NCBI GenBank assembly: GCA_903893815.1
Contig: CAITNS010000079.1
Coordinates: 1 to 64,000, forward strand
Length of the DNA: 64,000 nt
Direction of reading: 5' to 3'
Source: an uncultured Bacteroidota bacterium
GTDB taxonomy: Bacteria; Bacteroidota; Bacteroidia; B-17B0; Aurantibacillaceae
Shown here: positions 1-64,000 of the stretch, piece by piece
Layout: each line of letters starts with the position of its first letter
How positions within the stretch are numbered: the first letter of the stretch is position 1
The notes under the pieces: generated by a model
What the model was told of the DNA's origin: nothing
The model's input: only the letters and a program-made list of their open reading frames with translations
The model's database searches: none
Program-made: the position numbers and the translations under genes

Positions 1-31
1 GTAATCGCCTAGCGCTTTACGTATTCTGCAC

Positions 32-39
32 CAAATATA
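32..39 (-). promoter_or_regulatory. TAnnTTTG promoter box pointing out of the window
   Basis: The minus strand reads TATATTTG, a perfect match to the Bacteroidota -7 consensus TAnnTTTG. It lies downstream of the pRiA4b-like gene and points left, so it probably drives a gene or RNA beyond the window edge. No reading frame can be recognised in the 31 bases that follow. Confidence 0.4.
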
Positions 40-69
40 TGCACTGGTATACAGTCTAAAAAGAGATCT

Positions 70-552
70 CTAAGCCTCGCTTGAGATCTTTGATCTTACT
101 TTTGCCATTTGTGCTTGCTTGTATTGTTTTGGTGGATTACCAATTGATTTTACGCAAGCAGGGTAAGTGCCTTTTGGATTGTCGGGTAAAATTTTCATTA
201 ACTCAATACAAAATGCCCATTTAGTTGCAGGGTCAAATACATACATAAAACGTTGACGAGGACTATCAATATATTTTGCAATCTTAGTTTTTGACATTAA
301 CCTTTTTGGAGAAACATTTTTCTTTATTTCTTCTTCTTCTAAAGGCAAATCTTCTTCGCGTAAAGTAATTTCCTGGTCTTTTCTCCAATAATCATCACTT
401 ACAAAAAATGCAGCAGCATGTTTTTTGTCAAACTTATACGCCTCTTGTATAGCGTTATGAAAGTCCTCGAAGGTTTGTCCAGATAGGATTTCTATTTCTC
501 GATAAATGTCTTCGTTATCTTCTATAAATAATTTAAATTTATATACTGCCAT
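70..552 (-). CDS. pRiA4b ORF-3-like protein
   Basis: This 160-residue protein resembles the plasmid pRiA4b ORF-3 family (also called IS1096 TnpR-like). The family signs are the N-terminal YKFKLFIED strand, the FEDFHNAIQEAYKFD helix, a DDYW segment in the first half, and a later YVFDPATKWAF segment followed by a basic tail. The biochemical role of the family is not established. Despite the mobile-element name, no transposase, inverted repeat or insertion scar is visible here, and many chromosomes carry such genes alone. It starts with ATG and lies 110 AT-rich bases after the unknown gene on the same strand. No signal peptide or membrane segment is seen. Confidence 0.75.
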   Translation of the reverse strand: MAVYKFKLFIEDNEDIYREIEILSGQTFEDFHNAIQEAYKFDKKHAAAFFVSDDYWRKDQEITLREEDLPLEEEEIKKNVSPKRLMSKTKIAKYIDSPRQRFMYVFDPATKWAFCIELMKILPDNPKGTYPACVKSIGNPPKQYKQAQMAKVRSKISSEA

Positions 553-662
553 ACTAATTAGTTCTTAGTTTTTAGTTATAAGTTTTTAGTTTTATTATCT
601 GTTTGTAATAGCTATACTATTTTGTCATTATTAAATTAACTAATAGTTGAATTATCACATTT

Positions 663-1118
663 CTATATTTTATTTACAATTGCATTATTACCATCAAAAT
701 TAAAATTCCAACCTTCTTTAAATATTTTCGGTAAGTAGCGTTTATATAATTTCAAACGCGCATTGCCTTTAATTTTATTTATTTTAGTATCCTCTGGATT
801 GGAGTGTTGCTCCTCATCATCTCTGTCAATAGCATTAAATTCGTAGATGTTTATTTTAGTGTGTTGTTCCATAAAATCTTTAATGATTTCCACAATGGTA
901 TTCATTACTCTATAAACTTCACCTCTATTTGTTGTAACATATTCCTCACCATCAAACTCTTCATTAATTACTCCAAATACAATTGTTGCGTGCAAAATAT
1001 TATCTTGTCTTCTTCCAAAACGAACTTCGTAACGCAAGCCAGAGGATGTATTAAAATAATAAACTCCGGCACTTTTAATAGGAGGAAATTCAATTGGAAA
1101 TGTAGCGCTATTGGGCAT
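663..1118 (-). CDS. Unknown 151-residue cytosolic protein
   Basis: I do not recognise this protein. It is 151 residues long with no signal peptide or membrane helix. The first 70 residues look like alternating beta strands (LRYEVRFGRRQDNILHATIVFG). A helix follows (RVMNTIVEIIKDFMEQH), then an acidic stretch DRDDEEQ and a basic C-terminal third (KGNARLKLYKRYLPK). It begins 6 nt after the stop codon of the 3-hydroxyacyl-CoA dehydrogenase gene on the same strand, so the two are probably co-transcribed. That does not by itself suggest a metabolic role. An overlapping plus-strand open frame at 804-1124 is treated as a shadow, since this frame has the better composition and fits the operon. Confidence 0.7.
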   Translation of the reverse strand: MPNSATFPIEFPPIKSAGVYYFNTSSGLRYEVRFGRRQDNILHATIVFGVINEEFDGEEYVTTNRGEVYRVMNTIVEIIKDFMEQHTKINIYEFNAIDRDDEEQHSNPEDTKINKIKGNARLKLYKRYLPKIFKEGWNFNFDGNNAIVNKI

Positions 1119-1124
1119 AAATAA

Positions 1125-2036
1125 TTAAGCTAGGACAGAGTTTGTTTGTTTTTTAAATCGCTCAGCTAAAACTAAATCTTTTGTACCTCCTGAGTAATCA
1201 TAAAATCCTTTTCCACTTTTTACGCCTAAATGGCCAGCAGTTACCATATTTACTAATAACGGACAAGGTGCATATTTTGGGTTGCCATATCCATCTTGCA
1301 ATACTTTTAAAATATTTAAGCAAACGTCTAACCCAATAAAGTCAGCTAACTGCAATGGACCCATTGGATGAGCCATTCCTAATTTCATTACCGTATCAAT
1401 TTCTTCAACGCCAGCGGTACCTTCATGTAAAGTAATGATAGCTTCGTTAATCATTGGCATTAAAATTTTGTTTGCTACAAAGCCGGGGTAATCATTAACT
1501 TCCGTAGGAATTTTATTTAATTTTTTTGAAGTCTCCATAATTAAGCTACATACTTCGTTGCTAGTTGAATAGCCACGAATAACCTCAATTAACTTCATCA
1601 CTGGAACTGGATTCATAAAATGCATCCCAATAACTTTATCAGCACGCTTTGTAACAGCTGCAATTTGAGTAATAGAAATAGAAGAAGTATTACTTGCTAA
1701 AATAGTATGTGGAGGACAAATTTCATCTAATTGTTTAAAAATAGCCGATTTTACATTTACGTTTTCACTGGCTGCTTCTACTACTAAATCGGCGTTTTTT
1801 GCACCCTCTTCTAATTTTGTGAAAGTTTTGATGTTAGCTAAAGTCGCTGCTTTGTCGGCTTCAGTAACGGTTCCTTTAGCCACTTGTCTATCAATATTTT
1901 TAGCAATTGTGGCCAAAGCTTTTTGCAACGCAGGTTCGCTAATATCTACTAGGCTAACTGAATAGCCAAATTGAGCAAATACATGAGCAATACCATTTCC
2001 CATAGTACCACTTCCTATAACTGTAATATTTTTCAT
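1125..2036 (-). CDS. 3-hydroxyacyl-CoA (3-hydroxybutyryl-CoA) dehydrogenase
   Basis: This is an NAD-dependent dehydrogenase that interconverts (S)-3-hydroxyacyl-CoA and 3-oxoacyl-CoA, in beta-oxidation or butyrate-type metabolism. The N-terminal Rossmann motif is clear (VIGSGTMGNGIAHVFAQFG, residues 6-24). The catalytic-domain signature HFMNPVPVMKLIEVI follows mid-protein, and then the C-terminal dimerisation domain with HPMGPLQLADFIGLDV. The length of 303 residues is normal for the single-domain form. The enzyme is cytosolic. The gene starts with ATG, and 211 bp of AT-rich DNA separates it from the divergent gcvH. The unknown 151-residue gene follows 6 nt downstream. Whether the true substrate is C4 or longer cannot be decided from the sequence. 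Confidence 0.93.
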   Translation of the reverse strand: MKNITVIGSGTMGNGIAHVFAQFGYSVSLVDISEPALQKALATIAKNIDRQVAKGTVTEADKAATLANIKTFTKLEEGAKNADLVVEAASENVNVKSAIFKQLDEICPPHTILASNTSSISITQIAAVTKRADKVIGMHFMNPVPVMKLIEVIRGYSTSNEVCSLIMETSKKLNKIPTEVNDYPGFVANKILMPMINEAIITLHEGTAGVEEIDTVMKLGMAHPMGPLQLADFIGLDVCLNILKVLQDGYGNPKYAPCPLLVNMVTAGHLGVKSGKGFYDYSGGTKDLVLAERFKKQTNSVLA

Positions 2037-2192
2037 AGTGTTTAGTTTTGAATAGATGCGAAAGTAAGATTTTTCCTTAATTTCCGAGCCGTAAATCTAA
2101 AAACGGTAAGTCATAAATACAAATAGAGTTTTAAACCTTTTATTAATGTGTATTTGATAACTTATTTTTTTATTTTAATTAATTTAAACCTA

Positions 2193-2200
2193 TATATTTG
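2193..2200 (+). promoter_or_regulatory. TAnnTTTG promoter box of gcvH
   Basis: TATATTTG matches the Bacteroidota -7 consensus and ends 47 nt before the gcvH start codon. Here the leader length is ordinary, unlike the near-leaderless cases elsewhere in the window. No glycine riboswitch fold was recognised in this leader. Confidence 0.55.
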
Positions 2201-2247
2201 TCAAAATTATTTTGATTTTAGAACAATTAAAACTATAATATAAACTT

Positions 2248-2628
2248 ATGAACTTTCCATCAGAATTAAAGTACACTAAAGACCACGAATGGGTTCGTGT
2301 AGAAGGTAATGTTGCAACAATTGGTATTACTGATTTTGCACAAAAAGAACTAGGAGATATCGTTTATGTAGATGTTACTACAATAGGCGAAACAGTTGCT
2401 AGAGAAGAGATTTTTGGTACAGTGGAAGCTGTTAAAACAGTATCCGACTTATTTATGCCAATTTCTGGTAAAGTATTAGAAATGAATAAAGATATCGATA
2501 GCTCTCCGGAATCTGTAAATAATGATGCATACGGAAAAGGTTGGATGATTAAAGTAAGCATTGATAACGAAGCTGAATTAGCTGATTTGTTATCTGCTGA
2601 TGATTACAAAGCATTAATTGGAGCATAG
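2248..2628 (+). CDS. gcvH: Glycine cleavage system H protein
   Basis: GcvH is the lipoyl carrier of the glycine cleavage complex. It shuttles the aminomethyl group between the P and T proteins and hands the reduced lipoyl arm to the L protein. The protein is 126 residues, the usual length. It contains the hallmarks [13 protein letters not shown] near the start, then [18 protein letters not shown], and the lipoylation region [12 protein letters not shown], in which the lysine of EAVKTVSD is the expected lipoate site. The C-terminal GWMIKVS segment is also typical. The other glycine cleavage genes (gcvP, gcvT) are absent from the window, so gcvH stands alone here. A strong hairpin terminator follows. 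Confidence 0.97.
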
Positions 2629-2647
2629 TTTTAAATAATTTATATTT

Positions 2648-2680
2648 AAAACCTTCTGTGAAAACAGAAGGTTTTTCTTT
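2648..2680 (+). terminator. Rho-independent terminator after gcvH
   Basis: A perfect 9-bp stem, ACCTTCTGT with ACAGAAGGT, closes a GAAA tetraloop at 2651-2672 and is followed by a T-rich run. It sits 20 nt after the gcvH stop codon. Confidence 0.85.
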
Positions 2681-2686
2681 TTTATA

Positions 2687-2787
2687 TTCTTTTTGCTTGA
2701 ACAAAAAGAACCAAAAATTCAAGGCAATTCGCCAACCTCCATTTGCCCCGCAATAGCTTCTCGAATGGCGGTTCGCTCCGAATTGCC
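2687..2787. repeat. Intergenic palindromic repeat element
   Basis: Two nested signals lie in this 101-bp stretch. TTCTTTTTG at 2687-2695 and CAAAAAGAA at 2702-2710 form a perfect 9-bp inverted repeat around the loop CTTGAA. Downstream, GGCAATTCG at 2723-2731 pairs perfectly with CGAATTGCC at 2779-2787. The base composition between them is clearly richer in G and C than the flanking DNA. No open frame of note is present. It looks like a non-coding palindromic repeat, but only one copy is present in this window. Confidence 0.6.
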
Positions 2788-2852
2788 AAATTCAGCCGCA
2801 CTATTACCAACGTATGCAGTAATTTAAAAAAATACAATTAACAACAATAATA

Positions 2853-2882
2853 AATCTGCGCACATCTGCGTTATCTGCGGGA
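2853..2882 (+). repeat. ATCTGCG dispersed repeat, copy A
   Basis: This 30-bp unit reads AATCTGCG, 3 nt, ATCTGCG, 2 nt, ATCTGCGGGA. It is 25/30 identical to the minus-strand reading of 17299-17328. It ends 7 nt before the start codon of the VanZ-like gene. Confidence 0.75.
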
Positions 2883-2889
2883 AACCAAT

Positions 2890-3282
2890 ATGATAAAACT
2901 ACTTTTAAAATATAGTCTTTTAGCAGCCATTGTTTGGACACTTATAATTTTTATACTCTGCTGCACGCCGGGTAAATATTTGCCAACGGCCCATTGGTTA
3001 GAATTATTGAGTTTTGATAAGTTTGTTCATGCCAGTATATTTTTTACCTTAACTTTTTTATGGCTTTTAGTTGGGTTTAAAAAAAATAAGTTGTCTTTAA
3101 GTTTTATGATTTTTATCATCATTGCCTGTATAGGGTATGGTGGTTTATTAGAAATAATGCAAGCCAAAGCATTTAGTGAACGAAGCGGCGATTGGCTCGA
3201 TTTTATTGCCAACAGTTTTGGATGCTTGATGGGATTGTGGTTTTTTAGTAAACAAAAATTCAGATTGAGCCAAACAGTTTAA
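2890..3282 (+). CDS. VanZ-like family membrane protein
   Basis: This small membrane protein of 130 residues has about four hydrophobic segments (near residues 8-26, 48-65, 72-90 and 105-122). It carries the VanZ-like pattern: an early PGK in the first loop, SFDKFVHASIFF with a conserved DK and H, and a late GDWLDFIANSFGCLMG segment in which Asp precedes a small-residue helix. VanZ was named for teicoplanin resistance, but most family members have no assigned role, and resistance should not be inferred here. The ATG start follows directly on a dispersed repeat, so its leader consists largely of repeat DNA. Confidence 0.8.
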   Translation: MIKLLLKYSLLAAIVWTLIIFILCCTPGKYLPTAHWLELLSFDKFVHASIFFTLTFLWLLVGFKKNKLSLSFMIFIIIACIGYGGLLEIMQAKAFSERSGDWLDFIANSFGCLMGLWFFSKQKFRLSQTV

Positions 3283-3310
3283 GATCTTGGCAATTCTATT
3301 TTCCGTAAAT

Positions 3311-3347
3311 CAAACTTTCAAAACTTTTTAACTTTCAAAACTTTTAA
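3311..3347 (+). repeat. Short tandem AACTTT-type repeat before trxB
   Basis: The phrase AACTTTCAAAACTTTT occurs twice in tandem, with single-base differences at the edges, 45-80 nt before trxB. A related array precedes pyrB. Confidence 0.6.
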
Positions 3348-3391
3348 GCCTTTATAATAGTAAATTCGTACTCTCAAAAAACAATAAAATT

Positions 3392-4342
3392 ATGTCAACT
3401 ACAACCGAACATATCAAATGCCTTATCATTGGCTCTGGTCCCGCAGGATATACTGCAGCTATTTACGCATCTCGCGCTGATTTAAAGCCAGTATTATATA
3501 CAGGTTTAACACCTGGCGGACAATTAACCGAAACCACTGAAGTAGATAACTTTCCTGGCTACCCAAAAGGAGTTACTGGGCCAGAATTAATGGAAGATTT
3601 AAAAGCTCAAGCAGAGCGCTTTGGAACTCAAGTTCGTTTTGGATTAGCTACTAAAGCTGATTTAAACTCATCGCCAAAACGAATTTGGATTGATGAAACC
3701 ACTGAAATTACTGCTGATACGGTAATTATTTCAACAGGAGCATCTGCTAAATGGTTGGGGCTAGAAAATGAAACACGTTTACGAATGAATGCAGGTGGTG
3801 TTTCGGCTTGTGCAGTGTGTGACGGCTTTTTTTATAAAGGACAAGATGTTGCAATTGTTGGTGCAGGTGATACTGCTGCAGAAGAAGCAACTTACTTATC
3901 TAAATTGTGTAAAAAAGTTTATATGATTGTTCGTAAAGGTGAAATGCGCGCTAGTAAAGCCATGCAACATCGTGTAAAAAATACTGCAAATATTGAAATG
4001 GTTTACAATAGCGAAACTCATGATATTTTAGGGAAAGAAATGGTTGAAGGAGTTGTTGTAAAAAATGGGTTAACTAATGAATTGCGCACTTTGGATGTAA
4101 CCGGTTTTTTTGTGGCAATTGGTCACAAACCAAATACGGATATTTTTAAAGGTCAAATTAATATGGATGAGTTAGGATACATAGATGTAATTGCAGGATC
4201 AACAAAAACAAATCTTGAAGGTATTTTTGCTGTTGGTGATTGTGCTGATAAAACATACCGACAAGCAGTAACAGCAGCGGGAAGCGGTTGCATGGGTGCT
4301 TTAGATGCAGAACGTTATTTAGCCGCTTCTGGAAAACATTAA
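3392..4342 (+). CDS. trxB: Thioredoxin-disulfide reductase
   Basis: TrxB is a flavoprotein that uses NADPH to reduce thioredoxin and so maintains the cytosolic thiol pool. The FAD-binding motif GSGPAG is at residues 14-19, and the redox-active pair CAVC is at Cys140/Cys143. The NADPH-binding motif VGAGDTAAEEA follows. The C-terminal GIFAVGDCADK segment contacts FAD, and the following RQAVTAAGSGCMGAL is the family signature. The length of 316 residues is normal. The gene stands in a small plus-strand group, but its 109-nt leader contains a tandem repeat, so it is probably transcribed on its own. Confidence 0.97.
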   Translation: MSTTTEHIKCLIIGSGPAGYTAAIYASRADLKPVLYTGLTPGGQLTETTEVDNFPGYPKGVTGPELMEDLKAQAERFGTQVRFGLATKADLNSSPKRIWIDETTEITADTVIISTGASAKWLGLENETRLRMNAGGVSACAVCDGFFYKGQDVAIVGAGDTAAEEATYLSKLCKKVYMIVRKGEMRASKAMQHRVKNTANIEMVYNSETHDILGKEMVEGVVVKNGLTNELRTLDVTGFFVAIGHKPNTDIFKGQINMDELGYIDVIAGSTKTNLEGIFAVGDCADKTYRQAVTAAGSGCMGALDAERYLAASGKH

Positions 4343-4384
4343 TAATTTAACGTTTACTAACTGTTTTATTTTACTATTTTGTGC

Positions 4385-4392
4385 TAAATTTG
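4385..4392 (+). promoter_or_regulatory. TAnnTTTG promoter box
   Basis: TAAATTTG matches the -7 consensus and ends 13 nt before the ATG of the repeat protein at 4406. The predicted leader is only a few nucleotides long. Confidence 0.55.
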
Positions 4393-4405
4393 AGTTAGCT
4401 CTATC

Positions 4406-5140
4406 ATGACTTTTAAAAGATTAACATATTTTATTTTAGTATTAGTAGCATCAAATGTCGCTTTTTCTCAATCTTTTTCAGGTCAAGTTGCTCAATTAAA
4501 ACGTTATACCCCTGCAGAAATTGTTGATCCTGATTTTGGTATTATTAGATACAATAAATTAGTGCCAATGATGGGAGGAGACTCTTTGAGATATACTAAA
4601 GATGGTTATAACGCTCAAAATTGGCAAGAGGATTTTTATGTAAGTGGTAAATTGTTACATAAAGGATTTTATGCTGATGGTTATATCAAAGTATTTAAAA
4701 ACTATTATGAAAATGGTCAAGTAGAACGTTCTTTTTCTAGTACTGATTTGAAGCATAGTAAACTTGAAATTTTTTATGATGATGGAAAATTAAAATCATC
4801 AATTAATTACTACGAAGGAAATCCTCAAAATCAATATGATTTTTTTAGAAATGGAACACCAGAGTTCATTGAGGAAAATGATAAAAACATTGAATTTTTA
4901 TATAAACGTAATTCATTTTACGAGAACGGGTTACCTGCTTCTATGTTTGAATTAGTAGATAAAAAATCAAAGAAATACATCAAGAAAGAGTTTTACGAAA
5001 ATGGAAGATTAAAAGAAGAAGGATCTATGATTTTTAGAAAAGATTTAGGAGATTACCAAAAAGATGGACCTTGGACTTATTATGATGAAAAAGGTAATAC
5101 AACTAAAACAGAAACCTATCAAATGGGAGAAAAACAATAG
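4406..5140 (+). CDS. Secreted MORN/YwqK-type repeat protein
   Basis: This 244-residue protein begins with a signal peptide (YFILVLVASNVAFSQ, residues 8-22). It is built from repeats of the MORN/YwqK type, each with an aromatic-rich strand and an ENG or DG turn: KGFYADGYIKVFKNYYENG, EIFYDDGKLKSSINYYEG, KEFYENGRLKEEG, and a final GPWTYYDEKGN. Database entries for this family often carry the label toxin-antitoxin YwqK, but there is no partner toxin here and a secreted location argues against that role. It probably acts in the periplasm or at the cell surface, with unknown function. A related protein is encoded at 43623-44408. Confidence 0.75.
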   Translation: MTFKRLTYFILVLVASNVAFSQSFSGQVAQLKRYTPAEIVDPDFGIIRYNKLVPMMGGDSLRYTKDGYNAQNWQEDFYVSGKLLHKGFYADGYIKVFKNYYENGQVERSFSSTDLKHSKLEIFYDDGKLKSSINYYEGNPQNQYDFFRNGTPEFIEENDKNIEFLYKRNSFYENGLPASMFELVDKKSKKYIKKEFYENGRLKEEGSMIFRKDLGDYQKDGPWTYYDEKGNTTKTETYQMGEKQ

Positions 5141-5157
5141 TTTAGTCTTAAAAATAA

Positions 5158-5193
5158 AAAAAAGCGATCAGCAACTGGCTGATCGCTTTTTTT
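5158..5193. terminator. Bidirectional terminator
   Basis: GCGATCAGC and GCTGATCGC form a perfect 9-bp stem at 5164-5186. It is flanked by A-runs on the left and T-runs on the right, so it can stop transcripts from both converging genes. Confidence 0.9.
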
Positions 5194-5200
5194 GTGGGTT

Positions 5201-5611
5201 TTAATGTTTGTTTTTTTTACAATCAGGAAAAATAACAATATCGCATAAATCTGGTAAATCTTCTAGATGACCTTCTTTATCTTCCGCTTTAATATTCATT
5301 AAACAAATTTTTGTAGCAAATTTCTTTTTCTTGGTTAAGAAGTCAATTGTTTTTTTTGGAAATGTGTTTCCTTGAACAGATGCTTGTCGAGCTACATTAT
5401 CTTCTTTATAAAATATGGTAAATGATTTAATGGCTTGTTCGTGAGGATTGCCATATCTATCGAAAGCAATTACTTTATATTCTGTATCGTCAAAAGCAGC
5501 TTTAGCAAATAGTTTTTCTTTTTTTATTTTAATTGTTTGCACTTCTTCATTTTCTTGAGAAAATGAAATGCTTGTTAAAGATAAAAAGGCTAGTAGTAAT
5601 GATGTTTTCAA
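5201..5611 (-). CDS. Unknown secreted 136-residue protein
   Basis: I do not recognise this protein. It has a typical signal peptide (SLLLAFLSLTSISFSQ, residues 4-19), so it is exported. The rest is lysine-rich and beta-like (VQTIKIKKEKLFAKAAF, YKVIAFDRYGNPHEQ), with two cysteines near the C terminus (LCDIVIFPDCKK). The start codon is TTG, placed directly after the TAA stop of the upstream gene (TAATTG). The signal peptide fixes this start, since no ATG gives a better N terminus. It is the last gene of a two-gene unit with 5612-6163 and ends at the shared terminator at 5158-5193. Confidence 0.65.
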   Translation of the reverse strand: MKTSLLLAFLSLTSISFSQENEEVQTIKIKKEKLFAKAAFDDTEYKVIAFDRYGNPHEQAIKSFTIFYKEDNVARQASVQGNTFPKKTIDFLTKKKKFATKICLMNIKAEDKEGHLEDLPDLCDIVIFPDCKKNKH

Positions 5612-6163
5612 TTATTGAGCGCTTAATTTTTGTTTGATTAATTCTTTCGCATCATTGATGGTAATCTCATTGTCTTTCTTGAATTTATTTAACATCTCTA
5701 AACCTGTTTTCAAAATAGACTCATCAATTTCCGATTCCATTTCTTGTATAACGGTAAAGGCTTCAAAAGATACAAGAAAGTTTTCGTGACCAATTAATTC
5801 AACAAATACGAGGTAATCTTTACTGAAATCAAGTCCAGTTTCCCAGCAGGCAGCAATTAATAAAGCTTTTTTATCTAAGTTTTTAGTTTTAGCAATTGCA
5901 TTTAAAATAAATGATTGCGCATTATTTTCTTTTAAAGCAATTAATGCTTCGTCTTTTTCTTCCCGTGTAGATTTAGTGCTGACTAAAGCAGTAACGTAAT
6001 CGGCATTGCTAGTATCTTTTTTACTCATGCCTTCGCTACCAATAATAATGGTGGCGTATTCTTTTTCGTCAAATAATTTAGCAGGATCAATTTCTGGAAC
6101 AATGTCTCCTTTTAACTCCTCAGGTAATAAATCGTCTAGTTCGTGTTCTTCGTTATTTTTCAT
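5612..6163 (-). CDS. Unknown acidic helical protein
   Basis: I do not recognise this 183-residue protein. It is acidic at the N terminus (EEHELDDLLPEEL) and then mostly helical, with short paired helices that could be HEAT-like (ADYVTALVSTKSTREEKDE, KKALLIAACWETGLD, ENFLVSFEAFTVIQEM). It has no signal peptide, so it is probably cytosolic and may mediate protein contacts. It has its own TAnnTTTG box 4 nt upstream of the ATG, in the 25-nt gap after the LytTR regulator gene. It is directly abutted by the downstream secreted-protein gene. Confidence 0.65.
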   Translation of the reverse strand: MKNNEEHELDDLLPEELKGDIVPEIDPAKLFDEKEYATIIIGSEGMSKKDTSNADYVTALVSTKSTREEKDEALIALKENNAQSFILNAIAKTKNLDKKALLIAACWETGLDFSKDYLVFVELIGHENFLVSFEAFTVIQEMESEIDESILKTGLEMLNKFKKDNEITINDAKELIKQKLSAQ

Positions 6164-6167
6164 ATCG

Positions 6168-6175
6168 CAAATTTA
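6168..6175 (-). promoter_or_regulatory. TAnnTTTG promoter box, near-leaderless
   Basis: The minus strand reads TAAATTTG. Only 4 nt separate it from the ATG at 6163. A TTTG lies 16 nt upstream of the box and could serve as the -33 element. Transcription would begin at or inside the start codon. Confidence 0.6.
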
Positions 6176-6188
6176 CGGTTTTGATAGC

Positions 6189-6902
6189 TTACAAACTCAT
6201 CATATCTTTTAATTTAACTGCTTGACGGCGAGAAATTTCGATTTCTTGCCCACCTTTTAATTTTACCATTAATCCTCCATTAAACCATGTTTCAATACTT
6301 TCTACCCAACTTAAATTAACAATGTGTTTACGACTTGCTCTAAAAAATGTTTTTTCATCTAAACGTTCCTCTAAGCTATTTAAGCTTCTTAAAATTAAAG
6401 GACGGAAATTATCAAAATACACACGCACATAGTTTCCTTCGCTTTCAAATAAACGAATATTGCTTAAACGCACAAACCATGTTTTTTCGCCATCTTTAAT
6501 AAACACCTGATCGTTTTCGGTTAAGGGAGTGGTATTTTCTTTTTTCTCGGAAGTTTCTTTGAGAGTTAATTTTTTGATGGTTTCAGCTAAGCGCTCTGGC
6601 GATACTGGTTTTAGTAAGTAATCATAAGCATTTACTTCAAAAGCTTTAATAGCGTATTCATCGTATGCGGTTACAAAAACAACATCGGGTAGGGCAGATA
6701 CTTCTTCAATTAACTCTAAGCCTGTTTTACCAGGCATTTGAATGTCTAAGAAAATAACATCAGGATTTAACTCTGCAATTTTTTCTTTAGCAGACTGTGC
6801 GTTGTTACACTCTGCAATCACTTCAATTTCTTTATGAACTGCTAATAAATTTTTTAATTCCTGACGCGCTAAGCGTTCGTCATCAATAATAATTGCTTTC
6901 AT
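6189..6902 (-). CDS. LytTR-family response regulator
   Basis: This 237-residue protein has two domains. The N-terminal receiver (about residues 1-115) keeps the acidic pair D7/D8, the phospho-acceptor D53 (FLDIQMPG), the switch Thr (VFVTAYDEYA) and the invariant Lys (YLLKPVSPE). The C-terminal LytTR DNA-binding domain follows a linker, with FIKDGEKTWFVRLSNIRLFESEGNYVRV-type strands and FFRASRKHIVNLSWV. It should bind DNA as a dimer when phosphorylated. The histidine kinase gene lies 97 nt upstream on the same strand, and the two form a LytS/LytR-type pair. The target genes are not evident from the sequence. Confidence 0.93.
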   Translation of the reverse strand: MKAIIIDDERLARQELKNLLAVHKEIEVIAECNNAQSAKEKIAELNPDVIFLDIQMPGKTGLELIEEVSALPDVVFVTAYDEYAIKAFEVNAYDYLLKPVSPERLAETIKKLTLKETSEKKENTTPLTENDQVFIKDGEKTWFVRLSNIRLFESEGNYVRVYFDNFRPLILRSLNSLEERLDEKTFFRASRKHIVNLSWVESIETWFNGGLMVKLKGGQEIEISRRQAVKLKDMMSL

Positions 6903-6999
6903 ATGTGTTTTTTATTGTTTTTAGATGTTATATGGTTTATTCAAGTTGTCTTCATTCATATTTGCTTTTTGGAAACATGAATAATTCATTTTTTTAGGT

Positions 7000-8028
7000 T
7001 TAAGTTTTTATAGTTATTTCACTGATGACATTTTTATCATCTAAATTTTTAAGATTAAAGCTTGCTTTTTTTCCAAACAATAATTCCAAACGATTTGTTG
7101 TATTAGCTACACCGAAGCCCGAATCTGTTTTAGTAACATCGCCTAGCTGACCTGTATTGATGATTTCTATTTTAAAACCTGTGTCTGTTTTTAAACTCAC
7201 AATAGAAATATTTCCACCTTCTGGATATTTGCCAATACCATGTTTAATTCCATTTTCCACTAATGTTTGAATCATCATCGGAGGCACGTTTAAAGTTAAG
7301 GTTTGAGGATCAATATCAAAATTAAAGTGTAATCGTTCTTCAAATCGGATATGCTCTAATTCTAAATAATCCTTTACAAGTGCAATTTCTTCTTCTAACG
7401 AGATGTATCTGTTTTTATGCATCATTAAAGTATTGCGCAAAATGTTAGATAGTTGAGTAATGGCAATTTTCGCTTTTTTAGGATCTTCATCAACTAACGC
7501 TCTAATGCTGTTCATGCTGTTAAACATGAAGTGAGGGTTTAATTGTGATTTTAATTTATTAAGTTCTACTTCTTTTGAGTTAGCTTCTAATCTTAGGTTT
7601 TGAATTTCTGTTTTTTTATAGTTATCAAATAAGTGAAATCCGAAATAGATAACAGACCAAATAACAAATATTAATACCAAACTTAATATTTTTGAAGTGG
7701 CTGCTAGTAAGTCGATAGACTCCGAGTTACTGCTGAAGATATTGACGATACTAATATTGATAATGAAAAATAGGATCGACATCACTAAGGATGCAACTAG
7801 TATTAATGGGATTTGAATTAATAAACTAAAACGTAATACATTAAACTTTAAAATTAGGTAACGATAAGCGTGTGTAATAGTAATACCCAGTGGCAACCAG
7901 ATTAAAAATAATAAGATGTCTTTTAAATTGGTGTTGTAACTTAGTTTAAAAAAAATCAAATTAATAGCAGCATATAAACTCCAGCCAATAAATTGACAAT
8001 TCCAATATATGTTATGTTTTTTACTCAT
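7000..8028 (-). CDS. LytS-type sensor histidine kinase
   Basis: This 342-residue membrane kinase has four hydrophobic segments in its first 135 residues and no recognisable extracellular sensor domain. A short coiled-coil linker follows (ENLRLEANSKEVELNKLK-like). The His_kinase domain has the phospho-acceptor His166 in LNPHFMFNSMNSI. The ATPase domain has the N box LVENGIKHGIGK and a glycine-rich GFGVANTTNRLELLFG. The lack of a large sensor loop suggests it senses membrane or cell-envelope state, but this is an inference. It lies 97 nt upstream of its LytTR partner gene. Confidence 0.93.
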   Translation of the reverse strand: MSKKHNIYWNCQFIGWSLYAAINLIFFKLSYNTNLKDILLFLIWLPLGITITHAYRYLILKFNVLRFSLLIQIPLILVASLVMSILFFIINISIVNIFSSNSESIDLLAATSKILSLVLIFVIWSVIYFGFHLFDNYKKTEIQNLRLEANSKEVELNKLKSQLNPHFMFNSMNSIRALVDEDPKKAKIAITQLSNILRNTLMMHKNRYISLEEEIALVKDYLELEHIRFEERLHFNFDIDPQTLTLNVPPMMIQTLVENGIKHGIGKYPEGGNISIVSLKTDTGFKIEIINTGQLGDVTKTDSGFGVANTTNRLELLFGKKASFNLKNLDDKNVISEITIKT

Positions 8029-8117
8029 TTTTTAAAGACTTAAATGACATAAGGGATTATTTGACTTAAGAGACAACGAGTCTTGTGTCTAATCGTCTTG
8101 ATTCCCTTCCGTCATTT

Positions 8118-9992
8118 CTAATTAATTCCCAACCATGTTTTTCTAGCTATTACTTGTTGCTCGGTTGCTTTTTCATTAATATCAATAACATCAGTTTCGG
8201 TTACTTTAACGGGTTTAACTTTAGCTTTCAATTTTTTAATGGTTTCGCTTCCTTTTTTATCTTTTCTTAAAACTTCAATTTCTAATTTGTCGCCTGTTTT
8301 AGCATTTTGCATGTAACCACCTAAAACATCTTTGATATTATCTAAAGTTAGTTTTCTGTTATTAAAAGTTATAATTTCATCACCTTCTTTAAATTTTAAT
8401 TTCTTTCCAAAAGCATCTAATTTATCAGTATTTACAACTACTAAATGATTGGTTTGAGGATTATATCCCACTGAAATACCTCCTAAAGTAATTTTTTCGC
8501 TTTCCACTTTTTCAGCATAATTTAAACCAACCATGGCAAATATATCTTTATAAGGTAACGGTTTATTACCAGCTACATGATTATCTAAAAAGTAGCGTAT
8601 TTCTTTATAAGTTAATTTTTCAATATCATTAAATAAATCTTCATCATTAAACGATTTTGTTTTGCCATATTGTTTTGCTAGATCTTTCATTAACTCTTGT
8701 GTTCCGTATTTTCCGTTGCTGTAATAACGCAATTGAATATCTAAACACATGCCAATTAATGCACCTTTTTCATAAACGTTGTTGTACTGTTTTTTGTATT
8801 TATCAAGCGCATATTTACTCATAACGGTAAATGGAAGAGTGTCAATGTAATTCTCGCGATTGTTTTGCATTTTCTCTACCATAATTTCAAAAAAGGCATC
8901 ATATTCAATTAAGCCTGTTTTTACCTGCATGTGATGTGCTGCATATTCTGTTAAGCCTTCGTATAACCAAAGGTGCTTGCTCATTTTAGGATTATTAAAA
9001 TCAAATTCCCCAATTTCTTTTGAGTGAATACTTAAAGGTGTAACAATATGAAAAAACTCGTGAGCGGCAACATTTCTTACTTCTTGTGCAATGACTGAGG
9101 TATCAGCTTCTGGTAAAAAGTAAAAAGAAGAGTAGGAATGTTCTAATGCTCCTGATGCACCGCTTAAGGATTCTTTATCCGTGAAGTAAAATAAGAATGC
9201 ATATTTATCAATTGGTAATTCGCCTCCTAAATATTCAGCTTGAGCAAATAACAATTCTTTTAAATTACGAGCAATAAAATCAGAGGTCAACACTTTGTTG
9301 GGAGAATAAACAGAAATTAATATTTGCGATTTTCCAATGTATACAGTAGCAGTATCGGGCATAGTATACATGATTGGGGAATCAATTAAGGTATGGTAAT
9401 TAAAAATAGATAATACATCTTTTGTTTCACCACTTTTTAAATCTGTCATGCTTGTAGAAGCGAAAAAACCTTTTGGCTTGGTAACTTCTAAAATAAAGTT
9501 GGTTTCAATAATGTTTTTAAAATAACCGAAAAAACAGTGAGTGTTTAACGAAAAATTTTTTCCTTCTTCAATATTACTGCCGCCTGGCTCAAAAACAGTT
9601 TTATCTCTTTTTGTACTGTCTGCAAATGATTTGTCGTAGCTACTTATATCCCAGGTATCATCTACATCATATGTAATTTCTTTAATGGCATTTGCCGGCG
9701 AAAGTTTATAGGAGTTTTTATCTAATTTTGTGATTGTTATTACTTTTCCATCTTTCCCTTCTACTTTAAAATTAGAAACAAATTTTCCAAAATCATATAC
9801 TTCATAAGTTCCCGGTACCATGGCTGGAAACATAAATACAGTTTCATTTTCTGAAATATCTGGTGGAATTAATTTTACACTTAATTTATCATCTTTAATC
9901 TTCGTTAAATCAACAAAATAATGATAATCACCATCAGCAAAGGCTTGATTGATAGATAAGAGAGTAGTAAGTATTAAAAAGGCTTTTTTCAT
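8118..9992 (-). CDS. M61 family metallopeptidase with PDZ domain
   Basis: This secreted zinc peptidase resembles glycyl aminopeptidase (M61). The chosen start is the ATG at 9992, because it gives a clean signal peptide (KKAFLILTTLLSINQAFADG). The open frame continues 25 codons upstream without a better start. The N-terminal beta domain is followed by the catalytic domain with zinc motif HEFFH (His311, Glu312, His315) and the third ligand Glu in WLYEGLTEYAAHH. A PDZ domain near residues 500-590 (GGISVGYNPQTNHLVVVN, FKEGDEIITFNNRKL) and a lysine-rich tail complete its 624 residues. It should act in the periplasm or at the surface. It lies between the CPBP protease and the two-component pair. 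Confidence 0.93.
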   Translation of the reverse strand: MKKAFLILTTLLSINQAFADGDYHYFVDLTKIKDDKLSVKLIPPDISENETVFMFPAMVPGTYEVYDFGKFVSNFKVEGKDGKVITITKLDKNSYKLSPANAIKEITYDVDDTWDISSYDKSFADSTKRDKTVFEPGGSNIEEGKNFSLNTHCFFGYFKNIIETNFILEVTKPKGFFASTSMTDLKSGETKDVLSIFNYHTLIDSPIMYTMPDTATVYIGKSQILISVYSPNKVLTSDFIARNLKELLFAQAEYLGGELPIDKYAFLFYFTDKESLSGASGALEHSYSSFYFLPEADTSVIAQEVRNVAAHEFFHIVTPLSIHSKEIGEFDFNNPKMSKHLWLYEGLTEYAAHHMQVKTGLIEYDAFFEIMVEKMQNNRENYIDTLPFTVMSKYALDKYKKQYNNVYEKGALIGMCLDIQLRYYSNGKYGTQELMKDLAKQYGKTKSFNDEDLFNDIEKLTYKEIRYFLDNHVAGNKPLPYKDIFAMVGLNYAEKVESEKITLGGISVGYNPQTNHLVVVNTDKLDAFGKKLKFKEGDEIITFNNRKLTLDNIKDVLGGYMQNAKTGDKLEIEVLRKDKKGSETIKKLKAKVKPVKVTETDVIDINEKATEQQVIARKTWLGIN

Positions 9993-10088
9993 ATGTAGAT
10001 ATTTTTTTTTAATTGTCATATGGTATACGCCATGTATCTTCATTTGTGTTTGTGCGTTCAGGCACATGGCTATTTCATATAATGTTGA

Positions 10089-11069
10089 TTATCGAATTAT
10101 TAAGTTCCAGTTTGAAAGTTTATATTTTTTGAATAGAATAAAAAAACAAATAGAGGCCATCACAATCCACGTAATAAATTCTCCTCCCGGATTTTCGGAT
10201 GATGTATAAAAAATGGCATCGGTTTGTAACACTGAATTTTTTGAGCAAACTAATAAACTTGACATTAAGTTATTTGCACAGTGTATTCCCATAGCTAGTT
10301 CAGTTCCTTCATCCAATAAGGTTAAAACTCCTAAAAAAGCACCAAAAAATATGTAGTAAGGCATCATAATTAATAAGCCATGTGCCTTAGCTTCGGGATT
10401 AGAGGCATGCATTAATCCAAATAAAACGGATGTGATAATTAGTGGCATTATCCCGTTTTTAAAAGCTAAGCCAAAACCCTGCATTAAATACCCCCTAAAA
10501 ATTAATTCTTCCGTAGCTGTTTGGATGGGAATGAAAATAATAGCCACAACTAATAAAATAAAAAAATTGCCGGCATCAAAGCGTAGTTCTATTTCTTCGG
10601 GGGAAGTAAGATAAGATACTAGTGTAAGAACTAAAATTAATACAGCCCAAATACCAAATGAAAAAAAGTATCTGTTCCATCTAATTTTTTCAAATCCTGT
10701 AGCGATAGATGATAGAGGCTTTTTTTGAACAAACTTTAAAGCCAGCCATAAAAACAATAGTGTAAACACAAACATTCCCATCATTAATGCTAAAAGCAAT
10801 GATTTGTTAATGCCTATTTTTTCGGGGTTAAATAAAATGTTGGGATTCTCTGAAATATCGGTCATGCTATAGCCATGATTTATTGCCATAGTTACTAGTG
10901 GAACCATCATGATTAGTTGGAATGATAGGTACCCTAAAAATGCAGATACAATTCCAAATAAATAATGCCAAAATTCATTTTTACCAGTTACTAAACCTTT
11001 AATTAAAAAAAGGTTGTTAAATGGGAAAGGATTTTCGGGTTTATTAATGCTATTTTCTTGAAGTTCCAT
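10089..11069 (-). CDS. CPBP family intramembrane metalloprotease
   Basis: This polytopic membrane protein has about eight hydrophobic segments and the CPBP/Abi (CAAX-like) protease motifs: EELIFRGYLMQG, then FGLMHASNPEA, and finally HCANNLMSS. The glutamates and histidines are the presumed metal ligands and catalytic residues. Family members include CAAX prenyl proteases and proteins linked to bacteriocin immunity, but the substrate here is unknown. I chose the ATG at 11069. A start six codons upstream (11087) is possible, but a TAAATTTG promoter-like box lies between the two, 5 nt before the chosen ATG, which favours the shorter form. The tail after the last helix is short and basic. Confidence 0.88.
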   Translation of the reverse strand: MELQENSINKPENPFPFNNLFLIKGLVTGKNEFWHYLFGIVSAFLGYLSFQLIMMVPLVTMAINHGYSMTDISENPNILFNPEKIGINKSLLLALMMGMFVFTLLFLWLALKFVQKKPLSSIATGFEKIRWNRYFFSFGIWAVLILVLTLVSYLTSPEEIELRFDAGNFFILLVVAIIFIPIQTATEELIFRGYLMQGFGLAFKNGIMPLIITSVLFGLMHASNPEAKAHGLLIMMPYYIFFGAFLGVLTLLDEGTELAMGIHCANNLMSSLLVCSKNSVLQTDAIFYTSSENPGGEFITWIVMASICFFILFKKYKLSNWNLIIR

Positions 11070-11218
11070 ACTACACAAATTTATCATTTTTATGGTTTTA
11101 TAGGTATTTAATACACCAAAGGTTTATTAGTCAATTTATCGGTTATTTTAAACTCAATTGATTTAGGTAATATGAGGAATATCAGAGAATAAGAACTATT
11201 TCAGTTACTATAATCTTT

Positions 11219-11226
11219 TATATTTG
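11219..11226 (+). promoter_or_regulatory. TAnnTTTG promoter box, near-leaderless
   Basis: TATATTTG ends 4 nt before the ATG of the di-haem peroxidase gene. The lipoprotein signal peptide begins at that ATG, so the start cannot be moved downstream. The mRNA should be leaderless. Confidence 0.65.
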
Positions 11227-11230
11227 CAGC

Positions 11231-12202
11231 ATGATTTTATTACGATTTAGCGCTATTGCCTTATTCTTTACATTTATATTATCTTCATGTGGAAGTGAAT
11301 TGCCAAATAACGAAAAAGCTTTAAAAGAACCTTCAACAATTGAAGACTTAGGAGAATTGTTATTTCATGATTCTATTTTATCAAGAGGAAATCAAGTAAG
11401 TTGTGCCTCTTGCCATAAACCAGAGCATGCTTTTGCAGATAATACAACTGTTAGTTTTGGTGTGGATAGTTTAAAAGGTGATAGAAATACGCCAAGTGCA
11501 ATGAACCAGTCGTCTCGTAACTTTCAGTTTTGGGACGGAAGAATGGAAACCTTGGAGGAGCAAGCAGCAGGGCCAATTGAAAATCCTGTAGAAATGGATA
11601 TACCTTTATCATTTGCCGTTGAAAAATTAAATAAACACTCTCAGTATAGAAAATTCTTTATTAAAATTTTCGGACATCCAGCGGATAAAAAATCGGTGAC
11701 CGATGCCATTGCTGCTTTTGAAAGAACTTTAGAAACAAGTGATACTCCTTTTGATAATTATACTAGTGGAAAAGATACTATGCAATTTTCGGCCTCAGCA
11801 AAACGGGGGCAACAAATTTTTAATGTAAAAGGTAAATGTTTTGATTGCCATTTTGGACCAGATTTTACTAATGATTTTTTTAGAAATATTGGTTTATTCA
11901 ATGGTAAAGATTTAAATGATAGCGGCCGTTTTGAAGTAACTCGCAATCCAGAAGATATTGGCAGATTCAAAACCCCTGGTTTAAGAAATATTGCCATGAC
12001 AGCACCCTACATGCACAATGGTATGCATAAAACGTTAAGAGAAGTGATTGATTATTATAACGAGCCTGATAAGTTTATTAGTAACTCAGTAAACAGAGAT
12101 ACGTTATTAGCCAAGCCTTTGGGTTTAACTGAGCAAGAAAAGAAAGATTTAGAAGCATTTTTAATGTCGTTGACAGACGCTAGATTTGTGAAGAAGAAGT
12201 AA
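11231..12202 (+). CDS. Lipoprotein di-haem cytochrome c peroxidase (MauG/CcpA family)
   Basis: This 323-residue protein has a lipoprotein signal (LFFTFILSSC, lipid-modified Cys at residue 20), so it is anchored to a membrane on the periplasmic side. Two c-type haem sites are present: CASCH at residues 58-62 and CFDCH at residues 203-207. The calcium and haem surroundings are typical of the family (KGDRNTPSAMNQSSRNFQFWDGRMETLEEQA; RFKTPGLRNIAMTAPYMHNG). The family reduces H2O2 using electrons from small cytochromes, or oxidises protein side chains (MauG type). Which applies here is unknown. Its 3' end overlaps the convergent tilS gene by 23 bp, and there is no terminator between them. Confidence 0.93.
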   Translation: MILLRFSAIALFFTFILSSCGSELPNNEKALKEPSTIEDLGELLFHDSILSRGNQVSCASCHKPEHAFADNTTVSFGVDSLKGDRNTPSAMNQSSRNFQFWDGRMETLEEQAAGPIENPVEMDIPLSFAVEKLNKHSQYRKFFIKIFGHPADKKSVTDAIAAFERTLETSDTPFDNYTSGKDTMQFSASAKRGQQIFNVKGKCFDCHFGPDFTNDFFRNIGLFNGKDLNDSGRFEVTRNPEDIGRFKTPGLRNIAMTAPYMHNGMHKTLREVIDYYNEPDKFISNSVNRDTLLAKPLGLTEQEKKDLEAFLMSLTDARFVKKK

Positions 12203-13514
12203 TTCTCAATACCTTTTCAGTATCCTGATTTACCTTGCACCTATCATCTACACGATGCCCAACTACCCATACAATATGCTCTTTGTTTTCTAAAATCCAA
12301 GTAGCTTCTTTTTCAAATAAAGATAGTTTTTGATCTTTAAAAAAATCACTTAGCTTCTTAAAACCATTTAATCCCAGGGGTTTAAACTTGTCGCCTTGTT
12401 TCCACTTGCGGAGCGTTAATGGAAACAAATTATCAGAGAAGGCAATCGTAATTTCATTTTTATCTTTAGAAAATTCTCTTTGAGAAGTTTCTTCAAAATT
12501 TAATTTAATTGGTAAATGAGTCGTGTTAGAAATGGATTTAATAACGAATACTTTTTCAGATGGTTCTTTTTCTATTATCTGAACAATAATATATTTTCTA
12601 TCCACTACTAATTGATGTGTGGAAGATGAGAATTGTTTTCCTATTATTTGTTTGTCAGTTATTAATACCTCAGTTAATTGCTTTATTTGGCTTGTTTTAA
12701 AGTTTTTGAGGTATAGCCATTCAAATAATAAAGTTTCTTTTTGTGCTTCTTGCAACAATAAATTTATATCTATAAAGAGCTGATTATTTTCTTCTTTACA
12801 AATGATTTTAAATTTTTGATTTGCAAATTCAGCAACAATATCTGCTGATTGTTTAAAGAATTGAATTGAAGTAGAAAAGGTTTCTTCTAAGGAAGGATTC
12901 AGTTTTTTTAATTCTGGAATAATTTGGTGACGAATAAAATTACGGTTGTATTTTACTTCTTGATTGCTGCTATCTTCTCTAAATAATAATTCGTTTTTTT
13001 TAGCATACTCTTTAATCTCCTCTTTAGTAGCAAATAATAAGGGTCTCACAATATCATGTTGCTTTTCTGGAATGCCCTGTAATCCTTTAATACCTGTGCC
13101 TCTTATTAAATTTACAAACACCGTTTCTACATTGTCATTAGCATGATGGGCTGTTAAAATAAAATCAAAACTATATTCTGTTTTTAAGGCTTTAAACCAA
13201 TTATAACGCAATTCACGAGCCGCCATTTGTATGGATAATTTATGCTCAGCCGCATAAGTTTTCGTGTCAAAATAAATGATATGAAATTTTGCATTAATCG
13301 TCTTGGCAAAGTTTTCACAAAAAGCTGTATCATCTTTTGCTTCCTGACCTCTTAATTGAAAATTACAATGTGCTAGTTCTATGCTATAACCTGCTTTGTG
13401 CAATAAATTAGCTAACACAAACGAATCTACACCGCCACTAAAAGCTAGCAATAGTTTGTCTGTTTTGCTAAAAAGCGTATTTTTATTGATATTTACTTCA
13501 AATCGTTTAAGCAC
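12180..13514 (-). CDS. tilS: tRNA(Ile)-lysidine synthetase
   Basis: TilS uses ATP and lysine to convert C34 of the CAU-anticodon tRNA-Ile into lysidine, changing its codon reading from AUG to AUA. The N-type ATP-pyrophosphatase loop SGGVDS is at residues 26-31. It is followed by AHCNFQLRGQEAKDD and the conserved LTAHHANDNVETVFVNLIRGTGIKGL. The C-terminal TilS domain has LTLRKWKQGDKFKPLGLNGFKKLSDFFKD. The length of 444 residues is normal. The start is GTG at 13514, since an in-frame stop lies two codons upstream and there is no ATG before the ATP motif. A TAAATTTG box ends 4 nt before this GTG. Confidence 0.96.
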   Translation of the reverse strand: MLKRFEVNINKNTLFSKTDKLLLAFSGGVDSFVLANLLHKAGYSIELAHCNFQLRGQEAKDDTAFCENFAKTINAKFHIIYFDTKTYAAEHKLSIQMAARELRYNWFKALKTEYSFDFILTAHHANDNVETVFVNLIRGTGIKGLQGIPEKQHDIVRPLLFATKEEIKEYAKKNELLFREDSSNQEVKYNRNFIRHQIIPELKKLNPSLEETFSTSIQFFKQSADIVAEFANQKFKIICKEENNQLFIDINLLLQEAQKETLLFEWLYLKNFKTSQIKQLTEVLITDKQIIGKQFSSSTHQLVVDRKYIIVQIIEKEPSEKVFVIKSISNTTHLPIKLNFEETSQREFSKDKNEITIAFSDNLFPLTLRKWKQGDKFKPLGLNGFKKLSDFFKDQKLSLFEKEATWILENKEHIVWVVGHRVDDRCKVNQDTEKVLRITSSSQI

Positions 13515-13518
13515 ATTT

Positions 13519-13526
13519 CAAATTTA
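13519..13526 (-). promoter_or_regulatory. TAnnTTTG promoter box upstream of tilS
   Basis: The minus strand reads TAAATTTG, ending 4 nt before the GTG start of tilS. A leaderless mRNA with a GTG start would be unusual. Confidence 0.5.
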
Positions 13527-13677
13527 CATTTATTAAAACGAATGCAAAATTTTTTAAATCTTCAGCATCTATTCATTATAAACAAATAATCAGTTTTAAC
13601 GTTAAATTGTCAATTAAAATATCTTTCTTTTACCAAAGAAAAGGATAAATTAGTGCTTTAAAAATTTCGAATATATT

Positions 13678-15027
13678 ATGAGTACTCAAAAAAATATAAC
13701 AGTTGTTGGAGCCGGATTAGTTGGTTCTTTAGTATCTATTTATTTAGCAAAACGTGGCTATAAAGTTGATGTTTATGAACGTAGACCTGATATGCGTAAA
13801 GCAGATTACATTGCTGGTCGTTCAATTAACTTAGCTTTAAGTGATAGAGGTTGGAGAGGTTTAGAAGGTGTTGGTATTGCTGATGAAATTAAAAAAATTG
13901 CTATTCCTATGTATGGTAGAGCTATTCATATGAAAGATGGTTCATCAACTTACCAAGCTTACGGTAAAGATAATCAAGCTATTTATTCCGTTTCTCGTGG
14001 TGGTATTAACATGCGATTGATGGATTTAGCAGAACAACAACCAAATGTAACATTACATTTTGAGGAACGTTGCGATAAGTTAGATAGAAAATCAAACGAG
14101 TTATCATTTTATAATACAAACACTAATAAATCAACAAATATAAAAAGTGATATTATTTTAGGTTCAGATGGAGCCTTTAGTGCGGTTCGTACTCAAATGC
14201 AATTTCAATCAGATCGGTTTGATTATCAACAATTTTATATTGACGCAGGTTATAAAGAATTAGTGATTCCTGCAGGGCCTAATGGCGAATATTTAATAGA
14301 AAAAAATTGTTTACATATTTGGCCTCGTGGTAGTTTTATGATGATAGCTTTACCTAATATGGATGGCAGTTTTACCTGTACTTTATTTTTTCAAATGGAG
14401 GGTGAATTATCTTTTGATTCCATTAAAACAAAAGAAGACGTTTTGACTTTTTTTAAAGAAGAATTTCCTGACGCTATATCTTTAATGCCAACTTTATTAG
14501 AAGATTGGTTTACAAATCCAACATCAAGTTTAGTAACCGTAAAATGTAAACCTTGGGTGTGGGACGAAAAAATTGCTTTAATTGGAGACGCTTGTCATGC
14601 TATTGTGCCTTTTTACGGACAAGGTATGAATTGTGGTTTTGAAGATTGTGTAGTTTTAAATGAATTAATGAATAAGTATGGCGACTTAAACGGGCCTTGT
14701 TTAAAAGAATACGAAACATTACGTAAACCTGATGGTGATGCGATTGCTGATTTAGCCATTGCAAATTTTATTGAGATGCGAGATAAAACTGCTGATAAGA
14801 CGTTTTTATTACAAAAGAAAATTGAAGCTCATTTTAGTGCCAAGCATCCCGAAAAATGGATTCCTTTATACAGCATGGTAACTTATAGTCCAAATATAAG
14901 ATACAGCGAAGCCTTAACAGCCGGCAATAAACAACAAGCTATTATGGATAAAATAATGGTAATGCCTGATATTGAATCTAAATGGGATAGTGTAGAGGTT
15001 GAGAACGCCATTTTAAATTCCTTGTAG
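13678..15027 (+). CDS. kmo: Kynurenine 3-monooxygenase
   Basis: Kmo is an FAD enzyme that hydroxylates L-kynurenine with NADPH and O2 to give 3-hydroxykynurenine. This is a step of tryptophan breakdown and of the aerobic quinolinate route to NAD. The FAD motif GAGLVG is at residues 11-16, followed by VDVYERRPDMRK. The substrate and FAD region YIAGRSINLALSDRGWRGLE and the second FAD motif IGDACHAIVPFYGQGMNCGFEDC are diagnostic. The length of 449 residues is similar to eukaryotic and flavobacterial Kmo. The C-terminal helix region is present and not strongly hydrophobic. No other kynurenine gene lies in the window. mazG begins 2 nt after the stop codon. Confidence 0.95.
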   Translation: MSTQKNITVVGAGLVGSLVSIYLAKRGYKVDVYERRPDMRKADYIAGRSINLALSDRGWRGLEGVGIADEIKKIAIPMYGRAIHMKDGSSTYQAYGKDNQAIYSVSRGGINMRLMDLAEQQPNVTLHFEERCDKLDRKSNELSFYNTNTNKSTNIKSDIILGSDGAFSAVRTQMQFQSDRFDYQQFYIDAGYKELVIPAGPNGEYLIEKNCLHIWPRGSFMMIALPNMDGSFTCTLFFQMEGELSFDSIKTKEDVLTFFKEEFPDAISLMPTLLEDWFTNPTSSLVTVKCKPWVWDEKIALIGDACHAIVPFYGQGMNCGFEDCVVLNELMNKYGDLNGPCLKEYETLRKPDGDAIADLAIANFIEMRDKTADKTFLLQKKIEAHFSAKHPEKWIPLYSMVTYSPNIRYSEALTAGNKQQAIMDKIMVMPDIESKWDSVEVENAILNSL

Positions 15028-15029
15028 TA

Positions 15030-15833
15030 ATGGACGAAAGATTAGTAGCTTTTGAACGGTTGTTAAATATTATGGATGATTTAAGAGCGAAATGCCCTTG
15101 GGATCAAAAACAAACCATGGAAACGTTACGTCACTTAACCATTGAGGAAACATACGAGTTAAGCGATGCCATTTTAAAAGGTGATAAAAACGAAATTAAA
15201 AAGGAGATTGGTGATATTTTATTGCACTTAGTTTTCTATTCTAAAATTGGTAGCGAAACAAATGATTTTAATATTACCGATGTGATTAATTCGTTATGCG
15301 AAAAAATGATTTTTCGTCATCCGCATATTTACAGTGATGTAAAAGTTAAAGATTCTGATGAAGTAATTCAAAATTGGGAGAAGTTAAAACAAAAAGAAGG
15401 AAATAAAGGCGCATTATCTGGAGTGCCAAACAGTATGCCTTCGCTGTTAAAAGCATTGCGCATACAAGATAAAGCCAGAGCTATTGGTTTTGATTGGGAA
15501 GATCCAAATCAAGTATGGGAAAAAGTACAAGAAGAATTAGCTGAGCTACAAGTAGAAGTAGCTTCCATGCAGTCCGCTAAAGATAAAGAATCGAAAAGTA
15601 AAATTCATTATAAATTAGAATCTGAATTAGGAGATGTATTATTTGCTTTAATTAATTACGCACGCTTTTTAAATATAAATTCTGAAGATGCTTTAGAAAA
15701 AACAAATAAAAAATTTATGTCTCGTTTTAATTATATGGAACAAAAAATTTTAGCACAAGGCAAAGCATTGGCAGATTGCTCTTTAGCTGAAATGGATGTG
15801 TTTTGGAACGAGGCTAAAAAGTTAGAAATTTGA
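15030..15833 (+). CDS. mazG: Nucleoside triphosphate pyrophosphohydrolase MazG
   Basis: MazG hydrolyses nucleoside triphosphates to monophosphates and pyrophosphate. It clears damaged dNTPs and can influence (p)ppGpp signalling. The protein has the two-repeat structure of the long family. The first half carries CPWDQKQTMETLRHLTIEE and the metal site EETYELSDAI...EIGDILLHLVFY. The second half repeats this as EEELAEL-like helices and ELGDVLFALINYAR. The length of 267 residues is typical. It starts 2 nt after kmo, so the two are almost certainly co-transcribed. The pairing has no evident biochemical logic. Confidence 0.95.
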   Translation: MDERLVAFERLLNIMDDLRAKCPWDQKQTMETLRHLTIEETYELSDAILKGDKNEIKKEIGDILLHLVFYSKIGSETNDFNITDVINSLCEKMIFRHPHIYSDVKVKDSDEVIQNWEKLKQKEGNKGALSGVPNSMPSLLKALRIQDKARAIGFDWEDPNQVWEKVQEELAELQVEVASMQSAKDKESKSKIHYKLESELGDVLFALINYARFLNINSEDALEKTNKKFMSRFNYMEQKILAQGKALADCSLAEMDVFWNEAKKLEI

Positions 15834-15895
15834 ATTTAGATTTAAGATTAGTAAATAAATCATAAATTTTATGTCTTAAATCATAAATCATTACA

Positions 15896-16414
15896 GTGTC
15901 ACTGCTAAACAACATAGCTAACTACTTACTTTCTTCAAAAGAAAGTCCTAAAAGCGCCAAGCAATTTGTGCCCTGGAGTCAATTATCTAAGGTTCTTATT
16001 CTTGCTCATGATAATCAATTGAATAATGTGGTTGATTTTATTAATGCTTGCCAAAAAGATACTATTCAAGTTCATGTTGCTGTAATTTATGATGGTAAGT
16101 TAGAACAAACGCCAAAACCAAATTTTGACCATCATATTTTAGATAAAAAACAATTTAATTTTTTTGGAATACCAAATCAAGGAACAATTGAAACGCTTAA
16201 TTCCAAACATTTTGATACGCTAATAAACTTAGGTAATGCTGAACAAATAAAATCGTTAGCTATAAGTAAATTAGTTACGGCTAAATGTAAAATCAGTCAT
16301 TTTCAAAATCCTATTTTTGACATAAGCATTGATGGAGATAAAACAACTAATAGTTCAAAATTTTTAGAGCAAGTAATTGTATATTTACATATGATTAAAA
16401 CAACCCATAAATAA
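15896..16414 (+). CDS. DUF6913 family protein
   Basis: This 172-residue protein matches my memory of the Bacteroidota-restricted DUF6913 family, which often sits directly before dapA. It has an early basic loop (KESPKSAKQFVPW), then a Rossmann-like alternation of strands and helices (KVLILAHDN, IQVHVAVIYDG, FDTLINLGN) and a C-terminal helix. No catalytic motif is visible and the function is unknown. The start codon is GTG. The stop codon overlaps the dapA start by 1 nt (TAATG), which suggests translational coupling with dapA. Confidence 0.75.
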   Translation: MSLLNNIANYLLSSKESPKSAKQFVPWSQLSKVLILAHDNQLNNVVDFINACQKDTIQVHVAVIYDGKLEQTPKPNFDHHILDKKQFNFFGIPNQGTIETLNSKHFDTLINLGNAEQIKSLAISKLVTAKCKISHFQNPIFDISIDGDKTTNSSKFLEQVIVYLHMIKTTHK

Positions 16415-17292
16415 TGATGCAAGCAACAAATTTTACAGGAACAGGTGTAGCAATTGTAACACCATTTACTACAAAAAAAGATATTGATTTTCCGGCATTA
16501 ACAAAATTAGTTGAGCATTTAATAAAAGGTAGAGTAGAGTATATTGTCGTTTTAGGAACTACTGGCGAAACAGCTACATTATCAAAAGAAGAAAAACAAC
16601 AAGTGATTGCTCATATCATTAAGGCAACTAAAAAACGGATTCCGTTAGTTTTAGGAGTAGGTGGCAATAATACCGCAGAATTAGTGATGCAATTAAAAAA
16701 AGATGATCTTTCTGGTTTTGATGCTATACTATCTGTTTCTCCGTATTATAATAAACCTTCACAAGAAGGAATTTATCAGCACTATAAAGCAATTGCAAAC
16801 GCAAGTCCTTTGCCAATTATATTATATAATGTACCAGGACGCACCGCTTCAAACATTACTGCTGAAACAACTTTACGTTTAGCAAATGAATTTAAAAATA
16901 TTATTGCTATTAAGGAAGCTAGCGGTAACATTGAGCAATGCATGAAAATTATTAAATACCGTCCTGATAATTTCTTAATTATTAGTGGTGATGATAATTT
17001 AACCTTACCGTTAATTGCGAGTGGCGCTGATGGAGTTATATCTGTTGTGGCAAATGCGTATCCGAAAGATTTTAGTGATATGGTGCGTTTTGCCTTAGTG
17101 CATGATTTAAAGAATGCGCAAAAATTACATTACAAATTAATGGAAATAACTGAGCAATTATTTGCAGATGGCAATCCTGGCGGAGTAAAAGTAGTATTAG
17201 CAAAAAAGAAAATTACTCAACCAACCGTTCGTTTGCCACTAGTTGAACCTAATGATACAGTGAAAGCGAAATTGAAGAAAATTGCTTATTAA
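16414..17292 (+). CDS. dapA: 4-hydroxy-tetrahydrodipicolinate synthase
   Basis: DapA condenses pyruvate with aspartate semialdehyde, the first committed step towards diaminopimelate and lysine, for protein and peptidoglycan synthesis. The TIM-barrel enzyme keeps the Schiff-base Lys167 (IIAIKEASGN), the catalytic Tyr in YNVPGRT, and the pyruvate-binding GTTGETATL. The length of 292 residues is normal. The start has two consecutive ATG codons, and the first overlaps the stop of the DUF6913 gene. No lysine riboswitch is visible, as expected for a gene inside an operon. Confidence 0.97.
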   Translation: MMQATNFTGTGVAIVTPFTTKKDIDFPALTKLVEHLIKGRVEYIVVLGTTGETATLSKEEKQQVIAHIIKATKKRIPLVLGVGGNNTAELVMQLKKDDLSGFDAILSVSPYYNKPSQEGIYQHYKAIANASPLPIILYNVPGRTASNITAETTLRLANEFKNIIAIKEASGNIEQCMKIIKYRPDNFLIISGDDNLTLPLIASGADGVISVVANAYPKDFSDMVRFALVHDLKNAQKLHYKLMEITEQLFADGNPGGVKVVLAKKKITQPTVRLPLVEPNDTVKAKLKKIAY

Positions 17293-17298
17293 ATAATC

Positions 17299-17359
17299 TC
17301 CCGCAGATCTCACAGATATTCGCAGATTAATTCAGCGCTAATCAGCGAAATCCACGGGA
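17299..17359. repeat. ATCTGCG dispersed repeat, copy B, with palindromic partner
   Basis: On the minus strand, 17299-17328 is 25/30 identical to the repeat at 2853-2882. The following plus-strand stretch (to 17359, ending ATCCACGGGA) is a degenerate copy in the opposite orientation. Together they form a 61-bp imperfect palindrome that could fold as a hairpin in the dapA to YeeE leader. Confidence 0.7.
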
Positions 17360-17374
17360 CAAAATTTTTAACCT

Positions 17375-17938
17375 ATGTTAGAATTATTAAAACAACCTTG
17401 GCCATGGTACGTTGCAGGAGTCCTTATTGGATTTACGGTTCCTGCGCTATTATTAATTGGAAACAAATCCTTTGGAATTTCATCTTCGTTACGTCACATA
17501 TGTGCAGCTTGTATTCCTGCTAATATTAAATTTTTTCAATACGATTGGAAAAAAGAATCTTGGAATTTATTTTTTGTAGGAGGCGTTGCTATTGGTGGCG
17601 TTATAGCATCTTATGTACTAACCAACCCTAACCCAATGGTTATTGCAGAAAGTACTAAACAGGCATTGGCTGCTAATAATTTAACAGACTTCGAACATTT
17701 ATTACCAACCGATATTTTTAGTTGGAGCAGTTTATTAACCTTACGTGGTTTTATATTTATGGTAGTAGGTGGTTTTATGGTTGGTTTTGGAACCCGTTAT
17801 GCCGGTGGTTGCACAAGCGGCCATGCCATCATGGGTTTGTCTAATTTACAGTTACCTTCTTTAATTGCAACCTGTTGTTTTATGATTGGTGGCTTTATTA
17901 TGACGTGGTTAATCTTACCTTTTTTATTAAATCTTTAA
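17375..17938 (+). CDS. YeeE/YedE family sulfur transporter, first half
   Basis: This 187-residue membrane protein corresponds to the first half of a YeeE/YedE (DUF395) transporter. Characterised members such as TsuA import thiosulfate through a chain of conserved cysteines. It has about four hydrophobic segments, with HICAACIP after the first and the signature RYAGGCTSGHAIMGLSNL near residues 140-160. The Cys residues in AAC and GGC match the substrate-relay positions of the family. It is followed after 10 nt by the second half as a separate gene, so the transporter is a two-protein assembly. Thiosulfate is an inferred substrate. Confidence 0.85.
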   Translation: MLELLKQPWPWYVAGVLIGFTVPALLLIGNKSFGISSSLRHICAACIPANIKFFQYDWKKESWNLFFVGGVAIGGVIASYVLTNPNPMVIAESTKQALAANNLTDFEHLLPTDIFSWSSLLTLRGFIFMVVGGFMVGFGTRYAGGCTSGHAIMGLSNLQLPSLIATCCFMIGGFIMTWLILPFLLNL

Positions 17939-17948
17939 TCAGTAAATC

Positions 17949-18449
17949 ATGACAATACAAAATTTAAAAAATGTAGAAAATGATGAGTTTGAATTAAAGG
18001 CAACTTGCATAAATAATTCAGATATTAAAAAATCTTGGACTGCAAACTTAGTGTATGCATTTATAGGAATGTTATTTGGAATTGTATTTGTGAAAGCTGA
18101 AATCGTAAGTTGGTTTCGCATTCAAGAAATGTTTCGATTTGAATCGTTTCACATGTATGGCGTTATTGGAACAGCTGTAATTGTAGGAATGATATCTGTT
18201 TTCATCATCAAAAAATTTAATTTAAAAACATTAGATGGCGAACAGGTAATATTAACACCAAAGCCCTTTAATAAAGGAATTATTATTGGTGGTTTAATTT
18301 TTGGTTTAGGTTGGTCTATTACTGGCGCATGTCCAGGCCCATTGTTTGCGCAAATAGGAAGTGGTTATAATGTAATTGTTATTACTTTTTTAAGTGCTGT
18401 TGCTGGTACTTGGGTGTATGGCTACTTTCAAGATAAATTACCTCATTAG
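17949..18449 (+). CDS. YeeE/YedE family sulfur transporter, second half
   Basis: This 166-residue membrane protein completes the pair. The N-terminal 27 residues are hydrophilic and acidic. Four hydrophobic segments follow, and the signature GLGWSITGACPGPLFAQIGSG lies at about residues 118-138 with the conserved Cys. The ATG start lies 10 nt after the stop codon of the first half. The two products should associate in the inner membrane to form one import unit for thiosulfate or another sulfur compound. No sulfur dehydrogenase or rhodanese gene is adjacent to hint at the downstream pathway. Confidence 0.85.
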   Translation: MTIQNLKNVENDEFELKATCINNSDIKKSWTANLVYAFIGMLFGIVFVKAEIVSWFRIQEMFRFESFHMYGVIGTAVIVGMISVFIIKKFNLKTLDGEQVILTPKPFNKGIIIGGLIFGLGWSITGACPGPLFAQIGSGYNVIVITFLSAVAGTWVYGYFQDKLPH

Positions 18450-18468
18450 TATTTTCATTTACTAAGAG

Positions 18469-20037
18469 TTATTGCTTAATTATCTTTTTGTAAGAGATTA
18501 AACTACCTTGTTGTATTTTTATCTGATAAATTCCGTCTGCTAAATATTTTAAACTTAATTTTATTTCAATAGCGTCACTTTTTTGTGACAAAATTAACTT
18601 TCCTGTTGAAGAATAAATTTCAATTACATCTATTTTTGTATTGTTGTTTACAGAAACAATTAAATCATCAGTAAAAGGATTTGGAAAACTCTTTATTATT
18701 AAAGATTCGCTATTTAAAAGTTTGATGTCGGTTGTCCCACCTGTAGAAGCTTTTGTTCGAGAATACCATATGTCTAATGAACCATCTCTTGTGCTTCCCC
18801 AAACTGTATGTAAGGTATCATTTCTTAAAGCCATACTCATAACATCATTTCCGCTTTCTGCTAATATATTTCCATAAGTTTCAAGTGTACTACTTATTTT
18901 AAAATTGGTTGTAAAAGTGGATGAGCCTGATGCTCTAAATGCTCCATAAATTTCAGATGCTCTCGCGTAACCAGGTCCTGAACCATTTCTCCTATCTCGC
19001 CAGGTAATAGCTAAATCACCATTAGAATCAAAGTCTCCCCAAACCAAATCTTGCATTTTTCCATTATTTAGTGCATCATCATTAATGCGCATTAAAGCCG
19101 ACCAGCTAGTGCCTCCGTTAAATGTTTCCGTCATATAAATATCATAATCAACACCACTTAAACTACCTATTGTCAAAAAAACATAATGATTACTGTTGGT
19201 AGGATTTATGATGACTCTATAGCTCAATTTAGCTGAATCGTTTGATGCAGCAGTACTGAAGGAAGAATTGAAAACAGTACTGTAATTAAAGGTGCCACCT
19301 CCGTTGGCTGTTTTAGCTAAGATAAATTTGGCAAATACACTTTGTGAAGGTAAATAGCTGGGGTAAATTGCAATCACAGTATTCCCCGTTATTGCAGGAA
19401 CTGCCATTGAGGCAGCAATAACATTTCCAACTAAAAAATTTGTAGTATCAAGATAGCGCCAAGTATTAAAACTAGTTCCTCCATTTGATGAACTTATAAA
19501 ATACGGTCTATTGGGTGGTAAAATCCAAGGCGCAGGTTTTGTGGTTACATAAACATTATTGCCCGAATTACTTACAGCTAACCAAGGTCTATCTAAAGGT
19601 CTTTTGGCACCATCACTTAAAGCATCTATTATTTTAACTGGCACACTCCATGTTGTTCCACCATTTAATGATTTTGTTAAATAAACTCCACCCGAATCAG
19701 GTGACTCTCTATAATCAATATAAGTTAAAAATAATTTTCCATTACCATCAAAAGCTATTGAAACATCTGCCGATTTAAAATTTGGAGACATATGCGGCAA
19801 ATTAACTGCTGTTGACCATGTTTGTCCGCCGTCAACAGATTTCTTCGTTTTTATAGTTAAAGCTGTTCCGCTTCCAAAAACATAACCCATCCATGCTACT
19901 ACAATATTTTGATTGTTTGTTGGGTTAATGGCAATATAAGGTTCGCCCTCGAAAACAGTTAAGTTTGTTAAATTTAAATTTTGAGAATAAGTAAACCCAA
20001 ATTGAATTAACAGTAAAAATAATAACAGCTTTTTCAT
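18469..20037 (-). CDS. Secreted Asp-box (sialidase-like) protein with type IX sorting domain
   Basis: This 522-residue protein starts with a signal peptide (LLLFLLLIQFGFTYSQ). Repeated Asp-box-like turns mark a BNR/sialidase beta-propeller: SVDGGQTWS, SLNGGTTWS, SSNGGTSF and TFNGGTSWS. The last 80 residues form a type IX secretion sorting domain of type A: IKSFPNPFTDDLIVSV, then IEIYSSTGKLIL and GIYQIKIQQGSLISYKKIIK. It is therefore exported across the outer membrane. Sialidase catalytic residues could not be identified with confidence, so enzyme activity is uncertain. It is the only minus-strand gene in its neighbourhood. Confidence 0.85.
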   Translation of the reverse strand: MKKLLLFLLLIQFGFTYSQNLNLTNLTVFEGEPYIAINPTNNQNIVVAWMGYVFGSGTALTIKTKKSVDGGQTWSTAVNLPHMSPNFKSADVSIAFDGNGKLFLTYIDYRESPDSGGVYLTKSLNGGTTWSVPVKIIDALSDGAKRPLDRPWLAVSNSGNNVYVTTKPAPWILPPNRPYFISSSNGGTSFNTWRYLDTTNFLVGNVIAASMAVPAITGNTVIAIYPSYLPSQSVFAKFILAKTANGGGTFNYSTVFNSSFSTAASNDSAKLSYRVIINPTNSNHYVFLTIGSLSGVDYDIYMTETFNGGTSWSALMRINDDALNNGKMQDLVWGDFDSNGDLAITWRDRRNGSGPGYARASEIYGAFRASGSSTFTTNFKISSTLETYGNILAESGNDVMSMALRNDTLHTVWGSTRDGSLDIWYSRTKASTGGTTDIKLLNSESLIIKSFPNPFTDDLIVSVNNNTKIDVIEIYSSTGKLILSQKSDAIEIKLSLKYLADGIYQIKIQQGSLISYKKIIKQ

Positions 20038-20194
20038 AAAAAATTTATGTTTAGACTTTAAAATAATTTAAAAGTTTAATGAGTTAATTAGAAATTCGAA
20101 TAATAAATACTTATTAATAAAGTTAGGACAATTAATCAAATTATAATATTTGTTTTGATGTATTTCTTTACATTTACCTATCAAAACAAATATC

Positions 20195-21109
20195 ATGGAT
20201 TTATCAATATTAAAAACAATGTGTGCTATTCACTCCCCTAGCGGAAACGAAGTAGCCATGAAAGAATTTTTATTAGACTATATTAAAAAAGAATCTAAAA
20301 AATGGAAACACAAACCAAAGGTCATCCACGGTAAAGGTTTTCAGGATAATATCATGTTGGTGTTTGGTAAACCTCGAACCGCCATTTTTGCTCACACAGA
20401 TAGTATTGGTTTTACCGTACGTTACGGAAAACAATTAGTAAAAATTGGTGGACCACGTATTGAAAAAGGTTATGAATTGGTAGGAAGCGATAGCAAAGGT
20501 AAATGCGAAGCTACTTTGAATGTGGTGAAAGACACCATGGAGTATAAAGCTAAGCGTAATTTTGATACAGGTACTGAATTAGTATTTAAAGCTAATTGGA
20601 GAGAAGATAAAGACTACGTTCAATGTTGTTACATGGATAACCGTTTAGGTTGTTATAATGCCTTAAAAGTAGCTGAGACTTTAAAAGATGGTTTGATTGT
20701 ATTTAGCACTTGGGAAGAACACGGAGGCGGAAGTGTATCTTACTTACAAAAATATTTAGTCGATAATTATAAAATTTCTCAAGCTTTAATTTCTGATATC
20801 TCTTGGATTTCGGATGGTGTGTTTCCAGCAAAGGGACCAGTGATTAGTATGCGTGATAGTTTAATTCCTCGTCGTAGTTATATTAATAAAATCATTGATA
20901 TTGCTAAAAAACATAAAGTGGCTTATCAAATAGAAGTAGAAGGATCGGGTGGAAGTGACGCGAAGGAATTACAAATGGCAGAAAACGTTTGGGACTGGTG
21001 CTTTGTTGGAGCAGCCGAACAGTTTGTGCATACACCCAACGAAAAAGTTCACAAAAAAGATATTGAAGGTATGATTGAATTATACAAAGCCCTGATGAAG
21101 GATTTGTAG
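20195..21109 (+). CDS. M42-type metallo-aminopeptidase
   Basis: This 304-residue cytosolic peptidase resembles the M42 (FrvX-like) group and related M28 enzymes. The metal ligands are visible: His67 and Asp69 in AHTDSIGF, the bridging Asp in YMDNRLGCYNAL, the catalytic Glu in WEEHGGG, an Asp in SDISW, and a late His in FVHTPNEKVHKKD. The GGSDAKELQ motif is also typical. Such enzymes remove N-terminal residues from peptides, often as large oligomers. The N-terminal half has an insertion between the first His and the DNR motif, as the family does. It has no neighbours in the same transcription unit. Confidence 0.88.
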   Translation: MDLSILKTMCAIHSPSGNEVAMKEFLLDYIKKESKKWKHKPKVIHGKGFQDNIMLVFGKPRTAIFAHTDSIGFTVRYGKQLVKIGGPRIEKGYELVGSDSKGKCEATLNVVKDTMEYKAKRNFDTGTELVFKANWREDKDYVQCCYMDNRLGCYNALKVAETLKDGLIVFSTWEEHGGGSVSYLQKYLVDNYKISQALISDISWISDGVFPAKGPVISMRDSLIPRRSYINKIIDIAKKHKVAYQIEVEGSGGSDAKELQMAENVWDWCFVGAAEQFVHTPNEKVHKKDIEGMIELYKALMKDL

Positions 21110-21161
21110 AATTTGTTTATTGAACTGTTGTTAAGGGCATGTTAGTTATTGGTATTAGGGT

Positions 21162-21488
21162 TTAGTTCCCATCTCCCATAATTTTTACCGTAATGTCATT
21201 CATACTATCATCCAATTTCAATTGGCAACCTAAACGAGAAGTATCCGTAATATTAGGCAAAGTATCTAACATCGCCCATTCATCATCAGATATAGGGTGT
21301 AGCTTATCAAATCCATTGATAACTTCAACATGGCAAGTAGCGCACAATGCCATACCGCCACAAGTAGCTAAAATATCATAATCGTTTCCTTTTAAAAATT
21401 CCATTAAACTTAAACCCATATCAGTTGGAGCAACTAAAGTGGTAATGGTATTATCTGGATTTTGTAAGTTGATGTTAATGTCTGTCAT
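21162..21488 (-). CDS. 2Fe-2S ferredoxin, adrenodoxin type
   Basis: This 108-residue ferredoxin has the four-cysteine pattern C43-x5-C49-x2-C52 and C88, in CGGMALCATC and RLGCQL, which holds one [2Fe-2S] cluster. The pattern with the acidic helix ISDDEWAML fits the adrenodoxin/ISC type. I placed the start at the ATG at 21488. The open frame extends nine codons further, but that stretch contains a perfect promoter box 7 nt before this ATG. A ferredoxin reductase gene lies just upstream on the same strand and is the likely electron donor. A terminator separates them, so they are separate transcripts. Confidence 0.92.
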   Translation of the reverse strand: MTDININLQNPDNTITTLVAPTDMGLSLMEFLKGNDYDILATCGGMALCATCHVEVINGFDKLHPISDDEWAMLDTLPNITDTSRLGCQLKLDDSMNDITVKIMGDGN

Positions 21489-21495
21489 AATGGTA

Positions 21496-21503
21496 CAAAA
21501 ATA
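21496..21503 (-). promoter_or_regulatory. TAnnTTTG promoter box, near-leaderless
   Basis: The minus strand reads TATTTTTG, ending 7 nt before the ferredoxin ATG. It directly abuts the terminator of the reductase gene. Confidence 0.55.
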
Positions 21504-21536
21504 AAAAATCTCCACTAATTGAGGAGATTTTTTTTA
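21503..21536 (-). terminator. Terminator after the ferredoxin reductase gene
   Basis: AAATCTCC and GGAGATTT form an 8-bp stem with an 8-nt loop, flanked by T-runs on both strands. On the minus strand it follows the stop codon of the reductase gene by about 20 nt. Confidence 0.7.
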
Positions 21537-21554
21537 GAATTTGGATTCTATAAT

Positions 21555-22565
21555 TTAAAACTCATTAACTCCTTGAACGGTTGTATATTTCATGGTATAC
21601 TTAACGCCAGGATTCATATATTTGTATGCGCTGTGGCTCATTAATGCTGCTTCATGGAAACCACACAAGATTAATTTTAACTTGTTTTTATACGTATTAA
21701 TATCGCCAATAGCGTAAACACCTTCAATGTTTGTTGAATAATCGTCGGTGTTTACTTCAATTGCACTTTTATCTATATTTAAACCAAAGTTTTCAATAGG
21801 TCCTAATTTAGGACTTAAGCCAAATAACGGAATTAAATGATCAGTAGCAATAGTTTGTGCTTCTTGTGTTTTAGTATTAATCATAGATACCGATTCTAAT
21901 TTATCAGTACCAGTAACACTGGTTAAATTTGTATTTAACAATAAGTTGATTTTACCTTCTTCCGCTAATTTCATTATTTTATTTACACTGTCAGGAGCTC
22001 CTCTAAACGATTCGCTGCGGTGTACTAATGTTAATTCAGAACATACTTCGCTTAGGTAAATTGCCCAATCTAAAGCGCTATCTCCAGCACCAGCAATAAT
22101 CATTTTTTGTCCGCGGTATTTCTCAGGATCTAAAATCATATAATTGATTCCTTTTCCATTTTCAAATTGAGCTAGGCCTGCTACTTCTGGTTTACGAGGT
22201 TCAAAGCAACCTAAACCACCTGCAATTACTACTACTTTAGCATGAATTTCGGTGCCTAAATTTGTTTTTAATACAAAATCTCTTTCGCCACGTTTTTCTA
22301 GTGTTTCAATACGCTCTCCAAATGTATAACCTGGGTGAAAAGGCTCTGCTTGCTTTAATAAATTATCCACTAATTCTTGAGCTAACACACTTGGATAGCC
22401 TGGTATATCATAAATAGGTTTCTTAGGGTAAATTTCAGATAATTGTCCACCAGCTTGTGGCAAGTAATCAATTAAATGGCAACGCATTTTTAATAATCCT
22501 GCTTCAAAAATGGCAAATAAGCCTACTGGGCCAGCTCCTATAATCGCTAAATCGGTTGTAATCAT
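21555..22565 (-). CDS. Ferredoxin--NADP+ reductase (thioredoxin reductase-like)
   Basis: This 336-residue flavoprotein belongs to the YumC-type ferredoxin-NADP reductases, which share the thioredoxin reductase fold but lack the CxxC disulfide. The FAD motif IIGAGPVGLFAIFEAG is at the N terminus, followed by QAGGQLSEIYPKKPIYDIPGYP. The NADPH motif is IAGAGDSALDWAIYLSE, and no CxxC follows where TrxB would have one. The C-terminal GVYAIGDINTYKNKLKLILCGFHEAA is typical. The ferredoxin gene directly downstream is its probable partner. A TACTTTTG promoter box lies 31 nt before the ATG. Confidence 0.93.
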   Translation of the reverse strand: MITTDLAIIGAGPVGLFAIFEAGLLKMRCHLIDYLPQAGGQLSEIYPKKPIYDIPGYPSVLAQELVDNLLKQAEPFHPGYTFGERIETLEKRGERDFVLKTNLGTEIHAKVVVIAGGLGCFEPRKPEVAGLAQFENGKGINYMILDPEKYRGQKMIIAGAGDSALDWAIYLSEVCSELTLVHRSESFRGAPDSVNKIMKLAEEGKINLLLNTNLTSVTGTDKLESVSMINTKTQEAQTIATDHLIPLFGLSPKLGPIENFGLNIDKSAIEVNTDDYSTNIEGVYAIGDINTYKNKLKLILCGFHEAALMSHSAYKYMNPGVKYTMKYTTVQGVNEF

Positions 22566-22596
22566 ATCTATATTATTGTGCTCAAAAATTAGGGTA

Positions 22597-22604
22597 CAAA
22601 AGTA
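22597..22604 (-). promoter_or_regulatory. TAnnTTTG promoter box of the ferredoxin reductase gene
   Basis: The minus strand reads TACTTTTG, ending 31 nt before the ATG at 22565. Confidence 0.5.
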
Positions 22605-22634
22605 GTAAATTCAACAATATAAAACTCGAATAGT

Positions 22635-23225
22635 TTATAAACCGTTTAATTCGGGTTGCTCTTTACAAAAAGCTTGTAAATCTTTAAAAAAGATAAAAAA
22701 TTCTTCCTCAATTTCCTGATAATTAGCCTCTAAAATTGGAATTGCTAGTTGTAGCTCAAATCTATTTCTTATACGATTGCTTAAATGAGTTAAAACGGTT
22801 TGTATGCCCTCAATTGATGAATAATGGAATAATATATTGCGTTCGGTCATATAACCATAAAATCGCTTTGCATGTTCTGGCAAAAAATCGTGATTATTTT
22901 TCAAAATATCATAAATACCATCAGCATGGTTTTGAAGAGATAAAGAAGAGTATTGTTCAAAGTTTTTAGCCAAATAATGGTCGTATATAATATCCATTAG
23001 CACACCGCTGTACTTATCAAAATCTTTACTAAAACGATGCTTACTGGTTAAAAATATAGGGTGAGCATCTGTATAAGTATCAATTTTTCGATGCAAACTA
23101 ATGCCTTTAATAATTCCTTCTGTTAGTCCATCAAAGCGGTTTCCTTGAATGGAATCTGCAATAAAATTTCCAATAATCAAATCAGTATTTTGAAAAGATA
23201 AAAAAGAGTGCGCAAGATAATTCAA
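22635..23225 (-). CDS. Acyl carrier protein phosphodiesterase family
   Basis: This 196-residue protein matches the ACP phosphodiesterase (AcpH, DUF479) family, which removes the phosphopantetheine arm from acyl carrier protein. The family pattern is clear: NYLAHSFLSF at the start, IIGNFIADSIQGN, then GISLHRKIDTYTDAHPIF, and YDHYLAKNFEQY. The His and Asp residues in HRKIDTYTD and DHYLA form the expected HD-type metal site. The start is TTG, which gives the conserved N terminus. It is transcribed away from the TonB-domain gene. Activity on ACP in this organism is inferred. Confidence 0.85.
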   Translation of the reverse strand: MNYLAHSFLSFQNTDLIIGNFIADSIQGNRFDGLTEGIIKGISLHRKIDTYTDAHPIFLTSKHRFSKDFDKYSGVLMDIIYDHYLAKNFEQYSSLSLQNHADGIYDILKNNHDFLPEHAKRFYGYMTERNILFHYSSIEGIQTVLTHLSNRIRNRFELQLAIPILEANYQEIEEEFFIFFKDLQAFCKEQPELNGL

Positions 23226-23298
23226 ACAATAATAATTTTATGATAAATAAGTATTATAAAAGTGTAAATTTACACAACTAATTAAGCATAGTAATCAG

Positions 23299-23940
23299 AT
23301 GAATAAAATTATTTTTATAATTACATTTATTTTTTTCGTTTCAAATGTTTGTGTTTCTCAAGTTGTAAAAGGAGACAGCTTAAAATCTTCTCCAATTTTA
23401 AAACCAGTTTTACATACTACAAAATCACATACACTTAAAAGGAAAAAAAACAAGAAACAGCCGATAGTAAAATCTGAATCTAAAAAAAATGAGAATAAAC
23501 CAGCAAAAAAATCCAAAGCTCATGTAACTAAAGTAGATGTAGTTAAGGAAAAAAAGACTGTGGAAACGGCGAAGGTTAAAAAGAAAGAAAAAGAACCAGA
23601 GGTTTCTACAAAAACAAACACAGTTGCTACTGTAGTGTTGCCTGAATCATGCGCACCAAGTTTTAAAGGCGGAAAAAAGGCAATGGCTGGGTTTATTAAT
23701 CAAAATTTAATTTATCCAAATAATGCTGATAAAAATGGAATTAGAGGTACTGTAGATTTTAGTTGTATTGTTACAAAAGACGGAAAATTGAAAGATATCA
23801 AAATGATAAAAGCTTTAGGATTTGGTTGTAATGAGGAAGCTTTGCGATTAGTTAAATTAATGCCAGATTGGGATCCAGGCAGAGCCAATAATCAAGCCGT
23901 GGATATGCCGGCTGTTTTTTCGATAACCTTTAGAAATTAA
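23299..23940 (+). CDS. TonB C-terminal domain protein
   Basis: This 213-residue protein has an N-terminal hydrophobic segment (IIFIITFIFFVSNVCVSQ) that looks like a cleavable signal peptide. A long lysine-rich linker follows (about residues 25-110), then a TonB-type C-terminal domain (FKGGKKAMAGFINQNLIYP, GIRGTVDFSCIVTKDGKLKDIKMIKALG, NEEALRLVKLMPDWDPG). Unlike a classical TonB it lacks a clear cytoplasmic start and proline-rich spacer. It may be a periplasmic relative rather than an energy transducer tied to ExbB/ExbD. The stop codon overlaps the rsmE start (TAATG). Confidence 0.8.
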   Translation: MNKIIFIITFIFFVSNVCVSQVVKGDSLKSSPILKPVLHTTKSHTLKRKKNKKQPIVKSESKKNENKPAKKSKAHVTKVDVVKEKKTVETAKVKKKEKEPEVSTKTNTVATVVLPESCAPSFKGGKKAMAGFINQNLIYPNNADKNGIRGTVDFSCIVTKDGKLKDIKMIKALGFGCNEEALRLVKLMPDWDPGRANNQAVDMPAVFSITFRN

Positions 23941-24638
23941 TGAATACCTTTTTCGGAATAATTCAAAACAATGTTGCTATTTTAAATGAGGACGAATCTT
24001 TGCACTGTGTAAAGGTTTTGCGTCACAAAGTAGGAGATGTTATTCAGGTAATTGATGGAAACGGAACCCGTGCCATTGGGAAAATTGAAGCGGCACATGC
24101 TAAACAATGCGCAGTATCTTTATCTGAAAAAGAAGTTGTAAAACAATCTAGAAATTATAAATTACATATTGCAATTGCTCCCACAAAAAACATTGAACGT
24201 ATTGAATGGTTTGTTGAAAAAGCTGTTGAAATTGGTATTGATGAGATATCATTTATTAAATGTAAAAACTCCGAAAGAACGGTTATCAAAGATGACCGAT
24301 TAAAAAAAGTTGCAGAAGCTGCTGTAAAACAAAGTCAGCAAGCTTATATTCCAAAAATAAATCCTTTAATTGATTTTAAAGAATTTATAAAAAAGAATAT
24401 TTCCGATGTAAAACTAATAGCTCACTGCGAAAAGGAATCGAAACATCATATTAAGCAATTTATTACTACCACTAAAACATTTACCGTTTTAATTGGTCCT
24501 GAGGGCGATTTTACAAAAGATGAAATTGCCTTATCATTATCATTAAATTATGTTCCTGTAGCCTTAGGCGATAGCCGCTTGAGAACCGAAACAGCTGGTT
24601 TGTTTGCCTGCGGAGCTTTTGCATCAATTAATTCTTAA
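23940..24638 (+). CDS. rsmE: 16S rRNA (uracil1498-N3)-methyltransferase
   Basis: RsmE methylates N3 of U1498 of 16S rRNA in the 30S subunit using S-adenosylmethionine. The protein has a PUA-like N-terminal domain (SLHCVKVLRHKVGDVIQVIDGNG) and a SPOUT methyltransferase domain. The knot motifs are VLIGPEGDFTKDEIAL and ALGDSRLRTETAGLFA, both diagnostic. The middle carries EWFVEKAVEIGIDEISFI and the KCKNSERTV segment. The length of 232 residues is normal. Translation is probably coupled to the TonB-domain gene, since the start overlaps its stop by 1 nt. Confidence 0.95.
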   Translation: MNTFFGIIQNNVAILNEDESLHCVKVLRHKVGDVIQVIDGNGTRAIGKIEAAHAKQCAVSLSEKEVVKQSRNYKLHIAIAPTKNIERIEWFVEKAVEIGIDEISFIKCKNSERTVIKDDRLKKVAEAAVKQSQQAYIPKINPLIDFKEFIKKNISDVKLIAHCEKESKHHIKQFITTTKTFTVLIGPEGDFTKDEIALSLSLNYVPVALGDSRLRTETAGLFACGAFASINS

Positions 24639-24697
24639 CAAACGTTAATTCACACAATAAAATTTAAGGTACATCGTATCTTTATAAAAACAGTATT

Positions 24698-26254
24698 ATG
24701 GAAAAAATAACAATCCTTTGGGCAGATGATGAAATAGATTTATTGAAGCCACATATATTATTTTTAAATAGTAAAGGTTACGAAATTATTACCGCTTTAA
24801 GTGGCGATGAAGCTATTGATATTGTAAGAGAAAATAATACGATTTCTGCAGTATTGCTTGATGAAAATATGCCTGGTATTTCTGGTTTAGAAGCTTTAAC
24901 TAAAATTAAGCAGTTAAAAACGGATTTGCCGGTAATTATGATTACCAAAAGTGAAGAAGAATATATAATGGAAGATGCTATTGGTAGTAAGATTGCCGAC
25001 TATTTAATTAAACCAGTTAATCCCAATCAAATTTTATTGTCGCTTAAAAAAGCCTTAGATAATAAACGTTTGGTATCTGAAAAAACAAATACAGAGTACC
25101 GTAAAGAGTTTGGACAAATAGGAATGACTTTGTCGGATAACTTGAATTGGCAAGAGTGGCAAGAGGTATTTAAAAAAATTGTGTATTGGGAATTAGAAAT
25201 TGATCAAAACCAAGATAAAGGAATGCTTGAAGTTTTGAAAATGCAAAAAGCAGATGCTAATTTACAATTCTTTAAGTTTATTGAAAAAAATTATGTGAGT
25301 TGGTTAAATGGTTCAAATACAAACGTTCCAACCATGAGTCACACTTTATTGAAAAATAAATTCTTTAATAACTTTGATAATAATGGATGTACCTTTTTAT
25401 TGGTTATTGATAATTTACGTTACGATCAATGGAAAATGATACAACCTATTGTTCAAGATTATTTTAAGGTTGAAAATGAAGAATTGTTTTTCAGTATTTT
25501 ACCTTCGGCAACCCAATATGCTCGTAATGCAATATTCTCCGGTCTTTTACCAAGTGAAATGGAAAAACGTCACCCAGATTGGTGGAAAAATGATGAAGAT
25601 GAAGGTGGGAAAAATATGCATGAAGAAGATTTCTTAAACGCACAAATTAAACGTTTAGGAAAAGAAATTAAAACAAGCTATAATAAAATCACCAATTTTG
25701 CTGCTGGTAAAAAATTGTCGGAGAACATGAGTAACTTAATGAACAATAAGTTAAATGTGATTGTGTATAATTTTGTAGATATGCTAAGTCACTCCCGAAC
25801 CGAATCGGAAATGATTAGAGAATTAGCCGATGATGAGCCAGCATATAGAAGTTTAACACTTTCTTGGTTTGAGCATTCGCCATTGTTAGAAATGGTAAAA
25901 TTCATTGCGTCAAAAAAATGTAAATTAATTATCACTACAGATCATGGAACTGTTCACGTAAAAGAACCAACTAAAGTAATTGGAGATAAGAGTGTGAATA
26001 CAAATTTGCGTTACAAACAGGGTAGGGCATTAGATTATAATGCAAAGGAAGTATTTGAAATTAAAAATCCAGCTGACGCTTTTTTACCAAAACAAAATGT
26101 GAGTTCTCGTTTTATATTTGCTAGAGAAGATAAGTTTTTCGCTTATCCAAATAACTTTAATCATTATGTTCAGTATTACAAAAACACCTTTCAGCATGGC
26201 GGAGTAAGTTTAGAGGAAATGATTATTCCTTATATAACGCTATCAGCTAAATAA
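24698..26254 (+). CDS. porX: Type IX secretion response regulator PorX (receiver plus PglZ domain)
   Basis: PorX controls the type IX secretion system in Bacteroidota, acting with the kinase PorY and a sigma factor. The protein has 518 residues. The receiver domain (about 1-120) keeps D10/D11, phospho-acceptor D55 and the Lys in LIKPVNP. A helical middle region follows, and then a PglZ domain, an alkaline-phosphatase-like fold. Its metal and nucleophile residues are visible: VIDNLRYDQW, Thr272 in SATQYARN, and Asp and His in TTDHGTVHV. In PorX this domain cleaves oligonucleotide signals, as known from work on Porphyromonas. The kinase gene porY is not in the window. A bidirectional terminator follows. 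Confidence 0.95.
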   Translation: MEKITILWADDEIDLLKPHILFLNSKGYEIITALSGDEAIDIVRENNTISAVLLDENMPGISGLEALTKIKQLKTDLPVIMITKSEEEYIMEDAIGSKIADYLIKPVNPNQILLSLKKALDNKRLVSEKTNTEYRKEFGQIGMTLSDNLNWQEWQEVFKKIVYWELEIDQNQDKGMLEVLKMQKADANLQFFKFIEKNYVSWLNGSNTNVPTMSHTLLKNKFFNNFDNNGCTFLLVIDNLRYDQWKMIQPIVQDYFKVENEELFFSILPSATQYARNAIFSGLLPSEMEKRHPDWWKNDEDEGGKNMHEEDFLNAQIKRLGKEIKTSYNKITNFAAGKKLSENMSNLMNNKLNVIVYNFVDMLSHSRTESEMIRELADDEPAYRSLTLSWFEHSPLLEMVKFIASKKCKLIITTDHGTVHVKEPTKVIGDKSVNTNLRYKQGRALDYNAKEVFEIKNPADAFLPKQNVSSRFIFAREDKFFAYPNNFNHYVQYYKNTFQHGGVSLEEMIIPYITLSAK

Positions 26255-26271
26255 ATATATGATTAACCCAT

Positions 26272-26304
26272 AAAAAAAAGGTTCAAATTTTTGAACCTTT
26301 TTTT
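26272..26304. terminator. Bidirectional terminator after porX
   Basis: GGTTCAAA and TTTGAACC form an 8-bp stem with a 2-nt TT gap (26280-26297), extended by A-runs on the left and T-runs on the right. It serves both the porX end and the end of the DUF3078 gene. Confidence 0.85.
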
Positions 26305-26320
26305 GTTTTCATGTGTTTGA

Positions 26321-27307
26321 TTAGAATTTATAAGTAAACCCAACTCCTAATACTTGTTTAAACTGTACGTCTGGTCCAATTGTACCTTTTTGGTCACCAG
26401 CATTTCTTAACACTTTAATATCGTCGTCGTATATTAATTGAGTGGCAAGTGTTGCTGATATAAATTTATTTACTTTAAATGTAGTTAAGGTTGTCCAGTT
26501 AACATCAACATTTTGTGGGTTGTTTAAGTAGTTAGAGAATAATTCTAATACTGTTTGAAACGTAATATTTTCCATGACTTTAGTTTGGTATTGTACTTTT
26601 AAATAAGCACCAAATTCTTCACGATGTGTTTTGTAGTTTTGAGTAATTTTTCCTCCCTGACTAGGGTCACGAATTTCTTTTTGAACACCAAAAGCTCCAT
26701 ATCTAGCTAAACTATCATCATTTACAAAAGTAAATTTACCAGTTACGGGAGCAATAAATGCGGAAAAATGATCGTTTGGTTTATAATCAAAACCAATAGC
26801 CGCTAAAGCGTATCCTGGCGCCATAAATCGAGAGATATAAACTGAATCATTTGGATAGTTAAAACCATCAGCAAATTGAGTTCTAAAGTCACCTAAAGCT
26901 GTTGCATACCAACTTTTTTTAAGTTGACGGCCGAATTTTGATGAAAACTGAATTTTATCGTCATTTTTCCACCATTGCTTGTTATCTCCTTGTTTAATAA
27001 CTCCGTAACCCAATTCTAAATTGTTATCCCAAGTAATTTTTCCTTTTTTATATTTAGCAAAAACGTTTACTAATCCACCTAAAGAAATAGAATTATTTCC
27101 GCCTGCCGACCAGTTTGTTAATGATACTTGTTGTCCGTTAATTGATATAACACCGCCAACTTTCCATGGTTTAACGCTATCAGCAGCTATAGCTTTTAAT
27201 TTATCGATTTCTGATTGCACTTTTGCAGCATCGTCTTTTGTAACTTCTTGTGAAAAACTATTAACAGCTAAAGATAATAGTAGGATGCAGAATATTTTTT
27301 TCTTCAT
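26321..27307 (-). CDS. DUF3078 family outer-membrane protein
   Basis: This 328-residue protein has a signal peptide (FCILLLSLAVNSFSQ) and belongs to the Bacteroidota family DUF3078. The family signs are WKVGGVISINGQQVSLTNWSAGGNNSISLGG after a short helical linker, WDNNLELGYGVIKQG, and repeated amphipathic beta strands ending in an aromatic residue (VGFTYKF). This suggests an outer-membrane beta-barrel that lacks a plug. Its function is unknown. It lies between porX and the DUF4835 gene, with no shared operon since porX runs in the opposite direction. The C-terminal Phe is typical of barrel proteins recognised by the BAM complex. Confidence 0.85.
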   Translation of the reverse strand: MKKKIFCILLLSLAVNSFSQEVTKDDAAKVQSEIDKLKAIAADSVKPWKVGGVISINGQQVSLTNWSAGGNNSISLGGLVNVFAKYKKGKITWDNNLELGYGVIKQGDNKQWWKNDDKIQFSSKFGRQLKKSWYATALGDFRTQFADGFNYPNDSVYISRFMAPGYALAAIGFDYKPNDHFSAFIAPVTGKFTFVNDDSLARYGAFGVQKEIRDPSQGGKITQNYKTHREEFGAYLKVQYQTKVMENITFQTVLELFSNYLNNPQNVDVNWTTLTTFKVNKFISATLATQLIYDDDIKVLRNAGDQKGTIGPDVQFKQVLGVGFTYKF

Positions 27308-27388
27308 TTAGTGGTGTGAATTTTAGGTTGTAAAACTAATAAAACATTTTATACAAGAAAGGTAGTTATAATTATTATAATGTTAAAT

Positions 27389-28288
27389 TTAGTTTTCCTG
27401 TATTTTGAAATACTTATTAGAGTTTGCAGGATCCACAGTGGTTAGAATTTCCACAGCTTTTGTTTTTTCATCGGGGTTACCTTTTGAGAAAATATTTACA
27501 ACTTCAGTGACCTTAGCATCAAAAAATAGTTCCATTGCAAAGGATGCAGGCCTGTTTTTATAAACACCTGATAATAAATCTATTGATTTTAAGATTTCCT
27601 TTCTTCCATCATCAGCTTTATCAAACATAATATCTAGACCTAAACGGTGGTATTTATACATACATTCTCTGATAGGTTGAAAAACAGGTTGTAGGGCATT
27701 TTCAACAATCCAATATCTATTTTTTTGACTCTCAAAAGATTTCCAACCAGATTCGGCAGCACTTTGAGCATTTGTAACGATAAGCTGTGCTTTTTGAAAA
27801 TACTCAGTTCCTCCTAAGTTAGAATAAGTGTCATAATCATTCGCAATAATAATATATGCGTAATAAGCTAAAACAGAGGTAATATTGTTTTGAAAAGTGT
27901 TTAAGTTAAACTCAAGTTGCTGAAATTGCTGGTATTTGAACACAAAGCTCTCATCAATATAATTTACAGTAGGTGAAAAGTAAGAGCTTTTATAAACTGG
28001 TCTTCTACTTTGAATTTGAATAGTTGCCATATAATCATCAGCACTTAATTTTTGAGTAACATTGATCAATACAGAACAGTCAATTCGTTCGTTTACTGTG
28101 AAGTTATCTTTGGTCCATCTGGTGTTATTCATGAACTCAAAAATAGATTTTTGTAATTGCTCAAAAATCTGTTTTTCAGTAGTTCCTTGTACTTGCACAG
28201 AAACAACACTTACTTGGCAGTTTAATTCTTGTGAACTAATGTTTTGACTTAGTAATAAAAAAAGAAATATATATAAATAGTTACGCAT
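27389..28288 (-). CDS. DUF4835 family protein (PorD-like)
   Basis: This 299-residue periplasmic protein has a signal peptide (YIFLFLLLSQNISSQ) and matches DUF4835. As I recall, some databases label this family PorD, a type IX secretion-associated protein. The mature part begins ELNCQVSVVSVQVQG and contains NTRWTKDNF, SRRPVYKSSYFSP and LAYYAYIIIANDYDTYS, all typical of the family. The start overlaps the coaBC stop by 8 nt (ATGCGTAAC shares GCGTAA), so the two are translationally coupled. It is the last gene of the bamD-rpoZ-coaBC block. A direct role in secretion is not shown by the sequence. Confidence 0.85.
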   Translation of the reverse strand: MRNYLYIFLFLLLSQNISSQELNCQVSVVSVQVQGTTEKQIFEQLQKSIFEFMNNTRWTKDNFTVNERIDCSVLINVTQKLSADDYMATIQIQSRRPVYKSSYFSPTVNYIDESFVFKYQQFQQLEFNLNTFQNNITSVLAYYAYIIIANDYDTYSNLGGTEYFQKAQLIVTNAQSAAESGWKSFESQKNRYWIVENALQPVFQPIRECMYKYHRLGLDIMFDKADDGRKEILKSIDLLSGVYKNRPASFAMELFFDAKVTEVVNIFSKGNPDEKTKAVEILTTVDPANSNKYFKIQEN

Positions 28289-29486
28289 CTGTTTTTAAAT
28301 AATTTATAGCGAAGGTTACAATATCCTTAGCTACTGCTTGCTTGCTTTTTAACTCAAAATTATACATTTTATTGTGTTTATCAATAATTGTTACTTTGTT
28401 AGTATCAACACCAAATCCTGCACCCTTTTCTATGGCAGAGTTGGCCACAATAAAGTCAAGGTTTTTCTTTGCTATTTTAGCTTTTGCGTATTCTAAAACA
28501 TTATCAGTTTCAAGAGCAAAGCCAACTAATAGCTGATGTTTTTTTTGTTTACCTAACGTTTCTAATATATCTGTTGTTTTAGTTAATTCTAAAAATAATT
28601 CAGAGTCTTTCTTTTTGATTTTTGAATCGGCTATTGATTTTGGTTTGTAATCGGCAACAGCAGCAGCTAAAACGGCAATATCTACATTTTTAAACACCAA
28701 TTCACATGCTTTATACATCTCTTCTGAACTTTCTACTTTTACTATTGTAACCAATTTTTCGTTTGGTACTTCATGTGAAGGACCTAATACTAATGTAACA
28801 TCTGCGCCTAATTTTGCAAACTCATCAGCAATTGCTACACCCATTTTACCCGACGAACGATTTCCAATAAATCTAACTGGATCAATAGCTTCGTATGTAG
28901 GGCCTGCATTTACTAAAACTTTTTTACCACTTAGTGGAAGATTATCCTCAAAATATTGGCTAATAAAATGAATAATGTTTTCCGGCTCAGCCATTCTTCC
29001 TTCTCCTACCAAACCACTCGCTAATTCACCACTTTCGGCTGCAATAACGATATTCCCATTTTTTCTTAGGGTATCAATATTTTGTTTAGTAGTAGGATGT
29101 TGATACATATCTAAATCCATGGCAGGAGCAACAAACACTTTGCTTCTTGCTGATAAGTAACAAGCACTAACAATATTATCACAATGCCCTGACGCAAATT
29201 TGGCTAAGGTATTAGCAGTTAATGGTGCTACTATAATAGCGTCGGCCCATTCCGCTAAAGCCACATGATTGTTCCAATTATTATTTGCATCAAAAAAATC
29301 AGTCACCACTTCATTTTTACTTAAAACAGATAATGTTTTTGCTGTCACAAATTCTTCTGAAGCCTTTGTCATAATTACTTTAACAATGGCGCCTTCTTTA
29401 ATCAACAAGCGCACTAAATGAGCACACTTATAGGCTGCAATTCCTCCAGTAATTCCTAGTAAAATATGTTTGTTTTTTAATGACAT
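28281..29486 (-). CDS. coaBC: Bifunctional phosphopantothenoylcysteine decarboxylase / phosphopantothenate--cysteine ligase
   Basis: CoaBC performs two consecutive steps of coenzyme A synthesis: ligation of cysteine to 4'-phosphopantothenate, then decarboxylation to phosphopantetheine. The N-terminal CoaC flavodoxin-like domain has GITGGIAAYKCAHLVR, the active His in WNNHVALAEWADAI, and PAMDLDMYQHP. The C-terminal CoaB domain has VNAGPTYEAIDPVRFIGNRSSGKMG and later VGFALETDN. The length of 401 residues is normal. A hairpin terminator lies between rpoZ and this gene, so coaBC may have its own promoter or depend on readthrough. Confidence 0.96.
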   Translation of the reverse strand: MSLKNKHILLGITGGIAAYKCAHLVRLLIKEGAIVKVIMTKASEEFVTAKTLSVLSKNEVVTDFFDANNNWNNHVALAEWADAIIVAPLTANTLAKFASGHCDNIVSACYLSARSKVFVAPAMDLDMYQHPTTKQNIDTLRKNGNIVIAAESGELASGLVGEGRMAEPENIIHFISQYFEDNLPLSGKKVLVNAGPTYEAIDPVRFIGNRSSGKMGVAIADEFAKLGADVTLVLGPSHEVPNEKLVTIVKVESSEEMYKACELVFKNVDIAVLAAAVADYKPKSIADSKIKKKDSELFLELTKTTDILETLGKQKKHQLLVGFALETDNVLEYAKAKIAKKNLDFIVANSAIEKGAGFGVDTNKVTIIDKHNKMYNFELKSKQAVAKDIVTFAINYLKTDA

Positions 29487-29490
29487 ATAA

Positions 29491-29527
29491 ATTAAAAACC
29501 CATCTGCCTATTGGTGGATGGGTTTAA
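29491..29527 (-). terminator. Terminator between rpoZ and coaBC
   Basis: ACCCATCTGCC and GGTGGATGGGT form an 11-bp stem (two wobble pairs) closing a TATT loop at 29498-29523. On the minus strand it is followed by a T-run and then by the coaBC start. Confidence 0.75.
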
Positions 29528-29547
29528 AAATAACAATAAAACTATTA

Positions 29548-29880
29548 TTAAATTTTAGTTTGTTCTTTAGCTGGATTTCTGTAGTAAGTTTTATCTTCTA
29601 AAAACTCATTAATAGAAATTAAAGATGGTTTAGGTAATTTTTCGTAAAATTTAGAGATTTCAATTTGTTCTCTGTTTTCAAAAATCTCTTCTAAGTTATC
29701 AGAATTACTAGCAAATTCAGCTAATTTAGCAGATAACTCTTCTTTCATTTCAGAACTAATTTGGTTAGCACGTTTAGAAATAATTGAAATTGATTCATAA
29801 ATATTTCCAGTTGGACCATCAAATCTTCTGATGTCGCGGGTTACTGTACTTGGTTCTGCGTTTGTTTTTTTAAAGTCCAT
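29548..29880 (-). CDS. rpoZ: RNA polymerase omega subunit (Bacteroidota type)
   Basis: This 110-residue protein corresponds to the Bacteroidota version of the omega subunit (Rpb6-like), which helps assemble and stabilise RNA polymerase. The core YESISIISKRANQISSEMKEELSAKL (about residues 28-53) resembles the conserved omega helix pair, with the KRANQI segment at its centre. An acidic stretch and the C-terminal LISINEFLEDKTYYR follow. It begins 3 nt after bamD. The position in a bamD-rpoZ-coaBC block supports the identification, because the sequence alone is short. Confidence 0.85.
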   Translation of the reverse strand: MDFKKTNAEPSTVTRDIRRFDGPTGNIYESISIISKRANQISSEMKEELSAKLAEFASNSDNLEEIFENREQIEISKFYEKLPKPSLISINEFLEDKTYYRNPAKEQTKI

Positions 29881-29883
29881 CTT

Positions 29884-30684
29884 CTATTGATTTATATTAC
29901 TTTTTACTTTTATACAACTTTCATAAACAGATTCTGCCTTTTGCAAATAACTGCTTTTAGGGTACAAATCTACTAATTTTAAATAACTTTCCATAGCTAA
30001 ATTTAATCTTTCTAACTTTTTGGTTTCCAGACTGTTAATTGCTAGCAGATAATAAGCATCAACTGTCACATACATCATTTCGTCAATAAAGTTAGACTCA
30101 GGGAAATCTTTTATGAAATTTTGGGCTGAAGCAATAGTAGCTTTATAATCTCCAATATTAAAATATTGATTGGTAATATCATGTTCCTTTTGTTCTAATT
30201 TACCTCTTAAAAGATCATTAATCTTATTACAAGAATCAATACGTGAACTTTCTGGATATAAGTCGATAAAATTTTGCAATTCAGCCATTGCATTTTTTGT
30301 ATCTGTTTGATCTAATTTATAAATAGGTGAATTTAAATAATAGCAATATGCATTCATGAATAAACATTCCTCGGCATGTTTACCCGATGGGAAGCTTCTG
30401 AAATAATTCTTAAAATGATATTGAGATAAGCTGTAATCTCCTTGGTAATAATTACAGTAAGAAAAATAGAAATAGATTTCCTCTGCTTTATCTGTTCCTT
30501 TATAAACAGGAATTAACTCCTCATATAAGGCTGTAGCTTTTACATAGTTACCTTTTTGGTAGTATTGATTTGCTCTCTCTAATTTTAATTCATAATTAGA
30601 ACTTTTTAAGAGTTTATTATATCCATCGCAACTTGCAAACAAGATGGACGAAAGAATAATAATATAAAGACTAATTTTTTTCAA
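29884..30684 (-). CDS. bamD: Outer membrane assembly lipoprotein BamD
   Basis: BamD is the essential lipoprotein of the BAM complex that folds beta-barrels into the outer membrane. The N-terminal lipoprotein signal is SLYIIILSSILFASC with Cys at residue 19. TPR-like helix pairs follow: RANQYYQKGNYVKATALYEEL, AEEIYFYFSYCNYYQGDYSLSQYHF, and LYPESSRIDSCNKI. The length of 266 residues is normal. The start is TTG, fixed by the signal peptide. A perfect TATCTTTG promoter box lies only 7 nt upstream. It leads the block with rpoZ and coaBC. Confidence 0.93.
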   Translation of the reverse strand: MKKISLYIIILSSILFASCDGYNKLLKSSNYELKLERANQYYQKGNYVKATALYEELIPVYKGTDKAEEIYFYFSYCNYYQGDYSLSQYHFKNYFRSFPSGKHAEECLFMNAYCYYLNSPIYKLDQTDTKNAMAELQNFIDLYPESSRIDSCNKINDLLRGKLEQKEHDITNQYFNIGDYKATIASAQNFIKDFPESNFIDEMMYVTVDAYYLLAINSLETKKLERLNLAMESYLKLVDLYPKSSYLQKAESVYESCIKVKSNINQ

Positions 30685-30691
30685 GCGAATG

Positions 30692-30699
30692 CAAAGATA
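30692..30699 (-). promoter_or_regulatory. TAnnTTTG promoter box of bamD, near-leaderless
   Basis: The minus strand reads TATCTTTG, ending 7 nt before the TTG start of bamD. The 150-bp gap to the ABC transporter gene holds no gene. Confidence 0.6.
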
Positions 30700-30834
30700 A
30701 TTTATTTAATGAATTTAGGATTGTTTATTTGTTAAAGAAAGTTAGTTCATAAAAAAGACATAAGAGATTAAAGAGAGAGAAGGGAAGCAGGACGTTTTTT
30801 AGTCCCTTCAATCCCTTCTTTCTTTTTGGTCTGG

Positions 30835-33800
30835 TTACTTTTTCTTTTTAAAGCTAATATTACCCATAGCATCTAATACTTTTTTAAATACTTCAAAATA
30901 CAACATCACCATTAATGAGAGGCTCATTAGCCAAATAACAGCCATATTAAACCAATAGGTTGGAATTAAACTACCCATAAAGCGTTTGTTAGGAGCATAA
31001 AAATGTGCTGCTCCAAAATTTGATTCAATTGGATCTAAAAAAATTGGGTCTTTTCTTTGAATTAACCTGCCATCATACTCTAAGCAATTCAATCCAAAAT
31101 CACCTTTGTTTAACACAAAGTTCTCTAAGGCTTCATTTGTATAATTATCTTGTAAAGCAATTAACTGTTCGTTGCCACCCAATTCTTTTATTAATCTTTG
31201 AGTAACTTTATCTCTCAGATCATATGCTTTTTTATCAACGTTGATATAGTTTTCGTTGATGAGTTCTAAAAAAGATTTTAAAGAAGCTCCAATTGCTAGT
31301 GAATATTCTTTTGAGTTTAGCTGATTAATTCCTTCAAATTTGTATTTATTTTTTAAGAAGGCTTGCTCTTTTAAAAGCTCATTTTTCACTAAGGTTAAAT
31401 CTTTTTCTAATTCGGTTTTTTTAGATGGATCTTTTAAAGCGTTATTGATTTTTGTGATTTTGTTTTGTATTTCTGGTATCCAATATACTTTTTTGTAAGT
31501 AGCAATACTAGTAGATCTATCAGATCTATAGAAATGTTTTTGAAATTCATTTGCTTTAAACTGATTGACAGCCAAAGCTTCAAAAGCCCAACGGCTAGCC
31601 ATCATTTCTCCAACAATTGGCACGCCGCCTTGCTTTGCTAGTATTGGATTTAATTTATCAAACTTAACCACAACACCTGCTAATAATAATTGTGGGATAA
31701 TTAAAAATGGAATCGAAATATAAATGGTAACGGCACTGTTAAACGCACTAGAAATATTTAATCCTAACATGTTAGCAAAACAAGAGGCTGAGAATAAAAT
31801 CATCCAATAATCACAAAACATTCCTTTTACTCCCATAATTAAATTACCAACTAACACAAACATAAATGTTTGAATAGCCGATAAAGTAAACATGATAATA
31901 ATTTTGCTCCATAAATAACTTCCTTTACTTAGGTTTAAAAAAGACTCACGTTTACGAATTTTTCTATCTCTTATAATCTCTTCAGCAGATACCGTTAAAC
32001 CAATAAATAAAGCAACTACCACCGACATGAACATGTAAGCAGGAACGTTTTCATTTTCTCTGAAGAAGTATCCTTTCGTATTATTAGCATCAGTATTGTA
32101 AAAACGAATTAAAGCAGCTAATACAAATGCTAAAGCTGGAGCTTCAATTAAATTGATTAATAAATATTGAGTATTAGTTAATTTACTCAATACGTCACGA
32201 GTTATAAATACTTTAAATTGCTTGAAGGCATTTGGTATTTTAAAAATAGCTTCTGGAATTTCATCTTGGTGTTTAATATTTCCAATTGTAGATTCTATTT
32301 TCTCAACATAACTTTTATTCCATTCACTTGGACTTGTTTTACGATTGTGTGTTAAGTTACCGTATTCATCCAATACTTTACTTTCAATAATATTAAAAAT
32401 TAATTCAGGGTTTACGTTACCACAGTTCCAGCATTCGCTTTCTTCAGCATTAACATGTTGCACCAATGTCTTGAAGTAAGAAACAGCATCAACTGGATTT
32501 CCATAATAAATTGGGTAACCACCCACATCTAAAATTTGAAGTTTATCAAACATTTTAAAAATGTCTGATGATGGTTGATGGATAACTACAAAAATTAATT
32601 TCCCTTTTAAAGATAATTCTTTTAAAAGGTCCATAATGTTTTCAGAGTCTCGTGATGATAAACCAGAAGTAGGCTCATCTACATAAAGCACGGATGGTTC
32701 ACGAATTAACTCTAAACCAATATTTAAACGTTTACGTTGTCCTCCTGAAATTGTTTTTTCTAAAGGTGAACCAACTTTTAATTCTTTAGTTTCAGATAAA
32801 CCTAAATCAGCTAATAAAGAATGACATTTTTTAGCGATTTCCTCGTCGCTTAAATTGCCAAAACATAATTTAGCATTGTAAAATAAGTTTTGATAAACCG
32901 TTAATTCTTCAATTAACAAGTCATCTTGTGTAACGTGACCAATAACGCCTTCAACAAATTTTTTCTCAACGTGAATGTTTTTTCCATTAATTAAAACTTG
33001 TCCGCCGCTAGGTATTTCTACACCGTTTAAAACATTTAATAAAGTAGATTTACCAGCGCCTGAACCTCCCATAATACCAATTAACTTACCGCCTTCTTCG
33101 CGGATATTGATATTACGTAGACCTAATTTGCCACCTTTAAATTTATATTCAATATTTTTTGCCTCAAACGAAATACGAGCTTGTGATCCATCTGCTAAGA
33201 AACGGCTGATAATATCACTATAATAAATTGGTTTAACCCTTGAGTTTCTTAAAGATGAACCAGGAGTTAAAATGTGAACACGTTCTTTTGAAATACCTTG
33301 ACCATTTAACTGTAACTCAATATTACCGTAAATACGCAAAGCATACATACCAACGCTATCAATTTGTATTACTCGAACATCAGAAGATAACGCATCGCAG
33401 TAAATGTGTTTACAAGCATTTTCGTAACCATTTTCTTTGTTATTAATAACTAAGATATTTGGTGTATTTGGAATTTTTTCTGCAGTATCTTCAATAAAGG
33501 CTCTTAACTGATTAAACTCTTCAAGCGAAATGTTAAAGGTATCAGCCACTGTTATTACAAATTCATTTTCTTGTTCCGAAATTTCATCTGAAGAGTAAAT
33601 AAATTCTAATAAACGTATTAATACGATAACTTTTTGAGGTTGCTCTAATTCTTGATTAATTTGAGTACAGATCTTTAATACTTTAACTGAGTTTAATGAG
33701 GTTCGTTTTGCTGAACCATCTTTTTTCTTTGAACCAGCTTGCTGCGCTTCAATATACTCATCAAAAATAACTAAGTATTTTTCAACCTGCTCTTTATTTA

Positions 33801-33912
33801 ATTGTTGTTTCAAAAAGGCCTCAACAATTGAACGACCAGTATTACTAATTCCATCAACTTTGGCGATGATGGCAAACATTTGCATTAGGGCACGAAGTAT
33901 TCGTTCACTCAT
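30835..33912 (-). CDS. ABCG-type ATP-binding cassette/permease with N-terminal TerB-like domain
   Basis: This 1,025-residue protein combines an N-terminal TerB-like helical region (about 1-150, with MQMFAIIAKVDGISNTGR and ISEQENEFVITVAD), a beta-rich linker, and an ABC ATPase. The ATPase has the Walker A GGSGAGKSTLLN, the signature SGGQRKRLNIGLELI and the Walker B VLYVDEPTSGL, followed by a switch His in VVIHQPSSD. An ABC2-type membrane region has about six helices near residues 570-770. A long hydrophilic segment then precedes a last helix near the C terminus (WFNMAVIWLMSLSLMVMLYF). The order ATPase-then-membrane is that of the ABCG/White family. The substrate is unknown. Confidence 0.88.
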   Translation of the reverse strand: MSERILRALMQMFAIIAKVDGISNTGRSIVEAFLKQQLNKEQVEKYLVIFDEYIEAQQAGSKKKDGSAKRTSLNSVKVLKICTQINQELEQPQKVIVLIRLLEFIYSSDEISEQENEFVITVADTFNISLEEFNQLRAFIEDTAEKIPNTPNILVINNKENGYENACKHIYCDALSSDVRVIQIDSVGMYALRIYGNIELQLNGQGISKERVHILTPGSSLRNSRVKPIYYSDIISRFLADGSQARISFEAKNIEYKFKGGKLGLRNINIREEGGKLIGIMGGSGAGKSTLLNVLNGVEIPSGGQVLINGKNIHVEKKFVEGVIGHVTQDDLLIEELTVYQNLFYNAKLCFGNLSDEEIAKKCHSLLADLGLSETKELKVGSPLEKTISGGQRKRLNIGLELIREPSVLYVDEPTSGLSSRDSENIMDLLKELSLKGKLIFVVIHQPSSDIFKMFDKLQILDVGGYPIYYGNPVDAVSYFKTLVQHVNAEESECWNCGNVNPELIFNIIESKVLDEYGNLTHNRKTSPSEWNKSYVEKIESTIGNIKHQDEIPEAIFKIPNAFKQFKVFITRDVLSKLTNTQYLLINLIEAPALAFVLAALIRFYNTDANNTKGYFFRENENVPAYMFMSVVVALFIGLTVSAEEIIRDRKIRKRESFLNLSKGSYLWSKIIIMFTLSAIQTFMFVLVGNLIMGVKGMFCDYWMILFSASCFANMLGLNISSAFNSAVTIYISIPFLIIPQLLLAGVVVKFDKLNPILAKQGGVPIVGEMMASRWAFEALAVNQFKANEFQKHFYRSDRSTSIATYKKVYWIPEIQNKITKINNALKDPSKKTELEKDLTLVKNELLKEQAFLKNKYKFEGINQLNSKEYSLAIGASLKSFLELINENYINVDKKAYDLRDKVTQRLIKELGGNEQLIALQDNYTNEALENFVLNKGDFGLNCLEYDGRLIQRKDPIFLDPIESNFGAAHFYAPNKRFMGSLIPTYWFNMAVIWLMSLSLMVMLYFEVFKKVLDAMGNISFKKKK

Positions 33913-34008
33913 AGTATTTTAATTAAAAGATGTTTTGCAGGACAAGTACGCAAGATACTAAATATTAACTATTTAACAAATATCAATTGAATATTTTGTA
34001 AAAGCGTT

Positions 34009-34016
34009 ATTTTTGC
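34009..34016 (+). promoter_or_regulatory. TAnnTTTG promoter box, near-leaderless
   Basis: TATTTTTG ends 8 nt before the ATG of the Pif1-type helicase gene. Confidence 0.6.
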
Positions 34017-34024
34017 GTTAAATT

Positions 34025-36355
34025 ATGGATAAATCCCTCATAAATCTAAGTCCTGCAGAGCTTGCCGCTAAGTGTATTAATCAAACCAATAAGCCTGTTT
34101 TTTTAACTGGGAAAGCAGGAACCGGAAAAACCACTTTTTTACGTAAAATAATTGAACATACCCATAAAAATACCATTATTGTTGCCCCTACAGGCATTGC
34201 AGCTATTAATGCAGGTGGAGTTACCATTCATTCGCAATTTGGAGTGCCATTTGGTTGTTTTATTCCGGATAGCAGTTATAAAATTGAAAATACAAATACC
34301 AAAATAAACACGCCCTACACCATGGTTAAGCATTTAAATATGCGCGACCAAAAACGAAAATTACTTCAGGAATTAGAGCTACTGATTATTGATGAAGTAA
34401 GTATGTTGAGAGCTGATTTATTAGATACGATTGATTTTGTATTAAAAAGTATTCGTCGTCAACAACATAAACCTTTTGGAGGAGTTCAGGTTTTATTTAT
34501 TGGTGATTTAATGCAATTACCTCCCGTTGTAAAAGAAGAAGAGTGGAACGTTTTACGCAATTATTACAATAGCATTTACTTTTTTGACGCTCAAGTTTTA
34601 AGAAACGAAAAGCCAGTTTACATTGAATTAGATAAAATCTATCGTCAGTCGGATAGTACCTTTATTGACTTGTTGAATAACTTAAGAAATAACAAGGTTA
34701 CACAAGCTAACATTGATTTATTAAACTCCTACTACAAGCCTAATTTTGATGTTACTTCTGCTTTAAATACAATCACCCTAACTACTCACAATAATAAGGC
34801 TGATACATTGAATAGGTCTGCATTACAAGAGTTAAAAGGGAAGTCTTATTTTTTTAGTGCAAACATTGATGGGGAATTTAATGAATATGCTTACCCAGTA
34901 GAAGCTTATTTGGAGCTCAAACTGGGGGCCCAAATTATGTTTATTAAAAATGATGTAAGTGGAAAACAGCAATATTTTAATGGAAAAATTGGAGTTGTTT
35001 CGTCGTTGAGAGATAAAGAAATTGAAATTGATTTTAAGGATGGGACTAAGCCGTTTCTATTAGAACATTATCAATGGAAAAACATTAAATACGAATTGAA
35101 TCCTGTTACTAACGAAATTGATGAAACCGAAATAGGAACTTTTATTCAATATCCTATTAAATTAGCTTGGGCTATTACAGTTCATAAAAGTCAAGGGTTA
35201 ACTTTTGAAAAAGCTATTTTAGATATTAATCGTGCCTTTGCACCAGGACAGGTTTATGTTGCTTTATCACGTTTAAAATCATTAGATGGTTTGGTATTAA
35301 CTTCTCCAATTCAATTTAATGCTATCTCTCAAGATAAAACCTTGGTAGATTATGCAGAGAATAAACCCAAAAATGAAGAAGTAAAGCGGTTAATTGATCA
35401 GGAAACCGTTTTGTTTTTGAAAGGCTATACATTGAAAGCCTACGATTTTGTTTGGTTATATACTTGTCTCAGAAATCATGAGGCGAGTTATAATATGGCC
35501 GAGAATAAATCGAATAAACAAAAGCATCAGGTTTGGGCAAAAGAGTTAATTGAAAAATTTGAACCTTTAAAAGTAAATGCAGATAAATTTAGTAACCAGT
35601 TGATGCAGATTTTTGAAAGTAGGGCAGAGGATTACTTGCAAACTGTAAGTGCTAGACATGTTGCTGCTAAAAATTATTTTTATCCTGTTTTAAAAGAATT
35701 GTCAAAATCTATTTTAGTACATATCGAATTGTTAAAAGAGGAAAAACAAATTAAAACCTATTTAGAAGAATTATTAGAGTTGGAAGGTTTGTTGTATAAG
35801 CATTTACAGCAATTAGATAAAGTATCGACAGTAATTGATAATGTATTGAATAATGTGGAGTTTAATAAACAACAACTAAAATTTAATGCCAATCAAAATG
35901 AACGCTTAGAGCTAGTAAGACAAACGATAGTCATAACTGAGAAAGCTGCATTTGAAGAAAGGGCTTCTAAAAAAGTAACAGGTAGAAAAAGCAAAAAAGT
36001 AACTTCGACAAGCTCAGGTATCGAAACTTCCAAAAAAGTAAAAGCAGCAAAACCAGATACCAAAGAGTTGAGCTTTGCTTTATACAAAGAGGGTAAAACT
36101 ATCTTTGAAATAGCTGAGGCCAGAGGCTTTGCGTTAACTACTATTGAAGGACATTTAGCACATTATGTGAGTTTAGGAATGATTCCGGTTTCTAATTTTG
36201 TAGCTAAAGAAAAATTTAAAGTTATAATGGAAGCTTCTAAAAAAATAGAAAGCGATAATAAGTTAACTCCTTTGAAACTTGAATTAGGTGATGATTATTC
36301 GTATTCCGAAATACGTTTTTCTTTAGCAACCCAAAAACATTTAAATAAAAAGTAG
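34025..36355 (+). CDS. Pif1-type DNA helicase with C-terminal helix-turn-helix
   Basis: This 776-residue superfamily 1 helicase has Walker A GKAGTGKTTFLRK (about residues 29-41), Walker B ELLIIDEVSML, and the late motif WAITVHKSQGLTFEKAILD followed by VYVALSRLKSLDGL. Pif1-like enzymes unwind 5'-to-3' and remove G-quadruplexes or protein blocks. The C-terminal 100 residues contain a helix-turn-helix (KEGKTIFEIAEARGFALTTIEGHLAHYVSLG) of the kind found in RecQ-like proteins. A lysine-rich linker near residues 640-680 carries a short repeat-like insertion. The gene is transcribed alone and ends at a strong terminator. Confidence 0.92.
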   Translation: MDKSLINLSPAELAAKCINQTNKPVFLTGKAGTGKTTFLRKIIEHTHKNTIIVAPTGIAAINAGGVTIHSQFGVPFGCFIPDSSYKIENTNTKINTPYTMVKHLNMRDQKRKLLQELELLIIDEVSMLRADLLDTIDFVLKSIRRQQHKPFGGVQVLFIGDLMQLPPVVKEEEWNVLRNYYNSIYFFDAQVLRNEKPVYIELDKIYRQSDSTFIDLLNNLRNNKVTQANIDLLNSYYKPNFDVTSALNTITLTTHNNKADTLNRSALQELKGKSYFFSANIDGEFNEYAYPVEAYLELKLGAQIMFIKNDVSGKQQYFNGKIGVVSSLRDKEIEIDFKDGTKPFLLEHYQWKNIKYELNPVTNEIDETEIGTFIQYPIKLAWAITVHKSQGLTFEKAILDINRAFAPGQVYVALSRLKSLDGLVLTSPIQFNAISQDKTLVDYAENKPKNEEVKRLIDQETVLFLKGYTLKAYDFVWLYTCLRNHEASYNMAENKSNKQKHQVWAKELIEKFEPLKVNADKFSNQLMQIFESRAEDYLQTVSARHVAAKNYFYPVLKELSKSILVHIELLKEEKQIKTYLEELLELEGLLYKHLQQLDKVSTVIDNVLNNVEFNKQQLKFNANQNERLELVRQTIVITEKAAFEERASKKVTGRKSKKVTSTSSGIETSKKVKAAKPDTKELSFALYKEGKTIFEIAEARGFALTTIEGHLAHYVSLGMIPVSNFVAKEKFKVIMEASKKIESDNKLTPLKLELGDDYSYSEIRFSLATQKHLNKK
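36003..36018 (+). repeat. CTTCGACAAGCTCAGG phrase inside the helicase gene
   Basis: This 16-bp phrase resembles half of the intergenic palindromes common in Bacteroidota. Here it lies in frame in the helicase linker. It is flanked on both sides by the decamer AAAAAAGTAA (ends of 35993-36002 and about 36031-36041). Confidence 0.5.
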
Positions 36356-36365
36356 TAGTTAAATG

Positions 36366-36400
36366 AAAAAAGCCTTCCGTCAGCTGGCGGAAGGCTTTTA
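36366..36400. terminator. Bidirectional terminator between helicase and efp
   Basis: AAAGCCTTCCG and CGGAAGGCTTT form an 11-bp stem with an 8-nt loop, flanked by A- and T-runs. It serves both converging genes. Confidence 0.9.
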
Positions 36401-36416
36401 GTAAATAAATTTGAAT

Positions 36417-36968
36417 TTATTTTACGCGCTCAACGTATTCGTTGGTTTCCGTATTAATTTTTAGTTTGTCACCAATCACAATAAATATTGGAACCTGAAT
36501 TTTAACACCACCAGTCATTTCAGCTATTTTTAATGATTTACCTTTTACACCATCTTCTGTATAAACTACTTCTAGCTCTACATATTGAGGTAATAACCCA
36601 CTTAAAGGCTTGTCATTTTCATCGAAACGAATTTTTAAAATCATTCCTTCTTGTAAAAACTGAATGCTATCTGCAAATAAAATTTTAGGAATATGTAATT
36701 GATCGTATGTTTCTTGATTCATACATACTAAAAAATCTCCTTCTGTAAAAAGGTATTGCATCTCGTACTCATCAACTCTAATTAAATCAATTTTTTCACC
36801 CGAGCGGAAACGAATTTCACTTTGTTTACCAGTTTCCACATTACGGCATTTGCAAGAGTAGATTGCATTTCCTTTTCCTGGAGTAATGTGATCATAATCT
36901 AATACTTGAACTAATTCGTTATTGTATCTTATAAATGCGTTTCTTGATAAATCAGATGTTGTAGCCAT
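36417..36968 (-). CDS. efp: Translation elongation factor P
   Basis: EF-P rescues ribosomes stalled at consecutive prolines. The protein has 183 residues with three beta domains. The loop that enters the ribosomal peptidyl-transferase site is DHITPGKGNA with Lys32, the position modified in many bacteria. The end of the protein matches the family: VQIPIFIVIGDKLKIN-type strand and TNEYVERVK. The region before it (DGVKGKSLKIAEMTGG) is shorter than in most EF-P proteins, which usually carry a GGTKPA-type turn there. No epmA or epmB gene is nearby, so the modification state is unknown. Confidence 0.9.
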   Translation of the reverse strand: MATTSDLSRNAFIRYNNELVQVLDYDHITPGKGNAIYSCKCRNVETGKQSEIRFRSGEKIDLIRVDEYEMQYLFTEGDFLVCMNQETYDQLHIPKILFADSIQFLQEGMILKIRFDENDKPLSGLLPQYVELEVVYTEDGVKGKSLKIAEMTGGVKIQVPIFIVIGDKLKINTETNEYVERVK

Positions 36969-37022
36969 AATGGATTGTTTTTTGAGCCGCCAAGATAGTG
37001 TGTTAGGTTGAGATAGGCAAAA

Positions 37023-37964
37023 TTATTTCAAAACAGCAATCATTTTCTCGGCAATAACCTTACTCATTTTATAATTAGATTCATGAGTCCAGCCAGCGAT
37101 GTGTGGCGTTAAAATAACATTTTCGGCTTTTAATAAATACTGCATCGGTTCGGGTAGGGTAGTGTTGTCAATGTTTTCAAAAGAAATCGATTCGTATTCT
37201 AATACATCTAAACAAGCACCAATAATTTTACCAGTTTTTAAGTGTTTTACTAAATCAGAAGTATTTAAGCATTTGCCACGAGCAGTGTTGATGATATATA
37301 TATTCTTTTTAAACTGAGAGATAAAATTATCATCAATGTAATTGATCGTTTCTTGAGTTAAGGGTAAATGAATACTCACCACATCTGCTTTTTCGTATAT
37401 TTCATATAAAGATGATTCTTTGATGTGTTCGCCAACAATGCCTGTTTTATATTTGTCGTACACTAAAATTTCGCAATCAAAACCCTTCAATTTTTTTGCA
37501 AAAGTATACCCCATATTACCATAACCAATAATTCCAATAGTTCTGCCAGCTATTTCATGTCCACGATTTTCGGCGCGTTTCCAAATGCCATTTCTAACTT
37601 CATGATCACTACGTTTTAAATGATTCATCAGCATTAGCAACATTCCTAATGCATGTTCTCCAACGGCATCTCTATTGCCTTCAGGAGCGCTCACGCAGGT
37701 TATTCCTTTGCTATTGGCATAATTTACATCAATATTTTCCATGCCTGCACCAACGCGACCAATACATTTTAAATTAATAGCTATATCTAAAACCTCTTTA
37801 GTGAATTTGAATTTACTTCTGATAACTGCGCCTTGGTAATTAGGAAGTAATTGAATTAATTCTTCTTTTGATTTGTTCCAAAATAAATCACATTGATAAC
37901 CAGCGTCGATCAAAGTTTCATGTAATACATCGTGATTTGAATCTATACAAAGTATTTTTTTCAT
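37023..37964 (-). CDS. D-2-hydroxyacid dehydrogenase (3-phosphoglycerate dehydrogenase-like)
   Basis: This 313-residue NAD-dependent dehydrogenase has the typical two-domain D-hydroxyacid fold. The substrate-side signs are GRVGAGMENIDVNYA and APEGNRDAVGEHALGMLL. The NAD motif is GIIGYGNMGYTFAKKL, with VYDKYKTG after it. The catalytic Arg is in INTARGKCL, and the Glu and His in the C-terminal part are in LDVLEYE and LTPHIAGWTHES. Serine synthesis via phosphoglycerate is a likely role, because SerA in Bacteroidota often lacks the ACT domain, but other 2-hydroxyacids cannot be excluded. It lies between queE and efp. Confidence 0.88.
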   Translation of the reverse strand: MKKILCIDSNHDVLHETLIDAGYQCDLFWNKSKEELIQLLPNYQGAVIRSKFKFTKEVLDIAINLKCIGRVGAGMENIDVNYANSKGITCVSAPEGNRDAVGEHALGMLLMLMNHLKRSDHEVRNGIWKRAENRGHEIAGRTIGIIGYGNMGYTFAKKLKGFDCEILVYDKYKTGIVGEHIKESSLYEIYEKADVVSIHLPLTQETINYIDDNFISQFKKNIYIINTARGKCLNTSDLVKHLKTGKIIGACLDVLEYESISFENIDNTTLPEPMQYLLKAENVILTPHIAGWTHESNYKMSKVIAEKMIAVLK

Positions 37965-37982
37965 AGTAAAATAAAATGAAAA

Positions 37983-38636
37983 TTAAGGAATATCAATATA
38001 CTTGTGAGTTTGTAATGAAATCATCCAACGAGGATTTTGTTTCACATACTCAACTATTAAAGGCGTTATCTCGTTACGTTTACTCCATTCAGGTTGTAAA
38101 TACAAAAAGCACTCTTTGCCAACTTTCGCGGCTTGTTCCTCTGCCCAAATAAAATCATGTTTATTAAATACAATAATTTTTAATTCGTGAGCAGCAGTAT
38201 AATTTTCTTCTTTAGGTAACATTGTTTTTTTAGGCGATAAACAAATCCAATCCCAATTTCCGCTTAAAGGATAAGCTCCAGAAGTTTCGATATAGGTTTG
38301 GATATTGCGTTGTTTTAAAAGTTCCGTTAAATAAACCAAATTATAAATTAGAGGTTCTCCTCCTGTAACAACTACAGATGGTGTTTTACTTTCTAAGACA
38401 TTTTCTAAAATTTTTTCGGTAGTAGTTAAAGGATGTAAACTAGCGTCCCAACTCTCTTTCACATCACACCAATGGCAACCAACATCACAACCGCCAATTC
38501 TAATAAAATAGGCCGCTTTACCTGTATTAAATCCTTCGCCTTGAATGGTATAAAACTCTTCCATTAAAGGTAATAGTTTACCGTCGTTTAATAAATGTTG
38601 TTGTTCGGGATTTAATCCACTTAGTTTGTAGGACAA
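37983..38636 (-). CDS. queE: 7-carboxy-7-deazaguanine synthase
   Basis: QueE is a radical S-adenosylmethionine enzyme that makes the 7-deazapurine core of queuosine from 6-carboxy-tetrahydropterin. The [4Fe-4S] site is the three-cysteine motif C-x3-C-x2-C in GGCDVGCHWCD. The FYTIQGEGFNTGKAAYFIR segment before it binds substrate and cofactor. VVTGGEPLIYN follows. The length of 217 residues is normal for the family. Other queuosine genes (queC, queD, queF) are not in the window. The gene follows the UDP-sugar trio in the same direction after 93 nt, but a functional link is not evident. Confidence 0.95.
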   Translation of the reverse strand: MSYKLSGLNPEQQHLLNDGKLLPLMEEFYTIQGEGFNTGKAAYFIRIGGCDVGCHWCDVKESWDASLHPLTTTEKILENVLESKTPSVVVTGGEPLIYNLVYLTELLKQRNIQTYIETSGAYPLSGNWDWICLSPKKTMLPKEENYTAAHELKIIVFNKHDFIWAEEQAAKVGKECFLYLQPEWSKRNEITPLIVEYVKQNPRWMISLQTHKYIDIP

Positions 38637-38729
38637 GTTATTTTATTTTTTAATTTTCAAGATAAAATGTGAATAATAAAAAATTTGAGATAGATTACTC
38701 ATAAATCCTGATTCATTTATCTTTAATTA

Positions 38730-40022
38730 TTACAAACTCCAATATGTTAAGCCTTTCATTTTGTTTTTATACATTCCTTTAATATCAACTATCACACCTT
38801 TGGTAGATAAAATTGATTTAAAGAATTTCTCATCTAAAGTTTTATATTCTTGGTGATTAACAGCAACGATAACTCCATCATAACCTTTGGCTAATTTATT
38901 TAAGCCAAAGCCATATTCATGTTTTAGTTCAGCGCTATCAGCATGTGGATCAACAATTTCAACTTTTACACCAAACGATTTTAATTCTTTAACAATATCT
39001 GCTACTTTACTATTTCGAATATCACTTACGTCCTCTTTAAAAGTAGCTCCCATAATTAATACTTTTGATTTGCTGATATTTTTACCAGCAGCAATGATTT
39101 TTTTAACGCAGTTTTTAGCTACATAATAACCCATGCTATCATTTACATAACGTCCGCTATTAATAACACGCGCATGATATCCAAGAGATTCAGCTTTGTA
39201 AGTTAAGTAGTAAGGATCAACTCCAATACAATGTCCGCCAACTAAACCAGGGAAGAATTTCAAAAAATTCCATTTGGTACCAGCAGCTTCTAAAACATCG
39301 TACGTATTAATATTCATTTTATTGAAGATGATAGATAACTCATTCATCAATGCAATGTTTACGTCACGTTGCGTATTTTCAATAATCTTAGCTGCTTCAG
39401 CAACTTTAATGCTTGAAGCACGGTGAGTTCCTGGCTCAACAATAATTTCGTAAGTTTTAGCAATTTCTTCTAAACTTTCTTTATCGCAACCAGAAACAAT
39501 TTTTAAAATTTTAGTAATTGTATGTTCTTTATCACCTGGATTAATTCGCTCTGGAGAATAACCTACTTTAAAATCTTTTATAAATTTAATTCCAGACTCG
39601 CGTTCCAAAACCGGTATACAATCATCTTCTGTACAACCAGGATAAACAGTAGATTCATAAACGACATAATCTCCTTTTTTAAGTACCTTACCAACTGTTG
39701 TTGATGCACCAATTAATGGCTTTAAATCTGGCAAGTTATGTTCATCAATAGGAGTAGGAACTGCTATAATAAAAAACTTTGCTTTCTTTAAATCTTCCAA
39801 TTTATGAGTGAAGGTTATATCAGAATTAGCGAAATCTTTTTTAGTTAATTCGTTACTTGGATCAATGCCTTTGTTCATCATATCAACGCGTTTAGCGTTA
39901 ATATCAAATCCAATTACTTTAACTTTTTTAGCAAAAGCTAATGCAATTGGTAAACCAACATATCCTAATCCGATTACTGCAATTGTAGCTTTTTTATCAA
40001 CTATGTCTTTATAAATTCCCAT
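38730..40022 (-). CDS. UDP-N-acetyl-hexosamine 6-dehydrogenase (WbpA/TviB type)
   Basis: This 430-residue enzyme belongs to the UDP-glucose/GDP-mannose dehydrogenase superfamily. It oxidises C6 of a UDP-N-acetylhexosamine to the uronic acid using NAD twice. The N-terminal NAD motif is GLGYVGLPIALAFAKK, and the catalytic Cys is in VGGHCIGVDPYYLTYKAE. The C-terminal domain has VLIMGATFKEDVSDIRNSKVADIV. It lies 14 nt downstream of the Gfo/Idh/MocA gene and is followed by queE. With its two neighbours it forms a set for a 2,3-diamino uronic acid precursor of a surface polysaccharide. Confidence 0.92.
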   Translation of the reverse strand: MGIYKDIVDKKATIAVIGLGYVGLPIALAFAKKVKVIGFDINAKRVDMMNKGIDPSNELTKKDFANSDITFTHKLEDLKKAKFFIIAVPTPIDEHNLPDLKPLIGASTTVGKVLKKGDYVVYESTVYPGCTEDDCIPVLERESGIKFIKDFKVGYSPERINPGDKEHTITKILKIVSGCDKESLEEIAKTYEIIVEPGTHRASSIKVAEAAKIIENTQRDVNIALMNELSIIFNKMNINTYDVLEAAGTKWNFLKFFPGLVGGHCIGVDPYYLTYKAESLGYHARVINSGRYVNDSMGYYVAKNCVKKIIAAGKNISKSKVLIMGATFKEDVSDIRNSKVADIVKELKSFGVKVEIVDPHADSAELKHEYGFGLNKLAKGYDGVIVAVNHQEYKTLDEKFFKSILSTKGVIVDIKGMYKNKMKGLTYWSL

Positions 40023-40036
40023 AATATTTTATTAAA

Positions 40037-41074
40037 TTAATCTTGTTGTTTTTTCAATACTGATTCAGGACGCAATGCATAAATACGCTCAATAATATCT
40101 ACTACTTTTAAACCTTCTAATGCGTTTGTTGTAATTTTAGTTTTTCCAGTAATGGTATCAACCACATTTTCAATCACATTATGATGGTTATTAGCAGAAC
40201 CTTTATAAGCGCCATAATCATTAGCAGCATTGGTTTCTTCTAAAATCGGCATAGTATAATCTTTAATATTACATATATCTACTTGATCCATATATTGTCC
40301 ACCAACTTTAATACTTCCTTTATTACCAATAATAGTCAATGACGATTCTAAGTTTTTATCCCAAACGGCGGTTGAGTAATTAATACTTCCCATACCACCA
40401 TTAACGAAGTCAAAACTTACAAAACCACTATCTTCAAATGCAGTTGAGTTTTGATGATTGAAATCAGCAAACTTTGCTTGAATATTTTTTATGTCACCAA
40501 ATATCCAATACATGATATCAATCCAATGAGAGAATTGAGTAAACAAGGTTCCACCATCTAAATCTTGAGTGCCTTTCCAGCCACCAGCTTTATAGTAACG
40601 ATCATCACGGTTCCAATAGCAATTTAACTGAACCATGTATACATCACCAATTGTTTTTGATTCAACAACTTGTTTTAACCAAACACTTGGAGGAGAATAG
40701 CGATTTTGCATCACGCAAAAAACGGTTTTGCTATGATCTAAAGCCGTAGAGATTACTTTTTCGCAATCTGCTTTACTTAAAGCCATTGGTTTTTCTACAA
40801 CCACATGTTTATTTAATTCTAAAGCCATTAAAGCATGTGTAGCGTGTAAACCATTTGGTGTACAAACATTAATGACATCAATTTCTGGATGGTTGTTTAA
40901 TAGTTCTTCAGATGTTGAATAGAATTTTTCGGTTAAACTTTCTAATCCTAATCTTTCTTTTGGAGCCACATCACAAACCGCCACTAATTCGCAATTTGAA
41001 TTACGACGGACCATTTCGGCATGGCGTTTGCCAATGTGACCTTGACCAATTACTCCGAATTTTATTTTTGTCAT
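40037..41074 (-). CDS. Gfo/Idh/MocA-family dehydrogenase (WbpB type)
   Basis: This 345-residue NAD(P)-dependent enzyme matches the WbpB type, which oxidises C3 of UDP-GlcNAcA before transamination. The Rossmann motif is GVIGQGHIGKRHAEMVRRN, and EKPMALSKADCEKVI carries the conserved EKP. DLDGGTLFTQFSHWIDIMYW contributes the catalytic Asp and His. It is flanked by a UDP-sugar 6-dehydrogenase and an N-acetyltransferase gene, with 2 nt and 14 nt gaps, which supports this specific role over the wide Gfo/Idh/MocA family. The aminotransferase that would follow it in the pathway is absent here. Confidence 0.88.
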   Translation of the reverse strand: MTKIKFGVIGQGHIGKRHAEMVRRNSNCELVAVCDVAPKERLGLESLTEKFYSTSEELLNNHPEIDVINVCTPNGLHATHALMALELNKHVVVEKPMALSKADCEKVISTALDHSKTVFCVMQNRYSPPSVWLKQVVESKTIGDVYMVQLNCYWNRDDRYYKAGGWKGTQDLDGGTLFTQFSHWIDIMYWIFGDIKNIQAKFADFNHQNSTAFEDSGFVSFDFVNGGMGSINYSTAVWDKNLESSLTIIGNKGSIKVGGQYMDQVDICNIKDYTMPILEETNAANDYGAYKGSANNHHNVIENVVDTITGKTKITTNALEGLKVVDIIERIYALRPESVLKKQQD

Positions 41075-41076
41075 AA

Positions 41077-41655
41077 TTATGAAATTCTTTTTACAATATT
41101 ATTTTCTAATTGATACCTTTGGCCACTTTCTTTACAAGTCGCTTTTCCAGTTGCATCAAATTCTAAACGATGGCCAAATTCACTCATCCATCCAATTTGA
41201 CGAGAGGGGTTACCAACTACTAAAGCATAGGCTGGAACTGTTTTTGTAACCACTGCACCAGCTCCAATAAAAGCATATTCTAAAATATCATGTCCGCAAA
41301 CTATGGTTGCATTGGCTCCAATACTCACACCTTTACCAACATGTGTTTTTGCATATTCTGATTTACGATTCACCGCACTGCGAGGATTGATCACATTTGT
41401 AAAAACCATCGATGGCCCTAAAAAAACATCATCATCACAAGTAACTCCTGTATAAATTGAAACGTTATTTTGAACTTTTACGTTTTTTCCTAAAACAACT
41501 TCTGGAGAAATAACTACGTTTTGCCCAATGTTACAGTTTTCTCCTAATGTGCAATTAGGCATAATATGGCTAAAATGCCAAATTTTAGTGCCTTTTCCAA
41601 TAGTACAACCTTCGTCGATAATTGCAGAAGGGTGAGCAAAATATGATTTTTCCAT
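41077..41655 (-). CDS. N-acetyltransferase of the left-handed beta-helix type (WbpD type)
   Basis: This 192-residue protein is built of hexapeptide repeats ([48 protein letters not shown]), which form a left-handed parallel beta-helix trimer. It resembles WbpD, which acetylates the 3-amino group of the UDP-diamino-uronic acid with acetyl-CoA. The C-terminal cysteine-bearing tail ([13 protein letters not shown]) occurs in relatives. It leads the three-gene set, and its ATG is about 80 nt from the divergent pseudouridine synthase gene. The exact amino-sugar cannot be determined. Confidence 0.88.
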
Positions 41656-41736
41656 AACTGTTTTAGAACCAACAAACTTAATAAATTATGGGGAATTAGG
41701 GCAATTTTTATGCAGTTTCCCTAAAAAAAGATAACA

Positions 41737-42432
41737 TTGCTGAAAATTAGATTATTTGTGAGTTTTCGATTGAATATAAAATATTATTTAGTGCATAGTT
41801 TAGGCTTTACCAATAAAGAGGCTATTAGAGCCATTGAAAATAGAAAACTCAAAGTCAATGGCGCCATTATTACGGAAAATAGTGAGTTTAATGAAACGTG
41901 GGAGATTTATTACGATGATACATTACTAAAGCCAAACACGCCTTTTACCTACATTGCTTTATATAAACCCAGAGGAATAGAAACTACCAATAATGAAGCC
42001 ATTGCAGATAATTTAACTACGGTTTTTAAGTTTGATAAACATCTAGGTTATGCGGGTAGACTAGACAAAGAATCCGAAGGGTTATTGCTGTTGTCTAATG
42101 ACGGAAAATACATTCAGAGTTTATCAAGTCCTATAAAAGAAAAACAGAAGGAATATATTGTTACTGTTAACAAACACATTTCGGATGAATTTATCCATCA
42201 AATGGGTGCAGGCGTAGATATTATGATTTGTAAAACAAAACCCTGTTTTATTGAAAAATTAAATGAATTTGAATTCAAAATTATTTTAACGGAAGGCAAA
42301 AATCGTCAAATACGCCGAATGTGTAAAGCTTTAGGTTATTTGGTAGCCAAATTAATTAGAGTGAGAATAGATACTATTGAATTAGGAGATTTAAAGCCAG
42401 GCGAATTTAGAGAGTATCATTTAACGAATTAA
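41737..42432 (+). CDS. RsuA/RluB-family pseudouridine synthase
   Basis: This 231-residue enzyme isomerises a uridine of rRNA to pseudouridine. An N-terminal S4-like RNA-binding region (VHSLGFTNKEAIRAIENRKLKVNG) is followed by the catalytic domain. That domain carries YIALYKPRGIETT, the catalytic Asp in GYAGRLDKESEGLLLLSNDG, and the C-terminal EGKNRQIRRMCKALGYLVAKLIRVRI. It is close to RluF/RluB, and which uridine is modified is not clear. The start is uncertain, because no ATG exists near the N terminus: TTG at 41737 or GTG at 41758 are both possible. Its end overlaps the convergent VWA gene by 12 bp. Confidence 0.9.
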   Translation: MLKIRLFVSFRLNIKYYLVHSLGFTNKEAIRAIENRKLKVNGAIITENSEFNETWEIYYDDTLLKPNTPFTYIALYKPRGIETTNNEAIADNLTTVFKFDKHLGYAGRLDKESEGLLLLSNDGKYIQSLSSPIKEKQKEYIVTVNKHISDEFIHQMGAGVDIMICKTKPCFIEKLNEFEFKIILTEGKNRQIRRMCKALGYLVAKLIRVRIDTIELGDLKPGEFREYHLTN

Positions 42433-43563
42433 ACTGTTTTCTTTTATCTCTTCCATCAGTTGTTCTTTGGTTTTATTTCTATTTTTAATATGAATGAAAT
42501 TCCCTTTACCAATTTCTGCAATTTCTTTTAAATTTTTTATAGCGTCTTTATCATTGCCAAACGCCATGGTAGACAATTTAATGTTCTTATCAGCTTTATT
42601 TAGACTATATTTTTTTTGATCGTCGGGATAAAATCTAAATTTTCCATCTGTTGCCAGTATAATTTGATTGTTTCCATTTGAAATGTAATTTTTTATAGCA
42701 ACCTCTAAACTAAATAAAATGGCTTTATTCCCTTTAGTCATGCCTTTTGCTTTTAAACGACTAACTACTTCATTTAATTCTTCTTTTTGATTTCCAGTTA
42801 ATCCCTCCCGAATTATTTTTACAGTATCTGCATAGGTAATAAACGTTATTTTATCAATGGGACGAAGGTTTTCAATTAAATGATGTAGGGCAAATTGCAT
42901 CACTTTTAATTTATTAGTATCTCTCATAGAACTTGATACGTCAACCAAAAAAATGATATTATTTGGTTTATATAATTTCTCGTCTAATACTGTTTTTGAT
43001 TCATTTTTGGTTTCTATAATGGAAGTTGGTGCTGGAATAGGAGCAGGTTCTTTTACTTCCTCAGTTGAGTTATTATCAGGAATTTTATTGGATGTATCTT
43101 TAGGTTTGTTAGGCTCCCTAACAACAATTGGTTCAATAGTTTTTGCACCAGTATGATTTGGTTTCTTAAAATAAAAACAAGCCGTTTTGTCATCTGTTTT
43201 TATAGACTTAATATTTCCTGAAAGCGATAGTTTAAATGGAATGCCATCTGCACTGGTTACTAAATCAATATTTTCCGAGAATTTACCAGCTTGTTGAGGA
43301 ATAAATTCCACTACAATAATTGTTGTATCACCTGGTTTTATAGTTTTTTTAGCTGCACGAATGGTAATTCCTTTTTTTGCATCAGCTCTCAATAAATACA
43401 AGTTTTTTGCTTGATTATTTTGAATGACATAATCTGCTTTAACTTTGTAAATATTTTCTTGCGAACCAATATCTTGGTTCTGCTCATCAATGCCAATCAA
43501 AGTATTTTGAGAGAAAATTAATGAGCAAAAACAAATGAAGAATATAGTATAAAAGAATTTCAA
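42421..43563 (-). CDS. DUF1573-like plus von Willebrand A domain secreted protein
   Basis: This 380-residue protein has a signal peptide (FYTIFFICFCSLIFSQ). An N-terminal DUF1573-like beta domain follows (about residues 25-125, with KGITIRAAKKTIKPGDTTIIVV and QQAGKFSENIDL). A proline/threonine-rich linker (about residues 150-190) leads to a von Willebrand A domain with the metal motif DVSSSMRD, a conserved Thr region and ILATDGKFRF. VWA domains bind proteins in a metal-dependent way. The full fusion is unusual in my experience, and the function is unknown. It would act in the periplasm or at the surface. Confidence 0.82.
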   Translation of the reverse strand: MKFFYTIFFICFCSLIFSQNTLIGIDEQNQDIGSQENIYKVKADYVIQNNQAKNLYLLRADAKKGITIRAAKKTIKPGDTTIIVVEFIPQQAGKFSENIDLVTSADGIPFKLSLSGNIKSIKTDDKTACFYFKKPNHTGAKTIEPIVVREPNKPKDTSNKIPDNNSTEEVKEPAPIPAPTSIIETKNESKTVLDEKLYKPNNIIFLVDVSSSMRDTNKLKVMQFALHHLIENLRPIDKITFITYADTVKIIREGLTGNQKEELNEVVSRLKAKGMTKGNKAILFSLEVAIKNYISNGNNQIILATDGKFRFYPDDQKKYSLNKADKNIKLSTMAFGNDKDAIKNLKEIAEIGKGNFIHIKNRNKTKEQLMEEIKENSLIR

Positions 43564-43622
43564 TGTTTATTTTAGTTGTTGAATTTAGGACCTATAACTA
43601 TCTTTATTCTGTTTTTATACGT

Positions 43623-44408
43623 TTAGTTAATGCTTTTTAATAATTTTCCAGATCTAATAATTTTTTTTCTTTTACCGTCTGTAAATATAACTTTTGATTG
43701 GATTTCTCCATTCTCATAATACCAGATCTTATATCCATCAACTTTTCGTTTTGTATAAAAGAAATCGCCTTGTTTTTGACCATTTTCAAAATATAGTACT
43801 TGGTTTCCGTTCATTTTTCCATTCACATACTCTGCCTCATAATGTTTAACACCGCTTTTTCGATATTCTGTATACCATCCATTAAGTTTTCCATTTAAAT
43901 AATATGATTTGTAGCTAATCGAGCCATCATCTCTGAACGACGTTTTTATCCCGTTCAATGTATCATCTTTAAATGTACTTGTTGAATATATATTTCCTGA
44001 TGGATAATAATCAGTTAAAATACTGTCTAATAGGTCATTTTTCATAATACCTGAATTGTATTTTTCTCCTTTGTCAGTATAGTTTGAAAATGTCCAAGAG
44101 CCTGTTTTATTGTTATTTGTATAAAATCCTTGACTAGTTATAAATCCTAGCTTATTATAAAAAGCACAATGGCCATTGAAGATAATTGTGTCTTTATTTG
44201 CTTCTGAACATAAAGCAGTCATTTGAATTTGATTAGTAATATAATAATCCTTGACAATAAAACCTGAGCTATCTGGTCGAATTATTCTATAGTATTCTGA
44301 TCTAATTTTGTTACAAGATTTCCAATTTTTGTCAAAGAAAAGAGTATCATTTTGACTAAAACCAGCAAAAACAACAAACATGAAAATATATATAAATTTA
44401 TTCTTCAT
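43623..44408 (-). CDS. Secreted MORN/YwqK-type repeat protein
   Basis: This 261-residue protein has a signal peptide (FIYIFMFVVFAGFSQ) and is built of MORN/YwqK-like repeats: NSGIMKNDLLDSILTDYYPSG, STSTFKDDTLNGIKTSFRDDG, YYLNGKLNGWYTEYRKSG, EYVNGKMNGNQVLYFENG and IWYYENGEIQSK. Each repeat ends in a short aromatic strand and a glycine turn. A toxin-antitoxin label for this family should not be applied here because the protein is secreted and has no partner. It is related in type to the protein at 4406-5140, but the two are not close paralogues. Confidence 0.78.
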   Translation of the reverse strand: MKNKFIYIFMFVVFAGFSQNDTLFFDKNWKSCNKIRSEYYRIIRPDSSGFIVKDYYITNQIQMTALCSEANKDTIIFNGHCAFYNKLGFITSQGFYTNNNKTGSWTFSNYTDKGEKYNSGIMKNDLLDSILTDYYPSGNIYSTSTFKDDTLNGIKTSFRDDGSISYKSYYLNGKLNGWYTEYRKSGVKHYEAEYVNGKMNGNQVLYFENGQKQGDFFYTKRKVDGYKIWYYENGEIQSKVIFTDGKRKKIIRSGKLLKSIN

Positions 44409-44457
44409 GGTTTCTGTAATACTGAATTATTGCCATTAATTTGCTCAACAAAAATCA

Positions 44458-44784
44458 TTATTTCAATTTATCATTATTAATATGTCTTTCCGAATCTCGA
44501 TTTGTTTTTTTATCAAGATTTTTCTTTAAAGCCTCTTCCAAATCTATGCCAGTTTGGTTGGCTAAACATATTAATACAAATAGCACATCCGCTAATTCAT
44601 CTCCTAAATCTTTATTTTTGTCCGATTCTTTCTCGCTTTGTTCCCCATATCGGCGTGCAATAATACGCGCTACTTCACCAACTTCCTCAGTAAGCATAGC
44701 CATATTGGTTAATTCGCTAAAGTATTTAACTCCGTATTGTTTAATCCAGTCGTCTACTGTTTTTTGTGCTTCACTTACTTTCAT
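44458..44784 (-). CDS. Small MazG-like nucleotide pyrophosphohydrolase
   Basis: This 108-residue protein has the single-domain MazG-like fold (four helices) with the metal-binding motif E-x2-E (ELTNMAMLTEEVGEVARII) and the later D-x2-D type DLGDELADVLFVLICLAN. Enzymes of this size include dCTP or dUTP pyrophosphatases and RS21-C6 relatives that remove unwanted nucleotides. It differs from the two-domain MazG at 15030-15833. It lies 40 nt downstream of phoH on the same strand, and the gap contains short imperfect repeats. Confidence 0.88.
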   Translation of the reverse strand: MKVSEAQKTVDDWIKQYGVKYFSELTNMAMLTEEVGEVARIIARRYGEQSEKESDKNKDLGDELADVLFVLICLANQTGIDLEEALKKNLDKKTNRDSERHINNDKLK

Positions 44785-44785
44785 A

Positions 44786-44829
44786 AATCCTACTTCTTAA
44801 TTCGTAAATCGTACTTCCTAAATCCTATT
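44786..44829. repeat. Short imperfect direct repeats before the small pyrophosphohydrolase gene
   Basis: The phrase AAATCnTAyTTC recurs three times with small changes in 44 bp between phoH and the pyrophosphohydrolase gene, ending in the phoH 3' end. Confidence 0.45.
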
Positions 44830-45784
44830 TCTTTATAGCGTCTCCTTCGTATTTTTCAATTATAGCTTTCACTAAGCGATGTCTAATCACATCAACAGTG
44901 GTGAGTTCTATAATATCAATGCCATTTGTATTCTTTAATAACCTCACTGCTTGAGCCAAACCAGAGGTTTGATGACGAGGTAAATCTATTTGAGTCATAT
45001 CCCCATTAATAATGAATTTGGCGTTGGCTCCCATACGCGTTAAAAACATTTTCATCTGACTTTCAGTCGTGTTTTGCGCTTCATCTAATATAACGAAAGC
45101 ATTATCCAAAGTTCGTCCGCGCATAAATGCTAAAGGTGCAATTTGAATAATTTTGGCTTCAATATATTGATTGAGCTTGTCTAAAGGAATCATATCATAC
45201 AAGGCATCATACAATGGTTGCATGTATGGATCTAATTTTTCTTTTAAATCGCCGGGTAAAAAGCCTAAATTTTCTCCAGCTTCAACAGCAGGGCGAGTTA
45301 ATATGATACGTTTGACTTCTTTATTTTTTAATGCCCTTACCGCCAATGCCACTGCTGTATAGGTTTTTCCAGTTCCAGCAGGACCAACAGCAAAAATCAT
45401 ATCATTAGTATTTACCGATTGCATCATTTTACGCTGATTGTCGGTACGAGCTTTAATCACTAAGCCACTATTGCCAAATACAATAATGTCGGAGCCAGTA
45501 GCTTCTTCTTTGGCGTGTAATAAATTATCTCCTGTTTGCCCCAATAATCGCTCAATAACCGTATCTGTTAGCAAACCATTTTTATGGTAGTAATCTACCA
45601 TCATTGTAAGCTTCTTCTCAAAGAAGGTAATTTCAGCTTCGTCTCCTAATGCTTTGATGGAATAGCCTCTGGCGATAAGTTTAAGTTTTGGGAAGTATTT
45701 TTTTATAACGTTGAGTTTAACGTCGTTTACCCCATATATTTCAACAGGTTCAATGCTATCAAGGGTAATTACTTTTTCTATCAA
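44825..45784 (-). CDS. phoH: PhoH family ATPase
   Basis: This 319-residue protein is a PhoH-like P-loop ATPase. PhoH was first found in the phosphate starvation regulon, and relatives act in RNA metabolism. The Walker A is GPAGTGKTYTAVAL, Walker B is VILDEAQNTTESQMKMFL, and the sensor region is FIINGDMTQIDLPRHQTSGL. The N-terminal 110 residues form an RNA-binding-like domain with KH-type features. The length is normal. It is divergently transcribed from the DUF62 enzyme gene. Confidence 0.94.
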   Translation of the reverse strand: MIEKVITLDSIEPVEIYGVNDVKLNVIKKYFPKLKLIARGYSIKALGDEAEITFFEKKLTMMVDYYHKNGLLTDTVIERLLGQTGDNLLHAKEEATGSDIIVFGNSGLVIKARTDNQRKMMQSVNTNDMIFAVGPAGTGKTYTAVALAVRALKNKEVKRIILTRPAVEAGENLGFLPGDLKEKLDPYMQPLYDALYDMIPLDKLNQYIEAKIIQIAPLAFMRGRTLDNAFVILDEAQNTTESQMKMFLTRMGANAKFIINGDMTQIDLPRHQTSGLAQAVRLLKNTNGIDIIELTTVDVIRHRLVKAIIEKYEGDAIKK

Positions 45785-45858
45785 GTTCCAATAAATTAAT
45801 GTTAATAATCGTGTTAATCAAATAGTTTATAACCTAAAAGTAAGCCTAAAATATTATT

Positions 45859-45866
45859 TACTTTTG
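45859..45866 (+). promoter_or_regulatory. TAnnTTTG promoter box of the DUF62 gene
   Basis: TACTTTTG ends 24 nt before the ATG at 45891. The TTG of the box also opens the reading frame, which shows why the longer start is wrong. Confidence 0.55.
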
Positions 45867-45890
45867 AGAATACTATTAAAAGTTTTCAAT

Positions 45891-46709
45891 ATGTCAATAA
45901 TTACCATTACTACAGATTTGGGTTACCGCGACCCATACTTGGCAATGGTTAAAGGCGTATTATATTCTAAACAACCTAATGCTCATATTGTTGATTTAGC
46001 GTGCGATGTTAATTCACATGCACATAACGAAGGCGCTTTTGCTTTAAAAAGCGCTTTGCCTTATTTTCCTGAAAATACCATTCATTTATTTGCTATTAAG
46101 TTTTTAAACTCTACCGATACAATTAAGAACTTAAATATTGATAATACACGTTATTTGCTCACTAAATATAAAGGTCAATATATCATTTGCCCTGATAATG
46201 GCGTTTTTACCTTAATTGATAAAGCGTTTAATGAGCCTGTTTACCAATTATATTTTGATAGTGAAAAACAACATTCTTTTTTTTTAAGAGATGTGTTTAC
46301 GGAAATTGCTAATAAGGTAATTAATAATGTTCCAATAGAAGAATTTAGTTCAGAAATTCAAGACTATTGTAAATTATACGCTTTTGAGAGTTTTTCAACA
46401 CCAAGTAATTTACATGGCTCTGTCTTGTACGAAGATAGTTTTGGAAACTTAATTACAACCATTACAAGACAAGAATTTGAGAAAAATGTTGGAAATAAAC
46501 GTTTCTCTATTGCTTTACCGTCGGGTGATGTAAGTAAAATTTACAATACTTATGATGATGTAAAGATAGGTGATGTAGTTTGTTTTTTTAATTCGATGGA
46601 TTTATTAGAAATAGCTTTATTAGGGCAAGCGGCCAATAAATTAGCTATTAAAAAATCGGTATTAAGTAAGTATAAAATTGATAGACTTATAGTTGAAATT
46701 TATGATTAA
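45891..46709 (+). CDS. SAM hydrolase/halogenase family protein (DUF62)
   Basis: This 272-residue enzyme belongs to the DUF62 family, which uses S-adenosylmethionine to make adenosine with water (SAM hydroxide adenosyltransferase), or with chloride or fluoride in specialised cases. The N-terminal SIITITTDLGYRDPYLAMVKG carries the catalytic Asp, and the conserved DNGVFTLI and EDSFGNLITTI segments are seen further on. Hydroxide is the usual substrate of such genomic forms. The open frame extends nine codons upstream through a promoter box, so I take the ATG at 45891. The next gene overlaps its end by 8 nt. Confidence 0.9.
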   Translation: MSIITITTDLGYRDPYLAMVKGVLYSKQPNAHIVDLACDVNSHAHNEGAFALKSALPYFPENTIHLFAIKFLNSTDTIKNLNIDNTRYLLTKYKGQYIICPDNGVFTLIDKAFNEPVYQLYFDSEKQHSFFLRDVFTEIANKVINNVPIEEFSSEIQDYCKLYAFESFSTPSNLHGSVLYEDSFGNLITTITRQEFEKNVGNKRFSIALPSGDVSKIYNTYDDVKIGDVVCFFNSMDLLEIALLGQAANKLAIKKSVLSKYKIDRLIVEIYD

Positions 46710-46986
46710 GAGATTTGTAAAAATGACGTTTAAATCGGATTGTATTGAACGTTTTAAAGATATTTTTAATGCAAGTAAAGATTTAATTGCTGCCATGGAA
46801 GGTTGTAAACACGTTGAATTGTTGCAGGATATTAATAACCCAACTATTTTCTTTACCTTAAGTATTTGGGAAGAGTCAAGGTATTTAGAAGCTTATCGTC
46901 AATCAGAATTATTTGAAGGAGTTTGGGCTAAAACAAAAATATTATTTGATGCAAAACCTGAAGCTTGGAGCGTAAAACAACTATAA
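46702..46986 (+). CDS. Antibiotic biosynthesis monooxygenase (ABM) domain protein
   Basis: This 94-residue protein is a single ABM domain, a dimeric ferredoxin-like fold. It shows the typical pattern: VKMTFKSDCIERFKDIFN, GCKHVELLQDINNPTIFFTLSIWE and YRQSELFEGVWAKTKILFD. Members include haem- or quinone-active monooxygenases and many proteins of unknown function, so a catalytic role is not assured. The ATG at 46702 overlaps the DUF62 stop by 8 nt, so the two are coupled. A TTG start 9 nt upstream would add MKF but is less likely. Confidence 0.82.
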   Translation: MIKRFVKMTFKSDCIERFKDIFNASKDLIAAMEGCKHVELLQDINNPTIFFTLSIWEESRYLEAYRQSELFEGVWAKTKILFDAKPEAWSVKQL

Positions 46987-47029
46987 AATTAATTACTTGT
47001 CACTAACCACTTTTCACTAGCTACTAAAA

Positions 47030-47674
47030 ATGATCACATACGCTATAATTTTTTTGACAGTTGCTTTCTCTTTATTTGCTATGGATAAGCCTGAGATAAA
47101 GTATAAATATATTTTTCATCCCTTTTCAATTCATCAAGGCAACCAACATTATCGATTTTTATCACATGCCTTTTTGCATGGTGATTATCTGCACCTAGCA
47201 TTTAATATGTATGCTTTATGGATGTTTGGGCGTGTTGTAGAAGAACAAGTTTTTCCTGCATTATTATCTCATGACAGTGAACCGGACAAGAAAATGGGAA
47301 TGGCTTTATATATTGTAATGTATACGGGAGCTATTTATGCATCTTCTATTTCTGAATACTTTAAAAATAAAGACAATAAATATTATTCTTCATTAGGTGC
47401 CAGCGGTGCTGTTAATGCTTTGATATTTAGTTATATCACTTGTTTGCCTATGACGGAGTTAGGATTCTTTTTTATACCAATGCCGGCTTGGGTATTTGGT
47501 ATTTTGTATTTGGGGATTAGTTATTATTTAAGTAAACGAAGAACAAGGAATAGTTCTGTTGATAATATTGGACACGAGGCTCATTTTTGGGGTGCTATTT
47601 ACGGTATTGTTTTTACTTTAATTTTAGGGTTATTAAATCAGGACGTATATTTAGAATTGATTAAAAGATCATAA
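47030..47674 (+). CDS. Rhomboid family intramembrane serine protease
   Basis: This 214-residue membrane protein has about six hydrophobic segments. The catalytic dyad is the Ser in the loop-helix motif LGASGAVNALIF and the His in HEAHFWGAIYGI. A pair of conserved residues in the first loop, HAFLHGDYLHLAFNMYALWMFG, is also typical. Rhomboids cut single-pass membrane proteins within the bilayer, and the substrate here is unknown. The metallo-hydrolase gene follows after 3 nt. Confidence 0.9.
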   Translation: MITYAIIFLTVAFSLFAMDKPEIKYKYIFHPFSIHQGNQHYRFLSHAFLHGDYLHLAFNMYALWMFGRVVEEQVFPALLSHDSEPDKKMGMALYIVMYTGAIYASSISEYFKNKDNKYYSSLGASGAVNALIFSYITCLPMTELGFFFIPMPAWVFGILYLGISYYLSKRRTRNSSVDNIGHEAHFWGAIYGIVFTLILGLLNQDVYLELIKRS

Positions 47675-47677
47675 AAT

Positions 47678-48439
47678 ATGAAAGTTACTTTTTTGGGTAC
47701 AGGCACTTCACAAGGCGTTCCAATTATTTGTTGCGAATGTTCGGTATGTAGTTCTCAAAACCCTAAAGATAATCGATTAAGAACTTCCATTTTAATAGAA
47801 AGTGATACTACTAAGGTGGTGATTGATTCGGGTCCTGATTTTAGACAACAAATGCTTCGTCAAAAAATAAAAACCTTAGATGCGGTTGTTTTTACTCACG
47901 AGCATAAAGATCATATTGCAGGCTTAGATGAGGTAAAAGCTTTTAATTATTTCAATAAAATGCGAATGCCTATATATGCTACTGAACGTGTTCAGGAAGC
48001 GTTGAAAAGAGAATTTGCATACATTTTTGCAGAAGATAAATATCCAGGAATTCCCGAGATAGATGTATTTACAGTGAATGATAAACCTCTCAAAATTAAT
48101 GATATTGAATTATTACCAATTGATGTGATTCATTATCGATTACCAGTAAAAGCCTATAGAATTAAAGATTTCAGTTATATTACCGATGCTAATTATATTT
48201 CGGAAGAAGAAAAACAAAAAATAAAAGGTTCAAAAATTATTGTCATCAACGCACTTCGTAGAGAAGAACATGTGTCTCATTATACCTTTCAGCAAGCCAT
48301 CGATTTAATGAATGAGTTAAAACCAGAAAAAGCTTATTTCACTCATATTTCGCATCAATTAGGTTTGCACGAAGAGGTCTCAAAAGAGTTACCTTCTTTT
48401 ATTGAATTGGCTTATGATGGTTTGCAAATTGAGATTTAA
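47678..48439 (+). CDS. MBL-fold metallo-hydrolase (PhnP-like)
   Basis: This 253-residue cytosolic protein has the metallo-beta-lactamase fold with the zinc motif THEHKDHIAG and a start motif FLGTGTSQGVPIICCECSVC that carries three cysteines for an extra metal site, as in PhnP. Later ligands are YITDANYIS and FTHISHQLG. Such enzymes are usually phosphodiesterases acting on cyclic phosphate or nucleotides. It follows the rhomboid gene after 3 nt, so the two are co-transcribed. Confidence 0.88.
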   Translation: MKVTFLGTGTSQGVPIICCECSVCSSQNPKDNRLRTSILIESDTTKVVIDSGPDFRQQMLRQKIKTLDAVVFTHEHKDHIAGLDEVKAFNYFNKMRMPIYATERVQEALKREFAYIFAEDKYPGIPEIDVFTVNDKPLKINDIELLPIDVIHYRLPVKAYRIKDFSYITDANYISEEEKQKIKGSKIIVINALRREEHVSHYTFQQAIDLMNELKPEKAYFTHISHQLGLHEEVSKELPSFIELAYDGLQIEI

Positions 48440-48467
48440 ATTTATATATTTATAAAGATTAAAATCT

Positions 48468-49055
48468 ATGAAAGTTAGGGTTATATATTTTGCATTAATA
48501 TTAATTATTGCTTATTCCTGTAGTAAGCCCGAAGAAACTCCATCAAAAGGCCCAAATTGTAGTGATACTCAAACAAAATATATTTCTCCTGAAATAGCTA
48601 ATTTTAAATTCAAAAAAGGAACTTATTGGGTTTATATTGATTCTATTTCTTTGATGATAGATACTATGAGAGTAGATTCAGTATTAGGTTTTGGATTATC
48701 TGGCTATTATTATTGTCCAAATAATTATCATGAAACATATACGTTTGAAGTTAATGAAAAAAGATATTTAGGGTCTCATTACAATAATTATTATTCATTA
48801 GATGAAACTGGATTGAAACTTAATCCTACTTCCGAAAATTACCCTACCATTTATAATATTTATAGTCCAAAAATTGATTCATTATTTATTTACGATAGGT
48901 ATTATAAATCTGTTGTTGCAACCAGTAATACCAGAACTGGAAATAATACAATTTTTTATATGAATACTGATTTCGGATTTTTAAAGAAAGAAGTTATTTC
49001 AAATAGTGTTCTTGTTTCTAAAAAACTTTTAAAAGACAAATTCATTGTCAGATAA
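48468..49055 (+). CDS. Unknown lipoprotein
   Basis: I do not recognise this 195-residue protein. The signal peptide VIYFALILIIAYSC ends in a lipobox with Cys at residue 18, so it is a lipoprotein. The mature protein is beta-rich with many aromatic residues (KKGTYWVYIDSISL, YYYCPNNYHETYTFEV, GNNTIFYMNTDFGFLKKEV). It may be a surface or periplasmic protein of the Bacteroidota. It lies 28 nt after the metallo-hydrolase gene on the same strand. Confidence 0.7.
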   Translation: MKVRVIYFALILIIAYSCSKPEETPSKGPNCSDTQTKYISPEIANFKFKKGTYWVYIDSISLMIDTMRVDSVLGFGLSGYYYCPNNYHETYTFEVNEKRYLGSHYNNYYSLDETGLKLNPTSENYPTIYNIYSPKIDSLFIYDRYYKSVVATSNTRTGNNTIFYMNTDFGFLKKEVISNSVLVSKKLLKDKFIVR

Positions 49056-49127
49056 TATTTCTTTCCATTTTGTTCAAAAATCCATGAATTGTTAATTTGT
49101 TATTGGCTCAACTTTACATGATAATAG

Positions 49128-49135
49128 TAAATTTG
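49128..49135 (+). promoter_or_regulatory. TAnnTTTG promoter box of purA
   Basis: TAAATTTG ends 35 nt before the purA ATG. Confidence 0.55.
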
Positions 49136-49170
49136 AAGGCTTAATAAAAACAATCCGTAATAATTTATTT

Positions 49171-50439
49171 ATGATCAAAGCAGATGTATTACTTGGCCTA
49201 CAATGGGGCGATGAAGGAAAAGGAAAAATTGTAGATGTTTTAACTCCTAAATACGACATTATTGCTCGTTTTCAAGGTGGCCCAAATGCAGGTCATACAT
49301 TAGAGTTTAACGGAATAAAACACGTTTTACATACAATTCCAAGTGGTATTTTTCACCCAACTGCATTAAATGTTATTGGCAATGGAGTTGTAATTGATCC
49401 TGTAATTTTCAAAAAAGAAATTGACGCATTAACTGCTTTAGGAGTTGATTTTAGCTCAAAATTGGTAATTAGTAAACGTGCCCATTTAATTTTACCAACT
49501 CACCGTTTATTAGATGCTGCTAGCGAGGCTGCTAAAGGAAAAGATAAAATCGGTTCTACTTTAAAAGGTATTGGACCAACGTACATGGATAAAACTGGAC
49601 GTAATGGTTTACGTATTGGTGATATCGAAAGCCCTAATTTTAAAGCTAAATACGATGCTTTAGTTGAAAAACATAAGCAATTGTTAGAGTTTCATAAGTT
49701 TGAATACAATTTGGCTGAATTAGAACCAGTCTGGTTTGCAGCTATTGAAGAACTAAAGAGATTAAAATTTATTGATACAGAGCATTTCATCAATGATGCT
49801 ATTAAAAAGGGTCAAAAAATATTAGCCGAAGGTGCTCAAGGTTCTTTATTAGATATTGATTTTGGTTCTTATCCATTTGTTACATCGTCAAATACTATAT
49901 GTGCTGGTGCTTGTAATGGTTTAGGTATTGCACCAAATCGCATCGGAAACGTGATTGGTATTTTTAAAGCATACTGTACTCGTGTTGGTAGTGGGCCTTT
50001 TCCTACTGAATTGGATAATGAACTGGGCGAAAAGATACGTCAAATTGGACGTGAGTTTGGAGCTACTACAGGCCGTGCTCGTCGTTGTGGATGGTTAGAT
50101 ATTCCTGCTTTAAAATACGCAATCGCTATTAATGGTGTAACAGAACTTATGATGATGAAAGCAGATGTATTATCTGACTTTGAGACGTTAGAGGTTTGTA
50201 CACATTATATGCACAAAGGTGAAAAAATTGATTACTTACCTTTTAGTATTGATCCAGCAGATGTAACTCCAGTTTATGTAACAGTAAAAGGTTGGGCTGA
50301 AGATTTAACTAAAATGACTTCTAAAGATACTTTACCTCAAACATTGATTGATTACGTAAAATATATTGAGAAATTAGTAGAAGTGCCTATCAGTATAGTA
50401 TCTATCGGACCAGATAGAACTCAAACTATTTTTATGTAA
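49171..50439 (+). CDS. purA: Adenylosuccinate synthetase
   Basis: PurA joins IMP and aspartate with GTP to give adenylosuccinate, the first step towards AMP. The N-terminal P-loop is GLQWGDEGKGKIVDVL, with Asp and His catalytic residues in WGDEGKG and FQGGPNAGHTLEF. The GTP- and IMP-binding segments include GIGPTYMDKTGRNGLR, ILAEGAQGSLLDIDFGSYPFVTSSN and GRARRCGWLD. The length of 422 residues is normal. It has its own promoter and no neighbour from the purine pathway. Confidence 0.97.
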   Translation: MIKADVLLGLQWGDEGKGKIVDVLTPKYDIIARFQGGPNAGHTLEFNGIKHVLHTIPSGIFHPTALNVIGNGVVIDPVIFKKEIDALTALGVDFSSKLVISKRAHLILPTHRLLDAASEAAKGKDKIGSTLKGIGPTYMDKTGRNGLRIGDIESPNFKAKYDALVEKHKQLLEFHKFEYNLAELEPVWFAAIEELKRLKFIDTEHFINDAIKKGQKILAEGAQGSLLDIDFGSYPFVTSSNTICAGACNGLGIAPNRIGNVIGIFKAYCTRVGSGPFPTELDNELGEKIRQIGREFGATTGRARRCGWLDIPALKYAIAINGVTELMMMKADVLSDFETLEVCTHYMHKGEKIDYLPFSIDPADVTPVYVTVKGWAEDLTKMTSKDTLPQTLIDYVKYIEKLVEVPISIVSIGPDRTQTIFM

Positions 50440-50507
50440 ATAATAAAAGTTGTTGGAGATAAGTTTTTTGTTTTTTGAAATTATACCATTAACTTTATAC
50501 CTCAAAT

Positions 50508-50545
50508 ACTAATCTCAAACAACTTATAACTAATCTCAAACAACT
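50508..50545 (+). repeat. Perfect 17-bp direct repeat before pyrR
   Basis: ACTAATCTCAAACAACT at 50508-50524 and again at 50529-50545, 4 nt apart. The centre-to-centre period is 21 bp, two helical turns, which would place both copies on the same DNA face. It ends 6 nt before the TTG start of pyrR. Confidence 0.75.
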
Positions 50546-50551
50546 ATTAAA

Positions 50552-51082
50552 TTGAAGCCAAGAGTTTTATTAGAAAATAAACAATTAGAAGTTACTCTTA
50601 CTCGCCTTTGCTATCAATTAATAGAAGTTCACAACGATTTCAGTAATACAGTTATCATTGGTTTACAACCTCGTGGCATTTATTTGGCACACCGTATTCA
50701 AAAGTTATTAGAAGGCATTTTAAAGAAAAAAATCAATTGTGGCGATTTAGACACTACTTTTTACCGTGATGATTTTCGTAAAAAAGAACTAATTCCTAAT
50801 CGCACGAATATTGATTTTATCATTGAAGATAAAAATGTGATTTTGGTAGATGATGTATTGTTTACTGGAAGAACCATCAGAGCAGGGTTAGATGCGATGT
50901 TGGCTTTTGGTAGACCAAATGAAGTAGAGTTATTGGTGCTGGTTGATAGAAGATTTAGTCGCCATGTTCCAATTCAAGCAAAATATATTGGGTTAGTAAT
51001 TGATTCGATAGAAACACAAAACGTAAAAGTAGAGTGGGCGGAAACAGATAAAAAAGATAGAGTAACATTGATAGACAAATAA
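50552..51082 (+). CDS. pyrR: PyrR-family phosphoribosyltransferase / pyrimidine regulator
   Basis: This 176-residue protein belongs to the PyrR family. In Bacillus, PyrR attenuates the pyrimidine operon by binding a leader RNA and also has weak uracil phosphoribosyltransferase activity. The PRPP-binding loop is VILVDDVLFTGRTIRAGLDAM, and the loop GLQPRGIYLAHRI lies before it. The start is TTG with no ATG before the conserved region. The position two genes before pyrB supports a pyrimidine role. A canonical anti-terminator leader was not recognised; a 17-bp direct repeat is present instead. Confidence 0.88.
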   Translation: MKPRVLLENKQLEVTLTRLCYQLIEVHNDFSNTVIIGLQPRGIYLAHRIQKLLEGILKKKINCGDLDTTFYRDDFRKKELIPNRTNIDFIIEDKNVILVDDVLFTGRTIRAGLDAMLAFGRPNEVELLVLVDRRFSRHVPIQAKYIGLVIDSIETQNVKVEWAETDKKDRVTLIDK

Positions 51083-51083
51083 A

Positions 51084-51590
51084 ATGAGACCATTAGCAAA
51101 AGATCATATACCTTATTTCTCTCAATATATCGACCTTGTTCCAGAAGGAGATATTATTTCAGCCTTAAAGGCTAACCATCAAATGGTGTTAGATTTTATT
51201 GAAGATATTCCTCGTCAAAAATTAAATTATTTTTATGATGATGGAAAATGGACAGTAAAACAAGTGATTAATCATATTATTGACACGGAGCGTATTTTAA
51301 GTTACAGAGCTTTACGTTTTGCGAGGGGTGATAACCAAATAGTGTTAGCTTTTGATGAGAATTTATACGCTGCCAATGCAAATTTGACTAATACAAATGC
51401 TCAAATTTTAGCTGATGAATTTGATTCAGTTAGGTTATCTAATATTTTATTTTTCAGACAGTTATCTGAAAAAGAATTGTTATTAAAAGGTCAAATGGCT
51501 TCAGGTGAAACCAATGTATTATCACTTGGGTTCATGTTATGTGGGCATGCGAATCATCATATCAACATTATTAAAGAAAGATATTTATAA
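51084..51590 (+). CDS. DinB family protein
   Basis: This 168-residue protein is a DinB-type four-helix bundle. It has helices with the metal-binding histidines VNHIIDTERILSYRAL-type and, near the C terminus, CGHANHHINIIKERYL. DinB and YfiT-like proteins of this fold include thiol-dependent transferases such as bacillithiol-S-transferases; others have no known role. The start lies 1 nt after the pyrR stop, so it sits within the pyrimidine group between pyrR and pyrB. This insertion has no evident metabolic explanation. Confidence 0.85.
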   Translation: MRPLAKDHIPYFSQYIDLVPEGDIISALKANHQMVLDFIEDIPRQKLNYFYDDGKWTVKQVINHIIDTERILSYRALRFARGDNQIVLAFDENLYAANANLTNTNAQILADEFDSVRLSNILFFRQLSEKELLLKGQMASGETNVLSLGFMLCGHANHHINIIKERYL

Positions 51591-51641
51591 GAAATTAAAA
51601 ATGCTTAATTATAAATTTTAAATTAAAAAAATTACTAAATC

Positions 51642-51683
51642 TAACTTTATAAACTTTTTAACCTTTTAACTTTTAAACTTTTC
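51642..51683 (+). repeat. Short AACTTT-type repeat array before pyrB
   Basis: The phrase AACTTTTTAAC and related AACTTTTAAAC repeat four times in 42 bp, ending immediately before the pyrB ATG. It resembles the array before trxB. Confidence 0.55.
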
Positions 51684-52607
51684 ATGAGCAACTTAAGCGT
51701 CAACCATCTTTTAGGAATTAAATATATCACTAAAAACGATATTGAATTAATATTAGATACCGCTACAAATTTCAAAGAAGTTATTAATCGTCCCATCAAA
51801 AAAGTACCTTCTTTAAGAGATTTAACAGTTGCCAACTTATTTTTCGAAAACTCAACCCGTACTCGTTTATCATTTGAATTAGCCCAAAAGCGCCTAAGTG
51901 CTGATGTGGTTAATTTCTCTGCATCTTCTTCTTCTGTTAAAAAAGGAGAAACTCTAATTGATACTGTCAATAATATTTTAGCTATGAAAGTGGATATGGT
52001 TGTGATGCGCCATGCAAGCGCAGGAGCGGCTGAATTTTTATCAAAAAAAGTAAATTCTAAAATTGTAAATGCAGGTGATGGAGCTCATGAACATCCTACT
52101 CAAGCTCTATTAGATGCTTTCTCGATGAAAGAGAAATTAGGGAATTTAAAAGGAAGAAAAATTGCCATCATTGGGGATATCTTACATTCAAGAGTTGCTT
52201 TGTCGAATATATTTTGCTTAAAAAAACTAGGAGCAGAAGTTAAAGTGTGTGGCCCTATAACTTTGATTCCTAAATACATAGAAAGTTTAGGTGTGTCGGT
52301 TGAAACAGATTTACGAAAAACATTAGAATGGTGTGACGTCGCAAATATGCTGCGCATTCAATTAGAAAGACAAGATATTAAGTTCTTCCCATCTATAAGG
52401 GAGTACACGATGTTATATGGTTTAGATAAAACATTATTAGATTCACTTTCCAAAAAAATTGTGATTATGCATCCAGGGCCTATTAACCGTGGAGTTGAAA
52501 TTACGAGTGATGTAGCCGATAGCGATCAATCTATTATTTTAGATCAAGTTGAAAATGGAGTTGCAGTTCGTATGGCTGTTATGTTTTTATTGGCTGGTCG
52601 CCAATAG
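51684..52607 (+). CDS. pyrB: Aspartate carbamoyltransferase catalytic subunit
   Basis: PyrB joins carbamoyl phosphate and aspartate, the committed step of pyrimidine synthesis. Carbamoyl phosphate-binding motif: FFENSTRTRLSFELAQKRL. The conserved GDGAHEHPTQALLDAF binds both substrates, and HPGPINRGVEI and DSDQSIILDQV follow. The length of 307 residues is normal for the catalytic chain. No pyrI regulatory gene is adjacent, so the enzyme may be the unregulated class. It is the third gene after pyrR and the DinB gene. Confidence 0.97.
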   Translation: MSNLSVNHLLGIKYITKNDIELILDTATNFKEVINRPIKKVPSLRDLTVANLFFENSTRTRLSFELAQKRLSADVVNFSASSSSVKKGETLIDTVNNILAMKVDMVVMRHASAGAAEFLSKKVNSKIVNAGDGAHEHPTQALLDAFSMKEKLGNLKGRKIAIIGDILHSRVALSNIFCLKKLGAEVKVCGPITLIPKYIESLGVSVETDLRKTLEWCDVANMLRIQLERQDIKFFPSIREYTMLYGLDKTLLDSLSKKIVIMHPGPINRGVEITSDVADSDQSIILDQVENGVAVRMAVMFLLAGRQ

Positions 52608-52744
52608 TATTTACATTTTCTTGTTTAAAACTTTACGTTAAAAAACAGGTATAAATCTTTATAAATACTGAATTTGTTTTAAATTTACTTTAACTAACTA
52701 ATACGGATTAGATACAATCCAATAATTAATTTAAAATATAATCT

Positions 52745-53593
52745 ATGAAAAAAATCTACTTAACTATTTTAACAATTGTAGCAAGTATTGCTTCTGTTGA
52801 TGCCCAAACGGTTCCAACATGTTCGCTAAATTCAACTTTTATTGCTAGCAATAAAGTTGGGGTATATCCCGACAGTGCTACTAATTTTATTTCAGGAGTT
52901 GTTGGCCAACTTTATGAACAAAACGTAACTATAAAAGTGCCAAAAGATACTGTTTCTAGCGGTATTAGATTTTGTTTTAATCGGTTTGAATTAACATCAC
53001 CTACAGCCAACAATTATGGCTTGCCTCCAGGTTTGAACTTTGGTTCTTCTACACCAGCGGTTGCTACGGGCTCTATAGTTAATGGAGCTCCCGCGTTTGT
53101 TTTTCCGGGTAACGCAAACAATTGTGCAAGTATTTTTGGTACACCCACGGTTGCTGGTTCCTATACTTTGACTTTAAAAGTTCAACCCTTCGTGACTCCT
53201 CAACCATTTGGCAGTTGCTCAGGTTCGCCAAATGTAAATAGTGGAAGCGGTTCATTAACTCCACCTCAAACTCTAGGGTATTATATCATTAACATTGCTC
53301 CAGCAGTAGGTGTGCTGGAATTAAAAAATGATCGTATGTCTTTATCTCAAAACTTTCCTAATCCATCTTCTTTAACTACAGATATTAAATTTTATGTTGA
53401 AGGAAACGATGATGCTACGATTTTGGTTTACAATATGTTAGGAGATGTTGTTTCTTTTCAAACTATTAAAACGATTGTTGGCGAGAATAAAGTAACTATC
53501 AATACTTCTGAATTAGCTGCAGGAACTTATATTTATACTTTAAAATATAAAGGAGCTACTGCAACTAAAAGAATGATTGTATTAAACCATTAA
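52745..53593 (+). CDS. Secreted protein with Ig-like fold and type IX sorting domain
   Basis: This 282-residue protein has a signal peptide (YLTILTIVASIASVDAQ). It is followed by a putative Ig-like domain with the pattern GLPPGLNF...FGTPTVAGSYTLTLKV, close to the He_PIG type. The C-terminal 80 residues form a type IX sorting domain of type A: SLSQNFPNPSSLTTDIKF, ILVYNMLGDVV, and AAGTYIYTLKYKGATATKRMIV. Cysteines occur in the N-terminal half and may form disulfides. It should be exported to the cell surface. It lies 24 nt before rnz. Confidence 0.85.
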   Translation: MKKIYLTILTIVASIASVDAQTVPTCSLNSTFIASNKVGVYPDSATNFISGVVGQLYEQNVTIKVPKDTVSSGIRFCFNRFELTSPTANNYGLPPGLNFGSSTPAVATGSIVNGAPAFVFPGNANNCASIFGTPTVAGSYTLTLKVQPFVTPQPFGSCSGSPNVNSGSGSLTPPQTLGYYIINIAPAVGVLELKNDRMSLSQNFPNPSSLTTDIKFYVEGNDDATILVYNMLGDVVSFQTIKTIVGENKVTINTSELAAGTYIYTLKYKGATATKRMIVLNH

Positions 53594-53617
53594 TCATTAT
53601 TCTCGAAGGTCTTTAAA

Positions 53618-54538
53618 ATGTCAACACAAACCTTCGAATTATTGATATTAGGAAGTAGCGCAGCAACGCCTACTGCAAACCGAAATCCAACCGCTCAGTT
53701 ATTAAATATAGCTGAGCGGTTTTTTTTAATAGATTGTGGAGAAGGAACACAAATGCAAATGCGTAAATACAAAGCTCGTTTTCAAAGTGTGAATCATATT
53801 TTTATTAGCCATTTGCACGGCGACCATTTTTACGGACTACCAGGCTTTTTGGCAAGTATGCATTTGTTGGGGCGGAAAAATGAATTAACCATTTACGGTC
53901 CAAAAGAATTAGAGGAAATCATAAATATGATTCATAAGCATTCTGAAACGTATTTAAATTATCCTTTAAATTTTGTTTACACACAAAATACAAGCAAGCA
54001 ATTGATTTTTGAAGATGAAAAAGTAGAAGTTTATAGTTTGCCGTTAAAGCACAGAATTGCTACAACAGGTTATTTGTTTAAAGAAAAACCATTATTTAGA
54101 AACATAGATAAGTACAAATTAGAAAAGATGAATGTGTCTTTTGCTGAAATTCACAAATTAAAGCAAGGTTTGGATGCTATTGATAATAATGGAAATAGTA
54201 TTAAAAATGGAGAATTAACGTTAGATCCAATTAAACAAAGAAGCTATGCTTTTTGTAGCGATACAAAGTTTTTTCAAGAATTATCAAACGATATTAAAGA
54301 CGTTGATTTGTTGTATCACGAATCTACTTTTTTAGAAGAAAAAGCAGATAGAGCAAAACAAACCTTTCATAGTACAGCCAAACAAGCAGCTCAAATGGCG
54401 GTTCTAGCAAATACTCAAAAATTAATTTTAGGACATTTCTCAGCTAGATATGGCCATTTAGAAGAATTTTTAGAGGAAGCTAAACTTATTTTTCCTAATA
54501 CAGAATTGGCTATCGAAGGTCAATTATTTTCTCTGTAA
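53618..54538 (+). CDS. rnz: Ribonuclease Z
   Basis: RNase Z is an MBL-fold endonuclease that cuts the 3' trailer of pre-tRNA. The 306-residue protein has the zinc motif FISHLHGDHFYGLPG and the substrate-arm region after it. Later ligands are AFCSDTKFF and the late LILGHFSARYG His. The early GSSAATPTANRNPTAQLL is typical. The length is normal. It has no CCA-adding or tRNA gene beside it. Confidence 0.96.
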   Translation: MSTQTFELLILGSSAATPTANRNPTAQLLNIAERFFLIDCGEGTQMQMRKYKARFQSVNHIFISHLHGDHFYGLPGFLASMHLLGRKNELTIYGPKELEEIINMIHKHSETYLNYPLNFVYTQNTSKQLIFEDEKVEVYSLPLKHRIATTGYLFKEKPLFRNIDKYKLEKMNVSFAEIHKLKQGLDAIDNNGNSIKNGELTLDPIKQRSYAFCSDTKFFQELSNDIKDVDLLYHESTFLEEKADRAKQTFHSTAKQAAQMAVLANTQKLILGHFSARYGHLEEFLEEAKLIFPNTELAIEGQLFSL

Positions 54539-54816
54539 TTTTTTTATTTTCTTTATTATAACAATTAGAACAGGATTCATTTCGAATATTTCGGAACCAC
54601 TAACGTCCTTTCTTTAGCTTTATCTGTGACTACCAGAAATTATTTACCTAGCTTAAACTTACCAACTGAAATAAACTCGCGAGTGGATGCAAGCGTAAAC
54701 TTCGACTTCGCTCAGTGCCCAGACTCGGTGGCTGAGCGGAGTGGAAGCTACATAATTAAAACAAAAATAATAGCTTATGAAACCAATATTTACGTTAACC
54801 CCTAAATCTAACCATT
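54539..54816. other. Decayed region with palindromic repeat
   Basis: This stretch holds no complete gene. An open but start-less frame at 54569-54805 reads through protein-like residues (FEYFGTTNVLSLALSVTT, YLPSLNLPTEINSRVDASV) and then into the repeat at 54700-54747. It may be a fragment of a decayed gene. Confidence 0.5.
54700..54747. repeat. CTTCGAC/CTGAGCG inverted repeat
   Basis: CTTCGACTTCGCTCAG at 54700-54715 pairs with CTGAGCGGAGTGGAAG at 54732-54747 with two mismatches, over a 16-nt loop. The GC content is far above its surroundings. This type of palindrome is common in Bacteroidota genomes. Confidence 0.75.
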
Positions 54817-55390
54817 ATGAAAAACTTAAATAGATTAGCTTTGCTAAGCTTAGTTGTTTATTTCACACACACAGGTTTCTCGCAATTAAATAATCATCAC
54901 AAAAATTATATCGATATTGATATAGTAGGAGGAATGCAGCATCACAATTCTCCCCTAGGAGGCGTTTATGCGAGGATAGGCACTTTTTTTTTATAGCTTT
55001 TGCTAGACCAAGTTTAATTGATATTAGAGTAAAAGAACTTTACAATGCAAACCCAGATTAACAAGGCACTTTGATTACATTTACTTTTAGAGTAAGTTTA
55101 ATAAAGGGTTTGTTTGTTGGGATTGGTGGTGCTAACAGGCATCAAGTTATGGGCGATGAATTTATGACTCATCCAACTTCTTCTATCATGGGAACAAATG
55201 CCCGTATGATGCATAGCACAGAATTAAATGCTGAATTAGGTTATAATTTCAACTCCTTTATTTAAAATAAATATTTAGGAATATATCCCGTTGTTCATGT
55301 TGCCTTCACTCATTTATTTATGTCGAACCACTCGATGCCTAATTAAATTTAAGCGCTGGATTTAGAGTTGGATTTAAAAAATGGAGTTAG
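54817..55390 (+). pseudogene. Frameshifted outer-membrane-type protein gene
   Basis: A clear start and signal peptide (LALLSLVVYFTHTGFSQ) at 54817 leads to YIDIDIVGGMQHHNSPLGG and a stop at 54994. Just before it is a run of nine T bases (54984-54992). One added T would restore IAFARPSLIDIRV in the next frame. Further stops follow at about 55063 and 55263. The segments between them read as beta-barrel-like strands (TLITFTFRVSLIKGLFVGIGG, LNAELGYNFNSF, YPVVHVAFTHLF), with NLSAGFRVGFKKWS near the end. At least three lesions are needed, so the gene is decayed. Confidence 0.75.
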
Positions 55391-55453
55391 AAATGAACAA
55401 TTCATTTTTTAATAAATAATTCAAGATAAATTTTGTTATTCAGATATGATACG

Positions 55454-55461
55454 TATCTTTG
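55454..55461 (+). promoter_or_regulatory. TAnnTTTG promoter of the NarL-type regulator
   Basis: TATCTTTG is preceded by TTTTG at 55431-55435, 18 nt upstream, giving a complete -33/-7 pair. The ATG lies 33 nt downstream. Confidence 0.65.
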
Positions 55462-55494
55462 TTTAAAATTAATCTAAATAAGGTATTTAAACCA

Positions 55495-56151
55495 ATGATA
55501 TCAGTTCTTATAGCAGATAACAACTACTTAAGCAGACTAGGGCTTTATACATTATTAAGCACTTCTGCGAATTTTGAGGTAGATTATACAGAAGATGAAA
55601 ATTTCGATAATTTGGTTTCTTCTATTAAAAAAAACAAACCAAAAATTTTAGTATTGGATTTTCAATCTTTGAATTTTAGTTCTAAACAAATTTCTGTATT
55701 AACTAAGACGTTTAAACGCCTTCAAGTATTAGCAATTACAGATTATATGAGTAGAGCTGAAATGCAGTCAGCTATAGATAGTGGGGTTAGAAGTTATTTA
55801 TTAAAGGAGTGTGATAAAGAAGAAATTATAGAAGCTTTACATGCAACTTTTAACGGAGAACGTTTTTTATGTGGTAAAGTAGCTTATTTCTTGGCTAATT
55901 CGGAAGATTTAGAAATAATGAGACCAGAGTTAGAGAAAGTTTCATGCCAAGGTTTAGGTATTACTGACAGAGAATTAGATGTGATTCGTTTAATTTCTGA
56001 AGGGTTATCTAATAAACTAATTGCTGATAAGTTAGAGTTAAGTACCCATACGGTAAATACACATCGAAAAAATATCATGGCTAAGCTGGATATTCCTAAT
56101 ACAGCTGGTATTGTTATGTTTGCTGTTAAGAATAATTTATTAGTTGCTTAA
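55495..56151 (+). CDS. NarL/FixJ-type response regulator
   Basis: This 218-residue regulator has an N-terminal receiver domain (about 1-120) and a C-terminal LuxR-type helix-turn-helix (about 150-215: GITDRELDVIRLISEGLSNKLIADKLELSTHTVNTHRKNI). The phospho-acceptor is D55 and the Lys is in LLKECDKEE, but the usual acidic pair is D8/N9, so the second acid is lost. Phosphorylation may be weak or absent. The start at 55495 is chosen because the open frame begins earlier only by reading through the promoter. No histidine kinase gene is adjacent. It follows a decayed surface-protein gene. Confidence 0.88.
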   Translation: MISVLIADNNYLSRLGLYTLLSTSANFEVDYTEDENFDNLVSSIKKNKPKILVLDFQSLNFSSKQISVLTKTFKRLQVLAITDYMSRAEMQSAIDSGVRSYLLKECDKEEIIEALHATFNGERFLCGKVAYFLANSEDLEIMRPELEKVSCQGLGITDRELDVIRLISEGLSNKLIADKLELSTHTVNTHRKNIMAKLDIPNTAGIVMFAVKNNLLVA

Positions 56152-56156
56152 TATTT

Positions 56157-56264
56157 ATGAAATCGGCCTTAGAATTAAGTGATTATTTTATCCTTTTATT
56201 AATTGTTGGAATTTTTAGTTTAGGTATTTATATTTTAGTGAAATTCATGAGAAACAAAGATTAA
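56157..56264 (+). CDS. Small 35-residue membrane peptide
   Basis: A 35-residue open frame with ATG start lies between the NarL-type regulator and guaA, 5 nt after the regulator stop. It encodes one strongly hydrophobic helix (YFILLLIVGIFSLGIYILVKF) flanked by an acidic N terminus and a basic C terminus (MRNKD), matching the positive-inside rule for a single-pass membrane peptide with its C terminus in the cytosol. It could be part of the regulator's transcript. No conserved family is known to me. Confidence 0.5.
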   Translation: MKSALELSDYFILLLIVGIFSLGIYILVKFMRNKD

Positions 56265-56325
56265 TTTTTCACTCTTTTTCACACTATTTTTTCCTTTGCT
56301 ACTCATCTAAAACAAAACATTTAGC

Positions 56326-56333
56326 TATCTTTG
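56326..56333 (+). promoter_or_regulatory. TAnnTTTG promoter box of guaA, near-leaderless
   Basis: TATCTTTG ends 9 nt before the guaA ATG at 56343. The TTG of the box also opens a longer frame that would place the start inside the promoter. Confidence 0.6.
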
Positions 56334-56342
56334 TTAGCTACT

Positions 56343-57872
56343 ATGCAAGAACAAATTTTAATCCTCGATTTTGGTTCACAATTCACACAATTAATTGCTC
56401 GTCGTTTACGAGAAATGAACGTGTATTGCGAAATTCACCCTTTTAATAAAATTCCAGAACTAACACCTGATATTAAAGGCGTTATTTTATCTGGTAGTCC
56501 GCACAGCGTGCGACAAGAAAATCCATTAAATCCTAATTTAGATAATATTAAAGGCAAATTACCTTTATTGGGAATTTGTTATGGAGCTCAGTTATTAGCG
56601 CACTTTTATGGTGGCGAAGTTGGTAAATCAAACTCTCGAGAATACGGAAGAGCAAACTTAAGTTTTGTAGAAGACAATAATCCATTATTTAAAGACATCA
56701 GTAATGAGTCGCAAGTATGGATGAGTCATGCAGATACAATTTTAAAAGTCCCAGCAAATTATAATATCATTGCCAGCACGCACGATGTAAAAGTAGCAGG
56801 CTTTGCAATTACTAATGAGCAAACTTGGGGAATTCAGTTTCACCCAGAAGTTTATCATTCAACAGAAGGTGCTACTTTATTACAAAACTTTGTAAAAGGT
56901 ATTTGCGGTTGTAAGGGTAACTGGACATCTGATTCGTTTATTGATGTGACGGTTAATGAATTAAAAGAAAAATTAGGTAACGATAAAGTTGTTTTAGGTT
57001 TATCGGGTGGAGTTGATAGTTCAGTAGCTGCAGTATTATTACACAAAGCAATTGGTGCTAATTTACATTGCATTTTTGTTGACAACGGATTATTGCGTAA
57101 AAACGAATTTGAAAATGTATTAGAATCTTACAAAGGTATGGGATTAAACGTGAAAGGTGTAAACTCCAAACAACGTTTTTATGATGCTTTAAAAAGTTTA
57201 TCTGATCCAGAAGCTAAACGTAAAGCTATTGGCAAAGCTTTTGTGGATGTGTTTGATGATGAATCAAAAACAATTACAGATGCTAAATGGTTAGGGCAAG
57301 GAACAATTTACCCTGATGTGATTGAAAGTTTATCAGTTAACGGACCATCAGCAACTATTAAATCACACCACAACGTAGGTGGTTTACCTGATTATATGAA
57401 ATTATCAGTTGTTGAACCATTACGCAGTTTATTTAAAGATGAAGTACGAAGAGTTGGTAGAGCATTAGGAATTGATCCAGCATTAATTGGTCGTCATCCT
57501 TTCCCAGGACCAGGTTTAGCAATTCGAATACTTGGAGATATTACACCAGAGAAAGTTGACTTATTGCAAAACGTAGATGCTATTTTTATTGATGGTTTAA
57601 AATCTGCAGGCTTGTATGACAGTGTTTGGCAAGCAGGTGCTATTTTATTACCAATACAAAGTGTTGGTGTAATGGGTGATGAACGTACATATGAAAAAGT
57701 AGTGGCACTTCGTGCTGTATCTTCTACAGATGGTATGACTGCTGATTGGTGTCATTTACCATATGAGTTTTTAGCAAAAGTCTCTAACGATATCATCAAT
57801 AAAGTAAAAGGAGTAAATAGAGTAGTGTACGACATTAGCTCTAAACCACCAGCTACTATTGAGTGGGAATAA
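56343..57872 (+). CDS. guaA: GMP synthase (glutamine-hydrolysing)
   Basis: GuaA aminates XMP to GMP using glutamine and ATP. The N-terminal class I amidotransferase has its nucleophile Cys79 in [16 protein letters not shown] and the His/Glu in [15 protein letters not shown]. The ATP-pyrophosphatase loop is [14 protein letters not shown], and the dimerisation domain has [20 protein letters not shown]. The length of 509 residues is normal. I placed the start at 56343 rather than four codons upstream, where the codon is part of a promoter box. It is followed by the LysM-protein gene after 58 nt. Confidence 0.97.
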
Positions 57873-57930
57873 TTAAGAATTAAAAAAAATTGAGTAGCTC
57901 CTTTTTTTGTAGTAGTAGATTATAAAATAA

Positions 57931-59775
57931 ATGAATAAAGTAAAAAACACATATATTAAATTTACACTATCTTTTATCTTCTGTCTTTTTTCTTATGTAT
58001 TTATTGCACAGACTAAATCAACAGACGTTAAAACCATTAACGGTAAAAAATATTATATCCACAAAGTAGAAAAAGGTCAAAGTCTATATGCGATTTCCAA
58101 AATCTACAATATGGATGTGAATTCTATTTTAGCAGAAAATGATGAAGCTATTGATGGTTTAAAACCTGGACAAGAATTAAAAATTCCGTTTGAGAGTTTA
58201 TTATCTAAAGCTCCTTTAGTTATTGATACTAATAAATATGTATATCATAAAATTTTAAAAGGTGAAACTGTTTATGCCATTACTAAAAAATATAACGTTG
58301 AAGAAAAAAAGTTAGCATCTTATAATCCAACTCTTAATTCTGGATTAAAAGAAGGTGACTATTTAATAATTGGAGAGAAAAAGAAAAACAGTTCAACTAA
58401 ACACGTTGCATCTTCTACACCAATTTCTTTAGTTACTTCTGAAACATACACCGTTTTGCAAAGTGAAACACTTTATGGTATTTCTAAAAAATTAAATGTA
58501 TCGCAAGATGATTTATTAAAGTGGAATCCAGAAGCAAAAGACGGCATTAAGCAAGGTCAAGTATTAAAAGTTTCTTTACCAAAAGCATTAACTACATCCG
58601 TTGTTTTAAGTTCAACTTCAAATACTATAGCTACGTTAGCAGAAAAAGATACTTCAACTTTTCATAAAGCTAAAAAGACTTCATACAATATTGGTTTATT
58701 TTTACCATTCAAATTAAATGAAAGCGAGAGTATAATTATTGATGATTTAGTTAGAGCCAAGGCTTCTTTTCCGCAAACACAATCTTTAGCTCTAGATTTT
58801 TATATAGGTTTTAAAAAAGCAGTAGATTCATTAGTTTCAAAAGACTTTGATGTAAATATTAATATATATGATACGGATGATAGAGATTCAGCAAAAATAG
58901 AGGCGATTTGCAGATCGGTTGATTTTAAATCACAAGATGTAATTTTCGGGCCATTATATTCAAGTGTATTTAAAATAGTATCAAAATATGCTAAAGTAAA
59001 TCATATACCAATTATTTCTCCTGTTATACAACACAACAAAATTTTATTTGATAATCCGATGGTAAGTAAAATAACACCATCTGTTTATACCTTAATCGAA
59101 AATTTAGCGGATTATAGTTTAGATTCTTTATCTGATACTCGAATGATTTTAGTGAATGCTACCACAAAAGACCAAGCTTACAATAAATCTTTTAAAAATC
59201 AATATAATCAAGGTTTAATCAATCATAAACGTTCTTTAAAAGATAGTATAATTGAAGTAAAAGGTTTGGCAGGAGTTAAAGGTGCTTATGTTGCTGGCAA
59301 AAAAAACGTCGTAGTTTTATTCACTAATAACTTAGTTTATTTGCAGGATTTTATAACACAATTATCGATTTATGCAGATAAAAAAGACATTCTCTTAATG
59401 GGTTTTAGTAGTGTTGCTAATATTGATAATTTAGATCAAGATTATTTAAATTTGCTAAATTTTCATTTTGCTGAAACTAATCATATTAATTTAAAAGATT
59501 CTGTAACTCGCCAATTAGCTAAACATTATCAAGAATTTTACATTGCCGATCCATCTGAATCTTATTTTGAAGGACATGATGTTGCTATGTACTATTTATA
59601 TCACCTAAAAACAATAGGACCTGATTTCTTTTTAAATTTAGATAAAAATAATTGGAGCGGAATTTTTACCGATTATAAATTTTTTAGACCTGATACTGAA
59701 ACTGGTTTTGAAAACAAAGCAACAACTATCTATAAGTATTCTAATTATCAGTTACAAAAAATAGGATGGAAATAA
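57931..59775 (+). CDS. LysM-domain protein with periplasmic-binding fold
   Basis: This 614-residue exported protein has a signal peptide (FTLSFIFCLFSYVFIAQ). Three LysM domains follow: KVEKGQSLYAISKIYNMDV, KILKGETVYAITKKYNVEE and TVLQSETLYGISKKLNVSQ, each ending near a GLKPGQ- or IKQGQ-type turn. LysM domains bind peptidoglycan. The second half (from about residue 250) has the fold of an ABC-type periplasmic ligand-binding protein (YNIGLFLPFKLNES, ALDFYIGFKKAVDSL, DVIFGPLYSS, HIPIISPV). It may anchor a sensor or binding domain to the wall. The stop overlaps the hemF start by 10 nt. Confidence 0.85.
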   Translation: MNKVKNTYIKFTLSFIFCLFSYVFIAQTKSTDVKTINGKKYYIHKVEKGQSLYAISKIYNMDVNSILAENDEAIDGLKPGQELKIPFESLLSKAPLVIDTNKYVYHKILKGETVYAITKKYNVEEKKLASYNPTLNSGLKEGDYLIIGEKKKNSSTKHVASSTPISLVTSETYTVLQSETLYGISKKLNVSQDDLLKWNPEAKDGIKQGQVLKVSLPKALTTSVVLSSTSNTIATLAEKDTSTFHKAKKTSYNIGLFLPFKLNESESIIIDDLVRAKASFPQTQSLALDFYIGFKKAVDSLVSKDFDVNINIYDTDDRDSAKIEAICRSVDFKSQDVIFGPLYSSVFKIVSKYAKVNHIPIISPVIQHNKILFDNPMVSKITPSVYTLIENLADYSLDSLSDTRMILVNATTKDQAYNKSFKNQYNQGLINHKRSLKDSIIEVKGLAGVKGAYVAGKKNVVVLFTNNLVYLQDFITQLSIYADKKDILLMGFSSVANIDNLDQDYLNLLNFHFAETNHINLKDSVTRQLAKHYQEFYIADPSESYFEGHDVAMYYLYHLKTIGPDFFLNLDKNNWSGIFTDYKFFRPDTETGFENKATTIYKYSNYQLQKIGWK

Positions 59776-60683
59776 ATAAAGAAAATATTACTGAATGGTT
59801 AAAAACCCTTCAGGATAATATTTGTAAGTCTCTTGAATCCGAAGATGGTTTTGCTAAATTTAAGGAAGAAAATTGGACGCGAGAAGAAGGCGGTGGAGGA
59901 CGATCAAGAGTTATTGAAAATGGTAACGTGATTGAAAAAGGTGGTGTGATGTTTTCGGCGGTAAGTGGTAAAACTCCTGATTTTTTGTTTAAAGAAAAAG
60001 AGCATAGTGTGTCGGGTAAATCGCATCAAGACACTACCTTTTTTGCAACTGGTGTATCAATTGTTATACATCCTCAAAGTCCTTTAGTTCCCATTATTCA
60101 CATGAATATTCGTTATTTTGAAATGAGTAATGGCATCAAATGGCTAGGTGGTGGAATTGATTTAACACCTCATTATATTATTGATGAGGATGCAACATTT
60201 TTTCATACTCAATTAAAAAACGTATGTGATAAACACCATTCATCGTATTACCCAAATTTTAAAACGTGGGCCGACGATTATTTTTTCATCAATCATCGCA
60301 AAGAAACACGTGGTATTGGCGGAATATTTTTCGACAGATTAAATGAAAATGAACATTTAAATTTCGAACAAAATTTTGCTTTTTGGCAAGATGTTGGCGA
60401 AGCTTTTGCTCCAACGTACGTAGCTTTAATGAACAATAATAAAAGTAAATTATTTACTCAAGATCAAAAGCAATGGCAATTATTACGCCGTGGACGATAC
60501 GTGGAGTTTAATTTAGTATACGATAAAGGAACTAAGTTTGGATTAGAAACTAACGGAAGAATTGAATCTATTTTAATGAGTTTACCAACTAATGCAAGTT
60601 GGATTTATGATTTTAAAACTAAAGAAAATTCTCCTGAAGCAATAACATTGAGTAAATTAAAAAAAGGAATTAACTGGATATAA
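59766..60683 (+). CDS. hemF: Oxygen-dependent coproporphyrinogen III oxidase
   Basis: HemF uses O2 to decarboxylate coproporphyrinogen III to protoporphyrinogen IX in haem synthesis. The 305-residue enzyme has its usual motifs: EDGFAKFKEENWTREEGGGGRSRV, VMFSAVSGKTPDF, HMNIRYFEM, WLGGGIDLTPHYI and GRYVEFNLVYDKGTKFGLETNGRIESILMSLP. The length and segments are complete. The ATG overlaps the end of the LysM-protein gene by 10 nt. The DUF502 gene follows after 1 nt. An oxygen-dependent enzyme suggests an aerobic lifestyle. Confidence 0.97.
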   Translation: MEINKENITEWLKTLQDNICKSLESEDGFAKFKEENWTREEGGGGRSRVIENGNVIEKGGVMFSAVSGKTPDFLFKEKEHSVSGKSHQDTTFFATGVSIVIHPQSPLVPIIHMNIRYFEMSNGIKWLGGGIDLTPHYIIDEDATFFHTQLKNVCDKHHSSYYPNFKTWADDYFFINHRKETRGIGGIFFDRLNENEHLNFEQNFAFWQDVGEAFAPTYVALMNNNKSKLFTQDQKQWQLLRRGRYVEFNLVYDKGTKFGLETNGRIESILMSLPTNASWIYDFKTKENSPEAITLSKLKKGINWI

Positions 60684-60684
60684 C

Positions 60685-61254
60685 ATGAATAAAATTTTAA
60701 AATATTTTTTACAAGGCTTGCTATTATGTATTCCATTAGGATTAACTGTAATCGTCTTTGTTCAGCTTTTTAGTTTTTTTGAAGGCGTTTTTTCTTTTGT
60801 TGGTTTAACGGGAAGTCCTTTTTTAGATACCATCATTTCATTTGTAGTATTATTGCTATTTATTACTATCATTGGTTTATTAGCATCATCCTATATATTT
60901 AAAAAACTATTCGCTTTTTTTGAAGAAAAATTAGAGCACGCACCGTTTATTCGTCATGTATATTCTCCAATAAAGGATTTTATGAATGCCTTTATGGGAA
61001 ATAAAAAACGTTTCACTAAGCCAGTCCTCGTTTTAACAAATCCACAAGCAAATATTCAAGAGATTGGGTTTATTACTCAGGATGACTTGAGTGAATGGGG
61101 AATTAAGGATAAATACGCTGTGTATTTGCCATATTCCTATTCTTTTTCAGGAAGAATGGTTATTGTGTCTAAAGATCAAATCACTCCTTTGCCAATAGAA
61201 GGTGGAGAAGCTATGAAATTTATTATTTCAGGTGGAGTAACGGATGTAGACTAA
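60685..61254 (+). CDS. DUF502 family membrane protein
   Basis: This 189-residue protein matches DUF502 (a LiaF/transporter-like small family). It has two N-terminal hydrophobic segments (KYFLQGLLLCIPLGLTVIVF and LDTIISFVVLLLFITIIGLLASS). The soluble part that follows contains PFIRHVYSPIKDFMNAFMGNKK and a beta-rich end (AVYLPYSYSFSGRMVIV). It starts 1 nt after the hemF stop, so it is co-transcribed. Its function is unknown. Confidence 0.85.
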   Translation: MNKILKYFLQGLLLCIPLGLTVIVFVQLFSFFEGVFSFVGLTGSPFLDTIISFVVLLLFITIIGLLASSYIFKKLFAFFEEKLEHAPFIRHVYSPIKDFMNAFMGNKKRFTKPVLVLTNPQANIQEIGFITQDDLSEWGIKDKYAVYLPYSYSFSGRMVIVSKDQITPLPIEGGEAMKFIISGGVTDVD

Positions 61255-61349
61255 ATGTTAAATAAACGATTTACAAATAGAACTTTAAATTTAGATTTAG
61301 TAAATTCGGGTAATAGATTAGGAATAATAATATTAAAAAATAAATGACA

Positions 61350-62018
61350 ATGAAAAAAATTGTATTAACGATAGCTGCATTAGTTGCTTTAACAACAGCA
61401 GAAGCTCAAAAAATATCTGTAAAAGATGGCTCTGAGAAATTCTCAAACGGTAGTCATAATGCTTATTCTGCTACCTTATATGAAACATCAAAGGATGATG
61501 TTGAAAGTAAGTGGAAAAGCCTTTTAAAAGATTTTAAAAACGAAAAAGTTAAAAGTGATAATGGCGAAATTTTTGGAGATAATATTGTGATTAAAGATTG
61601 GGGGAATAATCCAGTGGATATTTACGCAGCATTTGACGAAGATAAGACAGCTAAAACAGTAACTATTCACGTGGCGTTTGATTTAGGTGGAGCTTATTTA
61701 ACAGGTTCGGATGGTGATAAGCATAGTTTTGCAAAAAAAATGGTTAAAGATTTTGCGGTTAAAACCACTAAAGAATCTATGGGTGATAAGGTAAAAGATC
61801 TAGAAAAGATATTAGGTAAATTAGAGGACAATCAAAAAGATTTAGAAAAAGATAATAAAAGCTACAAGTCGGATATAGAAGATTATAAAGGCAAAATTAA
61901 AAAAGCAGAAGATAATATTTCTAAAAATGAAGCTGATCAGGTGAAGAAAAAATCAGAGATTGAAGCACAGAAAAAAGTAGTAGATGATGCTAAAAAAGTA
62001 ATGGATAAAGTCGACTAG
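61350..62018 (+). CDS. Secreted coiled-coil protein of unknown function
   Basis: I do not recognise this 222-residue protein. The ATG at 61350 gives a signal peptide (KIVLTIAALVALTTAEAQ); an ATG two codons upstream is also possible. The first 120 residues are a mixed, acidic domain with GDNIVIKDWGNNPVDIYAAF. The last 80 residues are an extended lysine- and glutamate-rich coiled coil with heptad-like spacing (KDLEKILGKLEDNQKDLEKD, EAQKKVVDDAKKVMDKVD). It probably acts in the periplasm. A strong terminator follows. Confidence 0.75.
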   Translation: MKKIVLTIAALVALTTAEAQKISVKDGSEKFSNGSHNAYSATLYETSKDDVESKWKSLLKDFKNEKVKSDNGEIFGDNIVIKDWGNNPVDIYAAFDEDKTAKTVTIHVAFDLGGAYLTGSDGDKHSFAKKMVKDFAVKTTKESMGDKVKDLEKILGKLEDNQKDLEKDNKSYKSDIEDYKGKIKKAEDNISKNEADQVKKKSEIEAQKKVVDDAKKVMDKVD

Positions 62019-62038
62019 TAATCACTTATGTTTTAATT

Positions 62039-62072
62039 AAAGACCGATAACAGTAGTTGTCGGTCTTTTTTA
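62039..62072 (+). terminator. Rho-independent terminator
   Basis: AAAGACCGATAAC and GTTGTCGGTCTTT form a 13-bp stem (one wobble) with an AGTA loop, followed by a T-run. Confidence 0.9.
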
Positions 62073-62175
62073 TTTGTATGTTTGAAAAATCTATAAAAAA
62101 TAGAATAGGTATTATTAAAATTTATCTTAGTGTAACCGAAACTCTTAGTATTTATAATAAGCGAACATAAGTAAA

Positions 62176-63258
62176 ATGGGAATTTTAAGAACGATATTAG
62201 CTTTAGCCGTGGTAGTTTACCACTCGTTTAAAATTTTCGGACTTCATATGTGTGGAGGGCAAGTAGCTGTGGAATCTTTTTACATGATTTCCGGTTTTTA
62301 TATGGCTCTTGTTTTAAATGAAAAATATGTTGGCGTAGGGAGCTACAAAAAGTTTATATTAAGTCGGTTTTATCGTATTTTTCCGGTTTACTGGGTGGTT
62401 TTGTTAGCTGCGCTTTTACTTTCTGTTATTGGGTATTTAACTTTTAATAAACCATTTTATTTATATAGATATATAAGTAATTACAACTGTTTATCTGGAT
62501 TTACCATTTTTTATTTTGTTTTTGAAAATATTTTTGTTTTAGGACAGGATGTCCTTTATTTTTTGAGGTTAGATGAATTTTGCCAACCTATATTAACGTA
62601 TAATGTATTGTCTTATAAACACACAGGCTTTCAGTATTTATTAGTGCCGCAAGCATGGTCTATTAGTGTAGAATTTATGTTCTATTTGATAGCGCCTTTT
62701 TTAGTTACAAAAAAATACAAATGGCAATTATTATTAGTCATTATAGGAATAAGTGCAAAAGTGTTTTTCGACCATTATTATTATTTATGTTTTGATCCAT
62801 GGACGTATCGGTTCTTTCCTTTTGAATTAGCCTTTTTTATAGCAGGGAGTTTGGCTTATCTATTTTATAAGCATATTCAAAATAAATCCATTTCACCAAT
62901 TATGGGCTATGTTTTATTGTTTTTATGTGTGTTAGGTGTATTTGTAATTGATGAGATTAAAATAGAAGAAAATCTTCGTAATAGTTTGTTTTACACATTA
63001 GTGTTATGTTCATTACCTTATTTGTTTATTTCCTTTAAAAACAGCCGTATCGACCGCTACATAGGCGAATTATCCTTTTCATTGTACATCAGCCATCATA
63101 TTGTAATAAGTGTTCTAAGAGCTTATTTTTTTTCAAATACTCAATACATTAATTTTTACGGATATACAGTGGTTTTATGCTCCTTAATAATGGCTTATTT
63201 ACTACAAACTACGGTTGTAAAAGCAGTTGAGAAATATAGGGTAAAAAGATTTTCGTAA
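62176..63258 (+). CDS. Acyltransferase 3 family protein (OafA/YrhL type)
   Basis: This 360-residue polytopic membrane protein has about ten hydrophobic segments and the acyltransferase 3 pattern: LRTILALAVVVYHSF near the N terminus with the conserved His, FYMISGFYMALVL, and KKFILSRFYRIFPVYWVV with the Arg pair. SWSVE-type residues appear as AWSISVEFMFYL. Relatives O-acetylate surface polysaccharides such as LPS O-antigen or exopolysaccharide. A polysaccharide role here is inferred. It stands alone after the terminator, with a tRNA gene downstream. Confidence 0.87.
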   Translation: MGILRTILALAVVVYHSFKIFGLHMCGGQVAVESFYMISGFYMALVLNEKYVGVGSYKKFILSRFYRIFPVYWVVLLAALLLSVIGYLTFNKPFYLYRYISNYNCLSGFTIFYFVFENIFVLGQDVLYFLRLDEFCQPILTYNVLSYKHTGFQYLLVPQAWSISVEFMFYLIAPFLVTKKYKWQLLLVIIGISAKVFFDHYYYLCFDPWTYRFFPFELAFFIAGSLAYLFYKHIQNKSISPIMGYVLLFLCVLGVFVIDEIKIEENLRNSLFYTLVLCSLPYLFISFKNSRIDRYIGELSFSLYISHHIVISVLRAYFFSNTQYINFYGYTVVLCSLIMAYLLQTTVVKAVEKYRVKRFS

Positions 63259-63296
63259 TTTTTTGAAATATTTTTTTGTAATAAAGAAAATAATCC

Positions 63297-63304
63297 TAAA
63301 TTTG
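63297..63304 (+). promoter_or_regulatory. Promoter of tRNA-Glu
   Basis: TAAATTTG is preceded by TTTG at 63275-63278, 18 nt upstream, giving a full -33/-7 pair. The tRNA begins 50 nt downstream. Confidence 0.65.
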
Positions 63305-63354
63305 CACTCCATTAATTCAATGGCCTACGCTTTAAGCATTGGAAATGAATAAAT

Positions 63355-63426
63355 GGCCCGTTCGTCTAGGGGTTAGGACACGTCCCTTTCACGGATGAAA
63401 CACGGGTTCGATTCCCGTACGGGCTA
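63355..63426 (+). tRNA. tRNA-Glu (anticodon TTC)
   Basis: The sequence folds as a 72-nt cloverleaf. The acceptor stem is GGCCCGT with ACGGGCT, with one G-T wobble at the end. The anticodon stem is CGTCC with GGATG, and the anticodon loop CTTTCAC places TTC in the anticodon position. The T stem is ACGGG with CCCGT, with TTCGATT between. The discriminator base is A. The 3' CCA is not encoded and must be added. Confidence 0.95.
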
Positions 63427-63438
63427 CGAAAGTAGTTC

Positions 63439-63470
63439 AACACCCATGCAAAAGCTTGGGTGTTTTTTTA
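63439..63470 (+). terminator. Terminator after tRNA-Glu
   Basis: AACACCCA and TGGGTGTT form an 8-bp stem, extended inward by GC pairs around an AAAA loop, and followed by a T-run. Confidence 0.85.
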
Positions 63471-63622
63471 TAGAGAAAGATTTAGCTTTTATTTGATAAT
63501 TTTAAGATAAGTGATGAATGAAAGTATTTTCTATCGTCTTATGATGAAAATCAAGTTCTGAACTGATGATACTCAAATAAAAAAACTAAAAATTATGCTA
63601 TCCTAGTATAAAAATAAATAGC

Positions 63623-64000
63623 ATGACACCAGTAGAAAATTTACATTATGCCATTGGAGAGCTAGCTATTGCAGTAGCTCTTGCCGATGGTGAAATACAA
63701 AAGGAAGAGCGTGACCAATTTCATAAATTAGTGGAAACCGAGTTACGTAATAAATATTATGCTTTTGATATTTCTGATATTATTTTTAAAGTGATGGATA
63801 AGCAACAGGTTTCATCTACATCAGACGCATATAACTCGGCTTTGAAGGAAATAAAGATGAATAGTCATTATTTGAGTCCTGAATTAAAAGCAACTTTTAT
63901 TAAAGTAATGGAGAAAGTAGCTAATGCCTATAAGCCAGTAACAATAAATGAGATGTTATTGATTGAGAAATTTAAAGAAGATATTGCTCGTATATATGGA
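63623..64000 (+). CDS. TerB-like tellurite-resistance-type protein, partial
   Basis: An open frame runs from the ATG at 63623 to the window edge, 126 codons without a stop. The start shows a TerB-like helical pattern: LHYAIGELAIAVALADGEIQKEERDQFHKLVE, with the acidic DGEI turn expected of the family. Later helices include FDISDIIFKVMDKQQ and KATFIKVMEKVANAY. TerB-like domains bind metal ions or mediate contacts; a resistance role should not be assumed. The C terminus lies outside the window. The N-terminal part of the ABC transporter at 30835-33912 shows a similar fold. Confidence 0.8.
   Translation, partial: MTPVENLHYAIGELAIAVALADGEIQKEERDQFHKLVETELRNKYYAFDISDIIFKVMDKQQVSSTSDAYNSALKEIKMNSHYLSPELKATFIKVMEKVANAYKPVTINEMLLIEKFKEDIARIYG

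Follow-up and report, generated by a model that had tools for sequence, protein, structure and literature searches.

A conserved UUG or CUG start close to a sigma-ABfr type promoter box suggests a near-leaderless bamD mRNA in several genera of Aurantibacillaceae

The bamD gene of an uncultured bacterium of the family Aurantibacillaceae (Bacteroidota) opens with TTG a few nucleotides downstream of a promoter-like box, and the question raised by this locus is whether its mRNA carries almost no leader and how a UUG codon would then serve as the start. The DNA analyzed, referred to here as the window, is a stretch of 64,000 nucleotides (contig CAITNS010000079.1 of GenBank assembly GCA_903893815.1), and its relevant features are collected in Table 1. 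The product was identified as BamD/YfiO by TIGR03302 (109.6 bits against a curated cut-off of 81.4) and by PF13525 (79.5 bits against 25). It is the same protein as the BamD of the Bacteroidota BAM complex (PMC12611786, PMC12578637), the expression of whose gene is not treated in the available portions of those reports. The bamD gene, designated Fjoh_3469 in Flavobacterium johnsoniae and Bt0573 in Bacteroides thetaiotaomicron, is reported not to be deletable in the former (PMC12611786), and by analogy it is probably essential in the organism of the window. On the same strand, bamD is followed by the genes for an Rpb6/omega family RNA polymerase protein, coaBC and a DUF4835 protein, and is preceded at a distance of ~150 nt by an ABC transporter gene (30835-33912).

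Table 1. Features of the bamD and tilS loci, with positions counted on the window
Feature	Position	Strand	Basis
bamD/YfiO, outer membrane assembly lipoprotein, 266 aa	29884..30684	minus	TIGR03302, PF13525
TTG start codon of bamD	30684-30682	minus	sequence and comparison with relatives
Spacer CATTCGC, 7 nt, from box to TTG	30691-30685	minus	sequence
Sigma-ABfr -7 box TATCTTTG (TAnnTTTG)	30699-30692	minus	sequence
In-frame stop TAA 5' of bamD	30706-30708	minus	sequence
Lipoprotein signal MKKISLYIIILSSILFAS followed by C19 (LFAS/C19)	30628..30684	minus	translation, read by eye
TTTAACAAAT motif, starting 37 nt before the box start	30727..30736	minus	sequence and relatives
tilS, GTG start at 13514-13512, gap 4	12180..13514	minus	TIGR02432, over cut-off
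tilS box TAAATTTG	13526-13519	minus	sequence

The octamer TATCTTTG agrees with the -7 box TAnnTTTG of sigma-ABfr promoters. A TTTG of the kind expected at about -33 was not found when the 24 nt before the box were read by eye; the -33 element is not strictly required, since it is reported to be far less obvious in F. johnsoniae (PMC6847099). The rarity of the box was rejected as evidence, as TATCTTTG occurs five times in the window against 4.45 matches expected in shuffles, and hence the argument has to rest on relatives. Matches to bamD were obtained in 84 of the 87 genomes of the family (all except G011, G063 and G106), and four genera, grouped by name and start codon, were compared, namely, that of the window (g1), g6, g8, and g2, with 66 rows having a readable N-terminus. 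The start codon was TTG in 42 of these rows, CTG in 21, ATG in two and GTG in one, i.e., TTG or CTG (YTG) in 63/66 rows across the four genera. All 19 rows of g1 showed TTG at a gap (the distance from the end of the box to the start codon) of 6-8 nt, and in g2 CTG was commonest (21/38 rows, mostly at gap 5). In 61/66 rows of the four genera, an in-frame NTG follows 3-9 nt after the end of a TA..TTT(G/A) box; the background frequency on the same strand was 39 boxes in 13,725 nt, or ~0.02 per seven positions, which is the number expected per row. Both the TTG start and the box ending 7 nt before it, as claimed by the first-pass annotation, were thus borne out, and the comparison with close relatives that it had proposed found TTG in every g1 row and the box in most rows of the four genera.

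Under strict criteria (TAHHTTTG, gap 4-8, TTG or CTG), 48/66 rows were retained. Among the 61 boxes, positions 3 and 4 vary between A, C and T, with a single G, and 49 boxes close with G and 12 with A; the five remaining letters were preset by the search pattern. The 12 boxes ending in TTTA differ from those of F. johnsoniae, in which the final G is reported to be nearly invariant (PMC6847099). The five rows outside the 61 comprise L195 and L197 (TTG with TACTTTCG) and L159 (TTG with TAACTTCG), all at similar distances, along with L198 (TTG, gap 11) and L194 (ATG, gap 14). The rows are related by descent, and the start regions of L001 and L034 within the genus are identical. The six remaining genera of the family contributed 17 rows, of which 16 received an ATG start and one a GTG start (13 of the 17 set by eye), and in other families of the class ATG was found at a gap of 3-9 from a box in 9/21 rows. 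A single origin of the four YTG genera was not supported by a quick bamD tree, which places g3 and g4 (both ATG) and one copy from g10 between these genera. For this tree, 18 row starts were set by eye, including those of L026 and L037, which had been called as CTG automatically and were changed to ATG. G074, which lacks the N-terminus, was left out, L208 was dropped as it had no Cys at the expected place, and L060 took the place of L018, which also lacks the N-terminus, but was too short to enter the tree. Within the class set, G043 gave no match, L039 had no Cys at the expected place, and L053 was kept with a Cys that is probably mis-set.

Few alternative starts are available in most rows. 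In the window, TTG is the sole in-frame NTG listed in the interval that opens with the upstream stop and closes 11 codons ahead of the lipobox Cys, no in-frame NTG being present between the TAA and the TTG, and Cys19 was found to be invariant in a 12-row alignment (A1). Similarly, between the upstream stop and the tenth codon before the lipobox Cys, 52 of the 63 YTG rows are free of in-frame ATG and GTG codons. It is very improbable that BamD is translated from another in-frame codon, with TTG or CTG being merely a later Leu codon. The codons that could serve are the window's ATT, which precedes TTG by two codons (ATT CGC TTG) and is not conserved within the genus, and an in-frame ATG or GTG further upstream in 11/63 YTG rows; however, the latter are positioned before the box, and some of them sit inside a terminator tail. 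Six YTG rows have only 0-2 open codons before the start, L200 having a stop directly before its TTG.

Promoters of F. johnsoniae mostly show 4 or 5 nt between the box and the transcription start site (TSS) (PMC6847099). By analogy, the TSS is predicted at the 5th or 6th nucleotide after the box, which would give a bamD leader of 2-3 nt in the window and of 0-1 nt at gap 5, i.e., in most CTG relatives; with a gap of 7 nt in the window and of 3-9 nt in 61/66 rows, the predicted leader stays below 10 nt. The near-leaderless architecture and the TTG start proposed by the first-pass annotation find good support in this comparison, while the leader of 0-2 nt given there is corrected to 2-3 nt by the 4-5 nt spacing. 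A terminator-like hairpin with a T-run ending 20-60 nt before the start was observed in 7/8 g8 and 17/38 g2 rows (means of 0.1 and 0.4 in shuffles). These upstream terminators, present in 24/46 rows, should end transcripts arriving from further upstream and thus argue against long bamD leaders in g2 and g8. In g1, such a terminator was seen in only 1/19 rows, and owing to its absence a leadered bamD transcript is possible in that genus. Strong hairpins are packed into the 20-60 nt before the bamD start in L160, L164, L172, L179, and L020 (g2/g8).

Upstream of the box, the motif TTTAACAA occurs in 14/19 rows of the genus and starts exactly 37 nt before the box start in 14/14 of them; the box-to-start distance varies from 6 to 8 nt in the genus, so that the spacing of TTTAACAA is tied to the box and not to the start codon. 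The pattern TTTAACAAN26-31TAHHTTTG gave nine matches in the genome versus two for the reversed pattern, and TTTAACAA resembles a promoter element linked to the box, which would fit a genuine promoter. The window form TTTAACAAAT is also present at 33972-33981, before a helicase-like gene at 34025 (box gap 9). The distance from TTTAACAAAT to the box is 36-37 nt at the two genes, and the motif could possibly be an upstream element shared by them. A search for sigma-70 promoters was not informative (three weak matches against 2.0 expected), and RNA folding of the bamD upstream region (z -1.85) gave no clear role for structure.

The main bamD transcript could instead start well upstream, by read-through from the ABC transporter gene or from an upstream promoter, in which case UUG would be an ordinary weak start behind a leader and the box would be secondary or non-functional. 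The same-strand gene lying ~150 nt ahead of bamD would allow this, and no terminator-like site was found at 30500-31000 of the window. L005 has a TAACTTTG box 45 nt upstream of its own box, but the corresponding place in the window has TAACTTTC, which lacks the final G. Conserved non-ATG starts with no nearby box do exist in the genome, for example at window positions 43563 (TTG in 4/4 rows), 41758 (GTG in three and TTG in one of four rows) and 5611 (TTG in three and GTG in one of five rows). Against an upstream start, a hairpin stands between the box and any further promoter in 24/46 g8 and g2 rows, the box-to-start distance is kept across genera, and TTTAACAA is spaced to the box. Taken with these observations, an upstream start for the main transcript is considered unlikely, and transcription of bamD from its own box is preferred.

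The published rarity of leaderless mRNAs in flavobacteria counts against a near-leaderless bamD. Leaderless mRNAs are reported as 5.5% of the mapped mRNAs in F. psychrophilum (PMC9723704), 5' UTRs under 10 nt as 3.7% in Bacteroides thetaiotaomicron (PMC7366714), and leaders over 10 nt as 87% in F. johnsoniae (PMC6847099). These short-leader mRNAs of Bacteroidota are comparable to bamD in the type of promoter and the very short predicted leader, and form a minority class there too. They differ in that, in the available portions of these reports, leaderless mRNAs are defined by AUG or their codons are not given, and no conserved UUG or CUG case appears. The premise of the first-pass annotation that leaderless mRNAs normally depend on AUG agrees with reports on E. 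coli, in which AUG is needed and other codons fail or are much weaker (PMC4611024, PMC9031893), and on a leaderless reporter in Haloferax, in which UUG gave no product (PMC4574771). These systems resemble the arrangement predicted for bamD in that the start codon lies at the 5' end or within a few nt of it; the classical AUG requirement of E. coli is, however, at odds with the TTG or CTG of the bamD rows. The premise does not hold for actinobacteria, as the leaderless mRNAs of Propionibacterium acnes are reported to start with AUG (68%), GUG (29%), or UUG (3%) (PMC3848588) and those of mycobacteria with AUG or GUG (PMC9094748). Non-AUG codons are tolerated in these organisms, as is proposed for bamD, but they are mainly GUG and occur in another phylum with another promoter, whereas bamD, a probably essential gene, retains UUG or CUG in several genera. 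Switches from AUG to UUG have been reported to be strongly selected against (PMC5622118). In a literature search that covered mostly titles and the openings of abstracts, no conserved UUG or CUG start on near-leaderless mRNAs of Bacteroidota was recognised. Non-AUG leaderless starts as such are known (actinobacterial GUG and rare UUG), and what appears to be new is a conserved UUG or CUG in a probably essential gene.

The bamD TTG is no lone case, given the YTG starts of the relatives and similar arrangements with non-AUG starts at tilS, which is a second instance within the window, and at recR. At tilS, TA..TTT(G/A) was found at a gap of 3-4 in all of the best 30 family loci, with GTG in 26 and ATG in four. 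In 8/30 loci the near box is TAGATTT(G/A), which is off the TAHHTTTG consensus, and a consensus box is present at gap 23 in seven of those eight; the gap is 3 in 14/30 loci (L229-L258), which is a misfit with the 4-5 nt spacing from box to TSS. For recR (TIGR00615), a box at gap 4-6 was found in 27/30 loci of g2, which start with TTG in 12, GTG in nine, ATG in four, and CTG in two, one of the TTG codons having an ATG just before it. Five further recR loci, four from g8 and one from g6, showed a box at gap 4-5 (GTG three, TTG one, ATG one; two read by eye), and in g1 the box was absent in 15/15 loci (GTG 10, ATG five). In g2 and g8, the recR start thus switches among TTG, GTG, ATG, and CTG at one site 4-6 nt after the box (L259-L288, L354-L358). 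At trmD (NF000648), 16 of the best 30 loci have a box at gap 3-6; of these, 15 start with ATG and one with GTG, and the remaining 14 had ATG in 13 and TTG in one. Eleven of these 16 near sites, the GTG one included, are at gap 3, and those at gap 4-6 have ATG in 5/5. Gap-3 boxes before ATG or GTG were therefore observed in 11/30 trmD (L309-L338) and 14/30 tilS loci, and the spacing from box to TSS may be shorter in this family.

Since tilS and recR were picked for being non-AUG, they indicate that the pattern recurs and do not give its frequency. When 460 kb carrying 282 called genes were scanned with the strict box, bamD was the only convincing TTG case, the second match being followed three codons later by an ATG. 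In a g2 genome, 400 kb scanned in this way yielded TTG once, GTG once, and ATG seven times. A wider box added further GTG and TTG candidates in both genomes, chance matches included, and the notion that bamD is the only such gene was rejected on account of these candidates and of the recurrence of tilS and recR in relatives. The table of orthologue starts for near-box genes (ATG three, GTG one, TTG one, and one borderline ATG, mostly at gap 8-9) is too small to show a non-AUG preference. Genome-wide patterns of the MKK type were likewise uninformative, the TTG form giving five matches versus three reversed and the ATG form eight versus five. The arrangement is common to several genera and probably to several genes.

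Whether the codon itself is under selection was evaluated by parsimony on the quick bamD tree, which gave seven TTG-CTG interchanges and three changes to ATG. The ATG starts sit at positions other than the YTG site, and no bamD row has ATG at that site. At fourfold sites of bamD, changes from T or C led to T or C in 188 cases, to A in 201, and to G in 133. On this basis, P was 0.0008 for 7/7, when the ATG changes were excluded as being at other positions, and 0.03 for 7/10, when all three were counted, the test drawing on few events and on a quick tree whose root was arbitrary. These values provide modest evidence that ATG is avoided at the bamD start.

It is possible, though somewhat doubtful, that the near-leaderless position is real and the non-AUG codon neutral, any NUG near the 5' end being accepted and the first base drifting between T and C. 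The swapping of TTG and CTG in bamD and the mixture of four start codons at g2 recR are in line with such drift. Neutrality is, however, disfavoured because the codons of trmD and tilS are gene-specific, trmD with a near box keeping ATG in 15/16 loci and tilS GTG in 26/30, and A, the commonest fate of T or C at fourfold sites, is never seen at the YTG site of bamD. The contrast with trmD is weakened by its many gap-3 sites, which are short for the 4-5 nt spacing.

It is therefore preferred, with fair though not full assurance, that bamD has a conserved near-leaderless mRNA from its own sigma-ABfr type promoter, initiated at UUG, with the weak codon probably kept to limit BamD. Transcription would begin from the promoter whose -7 box adjoins the gene, leaving a leader of only a few nt (~2-3 in the window). 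Initiation at UUG would follow a leaderless-like route, in which the initiator tRNA would decode UUG as Met, and the non-AUG codon would probably be retained by selection, keeping BamD synthesis low. Selection on the codon is suggested because the first base shifts between T and C and is never A at the site, while trmD near a box keeps ATG. The transcript start, the leaderless-like initiation, and the use of UUG are all inferred from DNA, and the assurance given to them is slightly reduced by the gap-3 sites and by the gap-23 boxes at tilS.

A bolder proposal, which is quite possible but short of likely, is that ribosomes of this family can use any NUG, CUG among them, to start near-leaderless mRNAs, and that the UUG or CUG of bamD is kept by selection as a throttle on outer-membrane assembly. 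If true, a natural, essential gene would show 5'-end initiation uncoupled from the recognition of AUG. Loss of IF3 was rejected as an explanation, infC being found in 78/87 genomes of the family. For the recognition of a start codon at a 5' end that lacks a Shine-Dalgarno sequence, work in E. coli concluded that AUG itself is needed. The genes bamD, tilS, recR, and trmD form a natural comparison set in which the AUG requirement and regulatory use are directly testable. Gene callers that disallow CTG may also set the bamD start wrongly in many genomes of these genera. Two further genes, uvrB (L140:1565) and purK (L150:10338), were observed to have GTG 4 nt after a TAHHTTTA box.
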